Positions 1 to 64,000 of a DNA stretch of 64,000 nucleotides are shown one piece after another. Within the stretch, counting starts at the first letter, position 1; the number at the start of each line of letters is the position of its first letter. A model generated the notes under the pieces. That model had not been told where the DNA came from and searched no databases. It saw nothing but the letters and a program-made list of their open reading frames with translations. A program made the position numbers and the translations under genes. Source of the DNA: Microbacterium hydrocarbonoxydans (GTDB lineage: Bacteria > Actinomycetota > Actinomycetes > Actinomycetales > Microbacteriaceae). Location of the stretch: NCBI RefSeq assembly GCF_023715885.1, contig NZ_JAMBOY010000006.1, forward strand, positions 124,001 through 188,000, in the 5' to 3' direction.

Positions 1-881
1 GACGCCCCCGGCACGGAGAGCAGCGTCTTCGCGAGGACCTCGCTCTTCAGAGGCGAGTTCTCGGAGTTGCCCCACACGATCGTCAAGCCTGTGCTCAGCG
101 TCAGAGTGACGTCGTCGGGCGTCGTCGCCGTGACGTCGGTGAGCGCCGCCCGCAGATCCGCCGGGACCGAGCGCACCACGAGCCCCGCAGACTCGAACGT
201 GGCGGAGTCGGTGCCTCCGGTGATGTTGAGGATCGGCTGACCCGCCGGCTGGTCGGAGGTCGTCGACAGCGCGACGCCCGCGGCATCCACCAGCGTGTAC
301 CCCGCGTCGGAGCGCATGACTCCGACGGGAGTGCGCTCGACGATGCGCACCGTGAGGTCGTGCGGCGGTTTCGCCTCGAGCGCGTAGGTCTCTATGAGCG
401 GGAACGCGAGCAGCGATGCCTTGACCTCGCTCGAATCCACGAGCGCGAGCGGGGTGCCCAGCTGATCCGCGAGCGCGGCCTCGAGGCTGGCGGGGTCGAG
501 CGTCGTCGCGCCGACCACGGTGATCTTCTCGACGGCGAACAGCGGACTGTACGCCGCGGCGACGCTCCCGCCCACGACCAGCACAGCGGCCCCGACCACG
601 CTCAGCCAGACGATCCTGCGGCGACGGGACCGCTGCGTGAACCGCCGGATCTCCGCACGAAGCGCCTTCCGCCGCGCTCGCGCGGCACGCCAGACGTCAC
701 GCGCAGACATCTCCCGGTCGTCATCGACGGCCTCCGTCAGAGGGATCTCCGAGATCGTCCCCGGTGCCGCTCCGCCTCGTTCGACGACGCCCTGTCCGGC
801 CGCGGTGTTCGGGCGACGTCGCGCGGGCGCGTTCTCCGCGGATTCACCGGCAGGCGTCGGGAGCGGGGGCGGGCGGCGCAT
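1..881 (-). CDS. ftsQ: Cell division protein FtsQ (3' end missing, cut by window edge)
   Basis: Divisome membrane protein that links FtsL/FtsI to the septum. The ATG at 881 lies 4 nt after the murC stop. The N-terminal cytoplasmic part (about 100 aa) is rich in Pro and Arg; a membrane segment (IVWLSVVGAAVLVVGGSVAA) is followed by FAVEKITVVGATTLDPASLE, the start of a POTRA domain, and then by the beta-rich FtsQ domain (VRIVERTPVGVMRSD). About 293 codons are inside the window and no stop is reached, so the C-terminus continues to the left. Last visible gene of the dcw operon; ftsZ would be expected just beyond the edge. Identity is strong from sequence plus position after murC. Confidence 0.9.
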   Translation of the reverse strand, partial: MRRPPPLPTPAGESAENAPARRRPNTAAGQGVVERGGAAPGTISEIPLTEAVDDDREMSARDVWRAARARRKALRAEIRRFTQRSRRRRIVWLSVVGAAVLVVGGSVAAAYSPLFAVEKITVVGATTLDPASLEAALADQLGTPLALVDSSEVKASLLAFPLIETYALEAKPPHDLTVRIVERTPVGVMRSDAGYTLVDAAGVALSTTSDQPAGQPILNITGGTDSATFESAGLVVRSVPADLRAALTDVTATTPDDVTLTLSTGLTIVWGNSENSPLKSEVLAKTLLSVPGA

Positions 882-884
882 GCG

Positions 885-2282
885 CTACGCCTCGGTGGTC
901 CGCAGCGACTCGAGCACCTGCGGGATGATCTGGTAGACGTTGCCGCACCCCAGCGTGATCACGTAATCGCCCTCTCGGGCGACGGATGCGGTGTAGTCGG
1001 CAGCCTGCTGCCAGTCGGCGACGTAGTGCACATGGGACGGGTCGCGGAACGCGCCGCTCACCAGTTCGCCGGTGACCCCGGGGACCGGGTCCTCCCGGGC
1101 GCCGTACACGTCGAGCATCACCGTGTGATCGGCATACGTCTCGAGCACGTCGGCGAACTCGCGGAACATGTGCTGCGTGCGCGAGTAGGTGTGCGGCTGC
1201 TGGATCGCGATGATGCGTCCGTCACCGGAGATCGACCGCATCGCCTCGAGCGCCGCGCGCACCTCGGTGGGGTGGTGAGAGTAGTCGTCGAAGACCGCGA
1301 CCCCTCGCTCGACGCCGTGCTTCTCGAGGCGTCGAACGGTGCCGGCGAAACCCTCGACGGCTCGCGCCGACTCCTCGAGTCCGAATCCCAGGGCTCGAAG
1401 CACGGCGACGGCACCCGCCGCATTCACGGCGTTGTGCACGCCCGGCACGGCCAACTGCAGGCGGACGCTCTCGTCGCCGTGCGTGAGGGTCGCGGCCACC
1501 GGGCCCGCGGCGACGATGTCGGTGATGCGGAGATCGGAGACCTCGGCCTGGCCGAAGGTCACGACGTTCGGGTGCGAGAGACCCGCACCCACGCGCAGCG
1601 CGCCCGCGTCGTCGCTCGAGATGACGACGGCCTCCGTCGCCGCGTCCGCGAAGCGCACGAACGCGTCGTGGAATGCCTCGTCCGATCCGTAGTGGTCGAG
1701 GTGGTCGGGGTCGACGTTGGTGATGAGGGCGACGGCGGTGTCGTAGAGCAGGAACGTGCCGTCCGACTCGTCGGCCTCGATCACGAACAGCTCGCCCGAG
1801 CCTGAGGCGCTCGAGACTCCGAGCTGCTCGATCACGCCACCGTTCACGAAGTTCGGGTCGGCGCCCAGCTCCTGGAGCGCCGTCACGATCATGCCGGTCG
1901 AGGTCGTCTTGCCGTGGGCTCCGGCGACCGACACGAGACGGCGGGAGCCGATCAGCCAGTGCAACGCCTGCGAGCGGTGGATGACGTGCAGGCCGCGCTC
2001 CTTCGCCGTGACGAACTCCGGGTTCTCGGGCCAGATCGCTCCGGTGTGCACGACCGTGTCGGCGTCGCCCAGATGTGCGGCGTCGTGTCCGACGTGGACG
2101 GTCGCCCCCGCGGCGGCCAGGGCGCGCAGGTTGTCGCTGTCGGCCCGGTCGCTGCCGGAGACGCGGATGCCCGCGTCGAGGAACATGCGCGCAAGGCCGC
2201 TCATGCCGGATCCGCCGATGCCGATGAAGTGCGCGGAGGAGATCGACTCGGGGATCGGGAGGGAGAGGTCAGGTCTGATCAT
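885..2282 (-). CDS. murC: UDP-N-acetylmuramate--L-alanine ligase MurC
   Basis: Cytoplasmic Mur ligase adding L-Ala to UDP-MurNAc, the first amino acid of the peptidoglycan stem. 465 aa, usual family length. The N-terminal Rossmann domain has GIGGSGMSG (21-29); the ATP-binding loop is GAHGKTTST (121-129); [13 protein letters not shown] follows in the central domain. 53 nt separate it from murG and hold a good -10 element (TAGACT), so it can probably also be transcribed on its own with ftsQ. Confidence 0.96.
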
Positions 2283-2291
2283 GTCGGGTTC

Positions 2292-2297
2292 AGTCTA
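2292..2297 (-). promoter_or_regulatory. Probable internal -10 element for murC-ftsQ
   Basis: TAGACT on the minus strand, 9 nt before the murC ATG, inside the only noticeable gap (murG to murC) of the distal dcw operon. The spacing would give a nearly leaderless murC transcript. No convincing -35 is visible. Confidence 0.5.
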
Positions 2298-2335
2298 CTT
2301 TTCGGGTCGGACGGAGCGGCGCAGTGCGACGCCGG

Positions 2336-3412
2336 TCACACGGAGGCGAGAGCGCGGTCGACGAGCGCGATGAGGTTCTCCGTGCCGCTGCGGGTCCCGA
2401 CCGTCGACGCAGCCGCCGACATGGCGGCGAGGCGGTCGGGATCGCCCAGGAGCGGGACGACGATCCGTCGCACGGCGTCGCCGTCGAACGTCGCGTCGTC
2501 GAGGAGCTTCGCAGCGCCGGCGGCGACCGCGGTGGCGGCGTTCAGGCGTTGCTCTCCGTTGCCGACCGAGTACGGCACGTACAGAGCGGGGATGCCGAGG
2601 GCGCTGATCTCGCTGACGGTGGCGGCTCCGGAGCGCGACACGATGAGATCCGCCAGGGCGAACGCGAGGTCCATGCGGTCGACGTACCGCACGAGCGCGT
2701 AGCCGGGAACGCCGGGATCGGCGAGATCGCTGCGTTCACCCGTGACATGCAGCAGCTGCCACCCCGCCGCGAGCACATCGCCCCACGAATCGGCCAGAGC
2801 GTCGTTGAGGCGCTGGGCGCCGAGCGATCCGCCGAAGACGAGCAGCACGGGCCGCGACGCATCCAGTCCGAAATGCGCGGCCGCCTCGTCGCGCGCCGCT
2901 GCACGATCGAGCTCGATGACCTCTCGCCGCAGGGGCATTCCGACGACTTCGCCGCCGCGCAGCGGCGTGCCTGCGAAGGCCAGACCGGTCGCGGCGGCAC
3001 GACGAGCGCCGAGCACGTTCGCGAGGCCGGGGCGCGCGTTCGCCTCGTGCACGACGAACGGGACCCGCTCGCGACGCGCGGCGACGTAGGCGGGCGCCGA
3101 GGCGTAGCCGCCGAATCCGACGACCACATCGACGCCGTGAGCGCGGATGTGGTCGCGCACCTGGGCGACCGCTCGACGGAACCGCAGCGGGAACCGCGCG
3201 GCCTGCGCGTCGGGACGCCGCGGGAACGGCACCTTGTCGACCACGAGGAGCTCGTAGCCGCGGGCGGGCACCAGTCGGGACTCCAGTCCCTCCGCCGTGC
3301 CGAGCACAAGCACCGCCGCGTCCGTGTCGCGGGACCGCAGGCCGTCGGCGACGGCGAGCAGAGGGTTGACGTGACCGGCGGTTCCCCCGCCGGCGAGAAG
3401 GTATGTGGTCAC
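2336..3412 (-). CDS. murG: UDP-GlcNAc:undecaprenyl-PP-MurNAc-pentapeptide transferase MurG
   Basis: Peripheral membrane GT28 glycosyltransferase that converts lipid I to lipid II. 358 aa. The N-terminal glycine loop GGGTAGHVNP (8-17), GFGGYASAPAYVAA, and the C-terminal donor-site block SRSGAATVSEISALGIPALYVP are characteristic of MurG. Its ATG overlaps the ftsW stop by 4 nt (ATGA), indicating translational coupling. Confidence 0.96.
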   Translation of the reverse strand: MTTYLLAGGGTAGHVNPLLAVADGLRSRDTDAAVLVLGTAEGLESRLVPARGYELLVVDKVPFPRRPDAQAARFPLRFRRAVAQVRDHIRAHGVDVVVGFGGYASAPAYVAARRERVPFVVHEANARPGLANVLGARRAAATGLAFAGTPLRGGEVVGMPLRREVIELDRAAARDEAAAHFGLDASRPVLLVFGGSLGAQRLNDALADSWGDVLAAGWQLLHVTGERSDLADPGVPGYALVRYVDRMDLAFALADLIVSRSGAATVSEISALGIPALYVPYSVGNGEQRLNAATAVAAGAAKLLDDATFDGDAVRRIVVPLLGDPDRLAAMSAAASTVGTRSGTENLIALVDRALASV

Positions 3413-4677
3413 CGAGAGACCCTACCCCGCCCGGCCGAGGGCCCCCGTCCAGCCGAGGGCGCCCGCCCCGGCGAGCCTGCCCGCTCAGCAGCGCGCGTCT
3501 CAGCAGCGGGGATCGTCCTGGCGAAGGCGAGGAGCACGCCGCAGGCGATGAGCACGGCGAGCAGCGCCGTTCCTCCCTGCGACATGAAGGGCAGCGGCAC
3601 GCCCATGACCGGGAACACCCCGATGACGACGCCGATGTTCAGGACGGCCTGGCCCGTGATCCACACCGTGACGCCGCCGGCGGCGATGCGGATGAACGGG
3701 TCGGCGGTCTTGCGGATGATGTGGAAGGCACCGACCGTGAACAGTGTGAAGAGCGCGAGCACGACCACGCAGCCGATGAGGCCGAGCTCCTCCCCCACGA
3801 TCGCGAAGATGAAGTCGTTGCCCGCCGCGGGCAGCCAGCCGTACTTCTCCTGCGAGTTGCCGAGGCCGACGCCGAACACGCCGCCAGAGGCCATGCCCCA
3901 GATCCCGTGGATCGACTGGTAGCAGTCGCCGGTGTAGGCGGACATGTCCGAGCACGTCGCGGTGATGCGCCGCATCCGGTCGGGGCTGGTCACCGCAAGG
4001 GCGATCACCGAGGCGATGCCGAGCAGCACCGGGAGGATGAAGAGCCGTAGCTTCACTCCCGAGAAGAACAGGCAGCCCAGGAGGACGAGCACGAGCACCA
4101 TGGCTGTACCGAGGTCCTTGCCGGCGAGGACGGTGCCGATCGCGAGCGCGCCGACGGGCACGACGGGGATGAAGACCTGGTGCCACGTGCCGAGCATCGT
4201 CTGCTTGCGCATCAGCACGTAGCCGATCCACAGCGCGAGCGCGAGCTTGAGGAACTCCGAGGGCTGCAGGGTGAAGCCGGCGATCTTGATCCAGTTCCGG
4301 TTTCCGCCGTCCTCGATGCCGAGGGGGGTGAAGACGAGCAGCTGCAGCGCGATCGCGCCGAACAGCGCCGGCCAAGCCATGCGCTTGAGGAAGCGGACCG
4401 GCATCCTCGAGATGAGGAACATCAACGGAACGCCGAGCACCGCGAACACGCCCTGCCGCAGAGCGCCATCCATCGGGTTCTCGCCTCGGGAGACGGCGGT
4501 GGCGCTCGTCGCGGACAGCACCATCACGAGCCCGAAGATCGTCAGCAGCAGCGCCGCAGAGGCGATCATGAGGAACTCGGTCGAGAGCGGGGTGAAGCGG
4601 CGACCGAGCGAGACGCGCGCCGCGAGGCCGCCCGAGGATCCCGACTCAGAGCGCGGGGGGCGTGCGACCTGTGTCAT
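3409..4677 (-). CDS. ftsW: Septal SEDS peptidoglycan glycosyltransferase FtsW
   Basis: Polytopic SEDS-family polymerase that works with FtsI at the septum. 422 aa with about ten hydrophobic helices. Recognisable family blocks include PSEFLKLALALWIGYVL, AGKDLGTAMVLVLVLLG and, near the end, MGVPLPFMSQGGTALLA. The C-terminal tail is low-complexity (GRAPSAGRGPSAGRG) and Arg/Gly/Pro rich, so probably disordered and cytoplasmic. The start lies inside murD (32-nt overlap), and the 3' end overlaps murG. Confidence 0.95.
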   Translation of the reverse strand: MTQVARPPRSESGSSGGLAARVSLGRRFTPLSTEFLMIASAALLLTIFGLVMVLSATSATAVSRGENPMDGALRQGVFAVLGVPLMFLISRMPVRFLKRMAWPALFGAIALQLLVFTPLGIEDGGNRNWIKIAGFTLQPSEFLKLALALWIGYVLMRKQTMLGTWHQVFIPVVPVGALAIGTVLAGKDLGTAMVLVLVLLGCLFFSGVKLRLFILPVLLGIASVIALAVTSPDRMRRITATCSDMSAYTGDCYQSIHGIWGMASGGVFGVGLGNSQEKYGWLPAAGNDFIFAIVGEELGLIGCVVVLALFTLFTVGAFHIIRKTADPFIRIAAGGVTVWITGQAVLNIGVVIGVFPVMGVPLPFMSQGGTALLAVLIACGVLLAFARTIPAAETRAAERAGSPGRAPSAGRGPSAGRGRVSR

Positions 4678-6184
4678 CGGCGCTCCCCCGGTCGATCCAG
4701 TCCTGCACCGCTTCGGCGAAGCGGCGGCCCCGATCCGCGTAGCTCGTGAACTGATCGAAGGATGCCGCCGCGGGAGCCAGCAGCACCGTGCCCTCGCCGT
4801 CGACGATCCCCGCAGCGATCTCCACCACGCGGTTCATGACCTCACCAGTCTCGCCAGCATCCACCTCGAACACGGGCACCGTCGGCGCGTGTCGCTCGAA
4901 TGCCGTCACGACCTCGGAGCGCTCGACGCCGATGATGACTGCTGCGCGGGCGGACGCGCCGGCGGTGGCGACCAGGTCGGCGATGTCGACGCCCTTCAGG
5001 TCCCCGCCGACCACCCACACGGCTCCAGGGTATGCGCGCAGCGACGAGGCCGCGGCGTGCGGGTTCGTCGCCTTCGAATCGTCGACCCAGGTGATGCCGG
5101 CATGGCGGGCGACGACCTGGATGCGATGGGCATCGAGACGGAAGCTCTGGAGAGCGTCGTGGATCGCCTCGGGGGCGACGTCGAGCGACCGCGCGAGCGC
5201 ACTCGCCGCGAGGATGTTCTGCACGATGTGCGGCGCGCTGAGCCCGGCGGTCTCGAGATCCGCGACGGTCGTGAGCTCGAGCGCGCTGCGTGCGCGATCG
5301 TCGAGGAACGCGCGATCGACCAGGAGTCCCTCGACGACGCCGAGATCGCTGGGTCCGGGGATGCCGAGATCGAAGCCGATAGCGCGCGCCCCCTCGACGA
5401 CCTCGGCGTCCTCCACCATCAGACGGGTCGCCTCATCGCCCTTGTTGTACACGCAGGCGACGCGGGTGTTGCGGTAGACGAGCGCCTTCGCGTCGCGGTA
5501 GGCGCGGGCGCTGCCGTGCCAGACGAGGTGGTCGTCGGCGAGGTTCAGGCAGACGGAGGAATGCGGGTACAGCTCGCCCTCGGGCTCTGCGAGGCCGAGG
5601 TACCAGAGCTGATGACTCGACAGCTCGACGACCAGCACGTCGAAGCCGGAGGGGTCGCGCACGGCATCCAGCACCGGCACGCCGATGTTGCCGCACGGCG
5701 CCGCGCGCAGACCGCCCTCGACGAGCAGACTCGCGGTGAGCTGAGTGGTGGTGGTCTTGCCGTTCGTGCCCGTGATGAGCACCCAGTCGGCCGGGGTTCC
5801 GTCGGCGCGCACGACCTTGTCGCGAACCCGCCAGGCCAGTTCGACGTCGCCCCACAGGGCGATGCCCGATTCCTGCACCCAGCGGATGACGGGGTGCGAG
5901 GGCGCGAACCCTGGCGAGGCGATCACGACCTCCGCGTCGAAGTCGACGAGCGTCTGCGGCACGTCGCTCAGCGAACCGAGCTCCAGCCGCGCGCCGACGA
6001 CGGGGACGAGCTTCGCGTACTCCTCATCCGCCGATTCGCTGAGCACGAGCACCTCGGCGCCGAGCTCCGTGAGGGTGTCGGCGACCGAGAACCCCGTCGT
6101 GGACAGGCCGAGCACCGCGACCCGGAGGCCGGCCCAGTCGGCGTTCCAACTGGTGAGCGACGCCAGCCGGGACTCAGTCGACAC
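4646..6184 (-). CDS. murD: UDP-N-acetylmuramoyl-L-alanine--D-glutamate ligase MurD
   Basis: Mur ligase adding D-Glu to UDP-MurNAc-L-Ala. 512 aa, slightly longer than E. coli MurD. Nucleotide fold AVLGLSTTGFSVADTL near the N-terminus; ATP loop TGTNGKTTT (138-146); WVDDSKATNPHAA is the conserved C-terminal domain signature. Overlaps mraY by 11 nt at its 5' end and ftsW by 32 nt at its 3' end, as expected in this operon. Confidence 0.96.
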   Translation of the reverse strand: MSTESRLASLTSWNADWAGLRVAVLGLSTTGFSVADTLTELGAEVLVLSESADEEYAKLVPVVGARLELGSLSDVPQTLVDFDAEVVIASPGFAPSHPVIRWVQESGIALWGDVELAWRVRDKVVRADGTPADWVLITGTNGKTTTTQLTASLLVEGGLRAAPCGNIGVPVLDAVRDPSGFDVLVVELSSHQLWYLGLAEPEGELYPHSSVCLNLADDHLVWHGSARAYRDAKALVYRNTRVACVYNKGDEATRLMVEDAEVVEGARAIGFDLGIPGPSDLGVVEGLLVDRAFLDDRARSALELTTVADLETAGLSAPHIVQNILAASALARSLDVAPEAIHDALQSFRLDAHRIQVVARHAGITWVDDSKATNPHAAASSLRAYPGAVWVVGGDLKGVDIADLVATAGASARAAVIIGVERSEVVTAFERHAPTVPVFEVDAGETGEVMNRVVEIAAGIVDGEGTVLLAPAAASFDQFTSYADRGRRFAEAVQDWIDRGSADDTGRTPPAL

Positions 6185-7286
6185 GGGTCAGCCATTCCAC
6201 GTAGAAGAGGCCGACCGCGGACACGGCGAGGAGTCCGGCGATGATCCACATCCGCACCACGATCGTCACCTCGGACCACCCGCGCATCTCGAGATGGTGG
6301 TGGAAGGGGCTCATGAGGAAGAGCCGCTTGCCGCGGGTGATCTTGAAGTAGGCGCGCTGCAGGATGACGGAGCCCGAGGCGAGCACGAACACGCCGGCGA
6401 TCACGAGCAGCAGCAGCTCCGTGCGCGTGAGGATCGCCATGGCGGTGATGACGCCGCCGATGGCCATCGAGCCGACGTCGCCCATGAAGACCTTGGCCTT
6501 GGGGGCGTTCCACCACAGGAAGCCGATGAGGCTGGCGGCGAAGGATGCGGCGACGATGGCGAGGCTGAACGGATCGCGCACCTCGTAGCATCCGCCGATC
6601 GCCGCCTTCTCGACCCCCTCGCCGACGCACGACTGCTTGAACTGCCAGAAGGCGATGAGGCTGTAGGCGCCGACGACGATCACGCCGGCCCCGGCGGCGA
6701 GGCCGTCGAGTCCGTCGGTGAGGTTCACGCTGTTCGAGGTCGCGACGCCGATGATCGAGATCCACAGCAGGTAGAGGACCCAGCCGACGACGACGGTGAA
6801 CGCGAACAGGTTCAGCCACGGGATATCGCGGAAGAGCGAGATGGATCCCGAGGCGGGCGTCTGGTCGAACTTGTTCGGGAAGTTGAGGGCGACGATGCCG
6901 AACGGGATCATGACGATCAGCTGCCCGATGATCTTGCGCCATCCGGAGAGACCGAGGCTGCGCTGGCTGCGCACCTTCATGTAGTCGTCGATGAAGCCGA
7001 CGGCGCCGAAGCCCACCATGAGCCAGATGACGAGGATCGCCGACAGCGCTGGTGTGCCTCCGCCGACGAGGACGCCGGTGAAGTATCCGACCATGGTGCC
7101 GGCGATGAAGATGACCCCGCCCATCGTCGGGGTGCCGCGCTTCGCCTCGTGGCTCGGATTCTCGAGCGCTTCGGGGGTGCGGATGACCTGACCCCATCCC
7201 CACTTGCGGAAGAGCCGGAGGAAGACGGGAGTCAGGAAGAGAGTGAAGGCGAGCGAGATGGCCGCCGCCATGATGAGTGACCTCAC
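6174..7286 (-). CDS. mraY: Phospho-N-acetylmuramoyl-pentapeptide transferase MraY
   Basis: Integral membrane enzyme that makes lipid I from UDP-MurNAc-pentapeptide and undecaprenyl phosphate. 370 aa with about ten membrane helices. Active-site blocks: GAVGFIDDYMKV (acidic DD pair), NLTDGLDGLAAG and the histidine-rich loop FHHHLEMRG. I use the GTG at 7286: it overlaps the murF stop as GTGA and has GGGAGA about 9 nt upstream. An ATG five codons later is the alternative. Confidence 0.96.
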   Translation of the reverse strand: MRSLIMAAAISLAFTLFLTPVFLRLFRKWGWGQVIRTPEALENPSHEAKRGTPTMGGVIFIAGTMVGYFTGVLVGGGTPALSAILVIWLMVGFGAVGFIDDYMKVRSQRSLGLSGWRKIIGQLIVMIPFGIVALNFPNKFDQTPASGSISLFRDIPWLNLFAFTVVVGWVLYLLWISIIGVATSNSVNLTDGLDGLAAGAGVIVVGAYSLIAFWQFKQSCVGEGVEKAAIGGCYEVRDPFSLAIVAASFAASLIGFLWWNAPKAKVFMGDVGSMAIGGVITAMAILTRTELLLLVIAGVFVLASGSVILQRAYFKITRGKRLFLMSPFHHHLEMRGWSEVTIVVRMWIIAGLLAVSAVGLFYVEWLTRVD

Positions 7287-8695
7287 GAGAACAATTCTCC
7301 CAGACGATCACCGAGGTGCCGGAGCCCGACCGAATTGGAGGACTTCACGAGCACGCGGTCGCCGTCACGGAGCTCCTCGCGCAGATAGTCGAAAGCCGCG
7401 TCCTGATCGGGGAAGAAGACGGCTTCGCTGTCCCACGACCCTTCGCCGATCGCGGAGATGTAGAGGCGGCGCGCTTCCGGCCCGACCACCACGATGCGTT
7501 GGATGTTGAGACGCACGGCGAGCAGGCCGATGCGGTCGTGCTCTTCGCCGGCACTCTCGCCGAGCTCGCTCATCGCGCCGAGCACGGCCACCGTGCGCTC
7601 GTCGGGGCCGGTGATCTGCGCCAGCGTGCGCAGGGCTGCCGCCATCGAGTCGGGGCTCGCGTTGTAGGCGTCGTTGATGATGCGGACACGGTCGTTGCCG
7701 AGTGGCTGCATGCGCCAGCGCTCGGCGATCTCCACGGTCTCGAGTCGCTCGACGGCATCCGCCGTCGAGACGCCGAGTACCCCGGCGGCGGCGATGGCCG
7801 CGAGGGCGTTGTTGATGTGGTGCGCTCCGAGGACGCGGAGGTGCAGCGGCACCCGCGCCCCGGCTGCCTCGATCACACACGAGGTACCGGATGCCGTCAC
7901 CTCGAGTCCCTCGGCCCGCACCTGCGCCGCAGTGCCCTGACCGAACCCGACGACGCTCATCCCCCGCGACTCGGCGAGCTCACGCATCGCCGCGACCCGT
8001 GGATCGTCGATGTTCAGCACGGCCGTTCCGGTCGGGGTGGCCGCCGCGACGAGTTCCGACTTCGCCTTCGCCGTGGCCTCGATGCCGCCGAAACCGCCGG
8101 CGTGCGCCAGCCCGACCATGAGCACGACGACGACGTCCGGTTCCACCAGCCCGGCGAGATGGGCGATGCTGCCGGGCGCGTCCGCTCCGAACTCGCTGAC
8201 GAGGAAGCGCGTGTCGTACGTGACGCGCAGCATGGTGACCGGGGCGCCGACCTCGTTGTTGTACGAGTTGATGGGAGCCACGGTGGCTCCCTCGTCCGAC
8301 AGGATCCGAGCGAGGAAGTTCTTGGTCGTGGTCTTGCCGTTCGATCCGGTGATGCCGACGATCTTCAGCGAACCGGCAGCACGGACCCGCGCGACGACTT
8401 CTCGGGCGAGGTCTGCCAGCGCGCGAACCGCGTCCGGAACGACGATCTGGGTGATCTCCACGTCGATCTGCCGCTCGACGATCGCGAGCGCGGCGCCGGA
8501 CGCGAGAGCCGATCCGACGAAGTTGTGACCATCGGTCGCGGTGCCGGGCTTCGCGACGAAGATCGAGCCGGGACCCATGTTCCGCGAGTCGGTGTCGACG
8601 ACGCCGTCCACCACGGTCTCGGCCGTGGCGGCTCCCGCGAGTCGCAGATCGCCCCCCAGGACGGCGGCGATCTCAGCTAGCGACAGGGCGATCAT
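7283..8695 (-). CDS. murF: UDP-N-acetylmuramoyl-tripeptide--D-alanyl-D-alanine ligase MurF
   Basis: Adds the D-Ala-D-Ala dipeptide, completing the cytoplasmic peptidoglycan precursor. 470 aa. N-terminal UDP-binding domain with DTDSRNMGPGSIFVA (34-48), ATP loop ITGSNGKTTTKNFL (115-128), and YNNEVGAPVTML typical of MurF. 27 nt separate it from ftsI; the 3' end overlaps mraY by 4 nt. Confidence 0.96.
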   Translation of the reverse strand: MIALSLAEIAAVLGGDLRLAGAATAETVVDGVVDTDSRNMGPGSIFVAKPGTATDGHNFVGSALASGAALAIVERQIDVEITQIVVPDAVRALADLAREVVARVRAAGSLKIVGITGSNGKTTTKNFLARILSDEGATVAPINSYNNEVGAPVTMLRVTYDTRFLVSEFGADAPGSIAHLAGLVEPDVVVVLMVGLAHAGGFGGIEATAKAKSELVAAATPTGTAVLNIDDPRVAAMRELAESRGMSVVGFGQGTAAQVRAEGLEVTASGTSCVIEAAGARVPLHLRVLGAHHINNALAAIAAAGVLGVSTADAVERLETVEIAERWRMQPLGNDRVRIINDAYNASPDSMAAALRTLAQITGPDERTVAVLGAMSELGESAGEEHDRIGLLAVRLNIQRIVVVGPEARRLYISAIGEGSWDSEAVFFPDQDAAFDYLREELRDGDRVLVKSSNSVGLRHLGDRLGELFS

Positions 8696-8722
8696 GACAT
8701 CTCCAGGCGCGCGGCGCGCCGA

Positions 8723-10510
8723 TCATTCGAACTTGGGAAGCAGTGCGTCCATCGGGGTGGAGGACGGCATCACGCGGTACGTCTTCATGGTCTGCGTCAC
8801 CGCCTTCTGGAAGGCCGACGCGGTCGCCGCGGATGATGTAACTCTAGTCGGCTCATCGAGAGTCACGACGACGACGTACTGCGGATCGTCGACGGGCGCG
8901 AAACCCACCATGCTCGTGTAGTACACGCCCTGCTTGTAGCCGCCGTTGCCGTCCGGGATCTGCGCGGTACCGGTCTTGCTGGTCACGCGATAGCCGGGAA
9001 CCTGGATGCGCTCGGCGTTCCCACCCTGCACCGCGACGTTCTCGAGCATCCGGGTGAGATCCGCCGCCGTCTGAGGCTGGATGATCTGCTCACGACTCGG
9101 TGCGTCGGGGGTGACCACCGAGCCGTCCGGCGCCGTGCACGACTCGACCAGCGAGAGGCCGATCTTCTCTCCGCCGTTCGCGATCGCCTGGTAGGCGCCC
9201 GCGAGCTGCGGAGCGGTCACGGTGAAGTACTGCCCGAAGGTCGTCGTGTACAGCGACTGGTTGTCCCACTGATCCGTGGGGTGCAGGAGGCCGGACGATT
9301 CGTCGGGGAAGCCGACGGTCGTCTCGCCGACGCCGAAGCGCTGCAGATAGTCGTGGCGCACATCGGGGCTCACCATGGTGCCGAACTTCGACAGTGCCAC
9401 GTTCGACGAGTCGATGAGCGCGCCCGCGAGCGTGTACTGGAACGTCGGATGCACGAATGCGTCGTTGATCACGGCGCCGTTCGGGAACTTCTCCTTCGAG
9501 GATGCGGAGACGGTCGGACTCGTCATCGTGACGCCCCCGTTCTCCATGACGGCTGCCGCGGTCACGGCCTTGAAGGTCGATCCCGGCTCGAACGGGTAGG
9601 TGAAGAGCTTGCTGCCCCAGGTGTCCGAGCTCGAGGCGTTGAGATCGTTCGGGTCCATGGTCGGCCACTCGGCGGCGGCGCGGATCTTGCCCGTCGAGAC
9701 CTCGACCACCGTGACCGTGCCGCCCTTGGCGCCCTGCGTCTGCGCCTCCTCCGCGATCATCTGCTGCATGTACCACTGCAGGTCGCTGTTGATCGTCAGC
9801 TGCACGGTGCCGCCGTCGACGGCATCCGTCCGACTCTCACTGCCCGGGATGATGACTCCGTCCTTGCCGGTGCGGTAGCTCTCCTCGCCGTTCGTCGGCG
9901 CGAGGCACCTGTCGTCCATCTTCTCGACGCCTGCCTGCGCCGCCCCGGTGCCGTCGAGGAAGCCGACGACGTTGCCGGCGACCGCGCCGTTCGGATACAC
10001 CCGGGTCTCGCGCTCCTCGAAGTGCAGATACTTCACGCCCTCCGCCTTGAGCTCCTTGAGCTGGATGTACTGCTCGGCGTTGAGGCCCGTCTTCACCTGG
10101 TACCACTGCGACTCGGGGTCGGCGGCGTGCTGCGCCTCGACTCCCGTGCGGAGAGCCTCGGCGTCCACGCCCGTGATCTCGGCGATCCGCTGCGCGGCTT
10201 CCGCCCATGGGATCTTCGGCGGATTCTTGTCGTCCGTCTCGAGCAGGTTCATGACCTTCGGGTCGACGTTGGCGTCGTACACGGCCACGCTCTCGGCCAG
10301 CACGTTGCCGTCCGAGTCCACGATCGACCCACGGTCACCGTAGATCGTGGTGCCGTGCGAGATGAACTCGAGCGACTGCGACACGTGTTCGTCGGCGCGG
10401 ACGATCTGGATGTCGACGAGGCGCACGATGAACGCGGCGAGGATCGAGAGGATCACGGCCAGTGCGACGACCGTGCGTCGCCGCGGCGTCCGGGTGGCTC
10501 GTGTCGTCAT
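8723..10510 (-). CDS. ftsI: Septal class B penicillin-binding protein FtsI (PBP3/PbpB type)
   Basis: Transpeptidase that crosslinks septal peptidoglycan, paired with FtsW. 595 aa: short basic cytoplasmic N-terminus, one membrane helix (about 13-32), a dimerisation domain (about 60-230) and a penicillin-binding domain. Catalytic motifs are complete: STFK with nucleophile Ser311 and Lys314, SSN in IDSSNVALSKFG, and KTGTA with Lys512. Sits between the FtsL-like gene (31 nt upstream) and murF, the standard dcw position. Confidence 0.95.
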   Translation of the reverse strand: MTTRATRTPRRRTVVALAVILSILAAFIVRLVDIQIVRADEHVSQSLEFISHGTTIYGDRGSIVDSDGNVLAESVAVYDANVDPKVMNLLETDDKNPPKIPWAEAAQRIAEITGVDAEALRTGVEAQHAADPESQWYQVKTGLNAEQYIQLKELKAEGVKYLHFEERETRVYPNGAVAGNVVGFLDGTGAAQAGVEKMDDRCLAPTNGEESYRTGKDGVIIPGSESRTDAVDGGTVQLTINSDLQWYMQQMIAEEAQTQGAKGGTVTVVEVSTGKIRAAAEWPTMDPNDLNASSSDTWGSKLFTYPFEPGSTFKAVTAAAVMENGGVTMTSPTVSASSKEKFPNGAVINDAFVHPTFQYTLAGALIDSSNVALSKFGTMVSPDVRHDYLQRFGVGETTVGFPDESSGLLHPTDQWDNQSLYTTTFGQYFTVTAPQLAGAYQAIANGGEKIGLSLVESCTAPDGSVVTPDAPSREQIIQPQTAADLTRMLENVAVQGGNAERIQVPGYRVTSKTGTAQIPDGNGGYKQGVYYTSMVGFAPVDDPQYVVVVTLDEPTRVTSSAATASAFQKAVTQTMKTYRVMPSSTPMDALLPKFE

Positions 10511-10541
10511 GGACTCTCTCCGTCAGATCGTGGTGGTGGAT

Positions 10542-11114
10542 TCAGCGCGTCGTGGGGCTGGGAAGGCCGTCTGTGATCGCCGGTGGCAGTTCCTGCTGCG
10601 TCTGTCCCGCCGCGGCGTCGGAGGCGGCATCATCCGTCGCCGTCTCGGTGACGGGGGCCTGGAGCAGCGCGTTCCCGACCGCTCCTGCGCCGTTGGGGTC
10701 GATCGTCGACATGCCGCCGGCGCCCGTCCCCTGACCGAAGATGGCGCCGTCGCTGAGACGGAGATACGAGGGGGTGCCTGCGACGACCATCCCGAGCGAT
10801 GCCGCCCCCGTCGCCAGCGCCTGCGGAGAGCTGAGACCCGTCAGGTCCTCCTGCAGCGCGTCGGTGCGGAGGTCGAGGTCGTGCTGCTGCGAGGTGAGGC
10901 TGGCGAGCAGGAACGAGTCCTGTGTGATGGCCAGCGACAGACCGATCTGCGCCGCGCCGATCGCCATGGCGCCGGCGAGGGCGACGAGCGCGTACGCCAG
11001 CTTGGGCTTACGACGCCTCGGCGCGCTGGTGACGGGCTGGAGCTGTCGACGCGGAGCGCGTGCCGGCGACTCCCTCTCGACGGTCCGTGGCCGGGCTGCT
11101 GCGGGAAGACTCAT
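10542..11114 (-). CDS. ftsL: FtsL-like septum formation protein
   Basis: 190-aa bitopic protein between rsmH and ftsI. A basic N-terminal segment (about 1-38) is followed by one membrane helix ([21 protein letters not shown]) and a short heptad-like extracellular part ([20 protein letters not shown]) that resembles the FtsL/DivIC coiled coil. The C-terminal 70 aa are Gly/Ala/Thr-rich and probably flexible. FtsL sequences diverge strongly, so the call rests on topology and position. ATG overlaps the rsmH stop by 4 nt (ATGA). Confidence 0.75.
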
Positions 11115-12046
11115 GCGTCACGCACCTTCTCCGCGGCACGCAGGCGCACGGGGATCGCGCGGGGATTGCGTGCCCGCTCGTCGTCGTCGGCCAGTTCCGC
11201 TCCGCGGGTGATGATGCGGAAGCGCGGTGCGTGCTCGGGCAGCTCGACCGGGAGGCCTTTCGGCGCCGTGGAGGCGGCGCCCGCCGCGAACGCCTGCTTC
11301 ACGAGTCGGTCCTCGAGGGACTGGTACGACATCACGACGATCCGGCCTCCGAGCGCGAGGGAGTCCATGGCGGAGGGGATCGCGTCTGCGAGCACGCTGA
11401 GCTCGCTGTTGACCTCGATCCGCAGGGCTTGGAAGACGCGCTTCGCAGGATGGCCGGCACGCTGCGCAGCGGCGGGTGTCGCCGCGATGAGAATGTCGAC
11501 CAGCTCTCCCGATCGCGTGATGGGCTTCTGCTGACGAGCCTCGATGATGAAACGGGCGTAGCGGCCGGCGAGCTTCTCCTCGCCGTAGCGCTCGAAGATG
11601 CGGCGCAGGTTGCCCTCGCTGTACAGGGCGATGACCTCGGCTGCGGTCAGGCCCTTGGTCTGATCCATGCGCATGTCGAGCGGGGCATCCTTCGAGTACG
11701 CGAATCCGCGATCCGCCTCGTCGAGCTGCAGGGATGAGACACCGAGGTCGAAGAGGATGCCGGACGCTCCCTGCGCGTGGAGTCCGATCTCGTCGTACAC
11801 GGTGTGGACGAGGGTGATGCGATCGCGGAAGCGCGCGAGACGCTCCCCCGCGATGCGCAGGGCGTCGGTGTCGCGGTCGAGGCCGACGAGACGGATGTTC
11901 GGGAACCGCTCCAGGAGCGCCTCGGAGTGCCCTCCCATGCCGAGAGTGGCATCGACGAGGATCGCCCCGTCGCGCTGGAGGGCGGGGGCGAGCAGCTCGA
12001 TGCAGCGTTCGAGCAGGACCGGGGTGTGGATGTCGCGGAGGTTCAT
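11111..12046 (-). CDS. rsmH: 16S rRNA (cytosine1402-N4)-methyltransferase RsmH (MraW)
   Basis: SAM-dependent methyltransferase acting on C1402 in the 16S rRNA decoding centre. 311 aa from the ATG at 12046, with GAGAAAG as a weak Shine-Dalgarno; this start gives the family N-terminus [33 protein letters not shown] is the SAM loop; [21 protein letters not shown], the helical insertion and [15 protein letters not shown] are family hallmarks. Separated from mraZ by a 115-nt untranslated spacer, unusually long for this operon. Confidence 0.96.
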
Positions 12047-12161
12047 GATCTTTCTCGGGTGACCTCTGTCTCGGAGACCAGGGCCCTGATCCCCCTCCGC
12101 TTCTCGACCCGGCACCGGGGAAGTGTGTCGGGGCGGGAGCGGCGGGGCATCACAGCCGTGA
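12047..12161 (-). other. 115-nt untranslated spacer between mraZ and rsmH
   Basis: The longest noncoding gap inside the dcw operon. On the transcript it contains short self-complementary segments (ATCACGGCTGTGAT just after mraZ and GTCTCCGAGAC near rsmH). An actinobacterial mraW leader RNA motif is known at this position in some genera, but I cannot confirm that this sequence belongs to it. Confidence 0.3.
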
Positions 12162-12593
12162 TCAGAACAGTCCCGGAATCACCTCCTGCTCCAGGTCGGC
12201 GTAGGACTCCTCGCCGGCGGCGAGGTAGGCGTTCCAGCTCTCGGCATCCCAGATCTCGGCGTGCGCGCCGACTCCGGTGACGATGAGCTCCTTCTGCAGG
12301 CCCGCGTACTGCCGGAGGTGCGCGGGGATGGTGATGCGGTTCTGGCTGTCGGGCATCTCCGCACTGGCTCCGGAGAGGAACAGGCGCATGAAGTCGCGCG
12401 CCTGTTTGTTGGCGAGCGGTGCCTGACGGATCCGCTCGTGCATCGCCTCGAACTCGGCCGTGCTGAAGACGTAGAGGCAGCGCTCCTGGCCACGTGTGAC
12501 GACGATGCCGCCACCGAGGTCTTCGCGGAACTTCGCAGGGAGGATGACCCGCCCTTTGTCGTCCAGCTTCGGAGAGTGCGTACCCAGCAGCAT
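12162..12593 (-). CDS. mraZ: Transcriptional regulator MraZ
   Basis: First gene of the dcw operon. 143-aa DNA-binding protein with two SpoVT/AbrB-like beta folds; it forms ring oligomers and autoregulates the operon in other bacteria. The N-terminus [20 protein letters not shown] matches the first fold; the second copy is [30 protein letters not shown] lies upstream as a Shine-Dalgarno with long spacing. Direct repeats of the MraZ operator type lie 42-67 nt upstream of the start codon. Confidence 0.96.
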
Positions 12594-12634
12594 CGGCCAT
12601 CACCCCCTCTTCGTCCGGCCAACTTCGAGGTGCG

Positions 12635-12660
12635 CCCCACTTTACTCCACTTTCCTCCAC
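12635..12660 (-). promoter_or_regulatory. MraZ operator: three 10-bp-spaced GTGG boxes
   Basis: Read on the minus strand: GTGGAG, then GTGGAG, then GTGGGG, each starting exactly 10 nt after the previous one, with AAA before the second and third boxes. This matches the MraZ-binding repeat described in other bacteria (AAAGTG-type direct repeats). A plausible -10, TAGGTT at 12662-12667, lies just upstream, placing the boxes at the transcription start, a position suited to autorepression. Confidence 0.7.
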
Positions 12661-12661
12661 A

Positions 12662-12667
12662 AACCTA
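12662..12667 (-). promoter_or_regulatory. Probable -10 of the dcw operon promoter
   Basis: TAGGTT on the minus strand immediately upstream of the MraZ boxes; it would start transcription within the first box, about 60 nt before the mraZ ATG. No clear -35. Confidence 0.45.
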
Positions 12668-12748
12668 TGGGGAATTGTCCGGAGAGGTCGCGAAAGCGCG
12701 CAGGAGCCTCAGGGCACGGCGAGAGGGACGCGGAATGACGCGGGAATC

Positions 12749-12780
12749 GTGGAGTGGAGGACGGTGGAGGACAAGTGGAG
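12749..12780 (+). repeat. Second cluster of GTGGAG repeats, opposite orientation
   Basis: Four GTGGAG copies on the plus strand, starting at 12749, 12754, 12764 and 12775. They lie 90-145 nt from the first array and in inverted orientation to it. They may be a second MraZ site. No coding sequence overlaps. The rest of 12594-12808 shows no gene. Confidence 0.5.
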
Positions 12781-12808
12781 GAGATTCCACGACAGCGTCC
12801 GGAAATGA

Positions 12809-12843
12809 CGAAGGCCCGGATGCTCAGAGCATCCGGGCCTTCG
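12809..12843. terminator. Perfect 16-bp hairpin terminator after the DUF3040 gene
   Basis: CGAAGGCCCGGATGCT, loop CAG, then the exact complement. Placed 15 nt after the DUF3040 stop and before the mraZ promoter, so it insulates the dcw operon. There is no long U-tract, as is common in actinobacterial terminators. Confidence 0.85.
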
Positions 12844-12857
12844 AGAAGGAGACGAGG

Positions 12858-13232
12858 TCAGCGACCGTCTTGGCGGCGATCCCAGCGATCGTTCATGCGG
12901 TCCATGAAGGAGGCCGATCCGCGCGCCCTCTTCGGGGCGCGCTCGGTCGGCGTCGATGAGGTCGAGCGTCGCACGGGGGTGACGGCGAGCATCACGCCCC
13001 CCAGCATGGCGGCGAAGCCGATGACTCCCACCACGACACCCCATACGTCGCCGAGGATGACACCCACGATCAACCCGCCGACACCGGCGAGGAGCAGAAG
13101 CGCCCCGTAGACGAGATTGCGATAGCTGAGTGCTCGGTCGCCTGACGGCGCACTCACGACATCGGCGTCGTTGTGGAGGAGATGGCGCTCCATCTCGTCG
13201 AGCAGACGCTGCTCCTGTTCGGAGAGTGGCAT
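12858..13232 (-). CDS. DUF3040 membrane protein
   Basis: 124-aa actinobacterial protein of unknown function, usually encoded beside the dcw operon (Rv2169c position). N-terminus MPLSEQEQRLLDEMERHLL is the family hallmark; two membrane helices follow (about 40-60 and 62-82). The basic C-terminus ends FMDRMNDRWDRRQDGR. GAGGGGGA precedes the ATG, and a -10 (TAGAAT) lies about 28 nt upstream of the start. Membrane location is inferred from hydrophobicity; the role is unknown. Confidence 0.88.
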   Translation of the reverse strand: MPLSEQEQRLLDEMERHLLHNDADVVSAPSGDRALSYRNLVYGALLLLAGVGGLIVGVILGDVWGVVVGVIGFAAMLGGVMLAVTPVRRSTSSTPTERAPKRARGSASFMDRMNDRWDRRQDGR

Positions 13233-13259
13233 TTCGTCCCCCTCGGGTATGGTCTCCTC

Positions 13260-13265
13260 ATTCTA
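13260..13265 (-). promoter_or_regulatory. -10 element of the DUF3040 gene
   Basis: TAGAAT on the minus strand 28 nt upstream of the ATG; it predicts a leader of about 20 nt containing the ribosome-binding site. Confidence 0.5.
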
Positions 13266-13316
13266 CGCGCGGTATGAGGTCGCGGGCTAGTGAGCGGGCC
13301 CCTCATTGGCTTTACG

Positions 13317-13322
13317 TATGCT
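13317..13322 (+). promoter_or_regulatory. -10 element of the polyprenyl synthase gene (leaderless)
   Basis: TATGCT followed by 7 nt and the GTG start, the same spacing as other leaderless promoters in the window. Its ATG is inside the -10 itself, which argues against using that ATG as the start codon. Confidence 0.6.
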
Positions 13323-13329
13323 GGGAGTC

Positions 13330-14418
13330 GTGCCGACCCCTCCCCTCGTGCCCGATGCGGTGGCCGCCCGCCTGCAGACGTTCCTCGACAGGATGCGCGC
13401 GGAGGCGATCGTCTACGGACCGGATGCCGCGGCCCTCGTCGAGTCCGGTGCCGACACCCTCGTCGGCGGGAAGCGGCTGCGTGCGCGTTTCTGCCACGCG
13501 GGGTGGCGAGCTGTGGCCCGTCACCGCGACCGTGGAGCGGGCGAGCACGATCCGCTCTGGGACGTGTGCGCGGCGCTGGAGATCTTCCAATCCGCCGCGC
13601 TCGTGCACGACGACATCATCGACAACTCCGACACCCGTCGCGGACGTCCGGCGGCGCACCGCGCGCTGGAGGCGTCGCACCGCGCGGCCGGATGGACAGG
13701 CGACGCCGCTGCGTTCGGCCGCTCGTCGGCGATCCTGCTCGGCGATCTGCTCGTCGCCTGGAGCGACGATCTGTTCGAGGAGGCCGTCGCCTCCCTTCCG
13801 CATGCCGCGACCGTGCGCCGAGAGTATGCCCGCATGCGGCGCGACGTCACGGTCGGTCAGTTCCTCGACATCGCCGAGGAGTCGGCATGGAGTGTGAACG
13901 CCACCGAGTCGCACGTCGAACGCGCCCTGCGGGTGGTGTCGCTGAAGTCGGCGAGATACAGCATCGAGCAGCCGCTCGTGCTGGGCGCGGCGGTGGCGGA
14001 GGCCGATGCGAAGCAGCTGCGCGCGCTGCGTTCGTTCGGGCACCCGGTGGGCATGGCGTTCCAGCTCCGCGACGACGTGCTCGGGGTGTTCGGCGATGCG
14101 GCCGTCACCGGGAAGCCGGCCGGAGACGACCTCCGGGAGGGGAAGCGCACGGTTCTCGTCGCGCTGACCAGGCAGACGCTCGACATCTCTGCGCGCAACC
14201 TGTTCGACGAGATGCTCGGCGACCCCGAGCTCACCCCCGAGCAGATCGGCTTTCTGCAGGCGACGATCTCCGAGTCCGGAGCCCTCGAGCGCGTGGAGGC
14301 GATGATCGACGACTACGCGAAGGAGGCCGACCGTGCGCTCTCGGGCGCACGTCTCGACAACGCCGCCGTCGGAGACCTGCGCGACCTCGCCCGCGCGGCG
14401 ACGGTGCGCGCGGCCTGA
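13330..14418 (+). CDS. Polyprenyl diphosphate synthase (IdsA/GrcC family)
   Basis: Trans-isoprenyl diphosphate synthase that condenses isopentenyl diphosphate with an allylic primer, feeding menaquinone or carotenoid side chains. 362 aa from the GTG at 13330 (leaderless -10; upstream ATG and TTG codons are possible but less likely). Motifs: GGKRLR (46-51), first Asp-rich motif DDIID (94-98) and a second block QLRDDVLGVFGD followed by GDDLREGKRT. Bulky residues before the first Asp motif (QSAALVHDD) do not fix chain length for me. Syntenic with mycobacterial idsA2 (Rv2173). Confidence 0.9.
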   Translation: MPTPPLVPDAVAARLQTFLDRMRAEAIVYGPDAAALVESGADTLVGGKRLRARFCHAGWRAVARHRDRGAGEHDPLWDVCAALEIFQSAALVHDDIIDNSDTRRGRPAAHRALEASHRAAGWTGDAAAFGRSSAILLGDLLVAWSDDLFEEAVASLPHAATVRREYARMRRDVTVGQFLDIAEESAWSVNATESHVERALRVVSLKSARYSIEQPLVLGAAVAEADAKQLRALRSFGHPVGMAFQLRDDVLGVFGDAAVTGKPAGDDLREGKRTVLVALTRQTLDISARNLFDEMLGDPELTPEQIGFLQATISESGALERVEAMIDDYAKEADRALSGARLDNAAVGDLRDLARAATVRAA

Positions 14419-14449
14419 TCCCGAGAAGCCGACGACCTCACGCCGCGGG

Positions 14450-14827
14450 TCAGGCGAGGGTGCGCGCGATGCGACGGACCTCGCTCTTATGGCCGGCGAG
14501 CAGCGCGGCGATCGGCGAACGACCGAGGGTGTCCTCGTCGGCGAGGAGCCAGTCGACGACCTCGTCGTCGGTGAAGCCCGCATCCTGGAGCGCGATGACG
14601 GTCCCGCGGAGCGACGAGAGCGGGTGACCGTCCACGATGAACACCGACGGCACGGCGAAGACGCCGGAGCGGCGCGACCCGATGAGGTAGTGCTCGTCGA
14701 TGAGCCGACGGACGCGGCCGAGCGGCTCGCCGAGTACTTCGACCAGGTCGGGCATCGTCAGCCACTCGGTCGGGGTGGCGCCGTTCTCGGGAAGGTGGTT
14801 CTCAGACTGCTCAGACACGCTGTTCAC
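14450..14827 (-). CDS. Rv2175c-family DNA-binding protein
   Basis: 125-aa protein of the Rv2175c family, a winged-helix DNA-binding protein known in M. tuberculosis as a PknL substrate. LTMPDLVEVLGEPLGRVRRLIDEHYLIGSR is the helix-turn-helix part; PSVFIVDGHPLSSLRGTVIALQDAGFTDDEVVDWL is the family C-terminal domain. I chose the GTG at 14827 because GGAG lies 8 nt upstream; an earlier in-frame ATG at 14890 lacks such a site. Convergent with the polyprenyl synthase and divergent from the LysM gene. Close to pknL as in mycobacteria. Confidence 0.85.
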   Translation of the reverse strand: MNSVSEQSENHLPENGATPTEWLTMPDLVEVLGEPLGRVRRLIDEHYLIGSRRSGVFAVPSVFIVDGHPLSSLRGTVIALQDAGFTDDEVVDWLLADEDTLGRSPIAALLAGHKSEVRRIARTLA

Positions 14828-14895
14828 TATCTCATCTCCTCGAGCCGGCCGCTCGCGCACTGTCAGAATCACTTCCGTCACATGCGTCACTCTTG

Positions 14896-14924
14896 TTGAC
14901 TTCTGTCTACACCCGTGTCAGCGT
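14896..14924 (+). promoter_or_regulatory. Possible promoter of the LysM gene
   Basis: TTGACT, 17-nt spacer, CAGCGT; the -35 is perfect but the -10 is poor. TAGGCA at 14924-14929 is an alternative -10. The 124-nt divergent gap also carries two GTCAC words 10 nt apart (14876-14890), a possible operator for the adjacent DNA-binding gene. Confidence 0.35.
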
Positions 14925-14951
14925 AGGCAGACGCCGAACAAGGGGGAAGCC

Positions 14952-16127
14952 TTGAGACAGCCACTCGCACGCCGTCGCGCCCGATATCTGCAGATCGGGG
15001 TGCCCGCCGCGGTGATCGGATCCCTCACCGGACCCCTCGCGGTCGTTCCGGCGCAGGCCGACACGACCGTCCCGATAGAACGGATGCAGGGTCCCGGCCG
15101 GATCGTCCCCGCGACCACGACGCCCGCCAGCTACGTGGTACAGCCCGGCGATACCGTCTCGTCGATCGCTCGACAGCACGGTCTCCGCACGGTCGACGTC
15201 CTCGCCTGGAACGGGCTCACCTGGCGATCGGTCATCTACCCCGGCCAGTCGCTGACCCTCAGCGGGACGACCGCCGCCCCTGCGGCTCCGGTGTCGGTCA
15301 CCACCGCGCCCGCGGGCGCCTCGCACGTCGTCGTCAGCGGCGACACGGTCTACGGCATCGCGCAGAAGTACGGCACCACGGTCGACGCCGTGCTCGCGGC
15401 GAACGGCCTCACGCACTCCTCGATCATCCACCCCGGCCAGACTCTCGCGGTCTCCGGCGCCCCCGCGCCCGCCGCCGCACCGCCCGCGACTCCCCCGCCT
15501 CCGGCCGCGACGCAGACCCATGTCGTGGCCGCGGGAGACACGCTGTTCGGCATCGCCCAGAAGTACGGCACGACCACGGCCGCGCTGTTCGCCCTCAACG
15601 GCCTGTCCACGGGGTCGATCATCTATCCCGGGCAGAGCATCGCCGTCGCCGGAGCCCCGGCGCCGGCACCGGCGGCAACTCCGGTGCCGGCGCAGGCCGC
15701 GTCCTCGCAGTCCGCTGCGGCGCTGGACGCCGAGCAGGTCGGAAACGCAGCCCTGATCATCCGCATCGGCAGAGAGCTCGGCGTCTCGGATCGCGCGATC
15801 GCGATCGGACTCGCGACCGCGATGGTCGAGTCGAGCATGCGCAACCTCTCCTGGGGTGACCGTGACTCGCTCGGCCTCTTCCAGCAGCGCCCGAGCACCG
15901 GATGGGGGTCTGCGGAGCAGATCCTCGACGCCGACCGCAGCACACGCGTGTTCTTCGGCGGCGCCGGCGACCCCAATGGTCAGTCAACTCGCGGCCTGCT
16001 CGACATCCCCGGCTGGGAGTCGATGCGCTTCACGGATGCCGCGCAGGCCGTGCAGATCTCCGCCTACCCCGAGCGCTACGGACTCTGGGAGACCCAGGCG
16101 TACCAGTGGCTCGCGCAGTACGGATGA
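14952..16127 (+). CDS. Secreted protein with three LysM repeats and a lytic-transglycosylase-like domain
   Basis: 391 aa from TTG 14952, preceded by AGGGGGAAG. N-terminal signal peptide (basic RRRAR, hydrophobic 13-32, cleavage probably after AQA about residue 36). LysM repeats at about 60-104, 124-169 and 189-236, each with a GDT core and YPGQ/HPGQ ending, joined by Ala/Pro linkers; LysM binds peptidoglycan. The C-terminal domain from about 259 has AMVESSMRNLSWGDRDSLGLFQQRP, resembling the actinobacterial lysozyme-like domain with a Glu in AMVES. Likely a wall-bound hydrolase. It sits between the Rv2175c-like gene and pknL. Confidence 0.85.
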   Translation: MRQPLARRRARYLQIGVPAAVIGSLTGPLAVVPAQADTTVPIERMQGPGRIVPATTTPASYVVQPGDTVSSIARQHGLRTVDVLAWNGLTWRSVIYPGQSLTLSGTTAAPAAPVSVTTAPAGASHVVVSGDTVYGIAQKYGTTVDAVLAANGLTHSSIIHPGQTLAVSGAPAPAAAPPATPPPPAATQTHVVAAGDTLFGIAQKYGTTTAALFALNGLSTGSIIYPGQSIAVAGAPAPAPAATPVPAQAASSQSAAALDAEQVGNAALIIRIGRELGVSDRAIAIGLATAMVESSMRNLSWGDRDSLGLFQQRPSTGWGSAEQILDADRSTRVFFGGAGDPNGQSTRGLLDIPGWESMRFTDAAQAVQISAYPERYGLWETQAYQWLAQYG

Positions 16128-16194
16128 GCCTGTTCCGGGCAAACGCGCAGGAGCAGAGGGCGAGCCGCTCCCCGAGCTTTCAGGCAGTCATCAA

Positions 16195-16200
16195 TAGAAT
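16195..16200 (+). promoter_or_regulatory. -10 element of pknL (leaderless)
   Basis: TAGAAT followed by 6 nt and the GTG start of pknL; no Shine-Dalgarno is present, so a leaderless transcript is likely. Confidence 0.6.
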
Positions 16201-16206
16201 CTTGAC

Positions 16207-18153
16207 GTGACGACCAATCAGCAGGCCGACCCCCTCATCGGGCGGCTTGTCGACGGTCGGTACCGGGTCCGCGCTCGGATCGCCCGCGGCGGCATGGCCA
16301 CCGTGTACGTCGCGACCGACCTGCGTCTCGAGCGTCGCATCGCCCTCAAGGTGATGCACGCGCACCTCAGCGATGACTCGTCGTTCCAGAGCCGCTTCAT
16401 CCAGGAGGCTCGGGCTGCCGCCCGTCTTGCCGACCCGCACGTCGTCAACGTCTTCGATCAGGGGCAGGACGGCGAGCTGGCCTACCTGGTCATGGAGTAC
16501 CTTCCGGGCATCACTCTGCGCGAGCTGCTCCGCGAGCAGAGGCGGCTGACGGTTCCGCAGACGATCACCATCATGGACGCCGTGCTCGCGGGACTGTCCG
16601 CCGCGCACCGCGCCGGCATCGTGCACCGCGACGTGAAGCCCGAGAACGTGCTCCTCGCGGAGGACGGCCGCATCAAGATCGGCGACTTCGGTCTCGCCCG
16701 CGCGACCACCGCCAACACGGCGACCGGCCAGCAGCTGCTCGGCACCATCGCGTACCTCGCGCCCGAGCTCGTCACCCGCGGCACGGCCGACGCCCGCAGC
16801 GACATCTATGCCCTCGGCATCATGCTGTACGAGATGCTCGTCGGCGAGCAGCCGTACAAGGGCGAGCAGCCCATGCAGATCGCGTTCCAGCACGCGACGG
16901 AGTCGGTCCCCCGACCGAGCGTCCGGAACCCGGCCGTACCCGAGCAGCTCGACGAGCTCGTGCTGTGGGCCACCGAGAAGTCGCCGGACGAGCGACCGGA
17001 CGACGCCCAGCAGATGCTCGAACGCTTGCGCGACATCGAACGCGACCTGGGTATCGCCCCCGCGGTCGCGGCGGCGACCGCGCCTCAGCGCTCGCAGGCG
17101 GATTCCGCTGAGCTCACCAAGATCATGCCGAGCACGATGGTGCTCTCCGACCCCGCGGCACCGACCCCGCAGGCGGTCGACAACGCGACGCTGCTGCGCC
17201 GGCGCTCGTCGCGCCGACGCGCACGTGGCGCGCTGCTCCTCACCCTCGTGCTGCTGCTCGCCACCGTCGCGGGCGGCGTGGGCTGGTGGTTCGGCTCCGG
17301 CCCCGGCTCTCTCGTCGCCGTGCCCGATGTCGCGGGACTCACCTATGACGAGGCGGCGTCGACTCTCACCGAGGAGGGCTTCGTCCCGGTCCGCGGTGAG
17401 GAGAATTCGATCGAGGTCGCGAGAGACCAGACCATCCGCACCGACCCCGAGGAGGGTCAGCGTCTCGACAAGGGCGCCGAGGTCACGGTGATCATCTCGA
17501 TCGGCCCGGCCAGTCATACCGCCGAAGCCCTCAACGGCAAGACCGAGCAGGAGGCGCGGGACTACCTCGCCGACATCAAGGTCAACGTCGCGGACCAGCC
17601 CCTCCTCCTCTTCTCCGACGCCGAAGCCGGGCGGGTCATCAACGCCTTCGTGACCCCGCGCGACGGCGGAGAGGTCTACGGCTGCGGCGACGGCTGCGAT
17701 CTGCTCGAAGACGACTCCGTCGAACTCTACGTCTCGGCCGGCCCGTTCCCCGACGTCAGCGGGATGTCGGTCGACCAGGCGACGACGACACTCACGGACA
17801 AGCAGCTGCAGGTCTCGCCTGAGATCGTCTACGCGTTCAGCGAGAAGCTACAGAAGGACCTCGTCATCGGAGTGTCCGACCGTGCGGAAGAGGGCAACTG
17901 GCGTCCCGGCGACACCGTGCAGCTCATCGTCTCGAAAGGCCCGGAATTGTTCCCGGTACCGGATGTCACCGACAAGACGCTGGTCGAGGCCAAGCGGATC
18001 ATCGAGGGCGCCGGTTTCACCGCGACCTATGCCGCCTGGGGTGACCTGCCCGGATTCGCCGATCTGGCGAAGGTCACGGCGCAGGATCCAGGGGCCGACA
18101 AGCAGCTCCCCCGCGGCGGCACGGTCAAGCTCTCCATCCAGCTCAGCGGCTGA
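16207..18153 (+). CDS. pknL: PASTA-domain serine/threonine protein kinase (PknL type)
   Basis: Membrane Hanks-type kinase sensing cell-wall fragments. 648 aa. The kinase domain (about 19-285) has the glycine loop IARGGMATVYVA, Lys48, HRDVKPEN with catalytic Asp142 and DFG with Asp160. A Ser/Thr-rich juxtamembrane region, a basic stretch (RRRSSRRRARGA) and one helix (about 340-362) lead to four PASTA units outside the cell (about 368 to the end; DVAGLTYDEAASTL, DVSGMSVDQATTTL, DVTDKTLVEAKRII mark three). The second unit is the most divergent and contains two Cys (CGDGC). Gene order with Rv2175c-like, idsA and aroG supports PknL; the PASTA-bearing form resembles corynebacterial PknL. Confidence 0.93.
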   Translation: MTTNQQADPLIGRLVDGRYRVRARIARGGMATVYVATDLRLERRIALKVMHAHLSDDSSFQSRFIQEARAAARLADPHVVNVFDQGQDGELAYLVMEYLPGITLRELLREQRRLTVPQTITIMDAVLAGLSAAHRAGIVHRDVKPENVLLAEDGRIKIGDFGLARATTANTATGQQLLGTIAYLAPELVTRGTADARSDIYALGIMLYEMLVGEQPYKGEQPMQIAFQHATESVPRPSVRNPAVPEQLDELVLWATEKSPDERPDDAQQMLERLRDIERDLGIAPAVAAATAPQRSQADSAELTKIMPSTMVLSDPAAPTPQAVDNATLLRRRSSRRRARGALLLTLVLLLATVAGGVGWWFGSGPGSLVAVPDVAGLTYDEAASTLTEEGFVPVRGEENSIEVARDQTIRTDPEEGQRLDKGAEVTVIISIGPASHTAEALNGKTEQEARDYLADIKVNVADQPLLLFSDAEAGRVINAFVTPRDGGEVYGCGDGCDLLEDDSVELYVSAGPFPDVSGMSVDQATTTLTDKQLQVSPEIVYAFSEKLQKDLVIGVSDRAEEGNWRPGDTVQLIVSKGPELFPVPDVTDKTLVEAKRIIEGAGFTATYAAWGDLPGFADLAKVTAQDPGADKQLPRGGTVKLSIQLSG

Positions 18154-18177
18154 ACGGCATCCATCGTCCACGACAGA

Positions 18178-18216
18178 CGACCAAGGCCCTCCCCGATCCG
18201 GGGAGGGCCTTGGTCG
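18178..18216. terminator. Bidirectional terminator between pknL and aroG
   Basis: 17-bp perfect stem CGACCAAGGCCCTCCCC with a 5-nt loop (GATCC), 24 nt after the pknL stop and 14 nt after the convergent aroG stop. Confidence 0.88.
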
Positions 18217-18230
18217 TGTGGATGCTGTCG

Positions 18231-19571
18231 TCAGCGCTTCTCAAGCTCCTCGGCCACGAGGAACGCCAGCTCGAGCGACTGCATGTGGTTGAGACGCGGG
18301 TCGCAGAGGCTCTCGTAGCGAGTGGCCAGCGCAGCCTCGTCGATCTGCTCGGAACCGCCGAGGCACTCGGTGACGTCGTCGCCCGTGAGCTCGACGTGGA
18401 TGCCGCCGGGGAACGTGCCCACTGCGCGGTGCGCCTCGAAGAAGCCGCGGACCTCGTCGACCACGTCGTCGAATCGACGCGTCTTGTAGCCGGTCGGGGT
18501 CGTGATGCCGTTGCCGTGCATGGGGTCGGTGACCCAGAGCGGCTGAGCCCCGGAGTCGCGAACGGCCTCGAGCAGCGGCGGCAGCGCGTCGCGGATCTTG
18601 CCCGCACCCATGCGCGTGATGAACGTCAGCCGGCCGGGCTCGCGGTTCGGGTCCAGCTTGTCGATGAGCGCGAGCGCCGTCTCGGGCGTGGTCGTGGGGC
18701 CGAGCTTCACACCGATGGGGTTGCGGATCTTCGAGAAGTAGTCGACGTGCGCCCCGTCGAGTTCACGCGTGCGCTCTCCGATCCAGAGGAAGTGAGCCGA
18801 CGTGTTGAACGGGGTGTCCGTGCGCGAGTCGATCCGGGTCATCGGACGCTCGTAGTCCATCAGCAGGCCCTCGTGGCCGGTGAAGAACTCGACGCGCTTG
18901 AGCTCGTCGAAGTCGGCGCCCGCGGCCTCCATGAACTTGATGGCACGGTCGATCTCGGCAGCCATGCGCTCGTAGCGCTGGTTGGCCGGGTTCTGTGCGA
19001 AGCCCTTGTTCCAGGAGTGCACCTCCCGCAGGTCGGCGAAGCCACCCTGCGTGAAAGCGCGGATGAGGTTCAGGGTCGATGCTGCCGTGTGGTAGCCCTG
19101 GAGCAGGCGGCCCGGGTCGGCCTGGCGCGATCCCTCGGTGAAGTCGTAGCCGTTGACGATGTCGCCTCGGTACGCGGGCAGAGTGACGTCACCGCGGGTC
19201 TCGGTGTCGCTGGAGCGGGGCTTGGCGAACTGCCCCGCCATGCGGCCCATCTTCACGATCGGCATCGAGGCGCCATACGTCAGCACGACCGCCATCTGCA
19301 GCACCGTCTTGATGCGGTTGCGGATCTGGTCGGCGGTGGCGCCGGCGAACGTCTCGGCGCAGTCCCCGCCCTGGAGCAGGAATGCCTGCCCTGACGCGGC
19401 GCGCGCGAGCCGATCGCGGAGGTTGTCCACCTCACCGGCGAACACCAGGGGCGGGAGCGCTGCGATCTGAGCGGAGACCTCGGCCACGCGCTCGGCGTCC
19501 GGCCACTGCGGCTGCTGCTTGATCGGGAGCGAACGCCACGCGTCGAGCGCGTCGATGTGGTGCTGGAGCAT
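18231..19571 (-). CDS. aroG: Class II 3-deoxy-7-phosphoheptulonate (DAHP) synthase
   Basis: First step of the shikimate pathway, condensing phosphoenolpyruvate with erythrose 4-phosphate. 446 aa from the ATG at 19571; the typical N-terminus of the plant-like class II enzyme follows (LDAWRSLPIKQQPQWPD). Family blocks: FLLQGGDCAETFAG, KMGRMAGQFAKPRS, YRGDIVNGYDF, GVKLGPTTTPE, WVTDPMHGNGI. A -10 (TAGGCT) lies 7 nt before the ATG. A GTG seven codons upstream is an unlikely alternative start. In mycobacteria this enzyme can bind a chorismate mutase; none is visible in the window. Confidence 0.95.
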   Translation of the reverse strand: MLQHHIDALDAWRSLPIKQQPQWPDAERVAEVSAQIAALPPLVFAGEVDNLRDRLARAASGQAFLLQGGDCAETFAGATADQIRNRIKTVLQMAVVLTYGASMPIVKMGRMAGQFAKPRSSDTETRGDVTLPAYRGDIVNGYDFTEGSRQADPGRLLQGYHTAASTLNLIRAFTQGGFADLREVHSWNKGFAQNPANQRYERMAAEIDRAIKFMEAAGADFDELKRVEFFTGHEGLLMDYERPMTRIDSRTDTPFNTSAHFLWIGERTRELDGAHVDYFSKIRNPIGVKLGPTTTPETALALIDKLDPNREPGRLTFITRMGAGKIRDALPPLLEAVRDSGAQPLWVTDPMHGNGITTPTGYKTRRFDDVVDEVRGFFEAHRAVGTFPGGIHVELTGDDVTECLGGSEQIDEAALATRYESLCDPRLNHMQSLELAFLVAEELEKR

Positions 19572-19578
19572 GGCTCCC

Positions 19579-19584
19579 AGCCTA
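19579..19584 (-). promoter_or_regulatory. -10 element of aroG (leaderless)
   Basis: TAGGCT on the minus strand, 7 nt before the chosen ATG, in the 38-nt gap after the acyltransferase gene. Confidence 0.6.
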
Positions 19585-19609
19585 CTGGGCACGAGGGAGC
19601 CCAGACGCC

Positions 19610-20308
19610 TCAGGAGCGTCGTGTGACGCGCGTCGGCAGACGGTCCTTGACGGTCGACGCGTAGACGTCGTCGTACTCCTGCTCGCCGAGTCTCTGCAGC
19701 GCGACCATGATCTCGTCCGTGACGGAGCGGAGGATGTACCTGTCGTTCTCCATCCCCGCGTACCGCGAGAAGTCGAGGGGCTCCCCGATGACGATGCCGA
19801 CGCGCACGACCCGCGGCAGACGCTGTCCGATCGGCATCGCCGTGTCCGTGTCGACCATGATGACCGGGATCACAGGAACCTTCGCCTCGAGCGCCATGCG
19901 AGCGAGACCCGTGCGGCCGCGGTACAGCTTGCCGTCAGGGCTGCGCGTCCCCTCCGGGTAGATGCCGAGGAGGTCGCCTCCCCCGAGTACCTGCAGACCG
20001 GTGTTGAGCGAGGCCTCGGAGGCCTTTCCCCCTGAGCGGTCGATCGGGATCTGACCGGTGGCCTTCATGAAGAACTTCGTCGCCCAGCCCTTGAGGCCGC
20101 GGCCGGTGAAGTAGTCGCTCTTGGCGAGGAACGACATCGACCTGTCGATCATGAGGGGCAGGAAGATCGAGTCCGCGAACGACAGATGGTTGCTGGCGAG
20201 GATCGCCGCTCCGGTCCGGGGCACATTGCCGCGCCCCACGATCCAGGGGCGGAACACCGCCTTGACCACGGGGCCGATCACGACGTACTTCATCAGCCAG
20301 TAGAACAT
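19610..20308 (-). CDS. 1-acylglycerol-3-phosphate O-acyltransferase-like protein (PlsC family)
   Basis: Membrane-associated acyltransferase, probably acylating lysophosphatidate in phospholipid synthesis. 232 aa from the ATG at 20308, chosen because TAGACT lies 8 nt upstream; longer forms starting up to 20407 would add a Pro/Arg-rich tail and run through that promoter. Catalytic HX4D in NHLSFADSIFLPL and substrate motif YPEGTRSPDG are present; the N-terminal segment FYWLMKYVVIGPVVKAVF is hydrophobic. Position matches Rv2182c between aroG and the acyl-CoA ligase. The exact acceptor lipid is not determined by the sequence. Confidence 0.88.
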   Translation of the reverse strand: MFYWLMKYVVIGPVVKAVFRPWIVGRGNVPRTGAAILASNHLSFADSIFLPLMIDRSMSFLAKSDYFTGRGLKGWATKFFMKATGQIPIDRSGGKASEASLNTGLQVLGGGDLLGIYPEGTRSPDGKLYRGRTGLARMALEAKVPVIPVIMVDTDTAMPIGQRLPRVVRVGIVIGEPLDFSRYAGMENDRYILRSVTDEIMVALQRLGEQEYDDVYASTVKDRLPTRVTRRS

Positions 20309-20316
20309 CGATGTGA

Positions 20317-20322
20317 AGTCTA
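20317..20322 (-). promoter_or_regulatory. -10 element of the acyltransferase gene (leaderless)
   Basis: TAGACT on the minus strand, 8 nt before the ATG at 20308. It is divergent from the acyl-CoA ligase promoter. Confidence 0.55.
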
Positions 20323-20411
20323 GCGCCGCGTCCGCCCCGGTCGGAGTCGGACTTTCACGACGAGCCCGGGGCGACTGAGTTCCATGCTTCATGCGACCCG
20401 GTCCCATGCCT

Positions 20412-20417
20412 TAGACT
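20412..20417 (+). promoter_or_regulatory. -10 element of the acyl-CoA ligase gene
   Basis: TAGACT with about 40 nt to the GTG start, leaving room for the AAGGAG ribosome-binding site at 20448. Confidence 0.5.
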
Positions 20418-20458
20418 CGGGGGCAACCCCGTGCCCGACCGGTACCGAAGGAGCTGCC

Positions 20459-22291
20459 GTGGTCCAGTTTGAAGTCCCCGCCGTCGTCCCCGCCGACCCC
20501 GACGCGAACATCTCCGATCTGCTGGTCGAGCGCGTCAAGGCCACCCCCGACCGCCCCCTGTTCGCCGTTCCGGAGAACGGCGGATGGCGCGACATCTCGG
20601 CGTCCGACTTCCAGTCAGCGGTGATCGCACTGGCCAAGGGCTTCGTCGCCGCCGGCATCCAGCCCGGCGAGAAGGTGGGCTTCCTCGCACGCACGACGTA
20701 CGAGTGGTCGCTCGTCGACTTCGCCCTGTTCTACGCGGGCGCGGTCATGGTGCCGATCTACGAGACCAGCTCGCCCGCCCAGATCCAGTGGATCCTCGAG
20801 GACTCCGGCGCGATCGCGTTGCTCGTCGAGTCGCCGGAGCACTTCGCCCGCGTCGACGAGGTGCGCGGAGACCTGCCGCTGCTGCGCGAGGTCTGGCAGC
20901 TGCACCTGGGAGCGATCGACACACTCACCGCGCAGGGCGCATCCGTGGCCGACGAAGAGATCGAGCGGCTGCGCGGCATCGCCGTCGGCTCCGACATCGC
21001 GACCCTCATCTACACCTCGGGCTCCACCGGTCGCCCGAAGGGGTGCGTTCTCACGCACAGCAACTTCGTCGAACTCGCCCGCAACTCCGCCAAGGCTTTG
21101 GACGAGGTCGTGCAGACGCCCGGGTCGTCCACCCTGCTGTTCATCACGACCGCGCACGTCTTCGCTCGCTTCATCTCGATCCTCAACGTCCACGCGGGTG
21201 TCCGCACCGGGCACCAGCCCGACACGCGTCAGCTGCTCCCGGCGCTCGGCTCGTTCAAGCCGACGTTCCTCCTCGCGGTTCCGCGCGTCTTCGAGAAGGT
21301 CTACAACTCCGCCGAGCAGAAGGCCGAGGCAGGGGGCAAGGGCAAGATCTTCCGTGCCGCCGCCGACGTCGCGATCGAGCACTCGAAGCTGCTGGAGCAG
21401 GGCAAGAGCATCCCGTTCGGCATGCGCCTGAAGTTCGCCCTGTTCAACAAGCTCGTCTACGGCAAGCTGCGCGAGGCCATGGGCGGCCGGGTCGTCTACG
21501 CCGTATCCGGATCCGCACCGCTCGGCTCGCGCCTCGGCCACTTCTTCCACAGCCTCGGAGTCGTGATCCTCGAAGGGTACGGCCTCACCGAGACCACCGC
21601 GCCGGCGACCGTGAACCTGGCTGACAAGTCGAAGATCGGCACGGTCGGCCCCGCTCTGCCCGGCGTCGGGGTGCGTCTCGCGGACGACGGCGAGATCGAG
21701 GTGCGCGGCATCAATGTTTTCCGCGAGTACTGGAACAACCCCGAGGCCACGGCCGAGGCCTTCAGCGACGGCGGCTGGTTCCGCACGGGTGACATCGGCA
21801 GCTTCGACTCCGAGGGTTTCCTGACCATCACGGGCCGTAAGAAGGAGATCATCGTGACCGCCGGCGGCAAGAACGTCGCCCCCGCCGCGCTCGAGGACCC
21901 CATTCGCGCCAATCCCATCATCGGCCAGGTCGTCGTCGTCGGCGATCAGCGCCCGTTCATCTCGGCGCTCGTCACCCTCGATCCCGAGATGCTGCCGACC
22001 TGGCTCGCCAACAACGGCCTCGACAAGGACATGCCGCTCGCCGAGGCCGCGAAGAGCGAGGCGGTCCGTGCAGAGGTGCAGAGCGCGGTGGATGCCGCGA
22101 ACACCCGGGTCTCGCGGGCGGAGTCGATCCGCAAGTTCACGATCCTCGAGAGCGAGTGGACGGAGGCCTCCGGCCACCTGACGCCGAAGCTGTCGATCAA
22201 GCGCAACGTCATCATGAACGACTTCGCCGACGAGATCGCCGCGATCTACGACGAGCCGGTATCGACCACCAACGTCGCGATCGGCGGCTGA
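20459..22291 (+). CDS. fadD: Long-chain fatty acyl-CoA/AMP ligase (FadD15 type)
   Basis: AMP-forming ligase activating long-chain fatty acids to acyl-CoA. 610 aa from the GTG at 20459 with AAGGAG 5 nt upstream. Adenylation motifs: LIYTSGSTGRPKGCVLTH (P-loop), GYGLTETTAPATVN, WFRTGDIGSFDSEGFLTITG and GRKKEIIVTAGGKNVAP. The long form with an insertion around 330-380 (LVYGKLREAMGG) is typical of bacterial FadD15/eukaryotic-type long-chain ligases. Divergent from the acyltransferase, consistent with shared lipid metabolism, and syntenic with Rv2187. Confidence 0.92.
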   Translation: MVQFEVPAVVPADPDANISDLLVERVKATPDRPLFAVPENGGWRDISASDFQSAVIALAKGFVAAGIQPGEKVGFLARTTYEWSLVDFALFYAGAVMVPIYETSSPAQIQWILEDSGAIALLVESPEHFARVDEVRGDLPLLREVWQLHLGAIDTLTAQGASVADEEIERLRGIAVGSDIATLIYTSGSTGRPKGCVLTHSNFVELARNSAKALDEVVQTPGSSTLLFITTAHVFARFISILNVHAGVRTGHQPDTRQLLPALGSFKPTFLLAVPRVFEKVYNSAEQKAEAGGKGKIFRAAADVAIEHSKLLEQGKSIPFGMRLKFALFNKLVYGKLREAMGGRVVYAVSGSAPLGSRLGHFFHSLGVVILEGYGLTETTAPATVNLADKSKIGTVGPALPGVGVRLADDGEIEVRGINVFREYWNNPEATAEAFSDGGWFRTGDIGSFDSEGFLTITGRKKEIIVTAGGKNVAPAALEDPIRANPIIGQVVVVGDQRPFISALVTLDPEMLPTWLANNGLDKDMPLAEAAKSEAVRAEVQSAVDAANTRVSRAESIRKFTILESEWTEASGHLTPKLSIKRNVIMNDFADEIAAIYDEPVSTTNVAIGG

Positions 22292-22315
22292 TCCGCCGAC
22301 CCAGCCCCTCACATC

Positions 22316-22356
22316 CGAACCCGCCCCCTGCATGCTGACCGCAGAGGGCGGGTTCG
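22316..22356. terminator. Bidirectional terminator between fadD and def
   Basis: 11-bp perfect stem CGAACCCGCCC with an internal CTGC/GCAG extension, between two convergent genes. Confidence 0.75.
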
Positions 22357-22390
22357 TTCGTTACGGGGCGGCTCGACGAGGGCCGAGACC

Positions 22391-22882
22391 TCAGAACCAG
22401 GAGCTCTCGCGCACCTCGCGCATCGCTCGCTTGCGGGTCTCGGCGTCGAGCCGGGAGAGGTAGAGCTTGCCGTCGAGGTGGTCGGTCTCGTGCTGGAGCG
22501 CCTGAGCGAGCAGTCCCTCGCCCTCGAGCACCACCGGCTCGCCGTCGAGGTCGATGCCCTCGACCCGTGCCCACGGGTGGCGCAGGGCGTCGTGCCAGAG
22601 GCCGGGGACGGACAGGCAGCCCTCCCCTGTCGGCACCGGCTCACCGCGGACCTCGGTGAGCACAGGGTTGATCACGTACCCGATGTCGCCGTCGATGTTG
22701 TAGCTGAACGCGCGCAGCGCGACGCCGATCTGCGGAGCTGCCACACCGGCTCGCCCTGGCAGCTCGACGGTGTCGACGAGGTCGGCGACGAGCGCACGCA
22801 CGCCGTCGTCGATCTCCTCGATCGGGGCGCATGCGGTGCGGAGCACCGGATCGCCGAAAACCCGGATCTCACGGACAGTCAT
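22391..22882 (-). CDS. def: Peptide deformylase
   Basis: Metalloenzyme removing the N-formyl group from nascent proteins at the ribosome. 163 aa with all three family motifs: GVAAPQIG (46-53), EGCLSVPG with metal-ligand Cys89, and HETDH (131-135) with both His ligands and catalytic Glu. The ATG overlaps the stop of the MinD-like gene as TGATG, so translation is probably coupled. Confidence 0.96.
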
Positions 22883-24801
22883 CAGGCCGCCTTCGCTCGG
22901 AGTCCCTCGACGAGCAGCGCCGCGATCTCCCGCGCCGCCTTCCTCGTCTCCGGCTGCAGGTTCGCGAACACGATCGGGCCGCCGCCGGCGATCTGCGCGT
23001 CGTACGGCATCCGCACGACGTGCTTCGCCCGCGTGCGGAAGTGGTTCTCGAGCTCGTCGAGACGCACCAGTGGAGCGCCGGGGTGCGACTGGTTCAGCAC
23101 GACGACGGCATCCCTCGCCTGCTCGGCATAGCCGTTCGTCTCGAGCCAGGTCAGGGTCTCGGAGGCGAGTCGCGCCTCGTCGACGCTGAGCCCGGACACG
23201 ATGACGAACTGATCGGCGAGGTCGAGCGTCGCCGCCATCACCGAGTGCACGATGCCCGTACCCGTGTCGGTGAGCACGAGCGAGTAGTAGTGCGCGGCGA
23301 CCTCCGCGACGTCACGGTAGTCGCTGTCGCTGAAGGCCTCCGCGATGCGAGGATCGGAGTCCGACGCGAGCACGTCGAGGCGCGTGACGTCGCGAGAGAC
23401 GACCCCCGAGATGTCGTGGTATCCCTTGATGTCGTCGTGGATGCGCACGAGGTCGCGCACCGAGCGGTTGTGCTGCGGGCGCACGACGCGGTCGGCCAGG
23501 GTACCGCGGTCGGGATTGGCGTCCACGGCGATCACCCGGTCGTCCCTGGCATCGGCGAGCGCCATGCCGAGCAGTGTCGTCAGAATCGTCTTGCCCACAC
23601 CACCCTTGCGCGACAGCACGGGCACGAATCGCGCACCACCCGTGAGCGGCGCCGCGATGCGCGACGTGAGCGCCTTGCGCTCGCGTGCGCGTCGACCGTC
23701 GCCGATGTTGATGCGTCGTCCGGAGATCGTGTACAGGAAGTGACTCCAGGCTCCCTCGGGCTCGGGCTTCGTGACGCGGTGCGGATCGAGCAGTCGGTCG
23801 GCCGTGAGCAGATCGGCGCTCTCGCGCGAGGTATCGCTGAGGTCGTCGAGGCGCTTCGCCGTCAACTGCACGTCGGAGCGCGACGCACGGGCGGCGTGAC
23901 GGGTCGGCACCGGCTTCTCGGGCTGCTCCACCACGGCATCCTCCTTCGGTCGCACGGCGTCGCTCGCGCGTGTGCGCGAGCGGGTGTCGAGATCGGCACG
24001 AGCACGTGCGACGAACACCGCCGCGGCGGCCGCCTCCGCGTCATGATCGAGTTCGGTGGTGAGCTCGGATCCCGTGGCAGTCAGCGCGGGCGCGGCATCC
24101 TCGCTCTCCGCAGGTTGCGTCTGTTCGGGGAGCCTGACGTCGTCGGCGCGGTCCGATGCGGCGCCGTCCTCCGACGCGGTCTCGGCAACCTCGCGGCCGA
24201 CGACCGCATCCGGTTCCGGCGACTCCGACCCGTCCTCGACGTCGGCAGCCTCGCCAAGCTCGCCGGCTCCGTCGGACTCCACGACCATGTCGTGCTCCGC
24301 GATCTCGTCGGACTCGTCGACCACGTCGGGCTCGATGGTCTCGTCATCCGGACCGTCGCCCTCGACGTCGTCCTCCGGTTCGATGGACGAATCCTGGTCG
24401 ACGACCACCCGGTCGGCTCCGACGACGGCGAGCTCCTCGTCCGTGGCATCGGCTTCGGCCTCGGCGTTCGAAACGTCTTCCTCCGCCGTCGGCGCAGCCG
24501 GCTTCGCGTCGACCTGCTCTGCGGGCAGCTCGATGATCATCGGTGTCGAGAGAGACACCTCCGAGATCTCGGCAGCCGCCTTCGCGGCGGGGACGGGTTC
24601 GTCGACGATGAGGTCGGCGACGACCTCGCCCTCGACGACGCCGTCGTCCTCCAGCGCGTCGTCCTCGTCCTTCGGCAGCTGGACGCTCACCTGGGCGGTG
24701 TGTCCGAGGATGCCGATCCCCGTCGTGTCCAGGGATGCGGCATCGTCGAGCACACCGCGGGATTCGTCGTCCGGCGGCTCTGCCACGTTCTTCGGGGTCA
24801 C
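22882..24801 (-). CDS. MinD/ParA-like ATPase with long acidic disordered N-terminus
   Basis: 639 aa from the GTG at 24801 (GGAG 7 nt upstream). Residues 1 to about 370 are very rich in Asp, Glu, Ala and Val with no fold I recognise. The C-terminal 250 aa are a deviant-Walker ATPase: [16 protein letters not shown] (Walker A with signature Lys), [16 protein letters not shown] and [13 protein letters not shown]. This domain resembles the MinD-like proteins of actinobacteria, some associated with type VII secretion (EspI), but no secretion gene is nearby. Encoded between pyc (67 nt) and def (1-nt overlap). Cellular role unknown; a scaffold or positioning ATPase is an inference. Confidence 0.8.
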
Positions 24802-24868
24802 GTCGTCACTCCAAGCTCGGTCGGGCCTCGGGAGCGCTGCAGCGAGCGCGGCCCTCGCCCGCACAAGA

Positions 24869-27800
24869 TTAGTGCGCCGGACGGATGACGACCAAAAGGT
24901 CTCCCGCGTCGACCTGCTGCGTGCCGCCGATCGCGAGGCGCTCGACGATGCCCGCGATGGGGGCGGTGATGGCCGCCTCCATCTTCATCGCCTCGATCGA
25001 CGCGACCGGCTCCCCGGCCGCCACCGATGCTCCGACCTCGGTCTTGAGCGTGACGACGCCGGAGAACGGAGCAGCCACCTGACCGGGCACCGAGGTGTCG
25101 GCCTTCTCGACCTCGTGCGCGTCGACCGCCACGGATCGATCCCGCACGAACACCGGGCGCAGCTGACCGTTGAGCGTCGTCATGACCGTGCGGATGCCGC
25201 GCTCGTCGGCGTCTCCGATCGCCTCGAGTCCGACGTACAGCTGCACGCCGCGGTCGATCTCGACCAGGTGCTCCTGCCCCTGGACGAGGCCGTAGAGGTA
25301 GTCGGCCGTGTCCAGCACCGAGAGATCGCCGAACAGCTCGCGCGTCTGCGCGAACTCCCTGGTCGGGGCGGGGAAGAGCAGCGTGTTGAGGCGTTCGCGC
25401 CGCTCCGCGCTCTCCCCGGCGAGAGCCCGCTCGTCGTCCGCCGAGATGTCGGTGACACCGGCGCGGATCGAGCGACCGGCCAGCACCTTCGAGCGGAACG
25501 GCTCCGGCCATCCGCCCGGCAGGTCCCCGAGCTCCCCCGACATGAAGCCGACGACCGAGTCCGGCACGTCGTACTTCTCGGGGTTCGCCTCGAAGTCCGC
25601 CGGGTCGGCCTTCACGGCGGCGAGATGCAGGGCGAGATCACCGACCACCTTCGACGAAGGAGTCACCTTCGGCACCCGGCCGAGGATGCGGTCGGCCGCC
25701 GCGTACATGTCCTCGATGAGCTCGAAATCGTCGGCGAGGCCGAGCGCCTTGGCCTGCTGGCGCAGGTTCGAGAGCTGACCGCCGGGGATCTCGTGGTGGT
25801 ACACGCGCCCCGTAGGTCCCGGAAGGCCGGACTCGAACGGCGCGTACTGGCGCCGCACCGCCTCCCAGTACGGCTCGAGGTCCGAGACCCCCGCGAGATC
25901 GATGCCGCTGTCCCGCTCGGTGTGGGCGAGAGCGGCGACGAGCGACGACAGCGACGGCTGGCTCGTGGTGCCGGAGAGCGGAGCGGATGCCGCGTCGACG
26001 GCATCCACGCCCGCGGCGCTCGCGGCGAGCAGCGTCGCGAGCTGTCCTCCGGGGGTGTCGTGGGTGTGCAGATGCACGGGCTGGTCGAAGCGCTCACGCA
26101 ACGCCGTGACGAGCTTCGCTGCGGCCGCCGGCCGGAGGAGCCCGGCCATGTCCTTGATGGCGATGATGTGCGCGCCGGCGTCGACGATCTGCTCGGCGAG
26201 GCGCAGGTAGTAGTCGAGCGTGTAGAGGTTCTCGGCGGGGTTCAGCAGGTCACCCGTGTAGCACAGCGCGACCTCCGCCACCGCCGTGCCCGTGCTGCGC
26301 ACAGCGTCGATCGCCGGACGCATCTGACCGACGTCGTTCAGGGCGTCGAAGACCCGGAAGATGTCGATGCCGCTCGCGGCTGCCTCCTGCACGAACGCGT
26401 CCGTGACGGCTTCAGGGTACGGCGTGTACCCGACCGTGTTGCGCCCTCGCAGCAGCATCTGGATGGCGATGTTCGGCAGCGCCGCCCGGAGCTTGTCCAG
26501 GCGCTCCCACGGGTCCTCGCCGAGAAAGCGCAGCGCGACGTCGTAGGTCGCCCCTCCCCAGGCCTCGACGGAGAGCAGTCCCGGAGTCAGGCGAGCAAGA
26601 TACGGCGCGGCGGCGACCAGGTCGCGGGTGCGGACCCGGGTGGCGAGCAGCGACTGGTGCGCATCGCGGAACGTCGTGTCGGTGATCGCAAGAGCGCTCT
26701 GCTCGCGCAGGCTGCGCGCGAATCCCTCCGGACCGAGCTCGAGCAGTCGCTCGCGGGATCCGGCGACCGGCTCCACCGAAAGGTCGATCGTCGGGAGCTT
26801 GACGCGCGGATCGATCACGCCGGGATGCGCGCCGTGCGGCTTGTTGACGGTGACGTCGACGAGCCAGTTCAGGATCTTCGTGCCGCGGTCCTTCGACGCC
26901 CGGCCGCGCAGCAGCTCCGGACGCTCGTCGATGAACGACGTGCTGACGTCGCCCGCGACGAACGCGTCGTCGTCGAGCAGGGCCTGCAGGAAGGGGATGT
27001 TCGTCGAGACGCCGCGGATGCGGAACTCGGCGAGGGCGCGACGTGCCCTGGCCACCGCCGCGGGGAAGTCCCGTCCGCGACAGGTCAGCTTCGCGAGCAT
27101 CGAATCGAAGTGCGGGCTGATCTGCGCGCCCTGATGCACCGTGCCGCCGTCGAGACGGATGCCGGCGCCACCAGGCGAGCGGTACGTGGTGATCTTCCCG
27201 GTGTCGGGGCGGAAGCCCTGCGTGGGGTCCTCCGTCGTGATCCGGCACTGCAGCGCCGCGCCGCGCAGGTGCAGGTGCTTCTGCTGCAGGTCGAGGTCGG
27301 CGAGGGTCTGTCCGGCCGCGATGCGCATCTGACTCTGCACGAGGTCGACGTCGGTCACCTCCTCGGTTACCGTGTGCTCGACCTGGATGCGGGGGTTCAT
27401 CTCGATGAAGACGACCTCGCCGGCCCGCTCCCCCGCCGTCTCGAGCAGGAACTCCACCGTGCCGGCGTTCTCGTAGCCGATCGACCGGGCGAAGGCGACC
27501 GCGTAGCCGTGCAGGGCGGCACGCACGTCATCGTCCAGGTTCGGAGCCGGTGCGATCTCGACGACCTTCTGGTGTCTGCGCTGCACCGAGCAGTCGCGCT
27601 CGAACAGATGGACGGTCTCGCCGGTCTTGTCTGCGAGGATCTGCACCTCGATGTGCCGTGGCCGCACCACGGCCTGCTCGAGGAACATCCGCGGGTCGCC
27701 GAACGCGCTCTGCGCCTCGCGCATCGCCTCTGCGAGCGCAGGTGCGAGCTCCGGGAGGGCCTCGACGCGGCGCATGCCGCGGCCACCGCCCCCGGCCACG

Positions 27801-28276
27801 GCCTTCGCGAAGAGGGGGAACCCGATCTCCTCGGCCTGCGCGACGAGCGCGTCGACGTCGTCCGACGCCTCGGTCGACCGCAGCACGGGCACTCCGGCCT
27901 CGACCGCGTGCCGTTTGGCCTCGACCTTGTTGCCGGCCATCTCGAGCACGGACGCCGGTGGGCCGATGAACGCGATGCCGTGCGCCGCGGCCTTCTCGGC
28001 GAGGTCGGGGTTCTCCGACAGGAACCCGTAACCGGGGTAGATCGCGTCGGCACCCGCCTCCTTGGCGACCCGGATGATCTCGTCGACGTCGAGGTACGCC
28101 CGGACCGGATGCCCTCGCTCGCCGATCTCATAGGCCTCGTCGGCCTTCAGTCGATGGACCGAGCCCCGGTCCTCGTGCGGGAAGACGGCCACCGTCCTCG
28201 CTCCGACCTCGACTGCCGCACGGAAGGCACGGATCGCGATCTCGCCGCGGTTCGCCACCAGGATCTTCTGGAACAT
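24869..28276 (-). CDS. pyc: Pyruvate carboxylase
   Basis: Biotin enzyme forming oxaloacetate from pyruvate and bicarbonate (anaplerosis). 1135 aa single-chain form. Order: biotin carboxylase (about 1-450; KILVANRGEIAIRAFRAA, AGGGGRGMRRVE), carboxyltransferase (about 520-800; DTTFRDAHQSLLATRVRT, ALNDVGQMRPAIDAVR, IKDMAGLLRPAAAAKLV), PC/tetramerisation region, and the biotin carrier at the end with EAMKME; the biotinylated Lys is about residue 1098. The ATG at 28276 has AGAGG upstream; a GTG two codons earlier is possible. Its promoter is back-to-back with that of the divergent parA-like gene. Confidence 0.97.
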   Translation of the reverse strand: MFQKILVANRGEIAIRAFRAAVEVGARTVAVFPHEDRGSVHRLKADEAYEIGERGHPVRAYLDVDEIIRVAKEAGADAIYPGYGFLSENPDLAEKAAAHGIAFIGPPASVLEMAGNKVEAKRHAVEAGVPVLRSTEASDDVDALVAQAEEIGFPLFAKAVAGGGGRGMRRVEALPELAPALAEAMREAQSAFGDPRMFLEQAVVRPRHIEVQILADKTGETVHLFERDCSVQRRHQKVVEIAPAPNLDDDVRAALHGYAVAFARSIGYENAGTVEFLLETAGERAGEVVFIEMNPRIQVEHTVTEEVTDVDLVQSQMRIAAGQTLADLDLQQKHLHLRGAALQCRITTEDPTQGFRPDTGKITTYRSPGGAGIRLDGGTVHQGAQISPHFDSMLAKLTCRGRDFPAAVARARRALAEFRIRGVSTNIPFLQALLDDDAFVAGDVSTSFIDERPELLRGRASKDRGTKILNWLVDVTVNKPHGAHPGVIDPRVKLPTIDLSVEPVAGSRERLLELGPEGFARSLREQSALAITDTTFRDAHQSLLATRVRTRDLVAAAPYLARLTPGLLSVEAWGGATYDVALRFLGEDPWERLDKLRAALPNIAIQMLLRGRNTVGYTPYPEAVTDAFVQEAAASGIDIFRVFDALNDVGQMRPAIDAVRSTGTAVAEVALCYTGDLLNPAENLYTLDYYLRLAEQIVDAGAHIIAIKDMAGLLRPAAAAKLVTALRERFDQPVHLHTHDTPGGQLATLLAASAAGVDAVDAASAPLSGTTSQPSLSSLVAALAHTERDSGIDLAGVSDLEPYWEAVRRQYAPFESGLPGPTGRVYHHEIPGGQLSNLRQQAKALGLADDFELIEDMYAAADRILGRVPKVTPSSKVVGDLALHLAAVKADPADFEANPEKYDVPDSVVGFMSGELGDLPGGWPEPFRSKVLAGRSIRAGVTDISADDERALAGESAERRERLNTLLFPAPTREFAQTRELFGDLSVLDTADYLYGLVQGQEHLVEIDRGVQLYVGLEAIGDADERGIRTVMTTLNGQLRPVFVRDRSVAVDAHEVEKADTSVPGQVAAPFSGVVTLKTEVGASVAAGEPVASIEAMKMEAAITAPIAGIVERLAIGGTQQVDAGDLLVVIRPAH

Positions 28277-28342
28277 GCACACCTCTGAGAGCTCGATGCG
28301 CGACGTGATCGGCGCGCATGGGGCGGGGCTGAGTGTGCACCC

Positions 28343-28362
28343 AGCCTAGGGGAAGGTAACGT
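28343..28362. promoter_or_regulatory. Back-to-back -10 elements for pyc and the parA-like gene
   Basis: TAGGCT on the minus strand (28343-28348) reads toward pyc; TAACGT on the plus strand (28357-28362) lies 7 nt before the GTG of the parA-like gene. Only 8 nt separate the two, so the -35 region of each promoter must overlap the other's transcribed side. Confidence 0.55.
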
Positions 28363-28369
28363 GGAGTCC

Positions 28370-29182
28370 GTGCACGTACTCAGCGTCAGCTCTCTCAAAG
28401 GAGGCGTCGGCAAGACGACCGTGACACTCGGACTGGCCTCAGCGGCCTTCGCCCGCGGTGTCCGCACTCTCGTCGTAGACCTCGACCCGCAGTCGGATGT
28501 GTCCACCGGAATGGACATCCAGGTGGCCGGTCGGCTCAACATCGCCGACGTCCTCGCCAACCCCAAGGAGAAGGTGGTCCGTCAGGCGATCACCTCCAGC
28601 GGCTGGGCCAAGGTGCACCCCGGCACCATCGACGTGCTGATCGGCAGCCCGTCGGCCATCAACTTCGACGGCCCCCACCCGAGCGTCCGCGACGTGTGGA
28701 AGCTCGAGGAGGCCCTGGCCGCCGTCGAGGCCGACTACGACCTCGTGCTCATCGACTGCGCGCCGTCGCTGAACGCCCTCACCCGCACGGCGTGGGCGGC
28801 CAGCGACCGCGTCATGGTCGTCACGGAGCCGGGGCTCTTCTCCGTCGCCGCGGCCGACCGGGCCCTGCGCGCGATCGAGGAGATCCGCCGCGGCCTCTCC
28901 CCTCGTCTCCAGCCGCTCGGCATCGTCGTGAACCGGGTGCGGCCGCAGTCCATCGAGCACCAGTTCCGCATCAAGGAGCTCCGCGACATGTTCGGCCCGC
29001 TCGTCCTCTCGCCCCAACTGCCGGAGCGCACATCACTTCAGCAGGCACAGGGCGCGGCAAAGCCGCTGCACATCTGGCCCGGAGACTCCGCTCAGGAACT
29101 CGCCGCCGATTTCGACTCGCTGCTCGACCGCATCATCCGCACCGGCCGCATCCCCGTCTCGGAGTCGGGCGCGCAAGCCTGA
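28370..29182 (+). CDS. Solitary ParA-family ATPase
   Basis: 270 aa from a leaderless GTG. Deviant Walker A LKGGVGKTTV (signature Lys10 and catalytic Lys15), Walker A' DLDPQSDVSTG, and Walker B-type LVLIDCAPSLNAL. The C-terminal part (NRVRPQSIEHQFRIKELRDMFG) resembles actinobacterial ParA-like proteins placed upstream of a MerR regulator. No parB is adjacent and a second, canonical parA is at 57049, so this is probably not the chromosome-origin ParA. Its cargo is unknown. Confidence 0.85.
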   Translation: MHVLSVSSLKGGVGKTTVTLGLASAAFARGVRTLVVDLDPQSDVSTGMDIQVAGRLNIADVLANPKEKVVRQAITSSGWAKVHPGTIDVLIGSPSAINFDGPHPSVRDVWKLEEALAAVEADYDLVLIDCAPSLNALTRTAWAASDRVMVVTEPGLFSVAAADRALRAIEEIRRGLSPRLQPLGIVVNRVRPQSIEHQFRIKELRDMFGPLVLSPQLPERTSLQQAQGAAKPLHIWPGDSAQELAADFDSLLDRIIRTGRIPVSESGAQA

Positions 29183-29214
29183 TCGCCACGACCCCGAGTC
29201 CGGCACAGACGCGA

Positions 29215-29239
29215 AACGCCCGCTCATCGAGCGGGCGTT
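29215..29239. terminator. Terminator between the parA-like gene and merR
   Basis: 10-bp perfect stem AACGCCCGCT with a 5-nt loop, between convergent genes. Confidence 0.8.
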
Positions 29240-29268
29240 CTCCGTCTGTCGCTGCGGTTCAGCGCGAC

Positions 29269-29814
29269 TCAGGCCGAGCGCTTGGCGCGCCGGGCGCTCA
29301 GCTCATCCACGGGGTCCGGCGCGGTCGGGTCGAACTCGACCAGCGTCGACTCCACCTCGCGGAGCACCTTGCCGACGGCGATGCCGAAGACTCCCTGGCC
29401 GCGGCTCACGAGGTCGATCACCTCGTCATTGGAGGTGCACAGGTAGACGGACGCACCGTCGCTCATGAGCGTGGTCCCGGCCAGATCGCGGATGCCCGCT
29501 CGGCGCAGTTCGTCGACGGCCGTGCGGATCTGCTGCAGCGAGATGCCGGTGTCGAGAAGGCTCTTCACGAGCTTGAGCACGAGGATGTCGCGGAACCCGT
29601 ACAGACGCTGCGAGCCGGAGCCGCTCGCGCCCCGCACGGTGGGCTCGACGAGCTCGGTGCGGGCCCAGTAATCGAGCTGACGGTAGGTGATGCCGGCGGC
29701 CCGGGCGGCGACCGCACCACGGTAGCCGACCTCGTCGTCCATCGCCGGCAGACCGTCGGTGAAGAGGAGTTCGGTCACGAACCGCGGGTCGTCTGCACGC
29801 TCGTCCGCATTCAT
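29269..29814 (-). CDS. MerR-family transcriptional regulator (Rv1830-like)
   Basis: 181 aa. N-terminal winged helix with the MerR pattern: GYRGAVAARAAGITYRQLDYWARTELVEPTVR, then GSQRLYGFRDILVLKLVKSLLDTGISLQQIRTAV. The C-terminal effector part (LAGTTLMSDGASVYLCTSNDEVIDLVSRGQGVFGIAVGKV) matches the actinobacterial family near GarA. AGAGAGG precedes the ATG. The gene follows ftsR with a 99-nt gap that has its own -10, so it may be separately regulated. Confidence 0.87.
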   Translation of the reverse strand: MNADERADDPRFVTELLFTDGLPAMDDEVGYRGAVAARAAGITYRQLDYWARTELVEPTVRGASGSGSQRLYGFRDILVLKLVKSLLDTGISLQQIRTAVDELRRAGIRDLAGTTLMSDGASVYLCTSNDEVIDLVSRGQGVFGIAVGKVLREVESTLVEFDPTAPDPVDELSARRAKRSA

Positions 29815-29843
29815 CTGAATTCCTCTCTGGAGCCGTTACCTCC

Positions 29844-29849
29844 ACGGTA
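29844..29849 (-). promoter_or_regulatory. -10 of merR within a small dyad
   Basis: TACCGT on the minus strand, part of TACC-GTGGA-GGTA, an imperfect inverted repeat that could be a MerR-type operator. Weak evidence. Confidence 0.3.
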
Positions 29850-29913
29850 GAGCAGGCCCCCGGCAGCGGCAACGACATCCGCGACACCCCGAAGGTGTGT
29901 CGCAATCAGTTCG

Positions 29914-30597
29914 TTACGAAAGCAGTTTCGCGATCGCTTCCTTCACGAAGTGCGAGCGCACCTCGTCGATCTTGGCGGCGAGACTCGGCGCCATCTCCCC
30001 CGCTTTACCGCGGGAGGCGGCATCGGTCCGCCGCAACAGCGCCGACAGGGCCGACTCGATCAGCGCCACCTCGCGGTCGGCACTCTGTCGCAACGAGCGG
30101 AGGTGGCGCGGTTCGATACCGTGCCGGTCGAGAGCGACCAGACCGCGCAGCAGAGTCACCGTCGATTCGGGATAAGTCTCCTGCGCGGTGACGACGCCGG
30201 TGCTGATCGCGTCGTTGAGCAGCTGCGGCCCTGCTCCTGCGGCAGACAGCAGCTCGTCGCGACGGTACCGCCGCGGGGTCGGGGCGATCGACGGAGGGGC
30301 GGTCAGCGCGGCATCGCCGCCGGCCTCCGCCTCATCGAGCTGCGCACGGATCACGCTGAGCGGGAGGTAGTGGTCGCGCTGAAGCGTGAGGCCGAGCCGG
30401 AGGCGCTCGATGTCGGCCTGCGAGAACTTGCGGTACCCCGATTCGGTGCGAGACGGGGTGACGATGCCCTGGACTTCGAGGAAGCGCAGCTTGCTCGACG
30501 TGAGATCGGGGAACTCCGGCGTGAGCCTCGCGAGCACCTGACCAATGCTCAGAAGGCCCGCGGACGCCGAGCGTTCACGGGCGGGGGACGCCGCCAT
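29914..30597 (-). CDS. ftsR: MerR-family regulator FtsR (Rv1828-like)
   Basis: 227 aa. N-terminal MerR helix-turn-helix LLSIGQVLARLTPEFPDLTSSKLRFLE followed by GIVTPSRTESGYRKFSQADIERL. FtsR of Corynebacterium activates ftsZ; the orthologue Rv1828 lies directly after garA in mycobacteria, as here. The ATG overlaps the garA stop as TGATG. The middle part (about 95-130) is variable and Pro-rich. Function is transferred from family and synteny. Confidence 0.85.
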   Translation of the reverse strand: MAASPARERSASAGLLSIGQVLARLTPEFPDLTSSKLRFLEVQGIVTPSRTESGYRKFSQADIERLRLGLTLQRDHYLPLSVIRAQLDEAEAGGDAALTAPPSIAPTPRRYRRDELLSAAGAGPQLLNDAISTGVVTAQETYPESTVTLLRGLVALDRHGIEPRHLRSLRQSADREVALIESALSALLRRTDAASRGKAGEMAPSLAAKIDEVRSHFVKEAIAKLLS

Positions 30598-31082
30598 CAG
30601 GCGTTCGCCGCTGGGCGATCGACCGGGGAGACGAAGAAGTTCAGCCGGAACTTGCCGACACGCAGCTCCGAGCCGTCGACGAGGACGCTGCGGTCGACCC
30701 GCTCGCCGTTGACGTATGTGCCGTTGAGCGAGCGCTGATCGATGATCTCGAAGGTCGACCCGCTACGGGTGATCTCGGCGTGACGCCGCGACACCGTCAC
30801 GTCGTCGAAGAAGATGTCGGCCTCGGGGTGACGCCCGACCGTGGTGACGTCGGTGTCGAGGAGGTATCGGGCTCCCGCGAGAGCGCCGGAGCGCACCAGG
30901 AGAAGGGCCGACCCCGCGGGGAGGGCTGCGATGGCACTCTGCTCGACGTCGGTCAACTCCACGCCGAACGGCACGAACGAGAGGTCTGAATCGTGCCCGA
31001 ACGTCTGCGTCACGTCGTGCCGCTGCTCGCCGGAACGGTGGATCGCGGCGTCGTGGGCCGGTCGGCTGTCGCTGTCTGTCAC
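30597..31082 (-). CDS. garA: FHA-domain regulator GarA/OdhI
   Basis: Phospho-switch protein that inhibits 2-oxoglutarate dehydrogenase and controls glutamate metabolism in relatives. 161 aa from the GTG at 31082, with AGGAGG 5 nt upstream. FHA domain: GRHP (83-86), SRRH (98-101), NGTYVNG (120-126), with the phosphopeptide-binding Arg, Ser and Asn in place. The N-terminal phosphorylation site, usually ETTS followed by Val-Phe, is replaced by DVTQTFGHD with Thr25 and Thr27. PknL in the window is one candidate kinase among Hanks kinases expected elsewhere. Confidence 0.9.
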   Translation of the reverse strand: MTDSDSRPAHDAAIHRSGEQRHDVTQTFGHDSDLSFVPFGVELTDVEQSAIAALPAGSALLLVRSGALAGARYLLDTDVTTVGRHPEADIFFDDVTVSRRHAEITRSGSTFEIIDQRSLNGTYVNGERVDRSVLVDGSELRVGKFRLNFFVSPVDRPAANA

Positions 31083-31101
31083 TGTGCCCTCCTCGTCGTC
31101 C

Positions 31102-31107
31102 AGACTA
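31102..31107 (-). promoter_or_regulatory. -10 element of garA-ftsR
   Basis: TAGTCT on the minus strand, 19 nt upstream of the garA GTG, giving a short leader with the AGGAGG site. Confidence 0.5.
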
Positions 31108-31170
31108 ACTGATCGGCGGGCGCTCGCGGGAGGGCCGAGCGCCACTCAGCCGTCGTATATCGGACGCTCC

Positions 31171-31176
31171 TAGGCT
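31171..31176 (+). promoter_or_regulatory. -10 element of the copC-like gene (leaderless)
   Basis: TAGGCT, 7 nt, GTG start. Confidence 0.6.
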
Positions 31177-31183
31177 GGGGAGC

Positions 31184-31864
31184 GTGAAAACCGTCGCCCG
31201 CCGCCGTTCCCTCGTCCCCGTCGCCCTGGCCGCCGCGCTGCTGACGGGATTCCTCCTCCTGATCGCCCCGCTGTCGGCATCCGCCCACGACAGCCTGATC
31301 GCGTCCTCCCCGGAGGCCGACAGCGCGGTCGAGACGCTCCCCGCCGCACTGACCCTGACCTTCAGCGCGAAGCTCATCGACGGCGACGGCGCGACGGAAG
31401 TGGTCGTGACCGACGCCTCGGGCGCGTCGGTCACCGACGGAGCAGCGAGCGTGGACGGCGCGATCGTCACCCAGCCGCTGGTCGCCGAGGCGGCAGCGGG
31501 TGGCTACCACGTGATCTGGAAGATCGTCTCGAGCGACGGTCACCCCACCTCCGGCGAGTTCGACTTCACGGTCGCGAACAGCACGGTCACGGCCCCCGCT
31601 CCCGGCCCGAGCGCGACGCCGGAGGAGACGCCCACCGCGGAGGCGACCGCCGCTCCGGCCGCGACGCCGACGCCGCAGCCGTCGGAATCCGCGGAGGACG
31701 GGTCCTCGGCCACCACCTGGATCTGGCTCCTCGCGATCGCCGGCGTGCTCGCCGCCGCCGTCGCGGGCGTCATCGCCGTCGCCCTGAAAGGCCGCGCTCG
31801 CGATGCCGAGACCGCCGTCGCAGACCCCTCCGATCCCGATTCCGACGCCCCGATGGAGCGATAG
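31184..31864 (+). CDS. CopC-domain copper-binding membrane protein
   Basis: 226 aa. Signal peptide ending SASA; the mature protein begins with His (AHDSLIASSPEADSAVETLPAALTLTF), the copper-ligand position of the CopC/YcnJ/YobA family. The CopC beta domain ends with KIVSSDGHPTSGEFDFTV. A Pro/Ala/Thr-rich linker (about 130-170) leads to one C-terminal helix (TTWIWLLAIAGVLAAAVAGVIAVAL) and an acidic tail, so the domain is anchored outside the membrane. No CopD partner is adjacent. The TAG stop is also the first half of the lpdA -10 element. Confidence 0.88.
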   Translation: MKTVARRRSLVPVALAAALLTGFLLLIAPLSASAHDSLIASSPEADSAVETLPAALTLTFSAKLIDGDGATEVVVTDASGASVTDGAASVDGAIVTQPLVAEAAAGGYHVIWKIVSSDGHPTSGEFDFTVANSTVTAPAPGPSATPEETPTAEATAAPAATPTPQPSESAEDGSSATTWIWLLAIAGVLAAAVAGVIAVALKGRARDAETAVADPSDPDSDAPMER

Positions 31865-31867
31865 GCT
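31862..31867 (+). promoter_or_regulatory. -10 element of lpdA overlapping the copC stop codon
   Basis: TAGGCT, 6 nt, ATG. Its first three bases are the copC stop codon. Confidence 0.6.
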
Positions 31868-31873
31868 GGAGCC

Positions 31874-33271
<1,398 letters not shown>

Positions 33272-33282
33272 TCGCGACGTCT

Positions 33283-33319
33283 CGAAGGCCCGGTCCGCTC
33301 ACGCGGCGCCGGGCCTTCG
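33283..33319. terminator. Bidirectional terminator between lpdA and the monooxygenase gene
   Basis: 11-bp stem CGAAGGCCCGG/CCGGGCCTTCG with a 15-nt loop; serves two convergent genes. Confidence 0.82.
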
Positions 33320-33328
33320 TGCGTCCGG

Positions 33329-34444
33329 TCACAGACCGCGCATGGTGATCAGCCCCGCTGTCCATCCTCGGATCGGACGCGTGCCGAGCGCCGACATCAG
33401 GGCCTCGCGGGCGATGAGACGCGTGCCGGTGGCCGGAGCGCCCATCGACATGTAGAAGGCCGACCGGCGCTGGGCGCGCCGAGCCGACCGCCGGGCGTCC
33501 CGCGCGTAACCCTCGAGGTCGGGACGACGCCGGGAAGAGCGACCAACGATGTCGGCCAGGGCGACGGCATCCGACCAACCGAGGTTCATCCCCTGCCCTC
33601 CGATGGGGCTGATCTCGCGGGCCGCATCGCCCAGCAGTGCGATGCGTCCCTGTGCGAACCGCTCGGCGACGTGCTGCGAAGCCAGGAACCGCGCAGGCTG
33701 CGTCCCCGGGTCGATCGACAGCCGGATGCCGGTGCGCTGGGCGATGCGGGCTCGGAAGTCCGCTGCATCGATCGCCGTGGGGCGGTCTTGACGCAGCACC
33801 CATCGGCGGCGCCCTCCGGGCAGCGGGAACGACTCCACCAGTCCCTCCGGTTCGCAGTGCAGCACGGCCACGCGATCGGGTTCGGGGTCGTCGGCATCCA
33901 GCATCGCGTACGGCGCCGCCCCCGGCGTTCGCCGCCAGCCCGCTCCGAGCGCCCGCCGGAGACCGCTGTGCACTCCGTCGGCCACGACGGCCAACGCCGC
34001 CGAGACCTCGCGCGCGCCCTCGGCGCCCTCGACCTGCGCGGTCACCTCCCGACCGTCATCGCGCAGCGACCTCACCGTGCGTCCGGGTCGCAGCGCCTCA
34101 GGGGAAAGCTCTCGCAGTCGCGCGCGCAGCAGGGCGTCCGTGCGCGGCTGGGCGAGGACGTGAACAGGCCTGTCCGCGTCGAAGCGCACGGCCGCGAGCA
34201 GACGGCGTCGACTGCGCACCTCGCCGCCGTCGAGCTCCAGGGCCTCCGACCGCAGGGCTGCGCCGATTCCCGCCGCGTCGAGAGCGTCGAGGCCCGGCGG
34301 ATGGATGCCGATCGCCCTCGTCCTGGTGTCCGTCTCGCCTCGCCGCTCGAAGACCACGGCGTCCATGCCCTGCTGGAGGAGCAGGGTGGTGAAGAGGAGC
34401 CCGACCGGGCCGCCTCCGACGACCATCACCTCATGGGCGGGCAT
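33329..34444 (-). CDS. FAD-dependent class A monooxygenase of the type III PKS cassette
   Basis: 371 aa. FAD loop VVGGGPVGLLFTTLLLQQG (8-26); DG motif in ALAVVADGVHSGLRRALG; second FAD block RIALLGDAAREISPIGGQGMNLG. This is the PHBH/UbiH-like hydroxylase architecture that oxidises phenolic rings using NAD(P)H and O2. It overlaps the methyltransferase gene by 14 nt and follows a type III polyketide synthase, so its likely substrate is the polyketide-derived phenol. That product is inferred by analogy with the Streptomyces Srs pathway. Confidence 0.88.
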   Translation of the reverse strand: MPAHEVMVVGGGPVGLLFTTLLLQQGMDAVVFERRGETDTRTRAIGIHPPGLDALDAAGIGAALRSEALELDGGEVRSRRRLLAAVRFDADRPVHVLAQPRTDALLRARLRELSPEALRPGRTVRSLRDDGREVTAQVEGAEGAREVSAALAVVADGVHSGLRRALGAGWRRTPGAAPYAMLDADDPEPDRVAVLHCEPEGLVESFPLPGGRRRWVLRQDRPTAIDAADFRARIAQRTGIRLSIDPGTQPARFLASQHVAERFAQGRIALLGDAAREISPIGGQGMNLGWSDAVALADIVGRSSRRRPDLEGYARDARRSARRAQRRSAFYMSMGAPATGTRLIAREALMSALGTRPIRGWTAGLITMRGL

Positions 34445-35153
34445 CGACCGCCTCCCACCTCGCCTCGAGTCGGGCCGGGAGCCCGGATTCCACCCGCCAT
34501 CCCTCCGGGACGGCTGCAGCGAGCTCCCGGCGCGTGTACGAGCGACGGATGCTGATCAGGCCGTCCTCGCGGATGAAGGAGCCACGGAGGAGACTGCCTG
34601 CGAAGGGCCGGGTCGCCGCGGCGAACAGCGCGTAGGCGGTCGCACTGCGGGCGATGTCTCGGTGCACGGCGATTCCGCCCGGCGCGAGGAGACGCCGGGA
34701 GTCGTCGAGGATGCCCTGCAGCTCGCCGTCGTCGAGGTGATGCAGCACGTGGTTGGAGAAGATCACGTCGAACGTCGCTCGTTCGGCGACGAGATCCGAT
34801 GACAGGGCGTGCCGGTACTCGATGCCTGCGCCGTCGTCGTGTCGAGCTGCCCAGTCGATCGCCCGCGCATCCGCATCGAGTGCCGTGATCGAGCCGGTGA
34901 GTCCGTCGCGCCGCAGACGGGCCGCGAGCAGACGGCACGCATCGGCACCCCCGGCGCCGATGTCGAGGACGCGCACGGGTCCGCGCCGTGCGCGTGGACG
35001 GATGTCCCTCCGATAGAGCCGTCCGGGTCGGGAGACGAGTGCGTTCACCAGTCCGAACCGCTCGTAGGTGCGCTCCAGCATCCGGAGATCGGCGTCCGCC
35101 TCGTCCATGAGCTCGCGCACCCGGACGTCGCGGACGGAGAGATCGTGCCTCAT
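34431..35153 (-). CDS. Class I SAM-dependent methyltransferase of the type III PKS cassette
   Basis: 240 aa. SAM-binding loop RVLDIGAGGADACRLL (61-76), acidic ribose ligand in ITALDADARAIDWAA, and FSNHVLHHLDDGELQGIL, the UbiE/small-molecule type. It overlaps the polyketide synthase by 4 nt and the monooxygenase by 14 nt, so one polycistronic unit. A ring or O-methylation of the polyketide phenol is inferred. It is a soluble methyltransferase, unlike the membrane-bound SrsB of Streptomyces. Confidence 0.87.
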   Translation of the reverse strand: MRHDLSVRDVRVRELMDEADADLRMLERTYERFGLVNALVSRPGRLYRRDIRPRARRGPVRVLDIGAGGADACRLLAARLRRDGLTGSITALDADARAIDWAARHDDGAGIEYRHALSSDLVAERATFDVIFSNHVLHHLDDGELQGILDDSRRLLAPGGIAVHRDIARSATAYALFAAATRPFAGSLLRGSFIREDGLISIRRSYTRRELAAAVPEGWRVESGLPARLEARWEAVDARP

Positions 35154-36307
35154 GCGGCGTCAGGCGCGACCACGGTCATCAGCGCGCTCTCGGCGGTGAG
35201 TCCAGGGCCGAAGGCCATCGCCGCCACGCGCGACCCGTTCCGTGCGCCCCCGTCGAGGATGCGCTCGAGTACGAAGAGGATGGTCGCGCTCGACATGTTG
35301 CCCTTCTCACGCAGCGTCTCGCGTGCGGGCATCATCTGCTCGTCGCTGAGATGCAGCCGGTCCTGGATGCGGTCGAGGATGCTGCGACCGCCCGGGTGGA
35401 TGGCCCAGTGCTCGACGCGATCGCCGACGCGCCCCTCGTCGAACGCGTCGGCAAGGTCCTCGTCGCGGGCGTAGAGGGGGCGGATGGCGCCGATGATCGT
35501 CTCGCCGATGATCTGCGGCACGGCCGTCGACAGGATCATCTCGAAGCCGCTGTCGCCGATGGTCCACGCCATGTCCTTCTCGCCCTCTTCGGCGATCGCG
35601 GTGTGGAAGCCGTCGAGCACCACTCCGCGCTCCCCCGCCGGCAGCTCGCGGGCGGTCACGATGCCGGCGGCGGCGCCGTCGGCGAAGAGCGAGCACGCGA
35701 CGATGAGGTCGGGGTCCTCCGACGACCGCAGGTGCAGCGTGCACAGCTCGACGCTCACCACCAGCACGACCGCATCCGGGTCGGCCGCGCAGAACTGACT
35801 CGCCGCCTTCAGCGCGGGCATCGCGGCGTAGCATCCCATGAAGCCCAGATGGTAGCGCTGCACGCTGTCGCGCATCCCCAGCGCCCGGACGATCTCGTAT
35901 TCCGGCCCCGGGGCGTGGAAGCCCGTGCAGGAGACCGTGATCACGTGGGTCACGTCCGAGGCCTGCACGTCAGGGGACGCGTCGAGCGCACCCCGGGCCG
36001 CCGCGATGAAGAGCGGGGTCGCCTGCTCCACGTAGAACTCGTTGCGGACCTTGGTGCCCGGAGCGAGAAGTCTGCCGGATTCGCGATCGAAGAACGTCGG
36101 GTCATCGGTGTGGGTGGCGAGCGAGAGCTCGTCGATGACCGTGTGGCGCGTGTCGATGCCCGACCCGTTGAACGATGCTCCGATGAGACGCTGGCCGAGA
36201 CGGCCGACGTCGGGTTGCGACGCGAACACGTCGCGCACCTCGTTCTGCCGGAGGACGGTGTCGGGGACGATCGTGTGCAGCGATCGGAGTACAGCGGGAC
36301 GGCTCAT
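35150..36307 (-). CDS. Type III polyketide synthase
   Basis: Chalcone-synthase-like homodimeric enzyme condensing an acyl-CoA starter with malonyl-CoA. 385 aa from the ATG at 36307. Catalytic triad readable: Cys159 in HLGFMGCYAAM, His304 in WAIHPGGRSIL, Asn337 in KGNMSSAT. Typical N-terminal block AVLRSLHTIVPDTVLRQNEVRD. Starter and product are not evident; alkylresorcinol- or pyrone-type phenolic lipids are plausible given the tailoring genes. The start codon lies within the second arm of a perfect 16-bp hairpin, and I see no TAnnnT -10 in the 51 nt between the CYTH stop and this start. A TTG four codons upstream is also inside the hairpin. Confidence 0.93.
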   Translation of the reverse strand: MSRPAVLRSLHTIVPDTVLRQNEVRDVFASQPDVGRLGQRLIGASFNGSGIDTRHTVIDELSLATHTDDPTFFDRESGRLLAPGTKVRNEFYVEQATPLFIAAARGALDASPDVQASDVTHVITVSCTGFHAPGPEYEIVRALGMRDSVQRYHLGFMGCYAAMPALKAASQFCAADPDAVVLVVSVELCTLHLRSSEDPDLIVACSLFADGAAAGIVTARELPAGERGVVLDGFHTAIAEEGEKDMAWTIGDSGFEMILSTAVPQIIGETIIGAIRPLYARDEDLADAFDEGRVGDRVEHWAIHPGGRSILDRIQDRLHLSDEQMMPARETLREKGNMSSATILFVLERILDGGARNGSRVAAMAFGPGLTAESALMTVVAPDAA

Positions 36308-36334
36308 GCTGTCACTCAAGCATGAGCCGTCCCG
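36295..36334 (-). repeat. Perfect 16-bp inverted repeat enclosing the PKS start codon
   Basis: On the transcript: CGGGACGGCTCATGCT, loop TGAGTGAC, then the exact complement. The ATG of the polyketide synthase (36307-36305) is in the 3' arm. 24 nt after the CYTH stop; no U-tract follows. It may act as attenuator, terminator of the CYTH unit, translational lock or operator. Confidence 0.85.
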
Positions 36335-36358
36335 GCGCGGGAAGGGGGTTGCGCTCCC

Positions 36359-36991
36359 TCAGAACCCGAGTGCTCTGGCGAGCTTGGAGTCGGATGCCGC
36401 TGCGCGTGCGCCCGCGGCGGAGATCGCCGCTTCGGCTGCCGCGAAGAAGGCGGCGCGGGCGGCAGCCCCGGTCGGCGCCGCGGGCCCGAGTTCGAGCTCC
36501 CACTCGCGCCATTCGCGCTGCACGTCATGGCGCAGGTCCGTGGCCCTGACGTGGTCGTCGACGAACTCGGCGATCACACCGTGCGGCCCGGAGAGCAGGT
36601 AGGCGGTGCGACGGTTCTCGATACGTGCCAGCGGCGACAGCTCGTCGGTGGTCCAGCGCGCGAGCGCGTCGACGATCGCCTGCGGAACGGAATCGTCGTC
36701 TCCGAGCGGCCAGCCCATCTCGAGGCGCCCGTCGCCCTCACGAGGACCCTTGATGTGCCAGCCGGCGTCGGGGCCGCCGGTGCGGCGGCGGAGCGCCACG
36801 CCGGAGCGCGACAGCGCGACATCGGCGGTGTCCAGGTAGCGGGCGTCGAGCTCGCGCACCTCGCCCTCCGACACCGCGTCGACTCCGGGGAGGCCGTGCC
36901 AGTCCGGCAGCGGCGTTCCCGGATCGACGTCGTACTTGCGCTCGACCTCGACGACGCGCGACGGCTCGGCGGGGTCGTGCGCGTCAGTCAT
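36359..36991 (-). CDS. CYTH-domain (triphosphate tunnel) protein
   Basis: 210 aa. The N-terminal EVERK (ExExK, Glu15-Lys19) and alternating basic/acidic beta strands (ALRRRTGGPDAGWHIKGP, AEFVDDHVRA, REWREWELEL) define the CYTH/TTM tunnel that binds triphosphates or polyphosphate with metal. The C-terminal 60 aa are Ala-rich and helical. It may be an inorganic triphosphatase; adenylate cyclase is less likely. Overlaps the upstream 71-aa gene by 8 nt. Confidence 0.85.
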   Translation of the reverse strand: MTDAHDPAEPSRVVEVERKYDVDPGTPLPDWHGLPGVDAVSEGEVRELDARYLDTADVALSRSGVALRRRTGGPDAGWHIKGPREGDGRLEMGWPLGDDDSVPQAIVDALARWTTDELSPLARIENRRTAYLLSGPHGVIAEFVDDHVRATDLRHDVQREWREWELELGPAAPTGAAARAAFFAAAEAAISAAGARAAASDSKLARALGF

Positions 36992-37199
36992 CCGAAGGGT
37001 TGATTTCCTCGAGGGACTCGTCGTACCAGTAGTCCAGTTCGGTCGGGCCGTCGGAGTCGCCGGTGTTCTGCGCGTCTCCGCGACGGTTGTACACCACCTG
37101 CGTCTCGCTGTAGGGGACGATCAGCTTGTCGTCCGCGTCGTCGTCGAGAGGGATGATCTGCCCGTCGAGCGGGCCTCCGTGAAGTCGTGCGAGTGCCAT
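36984..37199 (-). CDS. Small conserved acidic protein (71 aa), function unknown
   Basis: Starts MALARLHGGPLDGQIIPLDDD and ends ELDYWYDESLEEINPSDD. The GGPLDGQ opening is seen in small actinobacterial hypothetical proteins. Leaderless start: TAGGGT lies 6 nt before the ATG. It overlaps the CYTH gene by 8 nt, so it heads that unit. No signal peptide or membrane segment. Confidence 0.75.
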   Translation of the reverse strand: MALARLHGGPLDGQIIPLDDDADDKLIVPYSETQVVYNRRGDAQNTGDSDGPTELDYWYDESLEEINPSDD

Positions 37200-37205
37200 G
37201 CCCTC

Positions 37206-37211
37206 ACCCTA
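37206..37211 (-). promoter_or_regulatory. -10 element of the 71-aa gene (leaderless)
   Basis: TAGGGT on the minus strand, 6 nt before the ATG. Probably the promoter for the 71-aa gene and CYTH, possibly reading on into the PKS cassette. Confidence 0.55.
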
Positions 37212-37234
37212 GCGCCGTCGCCTCGGTTGCGTTC

Positions 37235-37705
37235 TCAGCCCACGGCGAGACCGAGCACCGCTCCGGCGATCATCCACGGCCCGAAGGCGATGCGGGTGGC
37301 TCCGTCCGCTCGACGGAGGAGCATCAGTGCGCAGGCGAAGAGGGCCCCGAGCACGAAGGCGGCCGCCGCGCCGACGACGAGTTCCTGCCAGCCGTGCCAG
37401 CCGAGCACCAGGCCGATCGTGGCCGCGAGCTTCACGTCTCCCCCGCCCATGCCGTCGCGGCTGATCAGGCGCAGCAGTGCGTAGAAGCCGCCGAGGATCA
37501 GGAGCCCCGCCACGCCTCGGATCAGCGGGGCCGTGTCATGCGTGAGCGCCGCGTCGACGACGGCGAGGAGGAGTAGCACGCCGAGGGTCGGGAGCACGAT
37601 CCGATCGGGCAGTCGGTGGCTGCGGAGGTCGATCACGACGAGTCGGGCGGCGACGACGACGAGGCCCAGATGCACGAGGACGATGAGCACGGGACGCGGA
37701 TCCAT
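37235..37705 (-). CDS. Short A24 prepilin peptidase
   Basis: 156 aa, six hydrophobic helices. Aspartyl protease residues of the TadV/CpaA/PilD type: Asp26 in VIDLRSHRLPDRI and the GxGD motif in GMGGGDVKLAATIG. The N-terminal methylase domain of full-length PilD is absent, as in minimal CpaA-type enzymes. No pilin or tad genes occur in the window, so the substrate must be encoded elsewhere. Leaderless -10 (TAGCCT) 6 nt upstream. Confidence 0.88.
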   Translation of the reverse strand: MDPRPVLIVLVHLGLVVVAARLVVIDLRSHRLPDRIVLPTLGVLLLLAVVDAALTHDTAPLIRGVAGLLILGGFYALLRLISRDGMGGGDVKLAATIGLVLGWHGWQELVVGAAAAFVLGALFACALMLLRRADGATRIAFGPWMIAGAVLGLAVG

Positions 37706-37711
37706 CCGGGA

Positions 37712-37717
37712 AGGCTA
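37712..37717 (-). promoter_or_regulatory. -10 element of the prepilin peptidase gene (leaderless)
   Basis: TAGCCT on the minus strand, 6 nt before the ATG. Confidence 0.5.
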
Positions 37718-37768
37718 GGGAATGCCCGGATGCCGTGCGCCGCCGGGTGTGGATAACCCGCGGCCTGT

Positions 37769-38059
37769 TCAGAGATCGATGATGTCGAGGTCGACGAGCA
37801 CGACGTCACCCTCGGTGATGCCCTGCGCGTCGCGGATCGCCTTCTTGAGCGGGAGTACGAATGCAGCCCCGTCGAAGAAGATCGAGGTGCTCCAGAGGGA
37901 CGAGCCGATGCGCGCTCGCACTCGCAGGGATCCGAATCCCCGCTGCGGCGCGGGAAGCTCGCGGATCTCGAGCGAGATCTCCTCCGGCATGGTGGCGAAG
38001 AACCAGTCGTCGACGCGCTTCTCCCAGCGGGTGACAGAGCTCTCGAACTCGATCTGCAT
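37769..38059 (-). CDS. DUF1905-family protein
   Basis: 96 aa from the ATG at 38059; TACGCT 7 nt upstream supports this start over ATGs at 38089 and 38131. The sequence QIEFESSVTRWEKRVDDWFFATMPEE followed by GFGSLRVRARIGSSLWSTSIF and FVLPLKKAIRDAQGITEGDVV matches the small beta-rich DUF1905 fold (AbrB-related). No function is assigned. Divergent from the mutasome operon. Confidence 0.8.
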   Translation of the reverse strand: MQIEFESSVTRWEKRVDDWFFATMPEEISLEIRELPAPQRGFGSLRVRARIGSSLWSTSIFFDGAAFVLPLKKAIRDAQGITEGDVVLVDLDIIDL

Positions 38060-38066
38060 GGGCGAC

Positions 38067-38072
38067 AGCGTA
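38067..38072 (-). promoter_or_regulatory. -10 element of the DUF1905 gene (leaderless)
   Basis: TACGCT on the minus strand, 7 nt before the ATG at 38059. Confidence 0.45.
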
Positions 38073-38149
38073 TCCAGGATCTCCGACATGACCGTTCGCG
38101 AAGGGATGTCGGAGGTTCGAACTATCGTCATCTGATCCAGTTGATTTAT

Positions 38150-38165
38150 TCGTACATAGCTTCGA
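38150..38165 (+). promoter_or_regulatory. LexA-box-like operator of imuA-imuB-dnaE2
   Basis: TCGTACATAGCTTCGA matches the actinobacterial SOS box TCGAAC-N4-GTTCGA at 10 of 12 fixed positions and ends 10 nt before the imuA start. An AT-rich core promoter (TTGATTTATTCGTACATAG) overlaps it, as expected for repression. Confidence 0.65.
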
Positions 38166-38175
38166 GGATGGATGC

Positions 38176-38961
38176 ATGGGGTTCGATGCGGTGTCGACGA
38201 TCTCCCCGGCGGGTGATTCCCGTGCCGGGGAGGTGCTCCGGCTGCGCCGGGAGATCAGCCGCATGCAGCGCCGCCGCAGCGATCTCCCCCTGCTCCCGAT
38301 CGACGAGGCACTCGCCCCGCTGCTCCCCGATCAGGGTCTCCAGGCCGGCGCCGCGTACACGGTGTCCCCGTCCCCCAGCCTCGTGCTCGCTCTGCTCAGC
38401 GCTTCCTCCCGACGCGGTCTCTGGTGCGCCGTGGTCGGCATGCCGACGCTGGGCGTCGAGGCGGCCTCGGCGTTCGGGATCGAGCTTCCCCGGCTGATCC
38501 TCGTCCCCGATCCCGGAGACCGCTGGCTCGCCGCCGCCTCCGCTCTCGCCGAGGTCGTGCCCCTCATCGCCGTGCAGCCGGGAGGACGGGTGCGCGATGC
38601 CGATGCCTCCCGCCTGAGCGCCCGACTGCGCGACCGCGGCACCACACTGCTGGTCACCGAGTCCGAGCACTACGGGGCATGGCCGCAGAGCGAGGGCGCC
38701 ATCCGCCTGCACGACCAGCAGTGGGAGGGCATCGGCGAGGGCTGGGGACTGATCGAGGGATCGACGGCGACCGTGACCGCACGCACCAGGCACACCCCGA
38801 CGGGTGCGAGCGTGCGGGTGCGGCTCCCGGGAAGCCACGGTGCCGTCGAGGCGATCGCGGAACAGGCTGCCGCGGAGACGATCACCGAGCTGACCGCGCT
38901 GCCGGCCCTGCGCGAGGGAGACGCGAGCCCACCCGAGTACCCGCTGGCGGTGGCCGGATGA
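38176..38961 (+). CDS. imuA: ImuA-like mutasome accessory protein
   Basis: 261 aa, distant RecA-fold protein encoded before imuB. The N-terminal helix EVLRLRREISRMQRR is followed by a degenerate ATPase core (GAAYTVSPSPSLVLALLSASSRRGLWCAVVGMPTLG) lacking a Walker A GxxxxGK. Mycobacterial ImuA' binds ImuB and RecA to promote DnaE2 mutagenesis. The stop overlaps imuB as ATGA. Identity rests strongly on context. Confidence 0.8.
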   Translation: MGFDAVSTISPAGDSRAGEVLRLRREISRMQRRRSDLPLLPIDEALAPLLPDQGLQAGAAYTVSPSPSLVLALLSASSRRGLWCAVVGMPTLGVEAASAFGIELPRLILVPDPGDRWLAAASALAEVVPLIAVQPGGRVRDADASRLSARLRDRGTTLLVTESEHYGAWPQSEGAIRLHDQQWEGIGEGWGLIEGSTATVTARTRHTPTGASVRVRLPGSHGAVEAIAEQAAAETITELTALPALREGDASPPEYPLAVAG

Positions 38962-40496
38962 GCGCTCCCCTCCGCGTCCTGGTCCTCTGGTTCCCCGACT
39001 GGCCGCTCCGGGCGGCCCTGGGCGGAGCGCCGCCGCATCCTCCCACCGCGATCGTTCACGCGAACACGGTGGTCGCCTGCACAGCGTCGGCGCGAGAGCA
39101 CGGCGTGCGCGCAGGCCAGCGCCGCCGCATCGCGCAGGGGCACATCTCCTCGCTGCGGGTGATCCCCCACGACCCGGCGCGGGACGAGCGGGCATTCCTG
39201 CCCGTGCTGCAGCTCATCGAGAAGCACGCGCCGGGTGCCGCCCTGCTGCGCCCCGGCCTCGCCGCGCTGCGCGCACGGGGCATCTCCCGCTACCACGACG
39301 GCGAACCGGAAGCCGGTCATGCCCTGATCCGCATCCTCGCCGAAGCGGGGTATCCCGAAGTGCGCGTGGGGATCGCCGACGGCCCCTTCACCGCCGAACT
39401 CGCCGCCCGCGGTTCCGGGCCCTGCACGGTCGTCCCGTCCGGGCGCGCCGAGGAGTTCCTGCACCCGCTCCCCGTCGGGGTGCTGCGCGACGACCAGCTC
39501 ACCGGACTGCTCACCCGCCTCGGAGTGCGCACCCTCGGCGAGTTCGCCCGGCTCGATGCGATCGAGGTGCGCGACCGCTTCGGCGAGCGCGGAGCTCGGC
39601 TGCACGCCCTCGCCGCCGGCGCCGACTCCCGGGCGGTCGTGCCCCGACCGCCCGACCCGGAGCTCGTGCGCTCCATCGAGTTCGAGACCCCGCTGGCAGG
39701 TGCCGACCAGGTGGCCTTCGCAGTGCGGCAGACCTCGGACGCGGTGATGCTCGCCCTGGCTGATGCCTCGGTGGTCTGCACGGAGGTGCGCATCGACCTC
39801 ACCGACGACGACGGTCGCGTGTACTCCCGCACCTGGCTGCATCCGACCTGCTTCGATGCGGCGGATCTCGTCGACCGCGTGCGCTGGCAGCTCGAGGCGC
39901 TGGCCGCCGAGTCGGCGAAGGAGCCGGTCGGCGAGGCGCGGGCCTTCGGCGGCATCGCGATGGTGCGCATCGCGCCGACGGCCGTCGACGACGCCGCCCA
40001 TCACCAGCCGGGACTCTTCGGCTCCGGCACCGACGAGCGCCTCCACCACGCCGTCTCGCGTGTGCAGACGATGCTGGGCCATCAGGGCGTGGTGACGGCC
40101 GCGCTCTCGGGCGGTCGCTGGCTCGCCGACCGGCAGGTGCTGACCCCGTGGGGCGAGCGATCCGTCGCGCCGCGCGACCCCGATCAGCCCTGGCCGGGGA
40201 GTCTTCCCGACCCGCTCCCCGCCGAGGTCTTCCGTCCTCCTCGACCCATCGGCGTGCAGACTCCGGACGGAGAGTCGGTGCAGATCGATGAGCGAGGAGC
40301 ACTCTCCGCGGTCCCCGCACGGATCGACGGCGTCGAGGTGCGCGCCTGGGCCGGCCCCTGGCCGATCCACGAGAGACGGTGGGAGAGCTCGGGCGGCAAG
40401 AGAGGGCACCGACTGCAGATCGTCGACGGTCACGATCGTGCGTGGCTGGTGTTCTCCGCCGGCGACCGCTGGTGGGCCGAGGGACGGTATCGCTGA
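38958..40496 (+). CDS. imuB: ImuB, catalytically degenerate Y-family polymerase-like protein
   Basis: 512 aa. Adaptor that recruits DnaE2 to the clamp in damage-induced mutagenesis. The Y-family fold is recognisable (VLVLWFPDWPLRAAL at the start, the HhH region TRLGVRTLGEFARLDA about 187-201), but the SxDE catalytic motif is lost (ALLRPGLAALRARG). A clamp-binding peptide QPGLFG lies at 350-355. The C-terminal RWxxEGRYR-type end is typical. ATGA overlap with imuA; TGATG overlap with dnaE2. Confidence 0.93.
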   Translation: MSAPLRVLVLWFPDWPLRAALGGAPPHPPTAIVHANTVVACTASAREHGVRAGQRRRIAQGHISSLRVIPHDPARDERAFLPVLQLIEKHAPGAALLRPGLAALRARGISRYHDGEPEAGHALIRILAEAGYPEVRVGIADGPFTAELAARGSGPCTVVPSGRAEEFLHPLPVGVLRDDQLTGLLTRLGVRTLGEFARLDAIEVRDRFGERGARLHALAAGADSRAVVPRPPDPELVRSIEFETPLAGADQVAFAVRQTSDAVMLALADASVVCTEVRIDLTDDDGRVYSRTWLHPTCFDAADLVDRVRWQLEALAAESAKEPVGEARAFGGIAMVRIAPTAVDDAAHHQPGLFGSGTDERLHHAVSRVQTMLGHQGVVTAALSGGRWLADRQVLTPWGERSVAPRDPDQPWPGSLPDPLPAEVFRPPRPIGVQTPDGESVQIDERGALSAVPARIDGVEVRAWAGPWPIHERRWESSGGKRGHRLQIVDGHDRAWLVFSAGDRWWAEGRYR

Positions 40497-43400
40497 TGGG
40501 ATGGCACAACCCTCCGCAGACCTGGCGCGAGCTCGAACGCACCCTGAGCGGCGAGGAGTCGCCGTATCCGATCGGCGGCCCCGAGCCCCGCCTCGACCGC
40601 CCCGACCCCGGACCGGTCAGCACCCGGAAGAAGCGGAACCCGCCGACGGCGGTCACCCGTCCGACCGACCCCGTGCCCTATGCCGAACTGCACGCGCATT
40701 CGTCGTACTCCTTCCTCGACGGGGCATCGTCACCGGAAGACCTCCTCGCCGAGGCCGAACGGCTCGGCCTCTCGGCGCTGGCCCTCACCGACCACGACGG
40801 CTTCTACGGCGCGGCGCGCTTCGCCGAGGTCGCGGAGCTGATGGAGGTGCAGGTGCAGACCGTGTACGGCGCCGAGCTCTCCCTCGGACTCGACGGGCCG
40901 CAGCGCGGGGCGGCCGATCCGGTCGGCGATCATCTGCTCGTGCTCGCCGACGGCCTCGAGGGGTACCACCGCCTGTCGGCATCGATGACGGGAGCGCACC
41001 TCCGGGGCGGCGAGAAAGGACGGCCGGTCTACGACATCGACGAGCTCGCGGCGACGGCCGCCGGGCACTGGACGGTGCTCACAGGATGTCGCAAGGGCGC
41101 TGTCCGCCGAGGGCTCGAGGCCGGCGACGCGATGACCCCGTTGCGTCGGCTCGTCGACCTCTTCGGTCGGGATCGCGTGGTCGTCGAGCTCTTCGACCAC
41201 GGCGACCCGCTGGACACCCGCCGCAACGACGCCCTCGCCGACCTCGCCCGTCGGCTGCGGCTGCCCGTGGTCGCGACGAACAACGTGCACTACGCGACAC
41301 CCGACAGGGCCGCCCTCGCCGAAGCGGTCTCCGCGGTCCGGGCGGTGCGCAGCATGGACGAGCTCGACGGCTGGCTGCCCGCACACGGCGGGGCGCACCT
41401 GCGCAGCGGCGCCGAGATGGCAGCGCGGTTCCGCCGCTACCCCGGGGCGATCTCCTCCGGGCTCGAGATCGCCGCGGCATCCGCCTTCCCGCTGCGACGC
41501 GCACGGCCGGCTCTCCCGAAGCAGGAGGTGCCGGAGGGGCACACGCCCATGACCTGGCTGCGGCACCTCGTATGGGAAGCGGTGCCGACGAAGTATCCCC
41601 GCCTGGACGACGACGGCCGGCGACGCATCCACCGCGAGCTCGACGTCATCGAGGAGAAGGACTTCCCCGGCTACTTCCTCATCGTGCACGGCATCGTGGC
41701 CGAGGCGCGGCGACGCGGCATCCTGTGCCAAGGCCGCGGCTCGGCTGCGGCGAGCGCTGTCTGCTATCTGCTGGGGATCACCGCGGTCGACCCCATCCTC
41801 TACCGACTCCCGTTCGAGAGGTTCCTCGCGACGACCCGCTCGGAGGAGCCGGACATCGATGTGGACTTCGACTCCGACCGCCGCGAGGAGATCATCCAGT
41901 GGGTCTACCGCGAGTACGGGCGGGAGCGCGCGGCGCAGGTCGCGAACGTCATCCAGTACCGCCCCAAGAACGCCGTGCGCGACATGGCGAGAGCACTCGG
42001 GCACTCGGTGGGCCAGCAGGACGCCTGGTCGCGTCAGGTCGACGGCTGGAGCACGAGGCTGGAGGTCGCCGACGAGCACGACATCCCCGCGAACGTGCTG
42101 GAGTACGCCGGCGAGCTGCTGAAGGCGCCGCGGCACCTCGGCATCCATTCCGGCGGCATGGTGCTCACGGCGAGACCGGTGGGCGAGGTCGTCCCCGTCG
42201 AGCACGCCCGCATGGAGAACCGCACCGTCATCCAGTGGGACAAGGACGACGCGGCCTGGATGGGACTGGTGAAGTTCGACCTGCTGGGCCTCGGCATGCT
42301 CGCCGCCCTGCAGCACTGCTTCGACCTGATCCGCGATGCCACCGGGGAGGAGTGGACGCTGGAGACGCTGCCGAAGGAGGAGCCGGCCGTCTACGACATG
42401 CTCTGCCGCGCCGACTCGATCGGCGTGTTCCAGGTGGAGTCTCGAGCGCAGATCGGTCTGCTCCCCCGCCTGCAGCCGCGCCGCTTCTACGACCTGGCGA
42501 TCCAGATCGCGTTGATCCGCCCCGGCCCCATCCAGGGCGGGGCTGTGCATCCGTTCGTCCGCCGGAAGATGGCGAAGGACGCCCTCGACGAGGAGAACCG
42601 CGCCCGCGCCACCAGGGGTGAGGAGCCGGTGCTGCTGGAGGTCCCGTATCCGCACGAGGATCTCAAGCCGATCCTGGAGCGAACACTCGGCATTCCGATC
42701 TTCCAGGAGCAGCTGATCCAGATGGCCACGGCGATCGGCGACTGCACGGCGGACGAGGCCGATCTGCTGCGACGCGCCATGGGTTCCAAACGCGGTCTCG
42801 AGAAGATCGAGAAGGTGCGCGACAAGCTCTACTCCGGGATGACGCGGCGCGGCCTCTCGAAGGAGCAGTCCGACCGGATCTACGCGCAGATCCAGGCGTT
42901 CTCGAACTTCGGCTTCGCGGAGTCGCACTCCCTCTCGTTCGCGTTGCTCGTCTATGCGAGCTCCTGGTTGAAGCTGCACTACCCCGCGGCGTTCCTCGCC
43001 GGTCTCCTGCGCTCTCAACCCATGGGCTTCTACTCGCCGGCGACCCTGACGGCCGATGCCCGCCGTCACGGCGTGGAGGTGAGGCGGCCGGATCTGCACG
43101 CGTCGGCGGCCACCGACTCGCTCGAGCCGCTCTCCGAGGCGACGGAGCGGATGCCGACGGGCCTCGACTCCTGCCGTGAGGCCGACCAGCCGGACACCCC
43201 TCGCTTCGACCGCACACTGCCCGACGAGTCGGCGGCTCACCGGCGTGACGGCGGGTATGCGGTCAGGCTCGGCCTCAGCGGCGTCCGCGGCATCGGGCTC
43301 CCCCTCGCTGAACGGATCGTCGCGGAGCGCGAGGCGCACGGGCGGTACCGCGACCTGCACGACCTCGTGCGGAGGACCGATGCCACAGCCGCGCAGCTGG

Positions 43401-43960
43401 AGGCTCTGGCCACGGCCGGCGCGTTCGAGTCGCTGGGTCTGCAGCGGCGGGAGGCGATGTGGCTCGCGGGAGCGGCCGCCGAGGACCGATCTCGGTTCCT
43501 GCCCGGCACCGTCGTCTCGGTGCAGCCGCCGCTGTTCGCCGATCAGTCGAGCTACGAGCAGCTGTCATCGGACCTCTGGGCGACAGGAGTCTCCACCGAC
43601 GATCACCCGATGGCGCACTTCCGTGCGGCGCTGGCCGATCGCGGCGTGCTCACCTCCCGTGACCTCCAATCGCACGAGACCGGCCGCCGGGTCGAGGTCG
43701 CGGGGCTCGTCACGCATCGGCAGCGGCCGGCGACCGCGGCGGGCGTCACGTTCCTGAACCTCGAGGACGAGAGCGGCCTGGTCAACGTCATCTGCTCGAC
43801 CGGGGTGTGGGCGCGCTACCGGCGGATCGCTCGTGATTCGCCGGCGCTCATCATCCGCGGCATCCTGGAGCGCTCGCCCGAGGGAGTGATCAACATCCTC
43901 GCCGATGCGTTCGAAGACCTGCGGACGGGCGTCTCGCACCGTTCGCGGGACTTCCGCTGA
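40496..43960 (+). CDS. dnaE2: Error-prone DNA polymerase III alpha subunit DnaE2
   Basis: 1154-aa C-family polymerase performing damage-induced mutagenic synthesis with ImuA and ImuB. About 60 residues of extra N-terminus precede the PHP domain (ELHAHSSYSFLDGAS from residue 64). Catalytic Asp pair in PDIDVDFDSDR (Asp453, Asp455); clamp/finger block GIPIFQEQLIQMATAIGDCT; tandem HhH (GVRGIGLPLAERIV); C-terminal OB fold (VEVAGLVTHRQRPATAAGVTFLNLED). Translationally coupled to imuB by TGATG. Confidence 0.96.
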   Translation: MGWHNPPQTWRELERTLSGEESPYPIGGPEPRLDRPDPGPVSTRKKRNPPTAVTRPTDPVPYAELHAHSSYSFLDGASSPEDLLAEAERLGLSALALTDHDGFYGAARFAEVAELMEVQVQTVYGAELSLGLDGPQRGAADPVGDHLLVLADGLEGYHRLSASMTGAHLRGGEKGRPVYDIDELAATAAGHWTVLTGCRKGAVRRGLEAGDAMTPLRRLVDLFGRDRVVVELFDHGDPLDTRRNDALADLARRLRLPVVATNNVHYATPDRAALAEAVSAVRAVRSMDELDGWLPAHGGAHLRSGAEMAARFRRYPGAISSGLEIAAASAFPLRRARPALPKQEVPEGHTPMTWLRHLVWEAVPTKYPRLDDDGRRRIHRELDVIEEKDFPGYFLIVHGIVAEARRRGILCQGRGSAAASAVCYLLGITAVDPILYRLPFERFLATTRSEEPDIDVDFDSDRREEIIQWVYREYGRERAAQVANVIQYRPKNAVRDMARALGHSVGQQDAWSRQVDGWSTRLEVADEHDIPANVLEYAGELLKAPRHLGIHSGGMVLTARPVGEVVPVEHARMENRTVIQWDKDDAAWMGLVKFDLLGLGMLAALQHCFDLIRDATGEEWTLETLPKEEPAVYDMLCRADSIGVFQVESRAQIGLLPRLQPRRFYDLAIQIALIRPGPIQGGAVHPFVRRKMAKDALDEENRARATRGEEPVLLEVPYPHEDLKPILERTLGIPIFQEQLIQMATAIGDCTADEADLLRRAMGSKRGLEKIEKVRDKLYSGMTRRGLSKEQSDRIYAQIQAFSNFGFAESHSLSFALLVYASSWLKLHYPAAFLAGLLRSQPMGFYSPATLTADARRHGVEVRRPDLHASAATDSLEPLSEATERMPTGLDSCREADQPDTPRFDRTLPDESAAHRRDGGYAVRLGLSGVRGIGLPLAERIVAEREAHGRYRDLHDLVRRTDATAAQLEALATAGAFESLGLQRREAMWLAGAAAEDRSRFLPGTVVSVQPPLFADQSSYEQLSSDLWATGVSTDDHPMAHFRAALADRGVLTSRDLQSHETGRRVEVAGLVTHRQRPATAAGVTFLNLEDESGLVNVICSTGVWARYRRIARDSPALIIRGILERSPEGVINILADAFEDLRTGVSHRSRDFR

Positions 43961-43978
43961 GTCGACGGGGGCGGCACC

Positions 43979-44365
43979 TCACCAGAAGCGGTCGGTCTCC
44001 GGCTCGGGCACTCCCTCTGACCCGCCCCACCGGTCGGCCTCGGCCTTGGCCGCCTCGACGGCGGCGTCGGCGCCGAGCAGCGCCGCCCGGGCGTTCGTCT
44101 CCCCAGCGCCACCTCCCTCGACATCGATCGTGAGCACTGTGCGCGCGTCGGAGCCGACGGTCACTGTGCAGTCCGACACCCGACCAGACCAGCGCACGAT
44201 GTCACCGCGCGTGCCCTCATCTCGTACGTAGCGGACGCCGCTGTCGAGGTCCACGATCTGCAACACCGATGCTCGTCCGCTCTCCTCGTCGACGGCCTCC
44301 ATGACGTCAACGCGATGCCCCCGCGCGACGGCGAGGTGGGCGTTCAGCACGAGCCTTCTGTCCAT
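43979..44365 (-). CDS. Hypothetical protein, 128 aa
   Basis: Not recognised. Starts MDRRLVLNAHLAVARGHRVDVMEAV, a compact beta-rich N-terminal half (LQIVDLDSGVRYVRDEGTRGDIVRWSGRVSDCTVTVGSD), then an Ala-rich helix (NARAALLGADAAVEAAKAEADRW). No signal or membrane segment. Leaderless: TAAAGT lies 6 nt before the ATG. Convergent with dnaE2, only 18 nt apart. Confidence 0.7.
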   Translation of the reverse strand: MDRRLVLNAHLAVARGHRVDVMEAVDEESGRASVLQIVDLDSGVRYVRDEGTRGDIVRWSGRVSDCTVTVGSDARTVLTIDVEGGGAGETNARAALLGADAAVEAAKAEADRWGGSEGVPEPETDRFW

Positions 44366-44599
44366 GGATCCACTTTAGGAGTGCGGATGCCGAAGGCAAC
44401 CCCGGGTGCGATTCTCACCGAGTGCCCAAAATTTGGAAGAAACATTCGTACATTTCTTTGTCCCCCAAATGGCGGACAAAGACGATTAGCGATATTCTGC
44501 TCAGAGTAGCGGGGGCTACCGGCTGACTTATGGGGAGAACAGCCGACGAGAGCAGCGAGATCTTCGCCGCCCTCCCCTTCCGTCCGGGCAGGACGGTGG

Positions 44600-44643
44600 G
44601 CCCTCTCGAGCGATCTGAACTGGGGCGGATGACTCGAGAGGGC
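44600..44643. repeat. 11-bp perfect inverted repeat in noncoding DNA
   Basis: GCCCTCTCGAG and its complement, 22-nt loop; directly preceded by a second, 6-bp hairpin. Might be part of a small RNA or of the DUF72 leader. Confidence 0.6.
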
Positions 44644-44726
44644 AACCAGTCCCGATGTCGCGCCGCCGTCTCGTAGTGTGCCGTTCGGCGTCCGTCAAGC
44701 CCGATCCTCGCGGACTGCGCACGTCG

Positions 44727-44732
44727 TAGCGT
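44727..44732 (+). promoter_or_regulatory. Possible -10 of the DUF72 gene
   Basis: TAGCGT, 27 nt before the ATG, leaving the AAGGAGG site (44742-44748) in the leader. Confidence 0.4.
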
Positions 44733-44759
44733 CCATCCTTCAAGGAGGATCGTGCACCA

Positions 44760-45620
44760 ATGAACGCAGCCCGGCCGAACGGCCGCATCCGCATCGGCGT
44801 CTCCGGGTGGAAGTACGCGAGTTGGCGAGGCGACTTCTACCCGAAGGGGCTCGCGCAGCGCCGTGAGCTCGAGTACATCGGCGAGCACTTCTCCAGCGCG
44901 GAGCTCAACGGGTCGTTCTACTCGCTGCAGCGTCCGGAGAGCTATCGCCGATGGCGGTCGGAGGTGCCGGAGGACTTCATCTTCGCCGTCAAGGGCTCCC
45001 GTTACGTGACGCACATGCTCCGGCTGCGCGACACTGAGCAGGGGCTGGCGAATTTCTTCGCGTCAGGCGTGCTCGCCCTCGGCGCCCAGCTCGGACCGAT
45101 CCTCTGGCAGCTCCCCGAACGGCAGACGTTCGACGCCGAGCTGGTCGAGGCGTTCCTCGCGGGGCTGCCGTCGACCACAGGTGAGGCGCTCGATCTCGCA
45201 AGGCGGCACGACGAGCGACTCGACGGCCGCGCCTGGCTGCAGATCGAGGAGGACCGGCCGTTGCGCTACGCGCTCGAGCCGAGATCCGATACTTTCGCCG
45301 ACGCGGAGGCGCTTCACCTCCTGCAGAAGCACGGCGCCGCGCTCGTCGCCGCCGACACCGCCGGCCGGTGGCCTCGATTCGACGTCCTCACCAGCGACTT
45401 CGCGTACGTCCGGTTGCACGGGGCGCAGATGCTGTATCACAGCGGATACACGGCGGCGGAGCTGGCGGAATGGGCCGGTATCGTAAGCGCCTGGGCCGAC
45501 GGATCGGGCGCGAGCGACGGACTCCCCCGCGACGTCTACGTATACTTCGACAACGACGCCCGCGGGCACGCACCGCACGACGCCGAAGGGCTGGCGACGC
45601 TCGTGGGGGCGCTCGTCTGA
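44760..45620 (+). CDS. DUF72 (YecE-like) TIM-barrel protein
   Basis: 286 aa. Opens with the family motif GRIRIGVSGWKYASWRGDFYPKGLAQRRELEYIGEHFSSAELNGSFY; further blocks FIFAVKGSRYVTHMLRL, LGPILWQLPE, FAYVRLHGAQMLYHSGY and VYVYFDNDARGHAPHDA are typical of the barrel. Biochemical function of DUF72 proteins is not established. AAGGAGG lies 11 nt before the ATG, a long spacing. Followed by a short gap and a GyrI-like gene. Confidence 0.9.
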   Translation: MNAARPNGRIRIGVSGWKYASWRGDFYPKGLAQRRELEYIGEHFSSAELNGSFYSLQRPESYRRWRSEVPEDFIFAVKGSRYVTHMLRLRDTEQGLANFFASGVLALGAQLGPILWQLPERQTFDAELVEAFLAGLPSTTGEALDLARRHDERLDGRAWLQIEEDRPLRYALEPRSDTFADAEALHLLQKHGAALVAADTAGRWPRFDVLTSDFAYVRLHGAQMLYHSGYTAAELAEWAGIVSAWADGSGASDGLPRDVYVYFDNDARGHAPHDAEGLATLVGALV

Positions 45621-45674
45621 GGCGCTCCGCCGAGCCCCCTGTTGCTGTCGGCCTTCCCCGGCGATCATGGCCTC

Positions 45675-46175
45675 ATGGCATTCGAGATTCACGACGGCCC
45701 GCGCATAGAGACGAGACCGGAACGACAGACCCTCGGCATCCGGATCGTCACTCCGTTCCGCGGCATGCTCGCGGTCCGGGATTCTCTCATCGCCGAGCTC
45801 TCCGCTTGGCTGGCGGCGCGACGGATCGAGGTCGGCGGACCGTTCTTCCTGCGGCTGCACACCGTAGACATGGCGGGCGACATGGAGATAGAGGTGGGCG
45901 TGCTCGACGCGAGCGTCGTCTCAGACGACGATCGGGTGCGGACCGGATCGGCGCCGGCCGGGGACTACGCGATCATCGCGTACCGCGGGAGCTCGATGCA
46001 GGCGAACAAGACGCTTCTCGCGTGGGCTCCGGAGCAGGGCAGACGCTTCGACACCGATCCCGCTTCGGGGAGGTGGGGCGGACGTTTCGAGATCCTCCGC
46101 GCCGATCCGAGGAAGGAGCCGCGCAAGACCGCGTGGACAGTCGAGCTCGCCTTTCTCGTGAAGCCGGAGACCTGA
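45675..46175 (+). CDS. GyrI-like small-molecule-binding protein
   Basis: 166 aa from the ATG at 45675 (an earlier CTG at 45642 is unlikely). FEIHDGPRIETRPERQTLGIRIVTPFRGM and the C-terminal ELAFLVKPET fit the SHS2/GyrI (AraC effector-binding) fold, repeated twice in such proteins. AGDYAIIAYRGSSMQANKTLLAW is the second half. Domain call is moderate; ligand unknown. Confidence 0.65.
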   Translation: MAFEIHDGPRIETRPERQTLGIRIVTPFRGMLAVRDSLIAELSAWLAARRIEVGGPFFLRLHTVDMAGDMEIEVGVLDASVVSDDDRVRTGSAPAGDYAIIAYRGSSMQANKTLLAWAPEQGRRFDTDPASGRWGGRFEILRADPRKEPRKTAWTVELAFLVKPET

Positions 46176-46193
46176 GCCCCGAGAGATGACCGA

Positions 46194-46199
46194 TAGGGT
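46194..46199 (+). promoter_or_regulatory. -10 element of the 317-aa gene (leaderless)
   Basis: TAGGGT, 6 nt, ATG. Confidence 0.55.
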
Positions 46200-46205
46200 C
46201 GGGGC

Positions 46206-47159
46206 ATGACTCGGGGGCGTCGACGCGGTGGGACCATGGCTGTGCTGAGCGTTTCACTTCTCGTCGTGATCGCGGCGATCGTCCTCGCCTGCACACCGCT
46301 GTCGCGCGCCGCACCCGGAGCCGTCTCACAGGTCGAGGGCGTCGTCGGCGACAGCGGCGAGGTGTCGGTGTACGTCGTCGAACGGAACATCAACGTCAGC
46401 CCGAAGTGTGAGTTGCGCGTCAGGATGGAGGACGGCGTAGCGGAGGACGAGCTCGCCCGCGTGCTCGAGAACGCGTGGGCGGCGCCGGGCGACTCCCCCT
46501 GCGTCGTGAAGAGCGTGGAGACCGCGAGCCGCTCGTCGATCTTCGGCGCGCCGCCCGCGGCCATGATGGCGGGCGAAGCCGGAGCGGTCGCCGCTGCACT
46601 GCTGCGCTTCGACCTCCTCACCCTCTCCGTCCGGGAAGACGGCGGTCTCTACGCCGACGCCTCTGTGCGGACCGGCGACTTCTCGGATGCCGCAGCCCTC
46701 GTGCGGGCGGCCGTCGCCTCATCGGCTCTCGAGGACGAGTTCGGTCGGGTCGACTGGTCGATGAGGTGGTCCGCCGACGATGGCGCATACGACGACGCAA
46801 CGGTCGCCAGCGACGGCACGCCCGATCCGAAGCTCGCCGACCTCCTCGACGGACTCGCCGAGCTGCGTGCCTCCGGCGCGCTGGGTGTCGGCGATGGAGC
46901 AGACGTCGCGGCATTGGACGCCCCGATCATCGCGGTGAAGCTGAATGCGATCACTGAGTCGGGTGTGACAGCGGTCGGCATCGGACTGACCGTCGCGGGG
47001 TGGGATGCCGACGATCTCGCTACTCGCGGTGAGGAGCTCGCCCTGTCGGGCCGGGCTGCCGAGGCCGCTGCCGCGATCTCCGCTCTGGGAGAAGAAGTCG
47101 GTTTGCCGGTCGGGGCGATCACGGCGAACGGGACGGTCGATCTGCTCGCCGGGTCGTGA
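46206..47159 (+). CDS. Predicted exported lipoprotein of unknown function
   Basis: 317 aa. Basic start (MTRGRRRGG), hydrophobic helix (AVLSVSLLVVIAAIVLAC) ending in a lipobox-like VLAC, so lipid anchoring is possible; otherwise a single-pass membrane protein. The rest is acidic with alternating strands and helices and two further Cys (KCELRV, PCVVKS) that may pair. I do not recognise the family. Confidence 0.72.
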   Translation: MTRGRRRGGTMAVLSVSLLVVIAAIVLACTPLSRAAPGAVSQVEGVVGDSGEVSVYVVERNINVSPKCELRVRMEDGVAEDELARVLENAWAAPGDSPCVVKSVETASRSSIFGAPPAAMMAGEAGAVAAALLRFDLLTLSVREDGGLYADASVRTGDFSDAAALVRAAVASSALEDEFGRVDWSMRWSADDGAYDDATVASDGTPDPKLADLLDGLAELRASGALGVGDGADVAALDAPIIAVKLNAITESGVTAVGIGLTVAGWDADDLATRGEELALSGRAAEAAAAISALGEEVGLPVGAITANGTVDLLAGS

Positions 47160-47204
47160 CGCGCGTCTGTCTCCTCGATGCTCCGCACTGCCGCGGACAC
47201 GCAG

Positions 47205-47238
47205 AAGGCCCGGAGACTCTTGCGAGTTTCCGGGCCTT
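47205..47238. terminator. Terminator between the lipoprotein gene and tRNA-Pro
   Basis: 15-bp stem AAGGCCCGGAGACTC with one G-U pair and a 4-nt loop; bidirectional between convergent transcripts. Confidence 0.82.
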
Positions 47239-47244
47239 TCTCGG

Positions 47245-47318
<74 letters not shown>

Positions 47319-47350
47319 TTGGTCTGCACTCTCGCGCAGGCAACTCCCCT

Positions 47351-47356
47351 ATCTTA
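47351..47356 (-). promoter_or_regulatory. Possible -10 of tRNA-Pro
   Basis: TAAGAT on the minus strand 32 nt upstream of the mature tRNA 5' end. The rest of the 116-nt gap shows only the GNAT promoter. Confidence 0.4.
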
Positions 47357-47422
47357 GCCTGACCGGCGACGCCTCCGCGAACCGACTGCGTCCCGGGCGT
47401 TGCCCGTGTCGGAGCCCGGGCG

Positions 47423-47428
47423 TACCGT
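47423..47428 (+). promoter_or_regulatory. -10 element of the GNAT gene (leaderless)
   Basis: TACCGT, 6 nt, ATG. Confidence 0.5.
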
Positions 47429-47434
47429 CGGACC

Positions 47435-48019
47435 ATGGTGACGATCACGACAGAGGTGGCGACGACGGCGCGGTGGGACGACGTGCAGCGCGCGCTCACG
47501 GGCGGTGGCGACGGCGCCAGCTGCCAGTGCATCTGGCCGATGCTGCGGAACAAGGACTGGAACGAGACCACGACTCCCGAGCGCGTGGAGATGTTCCGCG
47601 CCGAGATCGATGCCGGTCCCTCGCCGGGACTCATCGCATACGTCGACGGAGAGGCGGCGGGCTGGATCCGCATCGGTCCGAGGCCCCTCCAGCGGCGGCT
47701 CGCGCACACACGGGCGATCGTCGCAGCGACGCACGAGCCGTTCGACGACGACAGCGTCTGGGCGGTGAGCTGCTTCGTCGTGCGGCGCGAGCATCGCGGC
47801 AAGGGCCTCAATCGCGCGTTGCTCGATGCCGCTGTCGAGTACGCCCGAGGAGCGGGCGCCCGAATCATCGAGGGGTATCCGGTCGACACAGGCGGCGCAT
47901 CTCAGCGCAGCAACGAACTCTTCCACGGCACGCTCAGCACCTTCGTCGCAGCAGGCTTCGAACCACGCGGCGAGCTGAAGGCGGGCCGCCCCCTCGTCAC
48001 TCTGGACATGGCCTCCTGA
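47435..48019 (+). CDS. GNAT-family N-acetyltransferase
   Basis: 194 aa. Acetyl-CoA-binding motif A region WAVSCFVVRREHRGKGLNRALLDAAVEYA (R-x-x-G-x-G/A type), preceded by GLIAYVDGEAAGWIRIGPR. The N-terminal CQCIWP is often present in this acetyltransferase subgroup. Substrate unknown. Stands alone with its own leaderless promoter. Confidence 0.87.
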   Translation: MVTITTEVATTARWDDVQRALTGGGDGASCQCIWPMLRNKDWNETTTPERVEMFRAEIDAGPSPGLIAYVDGEAAGWIRIGPRPLQRRLAHTRAIVAATHEPFDDDSVWAVSCFVVRREHRGKGLNRALLDAAVEYARGAGARIIEGYPVDTGGASQRSNELFHGTLSTFVAAGFEPRGELKAGRPLVTLDMAS

Positions 48020-48032
48020 CGGCATGCGCCAG

Positions 48033-48038
48033 TAGCGT
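48033..48038 (+). promoter_or_regulatory. -10 element of the 151-aa gene (leaderless)
   Basis: TAGCGT, 6 nt, ATG. Confidence 0.55.
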
Positions 48039-48044
48039 GGAACC

Positions 48045-48500
48045 ATGAGCAATGAGCATCCGATCATCGACGACCGCGAACTGGGCATGCTCACCCGGGC
48101 GACGACGGAGTTGAGCGATGGCACGGTCCTGACACACGACTGGTACGCCGGCACGGTCACGCTCGACGACGCCGATCTCGAGCTCATGCTCGAAGCCACC
48201 ACGGCCGACGAAGCGCGAGCGCTCATCCCCCGCATCCGTGAGACGCTCTCCGCTCTCGCCGGGCTGCGCCGGCTGGCGACGGATGCCGTCGTCACAGCGT
48301 TCAGCCAGGGCTCCCCCGAACCGGCTGAGCTCGACGCCGCCGCGACGGATCTCGCTCTCGAGACCATCGAAGCCTCGGAGGACGGCACCATCGTGCTCCA
48401 CCTCACCGACACCTGCGGCGCACACTTTCCCGAGGGTTACTGGCCGGCCGTGCATCTCGGCCCCGATGGCCAGATCACCCAGGTCACCGTCGAATCCTGA
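48045..48500 (+). CDS. Hypothetical acidic protein, 151 aa
   Basis: Not assigned. Beta-rich N-terminus (DGTVLTHDWYAGTVTLDDADLELMLEATTADEARALIPRI, resembling small DUF2004/DUF2262-like proteins), then helices and a C-terminal strand pair ending GYWPAVHLGPDGQITQVTVES. Stop overlaps the S4 gene as TGATG, so the two are coupled. Confidence 0.75.
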   Translation: MSNEHPIIDDRELGMLTRATTELSDGTVLTHDWYAGTVTLDDADLELMLEATTADEARALIPRIRETLSALAGLRRLATDAVVTAFSQGSPEPAELDAAATDLALETIEASEDGTIVLHLTDTCGAHFPEGYWPAVHLGPDGQITQVTVES

Positions 48501-48886
48501 TGATCGACGCGGTACGGATAGACAGTTGGCTGTGGGCGGTGCGCGCGTACAAGACCCGTTCCGCCGCCACCACCGCCTGCCGTGCGGGTCACGTGCGCCT
48601 CAACGGCGAGAAGGTCAAGGCTGCTCAACAGGTGCGCGTGGGCGACGAACTGAGGGTGCGCATCGCGGGGTTCGATCGGATCCTGGTCGTGCGTCAGCTC
48701 CTCGTGAAGCGCGTCGGCGCACCTCTCGCCGCAGCGGCGTACGAGGACCGCACGCCCGCGCGCGAACCTCAGGCGATGATTGGTGTGCGCGATCGCGGAG
48801 CCGGTCGGCCGACGAAGCGCGAGCGCCGTGACATCGATCGCCTTCGCGGACGGGGAGACGAGGATGCCGATATCTTCCTCGATTGA
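48500..48886 (+). CDS. S4-domain RNA-binding protein (HslR/Hsp15-like)
   Basis: 128 aa. S4 motif: VRIDSWLWAVRAYKTRSAATTACRAGHVRLNGEKVKAAQQVRVGDELRV. The basic C-terminus GRPTKRERRDIDRLRG is typical of Hsp15-type proteins, which bind free 50S subunits carrying stalled nascent chains. Translationally coupled to the upstream 151-aa gene. Confidence 0.88.
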   Translation: MIDAVRIDSWLWAVRAYKTRSAATTACRAGHVRLNGEKVKAAQQVRVGDELRVRIAGFDRILVVRQLLVKRVGAPLAAAAYEDRTPAREPQAMIGVRDRGAGRPTKRERRDIDRLRGRGDEDADIFLD

Positions 48887-48897
48887 CCCTCTCATAG

Positions 48898-48913
48898 TCG
48901 AACATATGTTCTA
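48898..48913 (+). promoter_or_regulatory. LexA (SOS) box over the DUF222/HNH promoter
   Basis: TCGAACATATGTTCTA matches TCGAAC-N4-GTTCGA at 11 of 12 fixed positions. It overlaps the -10 TAAAAT (48912-48917), which itself lies 6 nt before the ATG, so LexA binding would block transcription directly. Confidence 0.75.
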
Positions 48914-48923
48914 AAATGGGAAC

Positions 48924-50381
48924 ATGATCACGCCGACCGACCTCGATCTCGACCTCCGGGAGAGACAGCGCCTGCTTGACGGGTGGGTGCAGAAGAGACG
49001 TCAGATCGCGGAGCTCGAGGCTGAGGCAACCGAGTTGTTGATCGAGCGGATCGGCGTGCACGAGGCCGATGTCGCCGAGAGCCCGTTCCACCGCGACGCG
49101 ATCTATCGATCGATGCTGTCGGAGTACTCGGCCGCGGCTCACCTCCCCCACGGAACGGTGGAGCACTCCTTCACCGACGCTCGCACCCTCTCTCGCGATC
49201 TCCCCGCGACGCGCGCCGCATTCCGCGCAGGCGACATCACGGTCGGCCACGTGCGCGAGATCGTTCGCGCCAGCGCCGTCGTGGCTGAGGCTGTGCGCAA
49301 TGGCCGAGTGGATGCCGAAACGCTGACGCTCTACGAGACCGCCGTCCTGGTGATCGCTGAGAAGGAGACCGCCGCCCGCACCCGGGCTCACGCTCGCCAG
49401 GTCGCCGCCGCGCTCGCCGGCGAGACCGTGGTCGAGCGACACCGGCGCGCGGAGTCGGAACGATGCGTCTCCGTGCGTTCCGTCGACGATGGGCTCGCTC
49501 TCCTCACCGCCGTGCTGCCGGAGTGGCTCGCTGTCGCGATCGCGGATCGACTCACCCGCATGGCGCGCGAAGTCGTGCGCGGTCGAGCGGATGCCGCACC
49601 GACGCTGCCTCCGGTCGAGGACCGCGGCGACGAGATCACCGTTGATGACCTCGCGCCCGACGACCCCCGACGCGACTCGTCTGCCGCCGGCACCGTGATC
49701 TTCGGCGAGGACGGTACCTTCACCGTCGATCCTCTCGCGGGGCTCGTCGACCCGCTCACCGACCCGAGCAGCCCCGATATCGAGCACCTCCCCGCTGACG
49801 GCCGCACGCTCGACCAGATCCGCGCGGACCTCTTCGCCGATCTGCTCCTCGTCTCGGTACCGAGCGCCGAACTCGGCTCGGGACTCGACGCCGTGCAGCC
49901 TCGAATCCAGGTGACAGTCGCAGCGAGCACGCTGATCGGTGCCGACGACCGGCCCGCAGAACTCGACGGGCACGGCCCGCTGGATCCCGGGATCGCCCGG
50001 GCGCTCGCCGGCCGGAACACGGGCTGGTCCCGGCTGTTCCTCGACCCCGCCGGGCAGGTCGTGCAGACCGACACATACACTCCCACCGAGGCGATGCGCC
50101 GACATCTGCGGGCTCGCGACCAGCACTGTCGATTCCCTGGTTGTCGTATGCCGGTGCACCGATGCGAGATCGACCACAACCACGACCACGCCCTCGGCGG
50201 TCGCACCCGTCTCGACAACCTGAGCCACTTCTGCACGACGCACCACTCGCTCAAACATCCCGACGTCGACCCTCGGCACCGATGGACCGCGCGACAGCTC
50301 CCCGACGGGTGTGTGACCTGGGAGAGTCCACTGGGGCGCTCCTACGTGGATCCCCCGCGACGGCGAGTGATGTTCGTATGA
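48924..50381 (+). CDS. DUF222 (13E12-repeat type) HNH endonuclease-like protein
   Basis: 485 aa. N-terminal helical DUF222 region (about 1-380; HLPHGTVEHSFTDARTLSRDLP, AFRAGDITVGHVREIVR) and a C-terminal HNH domain (about 402-447): CRFPGCRMPVHRCEIDHNHDHALGG, ending CTTHHSLKH, with metal-binding Cys and His. Related 13E12-repeat genes of M. tuberculosis belong to the LexA regulon; the LexA box here suggests the same. Often multicopy in actinobacteria; whether it cuts DNA is not established. Confidence 0.9.
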   Translation: MITPTDLDLDLRERQRLLDGWVQKRRQIAELEAEATELLIERIGVHEADVAESPFHRDAIYRSMLSEYSAAAHLPHGTVEHSFTDARTLSRDLPATRAAFRAGDITVGHVREIVRASAVVAEAVRNGRVDAETLTLYETAVLVIAEKETAARTRAHARQVAAALAGETVVERHRRAESERCVSVRSVDDGLALLTAVLPEWLAVAIADRLTRMAREVVRGRADAAPTLPPVEDRGDEITVDDLAPDDPRRDSSAAGTVIFGEDGTFTVDPLAGLVDPLTDPSSPDIEHLPADGRTLDQIRADLFADLLLVSVPSAELGSGLDAVQPRIQVTVAASTLIGADDRPAELDGHGPLDPGIARALAGRNTGWSRLFLDPAGQVVQTDTYTPTEAMRRHLRARDQHCRFPGCRMPVHRCEIDHNHDHALGGRTRLDNLSHFCTTHHSLKHPDVDPRHRWTARQLPDGCVTWESPLGRSYVDPPRRRVMFV

Positions 50382-50412
50382 GGCGTCGGGTGCTGCCCGG
50401 CGCGCCCGGGCT

Positions 50413-51354
50413 TCAGTTCGGGGCGGCCAGTATCCCCTGCAGCCAGCCGGAGGAGCGCACCTGGGCGGCGCCGGCAGCCGCGACTCGGGCCTGCAGCTCG
50501 CGATCGCTGGTGACCGCCACCACGTACGCACCGCTGGCGACCCGGCGCTCGACCTCGGCGACGACCGCGTCATCCCCTCCGGCATCCGCCTCCACGAGCG
50601 AGACCACGCCGGCCGGAAGCAGCGCGTCGTCGTCATCGGCGTCAGGGTCGGGAGCATCGATGCCCCGCGCCGCCCCTTCGACGACGAGCGCGATCGGCGG
50701 GAACCAGGCACTGCCACCGAGGTCGATGTCGGATCCCGCCACGGACAGCCCGTTCAGGCTCTCAGCCAACCGACGCGCGGCGCCCGCGCGATCCTTCCAC
50801 CAGCCGTTCGGCACCGACCCCACCACGTTCGCCGCATCGACGACGAGCGACGGGCGCACCGCGAGCAGCGCCCGCAGCGTCGGCCACGCCCGTCTGAATC
50901 CGGGATGCAGCGGCCGAGTGCCGACCTCGTCGACGGGCACCCACTCCAGCGCGACGCTCTCGGGGTCGCTGATCACCGGGTCGAACGGCTCGACCACATC
51001 GGCGATCACCGTCGTGTACGACCAGACGTCGAGGTCGAGCACACTCGTGAATCGAGGCCGCACCGCGGCATCCGGCACGCCCGCTTCCTCCTGAGCTTCA
51101 CGAACCGCCCCGATGATCGCACTCTCCCCCTCGTGCAGCGCGCCGCCGGGAAGCCCCCAGGTTCCGCCGAAGTGGCTCCACGCGACACGGTGCTGCAGCA
51201 GGATCCCGCGCTCCGGATCGACCGCCAGCAGGCCCGCCGCTCCGAACCTACCCCAGTACTTCTCACCCGACGGGGCCACGACCCAGGCATCGCCGGGATC
51301 ACGCGGCCCGGACGGGCGGCGGGGCTCACCGGCAGCGGGGGGAACGACAGTCAC
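50413..51354 (-). CDS. Nudix hydrolase fused to a NYN/PIN-like domain
   Basis: 313 aa from GTG 51354. N-terminal Nudix domain (about 35-160) with a complete Nudix box GALHEGESAIIGAVREAQEEAG (71-92). The C-terminal half (168-313) begins SLVVDAANVVGSVPNGWWKDRAGAARRL and ends AVTSDRELQARVAAAG, the Asp-rich pattern of NYN/YacP-like PIN nucleases. The combination suggests nucleotide or RNA-end processing, but substrate is unknown. Convergent with the HNH gene across 31 nt that hold only a weak GC palindrome. Confidence 0.82.
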   Translation of the reverse strand: MTVVPPAAGEPRRPSGPRDPGDAWVVAPSGEKYWGRFGAAGLLAVDPERGILLQHRVAWSHFGGTWGLPGGALHEGESAIIGAVREAQEEAGVPDAAVRPRFTSVLDLDVWSYTTVIADVVEPFDPVISDPESVALEWVPVDEVGTRPLHPGFRRAWPTLRALLAVRPSLVVDAANVVGSVPNGWWKDRAGAARRLAESLNGLSVAGSDIDLGGSAWFPPIALVVEGAARGIDAPDPDADDDDALLPAGVVSLVEADAGGDDAVVAEVERRVASGAYVVAVTSDRELQARVAAAGAAQVRSSGWLQGILAAPN

Positions 51355-51414
51355 CCCCTCAGCCTTTCACAGCATCCGGGCATCGGCATCCGCGCCGGTC
51401 ACACGCGGGAACAG

Positions 51415-51449
51415 CGACGGGCCGTCCGCACGAAGCGGACGGCCCGTCG
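51415..51449. terminator. Terminator of the der operon
   Basis: 15-bp perfect stem CGACGGGCCGTCCGC with loop ACGAA, 11 nt after the der stop. The rest of the 106-nt gap to the Nudix gene has no other feature. Confidence 0.88.
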
Positions 51450-51460
51450 AGCACCGCGGT

Positions 51461-52981
51461 CTAGCGCTGACGCTTCTCGCGGACGCGCATGTTGACGACG
51501 ATCGGCGTTCCCTCGAACTCGTAGAGCTCACGCAGGCGACGCTGGATGAATCGGCGGTACCCCGGATCGAGGAACCCCGTCGTGAACAGCACGAACGTCG
51601 GCGGACGTGTCGACGCCTGCGTGCCGAACAGGATGCGCGGCTGCTTTCCGCCGCGCAGCGGGTGCGGGTGCTCGGCCACGAGCTCGGCGAGGAAGGCGTT
51701 GAACTTGCCCGTGGGGATGCGGCGGTCCCAGTTCTCCAGCGCGGTCTCGAGCGCCGGTACGAGCTTGTCGAGGTGGCGGCCGGTCTTCGCCGAGATGTTC
51801 ACGCGCGGGGCCCAAGCGACGTGAGCCAGGTCCTGCTCGATCTCCCGCTCCAGGTACCGACGGCGGTCGGCGTTCTCGAGATCCAGGTCGTTCAGGCGGT
51901 CCCACTTGTTGAACGCGAGCACGAGGGCACGGCCTGACTCGAGCACGAGATCGATGATGCGCACGTCCTGCTCGCTGATCGTCTCCGAGACGTCGAGCAC
52001 GACGACGGCGACCTCGGCCTTCTCGAGCGCGGCGGAGGTCCGCAGCGACGCGTAGAAGTCGGCACCCTGCGCCATGTGCACCCTGCGACGGATGCCGGCC
52101 GTGTCGACGAGCGTCCACAGCTTGCCGCCGAGCTCCACGATCTCGTCGACCGGGTCGCGGGTGGTGCCGGCGAGGTCGTTCACGACCACGCGCTCCTCCC
52201 CCGCCGCCTTGTTCAGCAGCGAGGACTTGCCCACGTTCGGGCGCCCGAGGATGGCGACCCGGCGCGGCCCGCCGATCTCGGCCTTCGCGACGGCCGAGAC
52301 GTCCGGCAGCTTCTTCAGCACGGCGTCCAGCAGATCGGCGACGCCGCGACCGTGGATCGCGGAGACGGGATGCGGTTCGCCGAGACCGAGGTTCCACAGC
52401 GCGGCGGCCTCGGGCTCCTGGCGGCTGTCGTCGATCTTGTTGGCGACGAGGAACACCGGCTTGCCGCTCTTGCGCAGCAGCTTCACGACGTGCTCGTCGG
52501 TGGAGGTGGCGCCGACCATCGCGTCGACGACGAAGAGGACGACGTCCGACAGGTCGATCGCGACCTCGGCCTGCGCAGCCACGGATCGATCGATGCCCTT
52601 CGCATCGGGCTCCCAGCCGCCGGTGTCGACGAGCGTGAAGCGACGATCGTTCCACTCCGCCTTGTACGTGACGCGGTCGCGCGTGACACCGGGCGTGTCC
52701 TCCACGACGGCCTCGCGACGGCCGAGGATGCGATTCACGAGCGCGGACTTGCCGACGTTCGGCCTGCCGACGATCGCCACCACGGGCAGTGCCGGCAGGA
52801 ACTGGATACCGTCCTCGCCCAGCGTCACGCCGGCGAGAAGCGCGGCATCCTCGTCGTCGAGCTCGTAGTCGGCGAGGCCGGCGCGCAGTGTCTCAGCGCG
52901 CTGCTCGGCCAGCTCCTCGTCGAGTGCGTCCATCTTCTCGGCGAGCTGGTCGGGGCCGCCCTCGTATTCGTCGTCAGCCAC
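51461..52981 (-). CDS. der: Ribosome-assembly GTPase Der (EngA)
   Basis: Essential tandem GTPase for 50S subunit maturation. 506 aa with an acidic N-terminal extension of about 65 aa. First G domain: GRPNVGKS (72-79), DTPG, NKID; second: [38 protein letters not shown]. The C-terminal KH-like domain is [18 protein letters not shown]. Overlaps cmk by 8 nt. Confidence 0.96.
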
Positions 52982-53648
52982 GGTGTGCTCCTCGGAGTCG
53001 TTCGATCACCGCGAGTACGGCGTCGATGGTCTGGGGGAAATCGAGCGCGGTCGAGTCGACGACCTCGACACCGTCGGCGGCATTGAGGAAGTCGACGACC
53101 GCGCTGTCGGAGGCATCGCGCTTGTGCAGGGCCTCGGCGACGGCCTGGGCGTTCTCTCCCGCGAGCTCGCCTGCGCGGCGCGCGGCGCGCACCTCGGGTG
53201 CGGCGGTGAGCAGAATACGGACCGGCGCGTCGGGTGCGACCACGGTGGTGATGTCGCGGCCCTCCACCACAACAGCCGGGTAGGGAGCCTCGGCGACGAG
53301 CGCCCGGAACAGACGGTTGACCTGTTCGCGCACCTCGGGCACGCGGGCGACGCCGCTCACGGCGCCGGAGACGCGCGGCTCACGGATCGCGTCGGTCACG
53401 TCGGAGTCACCCACGAGCACGGCGCGGTCGTCGGGGTCGAGACCCAGCCTGACCGGGAACTCGGATGCCGCGAGGCGCACCGACTCCGCGTCATCGGTGT
53501 CGGCACCGCGGTCGAGGACGTGCCAGGCGAGGGCCCGGTAGGCAGCCCCCGTGTCGAGGTACCCGAATCCGAGCCGGCGGGCGACCGCCTTCGAGACGCT
53601 CGACTTGCCGGACCCTGCAGGCCCGTCGATCGCGATGAAGTCAGTCAT
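52974..53648 (-). CDS. cmk: Cytidylate kinase
   Basis: Phosphorylates CMP and dCMP. 224 aa from the ATG at 53648 giving [20 protein letters not shown] (P-loop 9-16). [38 protein letters not shown] and KRDASDS are family motifs. Overlaps tyrA (8 nt) and der (8 nt). Confidence 0.95.
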
Positions 53649-54792
53649 TCGTGGTCCCTGCAATCCGCCACCCGCGTTCCTGGAGTCCGGTGATCGCCCC
53701 GTGCAGTGCAGCGGGATCGACGCTGATCTCGGCGAGACCGAACTGTGCGCCCGGCGAGTGCTCGAGACGCAGATCCTCGACGTTGACGCCGAGCTCGCCC
53801 AGCTCGCCGAACAGCCGACCGAGCTGACCGGCCGTGTCGTCAACCATGACGACGAGGCTCTCGAAGCGACGGTTCTGGCCGTGCTTGCCCGGCAGGCGCT
53901 CGACACCGTCGTTGCCGTGCTTGATCGTCTCCGCGACCACGCGCCGCGCGCCCGGAGCGTCGGGAGCACGCAGCGCGTCAGACACCTCGCGGAGATCGTC
54001 TGCCAGCGCGTCGAGGATCTCCACGACCGGCCCGGCGTTCGCACCGAGGATCTGCACCCACAGCTCGGGAGCGGATGCCGCGATCCGCGTCGTGTCGCGC
54101 ACACCCTGGCCGGAGAGGCGCAGCGCGCCCTCGTCGGCGACCGCGAGCCGCGCGGCGAGCAGACTCGCGACGACCTGCGGCACGTGCGAGGTGAGCGCGA
54201 CCGACCGGTCGTGCTCCTCCGGGGTCATCTCCAGCGGCATCGCTCCGACGTCCAGCGCGAGCGCCTCGACAAGAGCGAGATCGGAGGCCTTGGTGTCCTC
54301 ATCCCGGCACACGACCCACGGTCGTCCGATGAAGAGATCGGCTCGGGCGGAGATCGCTCCGCCGCGTTCCCGACCGGCGAGCGGGTGGGAGCCGATGTAG
54401 CGGGTGATGTCGACGCCGCGCTTCTGGAGGGCGAGGAACGGCTCGAGCTTGACGCTCGCGACATCCGTGACCACGGCGTCGGGGAATCGCGCCAGCTCGG
54501 CTTCGATCACATCGGCGGTGACGTCGGGCGGCACGGCCACCACGACGAGCGCGGGGGTGTCGGCATCCGCCGCCGCCCGTCCCGCGCCGTAGTCGATCGC
54601 AAGACGCAGCTGTGCGGGCGACGTGTCGGCGAGCACGACGTCGACGCCCTTCGTCCGGAGCGCGTGCCCGATGCTCGCGCCGAGCAGGCCGGCGCCGACG
54701 ATGCGGACGGTGCCGGACAGACGGGTCGCGACGCGCGGCGCGGACACGCCGGTCGTCGGCACCTCGCCGGGCGCACTCGTCGTCTCGGTCAC
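53641..54792 (-). CDS. tyrA: Prephenate dehydrogenase with C-terminal ACT-like domain
   Basis: Tyrosine biosynthesis: NAD(P)-dependent oxidative decarboxylation of prephenate. 383 aa. Rossmann loop [12 protein letters not shown] (31-42); active-site block [16 protein letters not shown]; helical domain [18 protein letters not shown]; the C-terminal part (about 315-383, [29 protein letters not shown]) is ACT-like and suggests feedback control by tyrosine. Sits between rluB and cmk in the scp operon, with overlaps on both sides. Confidence 0.93.
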
Positions 54793-55583
54793 TCGTTCTC
54801 CTGCTGCTCGCCTGGCGCCGCGGCGACACCGGAATCACGGCGCGCGAGAGTCAACAGCGCACCGAGTTCGATTTTACTCAGTTCGCGTGTGCGACCAGCC
54901 GGGAGGGTTCCCAGGTGGAGGGGTCCGAACTGCCGGCGGACGAGCTCCGTGACCGGATGCCCCACCGCCGCCATCATCCGTCGCACGATGCGGTTGCGAC
55001 CGGAGTGCAGCGTGAGCTCCACGAGACTCGAACCGCGGGACGTGTCGAGGAGACGAGCCTTGTCGGCGGCGATCGGGCCGTCTTCCAGCTCGATCCCCTT
55101 CGTGAGCTTCGAGATCGTCTGCGCAGTGACCGCTCCGTCGACCTTGGCGATGTAGACCTTGGTGACACCGAACGACGGGTGCGCCAGCACGTGTGCGAGC
55201 TCGCCGTCGTTCGTGAGGACGAGCAGCCCGCTGGTCTCGGCGTCGAGACGGCCGACGTTGTAGAGACGCTCCTCGTAGTCCTTCGTGAACCGGCGCAGAT
55301 CGGGACGACCGCTCTCGTCGCGCATGCTGCTGACGACACCGGTCGGCTTGTTGAGCATGACGTAGCGCTTGGAGACGTCGAGCTGCACGGCCGTCCCGTC
55401 GACGTCGACGAGATCGGTCTCCGGGTCGATCCTCGTGCCGAGCTCGGTCACGGTGCGGCCGTTCACCCGGATGCGCCCCTCGACGATGTACTGCTCCACC
55501 ACGCGCCGCGACGCGACGCCGGCCGCGGCCAGCACCTTCTGCAGTCGGACGCCCTCGGGCGCAGAGCTCGTGTCTTCCATCAT
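54789..55583 (-). CDS. rluB: 23S rRNA pseudouridine synthase (RluB family)
   Basis: 264 aa. N-terminal S4 domain (VRLQKVLAAAGVASRRVVEQYIVEGRIRVNG) and RsuA-type catalytic motif GRLDAETSGLLVLTNDG with Asp114. C-terminal GRNRIVRRMMAAVGHPVTELVR is the family signature. ATGA-type 4-nt overlaps with scpB and tyrA. Confidence 0.93.
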   Translation of the reverse strand: MMEDTSSAPEGVRLQKVLAAAGVASRRVVEQYIVEGRIRVNGRTVTELGTRIDPETDLVDVDGTAVQLDVSKRYVMLNKPTGVVSSMRDESGRPDLRRFTKDYEERLYNVGRLDAETSGLLVLTNDGELAHVLAHPSFGVTKVYIAKVDGAVTAQTISKLTKGIELEDGPIAADKARLLDTSRGSSLVELTLHSGRNRIVRRMMAAVGHPVTELVRRQFGPLHLGTLPAGRTRELSKIELGALLTLARRDSGVAAAPGEQQENE

Positions 55584-56197
55584 CGGACCACTCCTTCATC
55601 GAAACCGTCGGCGCCGTCGTCGAGCAGCGGGGAGATCGGGGGGAGCTCGTCGAGGGAGTTGATCCCGAGGTGCTGCAGCAACGCGTCGGTGGTGCCGTAG
55701 TTGATCGCACCCGTCTCCGAATCGGCGAAGAGCTCGGTGATCAGTCCGCGTGCGAGGAGCGTGCGCACGACCGAGTCGACGTTGACCGCGCGGATCGAGG
55801 CGACCTGGCTGCGCGTCACGGGCTGCTTGTAAGCGATGACCGCGAGAGTCTCGAGAGCAGCCTGCGACAGTCGTGCCGGCGCCTGACCGCCGACGAACTC
55901 GGCGACCAGGGAGTCGTGGTCCTCGCGCACATAGAGACGCCACCCACCGCCCACCTCGCGCAGCTCGAAGCCGCGCCGTGGACCGCTGCCCCGCCCGTCG
56001 TAGTCGTCGACGAGCGTCTCGATCGTCTGACGCACGGCCGCCACCGGAGATCCGACGGCGGCGGCGAGGGCGACGAGGCCGATGGGTTCGTCGATGATCA
56101 GCAGGATCGCCTCGATCCGCTCCGCCAGCGGGGTCTCGAGAGGAGCGGTCGGGGCCGCCGCCTGCTCCTCGGTGGGCGCGGTCAGGTCATCGGTCAT
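55580..56197 (-). CDS. scpB: SMC complex subunit ScpB
   Basis: 205-aa kleisin-associated winged-helix protein of the condensin complex. LAERIEAILLIIDEPIGLVALAAAVGSP and LSQAALETLAVIAYKQPVTRSQVASIRAVNVDSVVRTLLARGLI are diagnostic. Overlaps scpA by 11 nt and rluB by 4 nt. Confidence 0.95.
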   Translation of the reverse strand: MTDDLTAPTEEQAAAPTAPLETPLAERIEAILLIIDEPIGLVALAAAVGSPVAAVRQTIETLVDDYDGRGSGPRRGFELREVGGGWRLYVREDHDSLVAEFVGGQAPARLSQAALETLAVIAYKQPVTRSQVASIRAVNVDSVVRTLLARGLITELFADSETGAINYGTTDALLQHLGINSLDELPPISPLLDDGADGFDEGVVR

Positions 56198-57065
56198 AGT
56201 CGGCCCCCAGGCTCGCGAGTGTCTCGTCCGACCAGGAGTCGGCGGCCCAGCGCAGCGTGAGCTCGCCGAGCGGTTCCAGTTGTTCGAAGCTCAGTGCGGC
56301 GTGCCGATACAGCTCCAGCACGGAGATGAAGCGCGCGACGACGATGCCCGGTTCGCGGATGCCGGACACCAGCTCGCGGAAGCTCAGCGACTCCGTGCCG
56401 CGCAGCAGCGTGACGACGATCGCCGCCTGTTCGCGGATGCTGACGAGCGGAGCGTGCAGATGGTCGAGGCCGACGTGCGGGATCTCCTTCGGCGCGAACG
56501 CGAGCAGCGCGAGTGCCGCGAAGTCGTCGACGCTGAGCGACCAGACCAGTTCGGGCGTCTGCGTGCGGTGTTTCTCGTCGAGCCGCACCGCCCGGACGTG
56601 TCGGCGATCCTCCCGCTGCAGGCAGCGCGAGAACCAGGCCGACACCTCTTTGAACGCGCGGTACTGCAGCAGCCGGGCGAACAGCAGATCGCGTGCTTCG
56701 AGGAGCGCCACGGCCTCGGCATCCACCAGCTCTCCCTGCGGCAGGAGTCCGGCGACCTTCATGTCGAGAAGCGTGGCGGCCACGACGAGGAACTCCGATG
56801 CCTGATCCAGCTCCTCATCGTCGTCGAGGTGCTGCAGGTACGCGATGAACTCGTTCGTGACCGCGCTCAACGAGACCTCGGTGATGTCCATCTCGTGCTT
56901 CGAGATGAGGTTCAGCAGCAGGTCGAACGGTCCGTCGAAGTTCGACAGCGAGACCCGGAACCCCGCCTCGGGCTCGCCGGAGGCCGATTCGGATGCCGCG
57001 GCTGTCGCCTCGTCCGGTCCGACGGACGCGAGCGTCTCAGGAGTCTCGTCAGGCGACGGCGCCAC
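56187..57065 (-). CDS. scpA: SMC complex kleisin subunit ScpA
   Basis: 292 aa. After an acidic N-terminal extension (about 35 aa), the kleisin core starts FRVSLSNFDGPFDLLLNLISKHEMDITEVSL, followed by FLVVAATLLDMKVAGLLP and a C-terminal winged helix (VARFISVLELYRHAALSFEQ). Bridges SMC heads in chromosome compaction. Overlaps parA by 17 nt. Confidence 0.95.
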   Translation of the reverse strand: MAPSPDETPETLASVGPDEATAAASESASGEPEAGFRVSLSNFDGPFDLLLNLISKHEMDITEVSLSAVTNEFIAYLQHLDDDEELDQASEFLVVAATLLDMKVAGLLPQGELVDAEAVALLEARDLLFARLLQYRAFKEVSAWFSRCLQREDRRHVRAVRLDEKHRTQTPELVWSLSVDDFAALALLAFAPKEIPHVGLDHLHAPLVSIREQAAIVVTLLRGTESLSFRELVSGIREPGIVVARFISVLELYRHAALSFEQLEPLGELTLRWAADSWSDETLASLGADYDR

Positions 57066-57939
57066 GGGCGACCAGCTCCCGCGCCAGCCGCAGGTACGCC
57101 TGGGCGGCGGCGTGCTCCGGAGCGAATTCGGTGATGGGGACGCCGGAGACGGACGCGTCGGGGAACTTCACGGTCCGGCCGATGACGGTTTCGAGCACGT
57201 CGTCGCCGAACGCCTCGACCACGCGCTCCAGCACCTCGCGCGAGTGCAGCGTGCGCGGGTCGTACATCGTGGCGAGCAGGCCGTCCATCGTGATGGACGG
57301 GTTCAGCCGGTCGCGCACCTTGTCGATCGTCTCGATGAGCAGTGCGACGCCGCGGAGCGCGAAGAACTCGCATTCGAGCGGGATGATGACGCCGTGAGCG
57401 GCGGTCAGAGCGTTCACCGTCAGCAGACCGAGCGACGGCTGGCAGTCGATGAGGATGACGTCGTACTCCCCCGCGACCTGGCGCAGCACACGCGCGAGGA
57501 TCGTCTCGCGCGCGACCTCGTTGACGAGGTGCACCTCCGCGGCCGAGAGGTCGATGTTGGCGGGCATGACGTCGAGGCCGTCGACGCTCGTGTGCACGAT
57601 CGCCTCGTGCGCATCGCGCTTCGTGTCGAGCAGCAGATCGTAGATCGTCGTCACGTCGTGCGTCTGGATGCCGAGGCCCGCCGACAGCGCACCCTGCGGG
57701 TCGAAGTCGACGGCGAGCACCTTGCGGCCGTACTCCGCGAGGGCGGCGGCGAGGTTGATCGACGTCGTGGTCTTGCCCACTCCGCCCTTCTGGTTGCAGA
57801 GGGCGATGATGCGAGCCGGTCCGTGCGAGGCCAGCGGCTCAGGAGTGGGGAACCCGTGATACGGCCGGCCGGTCGGTCCGAGGGGTGTCTCGTCGGCCTT
57901 CCGTGCCTTCGCCCTGGACTTCGCCGCTTTCTCCGCCAC
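57049..57939 (-). CDS. parA: ParA-family ATPase upstream of scpAB
   Basis: 296 aa from the GTG at 57939; GGAG lies 5 nt upstream. Basic N-terminal tail (EKAAKSRAKARKADE), deviant Walker A CNQKGGVGKTTTSIN, AVDFDPQGALSAGLG and LIDCQPSLGLLTVNAL. It corresponds to Rv1708 rather than the origin-proximal parA, since no parB is here. Co-transcribed with the condensin genes, suggesting a role in chromosome organisation (inference). Confidence 0.9.
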   Translation of the reverse strand: MAEKAAKSRAKARKADETPLGPTGRPYHGFPTPEPLASHGPARIIALCNQKGGVGKTTTSINLAAALAEYGRKVLAVDFDPQGALSAGLGIQTHDVTTIYDLLLDTKRDAHEAIVHTSVDGLDVMPANIDLSAAEVHLVNEVARETILARVLRQVAGEYDVILIDCQPSLGLLTVNALTAAHGVIIPLECEFFALRGVALLIETIDKVRDRLNPSITMDGLLATMYDPRTLHSREVLERVVEAFGDDVLETVIGRTVKFPDASVSGVPITEFAPEHAAAQAYLRLARELVARGAVA

Positions 57940-57968
57940 CGCTTCTCCTGCTCCCTCGTGCTTGGTCG

Positions 57969-57974
57969 ATTGTA
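57969..57974 (-). promoter_or_regulatory. -10 of the parA-scpA-scpB-rluB-tyrA-cmk-der operon
   Basis: TACAAT on the minus strand, near-consensus, about 30 nt upstream of the parA GTG. No clear -35. Confidence 0.6.
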
Positions 57975-58037
57975 GCGGCAGGCGCACGGCGGAGCCCTTC
58001 GCCGCGCGGCGGTGCCGGTCATCAGCGTCGGTCCCGA

Positions 58038-58940
58038 TCACCGCGCCCGAGGATGCGAGGTCGCGTAGACGTCGCGCAGCGTGTCGACGGACACGTGGGT
58101 GTAGATCTGCGTCGTGGCCACGGAGGCGTGCCCCAGGAGCTCCTGCACCACCCGCACATCGGCGCCGCCCTGCAGCAGGTGGGTCGCGAACGAGTGCCTC
58201 AGCGTGTGCGGCGACACCTCCGACGTGATCTGGGCGCGCTCCGCGGCATCCCGGATCACGAGCCAGGCGCTCTGCCTCGACAGCGGTGCTCCCCGAGCTC
58301 CGAGGAACAGCCGCGCCGAGGCTCGGCCCTTCGCGGCGAGATCTGGCCGCACACGAGTGAGATAGGCGTCGACGGCAGCGCGGGCATACGAGCCGAGGGG
58401 AACGATGCGCTCTTTCGACCCTTTGCCCCGTAGCCGCAGCACGTCCCCGTGCGAGACGTCGTCGACATCGAGGTTCACCGCCTCCGAGACACGCGCGCCG
58501 GTCGCATAGAGGAGCTCGAGCAGGGCACGATCGCGGATGCCGATCGGCTCCTCGGCCGACGGAGCGGCCAGCAGGCGCTCGACCTGATCGATGGTGAGCG
58601 CCTTCGGCAGACGACGCGGCGCCTTCGGCGGTCGCAGACGCCCGCTCGGATCGTCGTCGTCGATGCCCTCGCGCGCCAGGAAACGATGCCACCCGCGTAC
58701 CGACGACTGCAGTCTCGCAAGACTCGTCGCCGCCGGCGCGGGGTCCGCGGACGACCGCTCCGCGATGAAGCGCCCCACGATCGCGGGTGTGATCTCCGCC
58801 GAGTCGGCGATTCCGTCAGCGGTCAGCCACTCGAGATAGCCGGTGAGATCGCGCCGATAGGCGGCGATCGTGTGTTCGCTCAGCCCACGCTCGATCGTGA
58901 CATGGCGCAGGTACGAGTCGAACGCACGGTCGAGCTGCAT
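58038..58940 (-). CDS. xerD: Tyrosine recombinase XerD
   Basis: 300-aa recombinase resolving chromosome dimers at dif with XerC. N-terminal SAM-like domain MQLDRAFDSYLRHVTIERGLSEHTIAAYRRDL. Catalytic residues visible: Arg in ATGARVSEAVNL, Lys in GKGSKERIVPL, HTLRHSFATHLL (HxxR), His/nucleophile region LGHASVATTQIYTHV with Tyr. ATG at 58940, 2 nt after the Nudix stop. Confidence 0.93.
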   Translation of the reverse strand: MQLDRAFDSYLRHVTIERGLSEHTIAAYRRDLTGYLEWLTADGIADSAEITPAIVGRFIAERSSADPAPAATSLARLQSSVRGWHRFLAREGIDDDDPSGRLRPPKAPRRLPKALTIDQVERLLAAPSAEEPIGIRDRALLELLYATGARVSEAVNLDVDDVSHGDVLRLRGKGSKERIVPLGSYARAAVDAYLTRVRPDLAAKGRASARLFLGARGAPLSRQSAWLVIRDAAERAQITSEVSPHTLRHSFATHLLQGGADVRVVQELLGHASVATTQIYTHVSVDTLRDVYATSHPRAR

Positions 58941-58942
58941 GC

Positions 58943-59525
58943 TCAGGCCCGGTCTCGCAGCCTCTGCGCGGTCGCCAGCACGCCGATGGTGAGGATGCCG
59001 TTGCGCATCCGCCCCTCCATGACCGCGGCGATCACCGCGTCGAGCGGAACCCATTCGACGCGGATGTCGGCCTCCTCGTCCTCGCGCTCGTGCGCCGACG
59101 CCGCGGCCGAGATCCCCGTGGCGAGGAAGATGTGAATCACCTCGTCGTTGCCGCCGGGAGTGGTCCACGAGGAGACGAGCGGCTCCCAGTGGGCGGCGAC
59201 GAGATCGGCCTCCTCGGCCAACTCCCGCTGTGCGGCGACCAGCGGCTCCTCGCCGTCGACGTCGAGCAGGCCCGCGGGCAGCTCCCAGTCGCGATGACGG
59301 ATCGGGTGCCGGTACTGCTGGATCACCAGCACGCGCCCCTCGTCGTCGAGCGCGAGGATCGCCACAGCGCCGGTGTGCTCGACGTACTGACGACGGATCT
59401 CGCCGTCTCCGTACCGCACCCGGTCGTCGCGGACGTTCCAGACGGCGCCCTCGAACGCGAGCTCGCTCTGCACGACCTCTGGCTCGAAGGGTTCGTCGCG
59501 CAGCCCGCCCGCGACGACGGAGTTC

Positions 59526-59533
<8 letters not shown>
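58943..59533 (-). CDS. Nudix hydrolase, ADP-ribose pyrophosphatase-like
   Basis: 196 aa. Nudix core [29 protein letters not shown], with the one-residue-longer loop and EEAD ending usual for the Rv1700-type ADP-ribose pyrophosphatases; [16 protein letters not shown] follows. Overlaps pyrG by 8 nt and precedes xerD, the same order as Rv1699-Rv1701. Confidence 0.9.
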
Positions 59534-61223
<1,690 letters not shown>

Positions 61224-61231
61224 GGGCTTCT

Positions 61232-61237
61232 ATCCTA
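61232..61237 (-). promoter_or_regulatory. -10 element of pyrG-nudix-xerD
   Basis: TAGGAT on the minus strand in the 23-nt gap after recN, 8 nt before the GTG. Confidence 0.5.
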
Positions 61238-61246
61238 ACAGTTCGC

Positions 61247-62929
61247 TCAGACGCCGAGGCTGAGAAGTTCGCGGGCATGGGTGAGTGCGGCGTCCGAATC
61301 CGCGAGTCCGGAGAGCAGACGGGCCATCTCCGCCTCCCGCTCCTCCCCCTCGAGTCGGCGGACGCTGGAGGCTGTGACTGCTCCGTCGTGGGATTTCACG
61401 ACCGAGAGGTGATTGTTCGCGAAGGCCGCGACCTGCGCGAGATGGGTCACCGCGATGACCTGCGACTTCTCGGCGAGTCGGGCGAGTCGCCGACCGACCT
61501 CGATCGCAGCCGCTCCGCCGATGCCCGCATCGACCTCGTCGAACACGAACGTCGGAACGGGATCGGTACCGGCGATGACGACCTCGATGGCCAGCATGAC
61601 GCGCGAGAGCTCGCCTCCCGACGCGCCCTTCGACACGGAGCGGGGCTCCGCGCCCGGGTGCGGCGCGAGCAGGATGCCGACGTCGTCGCGACCGTGTGCG
61701 CTCTCCGCGCCGGGGGTGACCGCCACTTCGAGCGTCGCATCCGGCATCGCGAGGGCGTGCAACTCCTCCGTCACAGCGGCGCCCAGACGCGCTGCGGCTG
61801 CCGTGCGTTCTGCGGTCAATGCCGCAGCGAACTCGTCGAGCTCGGTGCGTGCGGCGTCGCGCTCGGCCTCGAGCCGAGTGATGCGGTCCCCGTCGTCGTC
61901 GAGCTCGGCGAGGCGGTTCGATCCGGTGCGCCAGAGTTCGAGAGCCTCCTCGAGCGACCCGTGGGCGCGCACGAGCGCGCCGAGCGCTGCGCGGCGCTCC
62001 TCGACGGCGGCGAGCTCATGAGGGCCCGACTCATCGAGGTCGGCCAGGTACGCCGAGAGCTGCCCGGCGATGTCGGCGACGCGGTAACCGATGTCGGCGA
62101 GACCCTCGGAGATGTCGGAGAGCGTCGGGTCGGTCATGCGCTCGAGGGATCGACGCGCTTCCGCGACGAGAGCGGAGACATCGGGCTCGCCCTCTTCGCT
62201 CGACAGGGCGTTGTGCGCGAGCGTGGCAGCCAGGCGCAGGTCTTCGGCGTTCGCGAGGCGCTCGGCACGAGCGGTGAGCTCGACGTCCTCACCGGGCTCG
62301 GGGGCCGTCGCCTCGATGAGCGCGAGCGCTTCGCGCAGCCTCGTGGCCTCCTCGGCTCGACGGTCCCGGTTCTCCGTGATGTCGGCGATCTCGGCATCCA
62401 GGTCGCGCCAGCGCGCGAAGGCTGCCGCGTAGGCCTCGAGCGCCGTCGCGATCGGGGCGCCGCCGAACCTGTCGAGCGCATCGCGCTGAGCGACGGCCGA
62501 CCGCAGTCGCAGCTGCTCAGACTGTCCGTGCACCACGACGAGCTCGTCGGCCAAGGACGAGAGCACTCCCGCCGGCGCGGCGCGTCCACCCACGCTCGCG
62601 CGACTGCGTCCCTCTGCGCTCAGGGTGCGGGAGACGTACAGCTCGGCCGTCCCGCCGCCGGCCGGCTCGAGTTCACCGCCGGCGTCGGCGACGATGTCGG
62701 CGACCTCGCCCTTCTCCGGCACGATCCAGACCCCCGCGACCGAGGCCTGCGCGGCACCGGCGCGCACGGCGCCCGAGTCGGCCCTGGCCCCGAGCAGCAG
62801 TCCGAGCCCGGTCACGACCATGGTCTTTCCCGCTCCGGTCTCGCCGGTGATCGCGGTGAAGCCCGTGCCCAGCGGGAGCACGGCGTCGGCGATCACGCCG
62901 AGCCCCTGCATCCGCATCTCCTCGATCAC
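61247..62929 (-). CDS. recN: DNA repair protein RecN
   Basis: SMC-like ATPase for double-strand break repair. 560 aa from the GTG at 62929, which overlaps the nadK stop as GTGA. Walker A GETGAGKT (29-36); a long coiled-coil centre (about 150-360); signature KGASGGELSRVMLAIEVV; Walker B FVFDEVDAGIGG; SQVIAVTHLAQVAAFA. Slightly longer N-terminal MIEEM than some homologues. No LexA box: it sits inside the tlyA-nadK-recN operon. Confidence 0.95.
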   Translation of the reverse strand: MIEEMRMQGLGVIADAVLPLGTGFTAITGETGAGKTMVVTGLGLLLGARADSGAVRAGAAQASVAGVWIVPEKGEVADIVADAGGELEPAGGGTAELYVSRTLSAEGRSRASVGGRAAPAGVLSSLADELVVVHGQSEQLRLRSAVAQRDALDRFGGAPIATALEAYAAAFARWRDLDAEIADITENRDRRAEEATRLREALALIEATAPEPGEDVELTARAERLANAEDLRLAATLAHNALSSEEGEPDVSALVAEARRSLERMTDPTLSDISEGLADIGYRVADIAGQLSAYLADLDESGPHELAAVEERRAALGALVRAHGSLEEALELWRTGSNRLAELDDDGDRITRLEAERDAARTELDEFAAALTAERTAAAARLGAAVTEELHALAMPDATLEVAVTPGAESAHGRDDVGILLAPHPGAEPRSVSKGASGGELSRVMLAIEVVIAGTDPVPTFVFDEVDAGIGGAAAIEVGRRLARLAEKSQVIAVTHLAQVAAFANNHLSVVKSHDGAVTASSVRRLEGEEREAEMARLLSGLADSDAALTHARELLSLGV

Positions 62930-63840
62930 GCGCCCGCCCCCTGTCCGCGCCAGCCCGCGACGGGGAGCTGGAACTTCCGCACGAGGCGGTTCGTGAACTC
63001 GGCGGTGTGCAGGCGTGCCAGTCGCACGGGGCGGGAGGACCGTCGCACCACGACCCGTGCGCCGGGCGGCAGGTCGTGCGATCGACGGCCGTCGCACCAC
63101 AGGATGCCGGAGCCGGTGGTCCCGTCGAGCATCTCGATCGCGACGGCGGCGTCGGGGCTCACCACGAGCGGCTTCGCGAAGAGGGCGTGCGCTGACAGCG
63201 GCACCACGGCGATGGCCTCGACCGTGGGCCAGATCACCGGTCCCCCGGCCGAGAAGTTGTAGGCGGTGGATCCGGTCGGGGTCGACACGACCATGCCGTC
63301 GCAGCCGAAGCTCGACAGCGGCAGTCCGTCGATCTCGAGAACGACCTCGATCATGCGCTCGCGACTCCCCTTCTCGACGGTCGCCTCGTTCAGCGCGAAG
63401 GTCTCGTAGACGACCGCGCCGCCGGCATCCTTCACGCGCACCGAGAGGGCGAGCCGCTCCTCGACGTCGTAGTCGCGGTCGATGACGCGACGCATCGCGG
63501 CGTCCATGTCGTCGCGGTCGATCTCGGCCAGGAAGCCCACATGACCCATGTTGATTCCGAGGACGGGCGCCGAGCAGCCCCGTACCAGCTCCGCTGCGCG
63601 CAAGATCGTCCCGTCCCCGCCCAGCACGATCGCCAGTTCGAGGTCCTCCTGCGCGACGGTGTCGCCGAGCACGTCGACGTCGGCGAAGAACGGATCGACT
63701 GCGCTGAGGTCCCCGCTGTCGTCGCTTGCGAGCACCGGACGCGCTCCCGCTTCGCGCAGCGCCTCGACCACGCGACGAGCCGCCTCGACGGTGTCCGTGC
63801 GTCGGGCGTGGGCGACGACCAGGATGTTGCGCTCGTTCAT
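62926..63840 (-). CDS. nadK: NAD kinase
   Basis: ATP- or polyphosphate-dependent phosphorylation of NAD to NADP. 304 aa from the ATG at 63840 (AGGGGG upstream). GGDGT (74-78), the NMGHVGFLAE block and DGMVVSTPTGSTAYNFSAGGP are diagnostic. ATG overlaps the tlyA stop (ATGA) and the 3' end overlaps recN (GTGA). Confidence 0.95.
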   Translation of the reverse strand: MNERNILVVAHARRTDTVEAARRVVEALREAGARPVLASDDSGDLSAVDPFFADVDVLGDTVAQEDLELAIVLGGDGTILRAAELVRGCSAPVLGINMGHVGFLAEIDRDDMDAAMRRVIDRDYDVEERLALSVRVKDAGGAVVYETFALNEATVEKGSRERMIEVVLEIDGLPLSSFGCDGMVVSTPTGSTAYNFSAGGPVIWPTVEAIAVVPLSAHALFAKPLVVSPDAAVAIEMLDGTTGSGILWCDGRRSHDLPPGARVVVRRSSRPVRLARLHTAEFTNRLVRKFQLPVAGWRGQGAGA

Positions 63841-64000
63841 CGGCCCCCTGCCAGTGCGTTGATGCGTTCCGACCATTCTGACGGATCCGTGCCCCGGTCC
63901 GGAGCGAGGTGTACGAGATATTCCGTGTTGCCGTGCGTGCCGAGGATCGGCGATGGGAGGATGCCGAGCATCCCCAGTCCGGCATCCCAGGCGCTCCAGA
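63837..64000 (-). CDS. tlyA: TlyA-type 16S/23S rRNA methyltransferase, C-terminal fragment
   Basis: Only the last 53 codons are in the window; the 5' part lies beyond the right edge. The readable C-terminus (GMLGILPSPILGTHGNTEYLV) matches TlyA/hemolysin A-like 2'-O-methyltransferases, and the order tlyA-nadK-recN is conserved in actinobacteria. Confidence 0.82.
   Translation of the reverse strand, partial: WSAWDAGLGMLGILPSPILGTHGNTEYLVHLAPDRGTDPSEWSERINALAGGR

Follow-up and report, generated by a model that had tools for sequence, protein, structure and literature searches.

The most durable finding at this junction, judged by comparison among relatives, is a predicted promoter of two conserved boxes at the start codon of a type III polyketide synthase (PKS) gene, on which a 16-bp perfect hairpin is a lineage-specific overlay. 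We consider it likely that the junction acts as a leaderless promoter of the PKS operon, with the hairpin laid over it and the stem lengthened by mutation. This moves attention from a hairpin bound to one lineage to a two-box promoter common to the Microbacterium species with the present PKS type, and it yields a predicted start of operon transcription that can be put to the test, as well as a candidate activator site. The junction may also be a natural case in which covariation between two arms could be mistaken for RNA function, though the likely mRNA lacks one of the arms.

The window analyzed here, the whole 64-kb stretch of DNA, encodes a PKS, a methyltransferase and an FAD-dependent monooxygenase that appear to form a three-gene type III PKS operon (Table 1). 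The PKS is 96% identical to that of Microbacterium sp. SZ1, in which the stem has 11 perfect pairs, and its relatives with solved structures include Pks18 (1ted). The srsABC genes of Streptomyces griseus are a bacterial type III PKS locus with a methyltransferase and an FAD hydroxylase. The likeness to that locus is one of gene order only: a PKS, then a methyltransferase, then an FAD monooxygenase, the genes overlapping. A phenolic lipid operon of the srsABC type would be expected to yield an alkylresorcinol or a quinone. Of 295 genomes of the genus Microbacterium, 240 have a PKS match at E <= 1e-30, and a survey of 70 Microbacterium genomes found a type III PKS in 79% of them (PMC7438953).

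Table 1. Positions of genes and sequence features at the PKS junction, numbered within the window.
Feature	Position	Strand	Remarks
FAD-dependent monooxygenase	33329..34444	-	start overlaps the end of the methyltransferase gene; presumed same operon
Methyltransferase	34431..35153	-	overlaps the PKS stop with its start; presumed to be in the PKS operon
Type III polyketide synthase, 385 aa	35150..36307	-	ATG at 36307-36305, the predicted mRNA 5′ end; Pfam PF00195/PF02797
Perfect inverted repeat	36295..36334	-	5′ arm 36334-36319, loop 36318-36311, 3′ arm 36310-36295
TGCTTGAGT, predicted extended -10 box	36314..36322	-	hexamer TTGAGT at 36319-36314, 6 nt before the ATG
CGCAACCCCCTTCC box	36340..36353	-	CAACCC begins 32 nt upstream of TTGAGT; candidate site for an activator, extending into a weak -35 region
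CYTH-domain protein	36359..36991	-	upstream of the PKS on the same strand; possible source of read-through RNA

A predicted promoter before the start codon

From the 240 PKS-matching genomes we took the 90 junctions best by rank and 20 more distant ones. These 90 (30 + 60 loci) were not chosen by pattern. A search of 366 genomes for the two-box pattern matched in 69 of them, from which 19 new rows were added; these rows were chosen for the boxes themselves and bring the total to 109 junctions, 100 of them with the hexamer. The rows are interrelated and counts among them are not independent. A further 46 more distant PKS starts comprise 19 from a deeper Microbacterium PKS group and 27 from other genera.

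Counting TTGAGT (75 junctions) together with forms that have one mismatch (6), 81 of the 90 junctions carry the hexamer 6-7 nt ahead of the ATG, against 0.63 expected from shuffles; the spacing is 6 nt in 67 of these and 7 nt in 14. All 81 have TG one base ahead of the hexamer, and in 79 the tail of the CYTH gene lies upstream of the PKS, the gap between CYTH stop and PKS ATG being 51 nt in the window. With the 19 pattern-chosen rows included, the hexamer is present in 100 of 109 junctions and the upstream box in 92 of 100. Across those 100 rows, 19 of them chosen for the box, the TG and hexamer columns carry 1.84-2.0 bits and 98-100 rows agree at each column of TTGAGT, while the middle base of TGn varies (C in 84, G in 8, A in 7).

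A box with the consensus CGCAASCCC(C)TTYC lies about 31 nt before TTGAGT. Of the 81 junctions, 73 have the form CA[AC][ACG]CC at 30-32 nt upstream of the hexamer, and the CA-CCC(C)TT columns are strongly conserved (100 rows, including the 19 pattern-chosen ones). Most of the hairpin's 5′ arm falls in the spacer that separates the two boxes, and this spacer has just 0.10-0.54 bits in columns -19 to -6. In the deeper Microbacterium group, 12 of the 19 orthologues have CAAS at 31-32 nt upstream of the hexamer, compared with 0.88 expected when distances of 29-34 nt were searched. The center of the upstream box falls near -42 of the predicted transcription start, and the box is probably an activator binding site. 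A wider dyad made of CGCAASCCC and GTGCTTGAG was considered and is not supported; the base after TG varies.

In Actinobacteria and other high-GC bacteria, a TANNNT motif some 12 nt upstream of the start is found at leaderless genes (PMC3160421), and in M. tuberculosis the -10 motif is TANNNT, with a TGN ahead of it going with higher promoter activity (PMC3898074). The present junctions resemble leaderless actinobacterial genes as described in these two papers in that a -10-like hexamer stands at near-constant spacing, 5-7 nt before the start across relatives and 6-7 nt in those with TTGAGT, a clear Shine-Dalgarno sequence is lacking, and TANNNT occupies the same place in many distant orthologues. 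They differ from the genes described there in the hexamer itself (TTGAGT with TGn before it), in the second conserved box about 31 nt upstream and, in the present lineage, in the 16-bp palindrome over the box. The first-pass annotation had noted that no TAnnnT lies between the CYTH stop and the PKS start. This is literally true, but TGCTTGAGT stands at the place expected for a leaderless -10 box. The second base of its hexamer is T where TANNNT has A. A scan of 35000-38400 for plain sigma-70 promoters found nothing.

Nine of the 90 junctions are without TTGAGT. In five of them TACNNT stands 6-7 nt ahead of the ATG, at 31-32 nt past the upstream box. TANNNT is found 5-7 nt before the ATG in 21 of the 46 distant starts, where shuffles give 0.84; these are 14 of the 19 in the deeper Microbacterium PKS group and 7 of the 27 from other genera. 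The strict motif is absent at this distance from the other 25, which include every Arthrobacter and Cryobacterium locus scored.

Six Arthrobacter PKS loci (L189, L200, L205, L208; L201, L212) have a common CTCTAGTAAT or CTCTAAGAAT stretch immediately before the start, which looks like a different promoter-like form at the same place. Another locus (L209), from a contig titled Vibrio cholerae strain 35D, has a PKS start and upstream region very like those of L189 and L208; this record is perhaps contaminated or mislabelled.

Two other roles for TTGAGT were rejected. Its TTG, at 36319, is not a start codon, and the box is not coding, since a spacing of 7 nt puts the TTG out of frame in 14 junctions. 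The hexamer is not a Shine-Dalgarno sequence either: every one of the 81 junctions retains the preceding TG, and the GAG core is gone in four relatives. We saw no strong Shine-Dalgarno sequence before the PKS ATG.

From these comparisons we predict that RNA polymerase recognizes TGCTTGAGT as an extended -10 box, helped by the CGCAASCCC(C)TTYC box, and that transcription begins with the first base of the PKS start codon or right next to it. The message would then be leaderless and would be translated as such. Among the papers listed on leaderless promoters in Microbacterium, titles and the beginnings of abstracts mention nothing on this PKS gene, and among the matches listed for srsA, phenolic lipid and type III polyketide synthase promoters no title concerns the PKS promoter.

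The conservation of TTGAGT exceeds what an actinobacterial -10 element usually needs, and possible reasons are recognition by an alternative sigma factor and overlap with an operator. The related proposal that the conserved TGnTTGAGTGAC and CGCAASCCC boxes serve an alternative sigma factor or a regulator in place of the primary sigma factor, with the hairpin incidental, overlaps with the leaderless promoter explanation; we regard it as unlikely, though it survives better than the other alternatives. In its favor, nearly all hexamer positions are conserved, beyond the requirement for TANNNT, and exact patterns are rare in the source genome, where GCTTGAGTGA occurs once and GCAANCCC-N24-28-TTGAGT occurs once. 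No regulon of boxes was found there with these exact patterns. Against it, plain TANNNT holds the homologous place in the 21 distant orthologues above, and the boxes, 31 nt apart, are too far from each other to be one -35/-10 pair.

The hairpin in the window

On the minus strand the 5′ arm reads CGGGACGGCTCATGCT, the loop TGAGTGAC and the 3′ arm AGCATGAGCCGTCCCG. The two perfectly complementary 16-nt arms around an 8-nt loop, and the PKS ATG inside the 3′ arm, are as the first-pass annotation had described them. Its view that the AUG would be paired in RNA read from upstream also holds: all of the AUG is paired in the fold of 90 nt around the ATG on the PKS strand (-42.4 kcal/mol, z -5.1). The plus strand of 36270-36360 folds as RNA at -51.4 kcal/mol, compared with -34.9 +/- 3.3 for shuffles (z -5.0).

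The palindrome is beyond chance, as had been proposed. In 640 kb of simulated sequence with the same dinucleotide make-up there were four perfect stems of at least 12 bp and none above 14. The window itself has five perfect stems of at least 13 bp, including the one at the PKS start; by a mechanical listing of open frames, two of the other four are at the ends of long open frames and two are inside open frames. Long perfect hairpins are not rare in this DNA, and the position over a start codon is the unusual part.

The two hairpins at frame ends lie at 18177-18217, between the convergent frames 16207-18153 (plus strand) and 18231-19592 (minus strand), and at 51415-51449, directly past the end of frame 51461-52981 (minus strand). 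They are perfect hairpins of 19 and 15 bp with loops of 3-5 nt and no T-run, and they resemble terminators without a U-tract. The long perfect inverted repeats at 12809-12843 and 15660-15693 (16 and 13 bp) are within an open reading frame.

Membership of a repeat family was rejected: a comparison of the 221-bp junction with the source genome (E <= 0.001) gave no match other than the junction itself and its reverse complement. Rfam gave two unrelated matches below the gathering score, neither of them at the hairpin.

Five of the six bases of TTGAGT sit in the loop. Under the leaderless promoter explanation the loop would contain most of the -10 hexamer, the 5′ arm would contain the promoter spacer and the 3′ arm the first codons. 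Transcription is thus predicted to start inside the hairpin, and the main mRNA would have the 3′ arm only; lacking the 5′ arm, it could not form the hairpin. The structure could then form just in read-through RNA from the CYTH gene, or in DNA, and it would have at most a secondary effect on the read-through RNA.

Possible functions of the hairpin and the evidence from relatives

One function compatible with the promoter half of this explanation is a block on read-through. In CYTH-derived RNA the hairpin would halt elongation or hide the AUG, only the leaderless mRNA from the inner promoter would be translated, and the hairpin would combine a terminator or insulator with a promoter. The hairpin is very stable, begins 24 nt past the CYTH stop and pairs the AUG in read-through RNA; the 15- and 19-bp hairpins without T-runs at open-frame ends in the window could be seen as a parallel, and in some clades the arms are still complementary with changed letters. 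Within the clade of the source genome, where the perfect stem has 16 bp, G292 has one of 11 bp, and its RNA can form 16 pairs with one G-U (fold z -4.7). In G180, also of this clade, a perfect stem over the ATG is lacking, and the RNA still folds at z -3.2 with G-U pairs.

The wider sample argues against this function. With loops of at most 12 nt allowed, a perfect stem of at least 8 bp is present in just 6 of 81 junctions anywhere from CYTH to the first codons of the PKS, a fold z of -2 or lower in 7, and the AUG of the read-through RNA, strongly paired in 29, is mostly unpaired in 33. G287, from the same clade as the source genome, also has no perfect stem over the ATG, and the hairpin has no T-run. 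We consider the read-through block improbable. The plainer suggestion that the hairpin is the terminator of the CYTH unit fares poorly as well: a terminator scan of 35000-38400 found no G+C-rich stem with a T-run.

A terminator and promoter could also be one composite element, with the -10 box in the loop. Read-through RNA would be shut off or untranslatable, RNA started inside the hairpin would be free, and the arms would be re-made as the first codons change. The clade-specific letters of the arms track the first codons (GGCTC/GAGCC, GGCGC/GCGCC, GGTGC/GCACC, GGGTC/GACCC). We give this composite a slightly lower standing again, as a doubtful reading.

The same letters bear on the earlier suggestion of a dimeric repressor site, in which the inverted repeat would be an operator over the promoter. 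The dyad is centered on the -10 box and shorter forms are found in several clades. A conserved dimeric operator is nonetheless very unlikely because the arm letters differ between stem-bearing clades and are not conserved between species; the letters that are conserved are those of the promoter boxes. There is no second copy of the junction in the source genome, and most relatives have no dyad.

Least probable of all is a start-codon switch or attenuator, in which the PKS message carries the hairpin and a regulator or ribosome opens it. The perfect stem with the ATG inside and the lack of a strong Shine-Dalgarno sequence are what such a switch might show. The comparative promoter evidence sets the mRNA start at the ATG, Rfam had no match here, and the structure is not conserved in orthologous leaders, as a switch or riboswitch should be. 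The first-pass annotation had named conservation of the arms in relatives as the check: most junctions (56 of 81; 69 of 100 with the pattern-chosen rows) have no perfect stem over the ATG, but a few clades do pair with changed letters. A perfect stem of at least 9 bp over the ATG is found in 6 of 81 (8 of 100 with those rows). The other check it had named, a transcription start inside the hairpin that leaves the 5′ arm out of the mRNA, agrees with the start predicted from the comparison.

Pairing of the arms and origin of the palindrome

Rows with at least three pairs outside the start codon number 17 of 99, compared with a mean of 5.8 after random re-pairing of arms, and none of 2000 shuffles reaches this number; the shuffle ignores relatedness. 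With the register slid by 1-4 columns there are 137-220 pairs, compared with 238 of 594 at the true register, a number that 3 of 1000 arm shuffles reach (mean 215). The true register has 17 pair types and the slid ones 9-18. Covariation of the arms overall is weak.

When coding segments were swapped between rows, stems of at least 8 bp were expected in a mean of 3.2 rows and are present in 10 of 100; none of 500 swaps reaches this. Among cluster representatives, which remove relatedness in part, the count is 6 of 56 compared with 1.9, and again none of 500 swaps reaches it. On a tree of 68 rows, absence of a stem of at least 7 bp, scored as a label, has to change at least 6 times, with the stem-bearing rows in a few clades; two of the rows (L137 and L016_G172) are scored too low, their start offset having come from a partial match. 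The excess of arm pairing is real but comes from few independent events.

Promoter and ATG together already give a short palindrome (TG...CA, sometimes CATGCT...AGCATG). It may have grown longer in some few lineages, and in the source genome most; the simplest route would be a template switch that copied the coding arm into the free spacer. Perfect stems and compensatory pairs can both arise when replication switches template between short inverted repeats (PMC8794818). We prefer a mutational origin because template switching can make perfect stems and the promoter carries the TG...CA seed. A by-product explanation has to ascribe the excess of arm pairing to template switching and shared ancestry, and these are inseparable here from weak selection. 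The strong fold of G180 with its broken perfect stem is also expected under selection on an RNA hairpin.

The junction differs from the template-switch (quasipalindrome) mutations as described in PMC8794818 in that its loop is not inverted, and the switch event here is a proposed one. It resembles them in that a short built-in palindrome is longer, with other letters, in separate clades.
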